Below are positions 1 to 5,017 of a stretch of 5,017 bases of DNA, one piece after another (the first letter of the stretch is position 1; each line of letters begins with the position of its first letter). The notes under the pieces were generated by a model. That model was given only the letters and a program-made list of their open reading frames with translations. It was not told where the DNA came from and did no database searches. The DNA comes from Fusobacteriota bacterium. GTDB taxonomy: Bacteria > Fusobacteriota > Fusobacteriia > JAPLKR01. The stretch is taken from contig JAPLKR010000018.1 in assembly GCA_026387965.1 (NCBI GenBank), positions 1 to 5,017 on the forward strand, read 5' to 3'. The translations under genes and the position numbers were made by a program.

Positions 1-140
1 TTCGCTTCACGAAATGGGTATTCCCATTTCTGCTATTTGTAACAAATTTACCCAAATATCCGCTTAGCTTGTTTAAGCATAAACAACTTGGTTGTGTCTC
101 GTAACGCAATTTAACTCATGCGTTTCGCACAACTCGAGTA
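1..140. repeat. Cluster of short inverted repeats, possible dispersed repeat or structured RNA
   Basis: Three perfect stem structures follow one another. GAAATGGG at 11-18 pairs with CCCATTTC at 23-30 across a 4-base loop. TTGTTTA at 69-75 pairs with TAAACAA at 80-86 across a 4-base loop. A nested pair has an outer stem of GTTGTG (91-96) with CACAAC (128-133) and an inner stem of AACGCA (103-108) with TGCGTT (119-124). No stem is followed by a T-run, so these are not ordinary terminators. Base composition is richer in G and C than the sequence that follows. Reading frames here are short and resemble nothing I recognise. Dense nested palindromes of this kind suggest a dispersed intergenic repeat or a folded RNA, but a single copy cannot show which. 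The left edge may lie outside the window. Confidence 0.4.
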
Positions 141-160
141 TAGTAATATAAAAAAAATTT

Positions 161-193
161 AATGATTTTATTTAGAAAATTAATTAAATCATT
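161..193. promoter_or_regulatory. Inverted repeat at promoter, possible operator
   Basis: AATGATTT at 161-168 is a perfect 8-base inverted match to AAATCATT at 186-193, with 17 bases between the arms. The right arm overlaps the first two bases of the proposed -35 box of the lipoprotein promoter, a position where a repressor or activator could act. The region is very AT-rich, so such a repeat can arise by chance. Confidence 0.25.
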
Positions 194-220
194 GTAATAT
201 GGTGTTATTTGTGATAAAAT
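192..220 (+). promoter_or_regulatory. Probable sigma-A promoter for lipoprotein-rny unit
   Basis: A -35 like TTGTAA (192-197) and a -10 TAAAAT (215-220) are separated by 17 bases. A TG at 212-213 forms an extended -10 motif. The start codon of the lipoprotein gene lies 45 bases downstream. No promoter of similar quality is visible between this gene and rny, so it probably serves both. Confidence 0.5.
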
Positions 221-265
221 AATACTTGCCCACAATGTAAAATAATTGATTGAGGAGCTTCTGAA

Positions 266-805
266 GTGAAGACCAAAATAAAGGTTTTGATAATATTCTG
301 TATAAGTATTTTTTTATTTGGCTGTGCAAATATGCAGGTAAATGATAACTCAAAGACAATAGCTGTAATAGATTCACAACTGCTTTCAGAGTATAATAGT
401 TGGGATATTGTTGCAGCTAAAAGCCGTTTAAATGTGTTGGAAAATAATGGCAGTATTTCGCAAAGTCAAGCAGAAAATATTTTAGCTATGTTAAGCCAAA
501 GAGAGATATTAAAAGAAAATTTTGTACCATTTGTGGAATTGATGAAACAACACATTGGTGAAAATGATGTGAATTATATTAAATCTCATACTTATCCTAC
601 GCTTATAAATTCTATGATGGTTGGACAACTTGGCCACTATAATCTTTCGCAGGCAAGCTTTTATTATGGTAAAGTTACATTTGCTAATCAATTTTCTAAA
701 TTTATACTGATTATAAATTATGCAGATCAATCCGAATATTTAGAAGTAACACTCATAGCGGCAAACAATCAATGGTGGATATATGATGTTAAAGAGTTAC
801 ACTGA
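266..805 (+). CDS. Putative lipoprotein of unknown function
   Basis: I do not recognise this 179-residue protein. The N-terminus is a typical lipoprotein signal: a short basic start (MKTKIK), a hydrophobic stretch at about residues 7-19, and the lipobox LFGC, which makes Cys20 the likely lipidated residue. The mature protein would therefore sit on the outer face of the membrane. Residues 40-100 look helical and polar. The C-terminal third reads like alternating beta strands ending in a Trp-Trp-Ile-Tyr segment (about 169-173). This is loosely reminiscent of NTF2-like or DUF4878-type lipoproteins, but that is only an impression. The start is GTG, chosen because GAGGAG at 252-257 lies 8 bases upstream and the signal peptide begins there. 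The gene ends 24 bases before rny with no terminator between, implying co-transcription. A lipoprotein gene is not a usual partner of rny in the genomes I know. Confidence 0.75.
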   Translation: MKTKIKVLIIFCISIFLFGCANMQVNDNSKTIAVIDSQLLSEYNSWDIVAAKSRLNVLENNGSISQSQAENILAMLSQREILKENFVPFVELMKQHIGENDVNYIKSHTYPTLINSMMVGQLGHYNLSQASFYYGKVTFANQFSKFILIINYADQSEYLEVTLIAANNQWWIYDVKELH

Positions 806-818
806 TAGAAAATAAATA

Positions 819-824
819 AGGAGG
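819..824 (+). promoter_or_regulatory. Ribosome binding site fixing the rny GTG start
   Basis: A full AGGAGG lies 5 bases before GTG at 830. An ATG overlaps this start at 828-830, but it is in another frame and meets TAG after four codons. The GTG frame begins directly with the transmembrane segment expected for RNase Y, so GTG is the true start. Confidence 0.85.
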
Positions 825-829
825 ACAAT

Positions 830-2182
830 GTGTTTATCGTAGTAATTATCGTTGGACTAATAGTTGGAATAATTATTGGTTTTGTAGTGAAAAAGAAGCA
901 AGTAGATCAAAAGATTGGCACGCTTGATGAAATCAATCTCAAAATTAAAAGTGCAGAACAAGATGTCGAAAAAGTAAAGATACAAGCCGAAAAAGAAGCG
1001 ATTGCAATATATAAAGATGGCGAAATCAAGGCAAAAGAACATGCCATTAAAATAAAAGAGAACGCTGAAAAAGAAGCAAATGAAATAAAAAAAGAGATCA
1101 AAACAAAAGAACAAAAGTTAGAGAAAAAAGAAGAGAACATTGATAAAAAGCTTGAAATGTTAGAAAAAAAAGAGCAAGATTTAGATGAAGAACGTGAAAT
1201 ACTTCTTCAAAAAGAGCGCGAAGTCCAAACTGTTTATGAAGAGCAAAAGCAAGAGTTAGCAAAAGTTGCAGGACTCTCAAAAGAGGAAGCAACACGCATT
1301 TTTATGATGAACTTAGAGCAAGAACTTACACATGAACAAGCTGTTATGATTAAAGAATTTGAAAGAAAAACTGAAGAGGATAAAGACAAAGTATCGAAAA
1401 ATATCCTTTCGTTTGCTATGAGTAAGTGTGCGGCAAGTTACGTGGTTGAATCAACTCATCCAGCTAAAATTGAGGAAGCTCTTAGAAAATCTAAAAAAGA
1501 GGTTGAATCGTCTATTCTTGAGGCTGGTGAGGCAGCGATGCTTGAGTGTGGTGTGCAAAATGTGCATCCTGAAATTATTAAAATGCTTGGAAGGCTGAAA
1601 TATAGAACAAGTTATGGACAAGATGTGTTACATCACTCAATTGAAATGTCACATCTTGCGGGTGTTATGGCGTCAGAGTTAGGTCTTGATGTAAGACTTG
1701 CTAAGCGTTCGGCACTTCTTCATGATGTAGGAAAAGCAATGACGGCTGATCATGAAGGAACTCATGGCCTTCTAGGTGGCGAGTTCTTAAGACGTTACAA
1801 AGAAGATGAGAGAGTAGTTAATGGAGCTGAATCTCACCACAATGAAGTTGAGAAGAACTGTATTGAGTCATTTTTGGTTCAAGCGGCGGATACACTTTCA
1901 GCTACAAGACCAGGTGCAAGAAGAGAGACATTAGAAGCGTATATAAAAAGACTTGAAAATCTCGAAAAAATTGCAAACAGTTTTGAAGGTGTTGAGAGTT
2001 CATATGCTATTCAAGCGGGTAGAGAAGTACGTATTATTGTAAATCCAGAAAAGATTACAGATGATCAAGCGCTTCTGCTTGCAAGAAATGTTGCTAAAGA
2101 GATTGAAGATAATATGCAATACCCAGGCATGATTAAAGTTGCAGTTATTCGTGAATCAAGAGCCATAGAATACGCAAAATAA
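830..2182 (+). CDS. rny: Ribonuclease Y lacking the KH domain
   Basis: RNase Y is a membrane-anchored endoribonuclease that initiates mRNA decay in Bacillota. This protein has 450 residues; the family is usually about 510-520. Residues 2-20 are a single membrane anchor. Residues 21 to about 195 are a Lys/Glu-rich coiled coil. Residues 150-208 (GLSKEEA through CAASYVVEST) match the stretch that normally leads into the KH domain. The sequence then jumps at residues 209/210 straight to HPAKIEEALRKSKKEVE, which normally follows the KH domain. About 69 residues, including the GRxxGxxGxN loop, are absent, and the reading frame is kept. The HD domain is intact: His298-Asp299 in LLHDVGK, His312, His336-His337 and Asp354 in QAADTLSATRPGAR. 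The C-terminal domain ends with the family signature AIEYAK. There are no internal stops. The family assignment is very secure. Whether the protein is fully active without KH is unknown. Confidence 0.96.
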   Translation: MFIVVIIVGLIVGIIIGFVVKKKQVDQKIGTLDEINLKIKSAEQDVEKVKIQAEKEAIAIYKDGEIKAKEHAIKIKENAEKEANEIKKEIKTKEQKLEKKEENIDKKLEMLEKKEQDLDEEREILLQKEREVQTVYEEQKQELAKVAGLSKEEATRIFMMNLEQELTHEQAVMIKEFERKTEEDKDKVSKNILSFAMSKCAASYVVESTHPAKIEEALRKSKKEVESSILEAGEAAMLECGVQNVHPEIIKMLGRLKYRTSYGQDVLHHSIEMSHLAGVMASELGLDVRLAKRSALLHDVGKAMTADHEGTHGLLGGEFLRRYKEDERVVNGAESHHNEVEKNCIESFLVQAADTLSATRPGARRETLEAYIKRLENLEKIANSFEGVESSYAIQAGREVRIIVNPEKITDDQALLLARNVAKEIEDNMQYPGMIKVAVIRESRAIEYAK

Positions 2183-2186
2183 TAAC

Positions 2187-2217
2187 AAAGGTAAACTTTC
2201 GGGTTTACCTTTTTTTT
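2187..2217 (+). terminator. Intrinsic terminator after rny
   Basis: AAAGGTAAAC (2187-2196) pairs perfectly with GTTTACCTTT (2203-2212) around a 6-base loop (TTTCGG). A run of eight T follows at 2210-2217. It lies 4 bases after the rny stop codon and should end the lipoprotein-rny transcript. The A-rich left arm gives some bidirectional potential. Confidence 0.92.
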
Positions 2218-2244
2218 GACAAATTTTTGATTTCATACTATAAT
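2216..2244 (+). promoter_or_regulatory. Consensus sigma-A promoter for ymdB
   Basis: TTGACA (2216-2221) and TATAAT (2239-2244) are both perfect consensus boxes with exactly 17 bases between them. The -35 box shares its first two T residues with the T-tract of the rny terminator, so one transcription unit ends where the next begins. Transcription should start near 2251, giving a leader of about 38 bases. Confidence 0.88.
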
Positions 2245-2269
2245 ATATTTTTAATTGAAAATATTTTGC

Positions 2270-2279
2270 AGGAGAGTGG
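2270..2279 (+). promoter_or_regulatory. Ribosome binding site of ymdB with long spacing
   Basis: AGGAG at 2270-2274 is 14 bases from the ATG at 2289, longer than usual. The adjoining GAGTGG (2274-2279) gives a weaker match at 9 bases. No in-frame start lies closer, and the ATG begins the conserved family N-terminus MKILVFGD, so the start is not in doubt. Confidence 0.5.
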
Positions 2280-2288
2280 GTAACTTAA

Positions 2289-3062
2289 ATGAAAATTTTA
2301 GTTTTTGGAGATATAGTAGGTAGAGCGGGTAGAGAAGCTGTGTATGAGTATTTAAAAACTCATAAGACGAAATATGATTTAATAATTGCAAATGGAGAGA
2401 ATTCTGCTGGGGGATTTGGACTTACTAATAAAGTTGGAGATGAACTCTTTAAAATTGGAATTGATGTGATAACCGGCGGAAATCATATATGGGATAAACG
2501 TGACATTGTATATTATATGAATAAAGGTCTTAACTTAGTAAGACCGCTTAACTACGGAGTAGATGTACCTGGTGTGGGATTTGTTATATTAGAGAGATTA
2601 GGTAAAAAAATTTGCGTATTAAATTTACAAGGGCGCGTTTTCATGCCACCTATTGATTGCCCTTTTAAAGAGATCAAAAAGTGGTTGGAAGAGTTTAAAT
2701 CTCAGTTCGACATCTTGATTGTTGATATCCATGCGGAGGCGACTTCCGAAAAGATAGCCTTAGGTTGGTATTTAGATGGAGAAGCATCACTTGTATTTGG
2801 AACGCATACACATGTTCAAACGGCTGATGAAAAAATATCGCCAAAGGGAACCGCTTACATAAGTGATGTTGGAATGTGTGGAAGTTTTGATGGAATTTTA
2901 GGAATGAAAAAAGAAGCGATCATTCAGAAATTTTTAGATAATTTACCAACGCGTTTTGAGCCAGACGAAAATGACCGCGGTATTAATGCTATTTCAGTCA
3001 CTATTGACAATGTAACAGGACATGCCTTTTCAATAGAGAGAATACAAATGCGAAATATGTAA
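2289..3062 (+). CDS. ymdB: YmdB-family metallophosphoesterase (cyclic nucleotide phosphodiesterase)
   Basis: This 257-residue protein belongs to the YmdB / TIGR00282 family. The Bacillus subtilis member hydrolyses 2',3'-cyclic nucleotides and influences biofilm and sporulation decisions. Its length is close to the usual 255-265. The dinuclear metal site is visible: Asp8 in FGDIVGR, Glu37-Asn38 in NGENSAGG, Asn65-His66 in GGNHIWDK, His148 in VDIHAEATSEK, and His173 and His175 in GTHTHVQTAD. The C-terminal DVGMCG motif (193-198) and the R-F-E-P segment near 222-225 are also typical. The protein is cytoplasmic, with no signal peptide. The gene follows rny, the usual neighbour. Here, however, it has its own consensus promoter behind a strong terminator, so the two are probably expressed independently. 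I see no strong terminator downstream; only a weak AT stem lies at 3101-3122. Confidence 0.95.
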   Translation: MKILVFGDIVGRAGREAVYEYLKTHKTKYDLIIANGENSAGGFGLTNKVGDELFKIGIDVITGGNHIWDKRDIVYYMNKGLNLVRPLNYGVDVPGVGFVILERLGKKICVLNLQGRVFMPPIDCPFKEIKKWLEEFKSQFDILIVDIHAEATSEKIALGWYLDGEASLVFGTHTHVQTADEKISPKGTAYISDVGMCGSFDGILGMKKEAIIQKFLDNLPTRFEPDENDRGINAISVTIDNVTGHAFSIERIQMRNM

Positions 3063-3127
3063 TACCGAAAACACATTTAATGACGTATTGATTGAAATAC
3101 TAATTGTTTAAATTTGCAATTAACCTA

Positions 3128-3156
3128 TTTACATTGTAAAGCAAAAATGGTATAAT
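3128..3156 (+). promoter_or_regulatory. Strong sigma-A promoter for the 37-codon gene
   Basis: TTTACA (3128-3133) and a perfect TATAAT (3151-3156) are spaced by 17 bases, with TG at 3148-3149 giving an extended -10. Transcription would start about 50 bases before the small gene. A promoter this good strengthens the case that the small reading frame is real. Confidence 0.8.
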
Positions 3157-3213
3157 AGATTCATATAATTAAAGCGATATAAAAACAATTATTAAGTAAT
3201 GCGAGGAGGAGTA

Positions 3214-3327
3214 ATGGAAAGAGTAAGAAATCATTCTGGTGTAGATGGTGCATTTGCTCAACTCACTACTGGTGAGTCAAGAGAGGTTTACTGGAAAGCA
3301 AAAAAACAAGAGTCTTGGGTGAAATAA
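3214..3327 (+). CDS. Small protein of unknown function (37 aa)
   Basis: The frame runs from ATG to TAA and encodes 37 residues beginning MERVRNHSGVDG. I do not recognise it. It has no signal peptide or membrane segment. It is basic at both ends, with a central A-F-A-Q-L-T-T-G-E-S-R-E-V-Y-W segment at residues 13-27 and a Lys/Gln-rich tail ending in Trp-Val-Lys. Support for it being a gene: a consensus promoter upstream, AGGAGG at 3204-3209 just 4 bases before the ATG, and a degraded sequence downstream (3393-3506) that keeps the pattern A-x-x-x-L-x-x-G-E-x-R-E-x-Y in the same order. The strong promoter and binding site predict high expression. Small cytoplasmic or sporulation-associated proteins of this size occur in spore formers, but nothing here proves such a role. 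Confidence 0.65.
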   Translation: MERVRNHSGVDGAFAQLTTGESREVYWKAKKQESWVK

Positions 3328-3392
3328 TATTAAATCGTAGAAGTTGGGTTTAATTTAGTTGTGTATTACTTTACTTGAAAATAAAAAATTTC

Positions 3393-3506
3393 ATGAAGGT
3401 AAAGATACAAAATAGAGGAAAAAAGTATATTAACTCGGCACTTTCAGAGCTTATAAGCGGAGAATATAGAGAGAATTATTAGAAATTAAAAATCAAAGTT
3501 CAGTGG
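3393..3506 (+). pseudogene. Decayed second copy of the 37-codon gene
   Basis: From an ATG at 3393 the frame encodes 29 residues and stops at TAG (3480-3482). Residues 16-29, ALSELISGEYRENY, line up without gaps with AFAQLTTGESREVY of the upstream small protein. The TAG falls exactly where that protein has a Trp codon (TGG). Past the stop the frame continues KLKIKVQW, parallel to KAKKQESW, ending at a TGG at 3504-3506. No good ribosome binding site precedes the ATG; an AGAGGAA at 3414-3420 could once have served a later start. This looks like a tandem duplicate inactivated by a nonsense change. A functional 29-residue variant is possible but less likely. Confidence 0.5.
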
Positions 3507-3515
3507 ACTCAAAAA

Positions 3516-3860
3516 TGTACTACCCCCAAAAGTTAGACTAAAAAATTAAGCAGCCGATTGGCTGGAATGAATCCAGAATTGAACTGGAGACATTCCCGCC
3601 AATTTTATTTTAATCCGTTTATCCTGGATTCGCTACTATATTTTTCGTGATACCTTTAAATCCCAATCCATTATATCTATTTACCTATTTACCTATTTCA
3701 ATATCAGACTTTATCCCGTATTTTTCTAGTTAATTTAGTTGAACTCACTACCCTTATATGATACTCTTTTACCACTAGATTCTTTAATTGATTGCAATAT
3801 TAAGACATAAAAAACGCCCCCATTGAGTAGACTACTGCCTAACTTTTGGGGGGCAAAACA
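3516..3860 (-). mobile_element. Internally deleted IS3-family element
   Basis: The left end begins TGTACTACCCCCAAAAGTTA at 3516. The right end, read on the opposite strand from 3860, begins TGTTTTGCCCCCCAAAAGTT. These are matching imperfect terminal inverted repeats of the C5-A4-GTTAG type common in IS3/IS150-like elements. Only 345 bases lie between the outer ends, against about 1.2-1.5 kb for a complete element. Broken transposase remnants lie inside, on the - strand. Near the right end, GCCCCC (3816-3821) can pair with GGGGGC (3849-3854) around the palindrome AGTAGACTACT (3826-3836). Read on the - strand, this hairpin is followed by a T-run, as often seen before the transposase gene. The flanks show no convincing target duplication: AAAAA on the left, CCTCT on the right. 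Confidence 0.8.
3546..3773 (-). pseudogene. IS3-family transposase remnants (OrfA piece joined to OrfB end)
   Basis: On the - strand, 3617 down to 3546 encodes RIKIKLAGMSPVQF followed by nine residues and a TAA stop. This is the characteristic C-terminus of the IS3-family integrase subunit (OrfB). Upstream on that strand, in another frame, 3726-3646 encodes EKYGIKSDIEIGK, a TAG, then VNRYNGLGFKG. This resembles the helix-turn-helix region of OrfA, with the stop where Trp is usual. A possible OrfA start region (KRVSYKGSEF, about 3770-3741) precedes it, less certainly. The DDE catalytic core is completely missing, and stops and frame changes occur, so no active transposase is made. A tandem duplication of TATTTACC at 3680-3693 adds to the decay. 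Confidence 0.72.
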
Positions 3861-3905
3861 CCTCTCTTCTCTTTTTTTATTTAAAGTTTGTTTGAGAGGT
3901 TTTAT
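3860..3905. terminator. Possible weak terminator between the IS remnant and hrcA
   Basis: ACCTCTC (3860-3866) pairs with GAGAGGT (3894-3900), followed by TTTAT on the + strand and, read backwards, by TGTTTT on the - strand. The 27-base loop is long and the T-runs are short, so termination would be modest. It could act in both directions and insulate hrcA from upstream transcription. Confidence 0.35.
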
Positions 3906-3915
3906 AATGAATATT

Positions 3916-3942
3916 TTAGCACTCTTGTCAAAACGCTGCTAA
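3916..3942. promoter_or_regulatory. Upstream degenerate CIRCE operator (HrcA site)
   Basis: TTAGCACTC, a 9-base spacer, then CGCTGCTAA. The left arm is a perfect match to the CIRCE consensus (TTAGCACTC-N9-GAGTGCTAA) and the spacing is exact. The right arm matches 6 of 9. It ends 7 bases before the -35 box, so it lies upstream of the promoter, an unusual placement for a CIRCE. Confidence 0.65.
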
Positions 3943-3949
3943 AAACTCC

Positions 3950-3978
3950 TTGACAGATAAAACTTTTTGAGGTATACT
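3950..3978 (+). promoter_or_regulatory. Sigma-A promoter of the hrcA locus
   Basis: TTGACA (3950-3955) and TATACT (3973-3978) have 17 bases between them: a perfect -35 and a 5-of-6 -10. Transcription should begin near 3985, immediately before the downstream CIRCE, so HrcA bound there would block the start. Confidence 0.87.
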
Positions 3979-3988
3979 TAGAGTATGA

Positions 3989-4015
3989 TTAGCAAACTTA
4001 ACGGAAGGTTGCTAA
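3989..4015. promoter_or_regulatory. Downstream variant CIRCE operator in the hrcA leader
   Basis: TTAGCAAAC, a 9-base spacer, then GGTTGCTAA. The two arms match each other at 8 of 9 positions, better than they match the CIRCE consensus (7 of 9 each). It covers the start of the transcript and ends 1 base before the hrcA ribosome binding site, the classical place for autoregulation of hrcA. In the RNA the hairpin could also affect translation or stability. Confidence 0.82.
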
Positions 4016-4028
4016 CAAGGAGAAGAAA

Positions 4029-5017
4029 ATGGATATCAAAGAACGCGAAAAACTGGTGCTCAATGCAGTAATTGACCACTATATCAGAACGGGCGACACC
4101 ATTTCATCGATAACCTTGGTAAAAAAGTATAATGTTAAATTTTCTTCGGCAACTATTAGAAATGTAATGGTAACGCTAGAAACCCTAGGATATCTCGACA
4201 AAACACATGCTTCAAGTGGCAGAATTCTCACGACAAAAGGTTACCGATATTATATTGATTCCCTTTTGCAGATTAAAGACTTAACGGCATTTGAAAAGGC
4301 CGCGGTGAGCAAGACCTATTTTTCTCCTATACAAGAGTTAGCACAACTCTACTATGAAACAGTGGAACTTTTGGGAAATTTAACGCAAACAGCTGTTTTT
4401 TTGATAGCTTATGATGAAGAGCGAGTATTACTGCGTATTGATTATATCTACGTAAGTGAAAGAAAAGTAATATTAGCTCTTATTTTTGAAGGAAATTTAA
4501 GCCGTTTTGAAGAGATTCGGTTAAAAAATTCAGTTGAAAGATCTCAAATCGAAACCTGTATTGTAAAATTAAACGCTAGAATAGCTGCTGGCGAGTTAAC
4601 CGATAGTGAAAAACTTATAAATGCTTTAAATGAAGTGTTTGAGTTTAATCTTGGGTATTATCAAGAGCAGTATAAACATCGCAGCCAAGGTCGTTACGTC
4701 ATTTATGGAATTCAAAATTTAATTTATTCTATTGAAGATTTAACATCTACAGACACTTTAGAGCTTGTAAGTTTACTCAATAGCCCAGTGAGAAGTGCGA
4801 ATTTTTTCAAGGGAATATATGAAGCGCATAGCGAGCACGTGATGGAAGAACAAGGAATAAAGGTTATTTTAGGCGAAGAAGTTATTCAAGATCTTTTTTC
4901 AAAATTTGGATTTGTTTTAAAAAAAGTAAAGACTGAGGAAAAAGAGATTATCTTTGGTATTGTAGGTCCAAGACGTATGCAGTATGAAAAGGCAGTGAGC
5001 TTACTTGATTATGTAGG
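4029..5017 (+). CDS. hrcA: Heat-inducible transcription repressor HrcA (3' end outside window)
   Basis: HrcA is the dimeric repressor that binds CIRCE operators and keeps chaperone operons (hrcA-grpE-dnaK-dnaJ, groESL) low until heat shock. The window holds 329 codons without a stop; the family has about 340-350, so only the last 10-20 residues are missing. Residues 1-75 are the winged helix-turn-helix, with SSATIRN (39-45), the wing segment HASSGRI (60-66) and GYRYY (71-75). The middle is the GAF-like dimer domain, and IFGIVGPRRMQYE (308-320) is the conserved C-terminal motif. The start is ATG with AAGGAGA 5 bases upstream. Family-typical residues are replaced in the DNA-binding part: the usual PVGSRT is TISSIT (24-29), and the usual PHTSxGRIPT is THASSGRILT (59-68), losing two prolines. 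Two degenerate CIRCE elements flank its promoter, implying autoregulation. Confidence 0.95.
   Translation, partial: MDIKEREKLVLNAVIDHYIRTGDTISSITLVKKYNVKFSSATIRNVMVTLETLGYLDKTHASSGRILTTKGYRYYIDSLLQIKDLTAFEKAAVSKTYFSPIQELAQLYYETVELLGNLTQTAVFLIAYDEERVLLRIDYIYVSERKVILALIFEGNLSRFEEIRLKNSVERSQIETCIVKLNARIAAGELTDSEKLINALNEVFEFNLGYYQEQYKHRSQGRYVIYGIQNLIYSIEDLTSTDTLELVSLLNSPVRSANFFKGIYEAHSEHVMEEQGIKVILGEEVIQDLFSKFGFVLKKVKTEEKEIIFGIVGPRRMQYEKAVSLLDYV

Follow-up and report, generated by a model that had tools for sequence, protein, structure and literature searches.

A ribonuclease Y gene without a KH domain in a draft Fusobacteriota genome

The stretch of DNA analysed here (the window) is a 5,017-base contig in the draft genome of a Fusobacteriota bacterium (GCA_026387965.1, contig JAPLKR010000018.1); this genome is 95.5% complete and assembled into 141 contigs, none of which contains a 16S gene. 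The genes of the window include rny, for ribonuclease Y (RNase Y), and the phosphoesterase gene ymdB (Table 1). The rny reading frame starts with GTG and runs for 450 residues without a stop codon. The rny–ymdB order is common to the relatives and identifies the orthologous RNase Y locus; the rny locus is the ancestral one. Other genes separate rny from the upstream homolog of the putative lipoprotein gene in relatives. Between ymdB and a repeat element lies a small ORF (3213–3327; 37 aa, MERVRNHSGVDGAFAQLTTGESREVYWKAKKQESWVK), preceded by a GAGGAGG that resembles a ribosome-binding site. The repeat element itself (3517–3860) is non-coding and has inverted ends, CTACCCCCAAAAGTTAGAC ... GCCTAACTTTTGGGGGG, like those of insertion sequences; about a dozen genomic sites, often close to the end of a contig, carry portions of it. 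The hrcA heat-shock repressor gene (4029–5015) runs off the end of the contig.

Table 1. Features of the rny–ymdB region, in window coordinates
Feature	Position	Strand	Basis
Putative lipoprotein gene	266..805	+	Distant homologs upstream of rny in relatives
rny, RNase Y ortholog without KH domain, 450 aa	830..2182	+	TIGR03319 match in two stretches; single copy
N-terminal membrane helix and coiled-coil region (RNase_Y_N), residues 1–209	830..1456	+	PF12072, residues 2–203, E 8e-37
Junction: whole KH domain (69 residues, 207 nt) absent	1456..1457	+	Alignment with 35 relatives; no KH_1 at E up to 10
Linker helices, HD catalytic domain and C-terminal region, residues 210–450	1457..2179	+	PF01966, residues 266–358, E 2e-15
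Terminator-like hairpin after rny	2187..2212	+	Consensus scan
Putative promoter-like site upstream of ymdB, TTGACA-17-TATAAT, 12/12	2216..2244	+	Consensus scan
ymdB phosphoesterase gene, conserved downstream neighbour of rny	2289..3062	+	PF13277, E 2e-100; same order in relatives

The protein shares with the RNase Y of the B. subtilis and S. aureus type (rny; TIGR03319) the N-terminal membrane helix, the coiled coil, the His and Asp residues of the HD domain, the C-terminal region and the ymdB neighbour, but differs from it by the absence of a 69-residue KH domain and by eight changes at otherwise invariant positions of the HD part. Its score against the NCBIfam model TIGR03319 (486.4 bits, cut-off 454.35 bits) marks it as an RNase Y equivalog over the whole protein, and in a genome-level search the match skips model positions 205–273. 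The RNase_Y_N region and the HD domain with its His/Asp ligands are present, whereas the type I KH domain with a GxxG loop, which in RNase Y separates the coiled coil from the HD domain, is not. KH_1 was not found in the 450-residue protein by a Pfam scan, even at E values up to 10, and the same scan detected KH_1 in full-length relatives. The protein is a new variant of the known RNase Y family, one without KH.

Alignment with 35 full-length relatives revealed a single large indel: exactly 69 residues (207 nt), present in 35/35 relatives, are missing after T209, and all other differences are indels of one or two columns. Residues 193–209 (LSFAMSKCAASYVVEST) are followed directly by HPAKIEEALRKSKKEVE, so that the junction falls after base 1456, between T209 and H210. 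The block that the relatives carry at this point, VSVV...GRIIGREGRNIR...DGRI, comprises the whole KH fold including its GxxG loop, with the motif GRIIGREGRN inside it; it is flanked directly by the helix that closes with VVEST on its N-terminal side and by HPAKIEE on its C-terminal side. The alignment bears out the in-frame loss of 69 residues (207 bases) proposed in the first-pass annotation, which had let the upstream segment begin at residue 192, one residue too early. Its description of a clean loss at domain edges is supported, and the rest of the protein is, as it had stated, intact: there are no stops, and H269, H298, D299, H312, H336, H337 and D354, the seven His/Asp ligand positions checked (7/7), are invariant between this protein and the 35 relatives. 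A long helix is predicted at residues 2–146. Structure prediction from a two-row alignment gave a pLDDT of 68.5, with values below 50 around the junction (a KH-containing control gave 54). A fold search with this low-confidence model returned no match below E 0.001, and a sequence search of the PDB found no solved relative of the KH-less protein.

We surveyed the class in 98 genomes, that of the window and 97 others. At the threshold used, an RNase Y match was present in 92/97 of the other genomes. In 91 of these 92 the match breaks off at the KH edge or close to it, within an open frame of 494–552 codons, a length into which the KH domain fits; in the remaining one (G070) the RNase Y frame is broken. 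A continuous match over residues 1–450 occurs in the window genome only, among the 93 class genomes that bear RNase Y. Class-wide loss of the KH domain, for which a comparison with relatives had been suggested at the outset, is therefore rejected. The RNase Y proteins of the same class (L003, L009 and others) share about 58–66% identity with the window protein from residue 210 on, as well as the gene order, but every intact one has a KH domain. The genomes searched include no close relative of the window genome, and the observation rests on one genome. A reduced genome of the same class (G001, L069; 0.8 Mb, 91% complete) matches neither rny nor RNase E/G and keeps ymdB and RNase J. A search of viral contigs gave no relatives. 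Our literature search, which covered open-access papers, turned up no description of an RNase Y without a KH domain.

The rest of the window genome contains no second rny, such as the full-length copy that the first-pass annotation had proposed to look for; the KH-less gene is the single copy. A search for a stand-alone KH protein had also been suggested there. Six-frame searches of the genome with KH_1 and with the KH domain of a relative's RNase Y gave only PNPase above background, and a genome scan placed KH_1 above its cut-off only in PNPase; a KH domain of the RNase Y type displaced to another site of the genome is thereby rejected. Assignment to the wrong bin, or a paralog, is countered by the gene order and the single copy. 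The first-pass annotation had suggested that RNA might be recognised through a partner; KhpA-like (81 codons) and KhpB-like (195 codons) KH proteins, conceivable as such partners, are present, but the KH-containing relatives have them too. RNase J is present, and neither PNPase (701 aa) nor YmdB (257 aa) deviates from the usual size. The RNase E/G of this genome (L081:1150-2097; G000:C108) is short, at 315 aa compared with about 490 in relatives. The first 79 model positions of PF10150 are missing from it, as is the stretch that follows the catalytic part, but DVNSG and VDF, the motifs with the catalytic Asp, are retained. Its gene is tightly packed between its neighbours on both sides.

The HD part of the KH-less protein has also changed. 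It carries eight substitutions (N265D, V273M, G295A, S311T, K322R, A355T, Q434M and T443S) at positions that are invariant in all less-similar relatives, compared with at most three in every other sequence, an excess that is expected in part because no other sequence of the set stands as isolated as that of the window. In FastTree estimates, which come from this one sequence, its terminal branch for the HD part measured 0.384 and that of one sister family 0.153 (ratio 2.5), and the corresponding values were 0.530 and 0.327 for YmdB (ratio 1.6) and 0.787 and 0.564 for the N-terminal part (ratio 1.4). Relative-rate tests were borderline: chi2 ranged from 2.9 to 8.7 in the HD part and reached up to 6.8 in YmdB as well. 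The substitutions and the longer branch fit a changed constraint on the HD part after loss of the KH domain.

We consider it reasonably probable that this deeply branching bacterium has its true rny ortholog here and that a clean in-frame deletion of 207 nt removed the KH domain. It is unlikely that the organism's gene has a KH domain and that the contig dropped 207 bases through a local assembly error or a chimera, even though the contig is short, the assembly fragmented and the genome a single one. A random deletion has a 1/3 chance of being in frame, and L082, a draft genome from another phylum described below, also has an in-frame partial KH deletion, which shows that such calls arise occasionally in drafts. 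However, both edges of the deletion coincide with domain borders, and the unusual substitutions in the HD part also argue against an error. At 55 relative loci with the KH domain, homology between the two block edges is at most 1 nt and the longest shared word nearby at most 10 nt; such edges hold neither repeat nor microhomology, no repeat was found at the window junction, and there is consequently nothing for an assembler to collapse. The collapse that the first-pass annotation had allowed for is thus improbable in its repeat-driven form, and a chimera or other misassembly keeps a modest probability. The finding that two endonucleases that initiate decay are shortened in one genome speaks, without proving it, for biology over a single local error. 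The KH-less RNase Y is a real feature of the assembly and probably of the organism.

If the deletion is real, the enzyme could be degenerating and becoming dispensable under weakened selection in a repeat-rich lineage, while RNase E/G and RNase J take care of mRNA decay. The raised divergence of the HD part, the many copies of the repeat element in the genome and the retention of RNase J in a class genome that has lost both rny and RNase E/G (G001) are in keeping with this, but we regard it as rather improbable: stops and frameshifts are absent, all checked His/Asp ligands are intact, and RNase E/G is itself shortened, which leaves RNase Y without an obvious back-up. Small-nucleotide hydrolysis is frequent among HD-family enzymes, and the protein, beside the YmdB phosphodiesterase, might have changed its job, with short oligonucleotides or else cyclic nucleotides as its main substrates, or with a main role as a membrane scaffold. 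The adjoining ymdB gene and the unique HD-part substitutions agree with such a change; we nevertheless hold it to be very unlikely, as KH-containing relatives have the same rny–ymdB pair. Rather unlikely, in turn, is a broader proposal, that the lineage rebuilt its mRNA decay with an RNase Y that works without KH and an RNase E/G that works without parts of its usual N- and C-terminal regions, so that other proteins, or the catalytic domains themselves, took over the selection of RNA. To return to the deletion that we favour, the KH-less RNase Y is most likely genuine and probably still active.

Published work presents the KH domain as the portion of RNase Y that binds RNA or acts as a gate (PMC9775385, PMC5289998, PMC11821409), a role that is assumed and not measured in these papers. 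For B. subtilis RNase Y, an AlphaFold-based proposal places the KH domains next to a hole of the C-terminal dimer, where they restrict entry to unstructured RNA, and the C-terminal strands also form positively charged surfaces (PMC9775385). The KH-less protein would still be a membrane-anchored, dimeric, metal-dependent endoribonuclease. By analogy with B. subtilis, single-stranded RNA could reach the HD sites along positively charged surfaces of the HD and C-terminal dimer, bind there and be cleaved. Concentration at the membrane, along with the degradosome partners RNase J, PNPase and RNase E/G, could assist this. Gating or sequence sampling by KH would be lost, and substrate selection might become broader or weaker. 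If confirmed, this rare deletion would provide a natural test of the purpose of the KH domain: a natural KH-less RNase Y would show that the enzyme can dispense with it, and would offer a compact protein for structural work in which the share of KH in specificity could be tested by domain swaps.

Outside the class, a scan of contigs found one distant KH-containing relative, in a Syntrophaceae genome (L032). In the phylum of this genome, 234/247 genomes have an RNase Y match, and among the best ∼155 of these 234 matches one is continuous (G130, L082). It is continuous because this protein lacks the KH half that bears GxxG, as well as the helix in front of KH. Like the window protein, this RNase Y has lost the GxxG part of KH in frame and has retained the HD domain. 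It differs in that the second half of KH is kept, the helix before KH is lost and the edges lie elsewhere, and the two proteins are 42% identical. The genome is of high GC content, and its deletion is a candidate, equally unconfirmed. The partial KH deletion lies in frame within L082:1261-2877, and the retained sequence resumes at VIIDDTPEAV.
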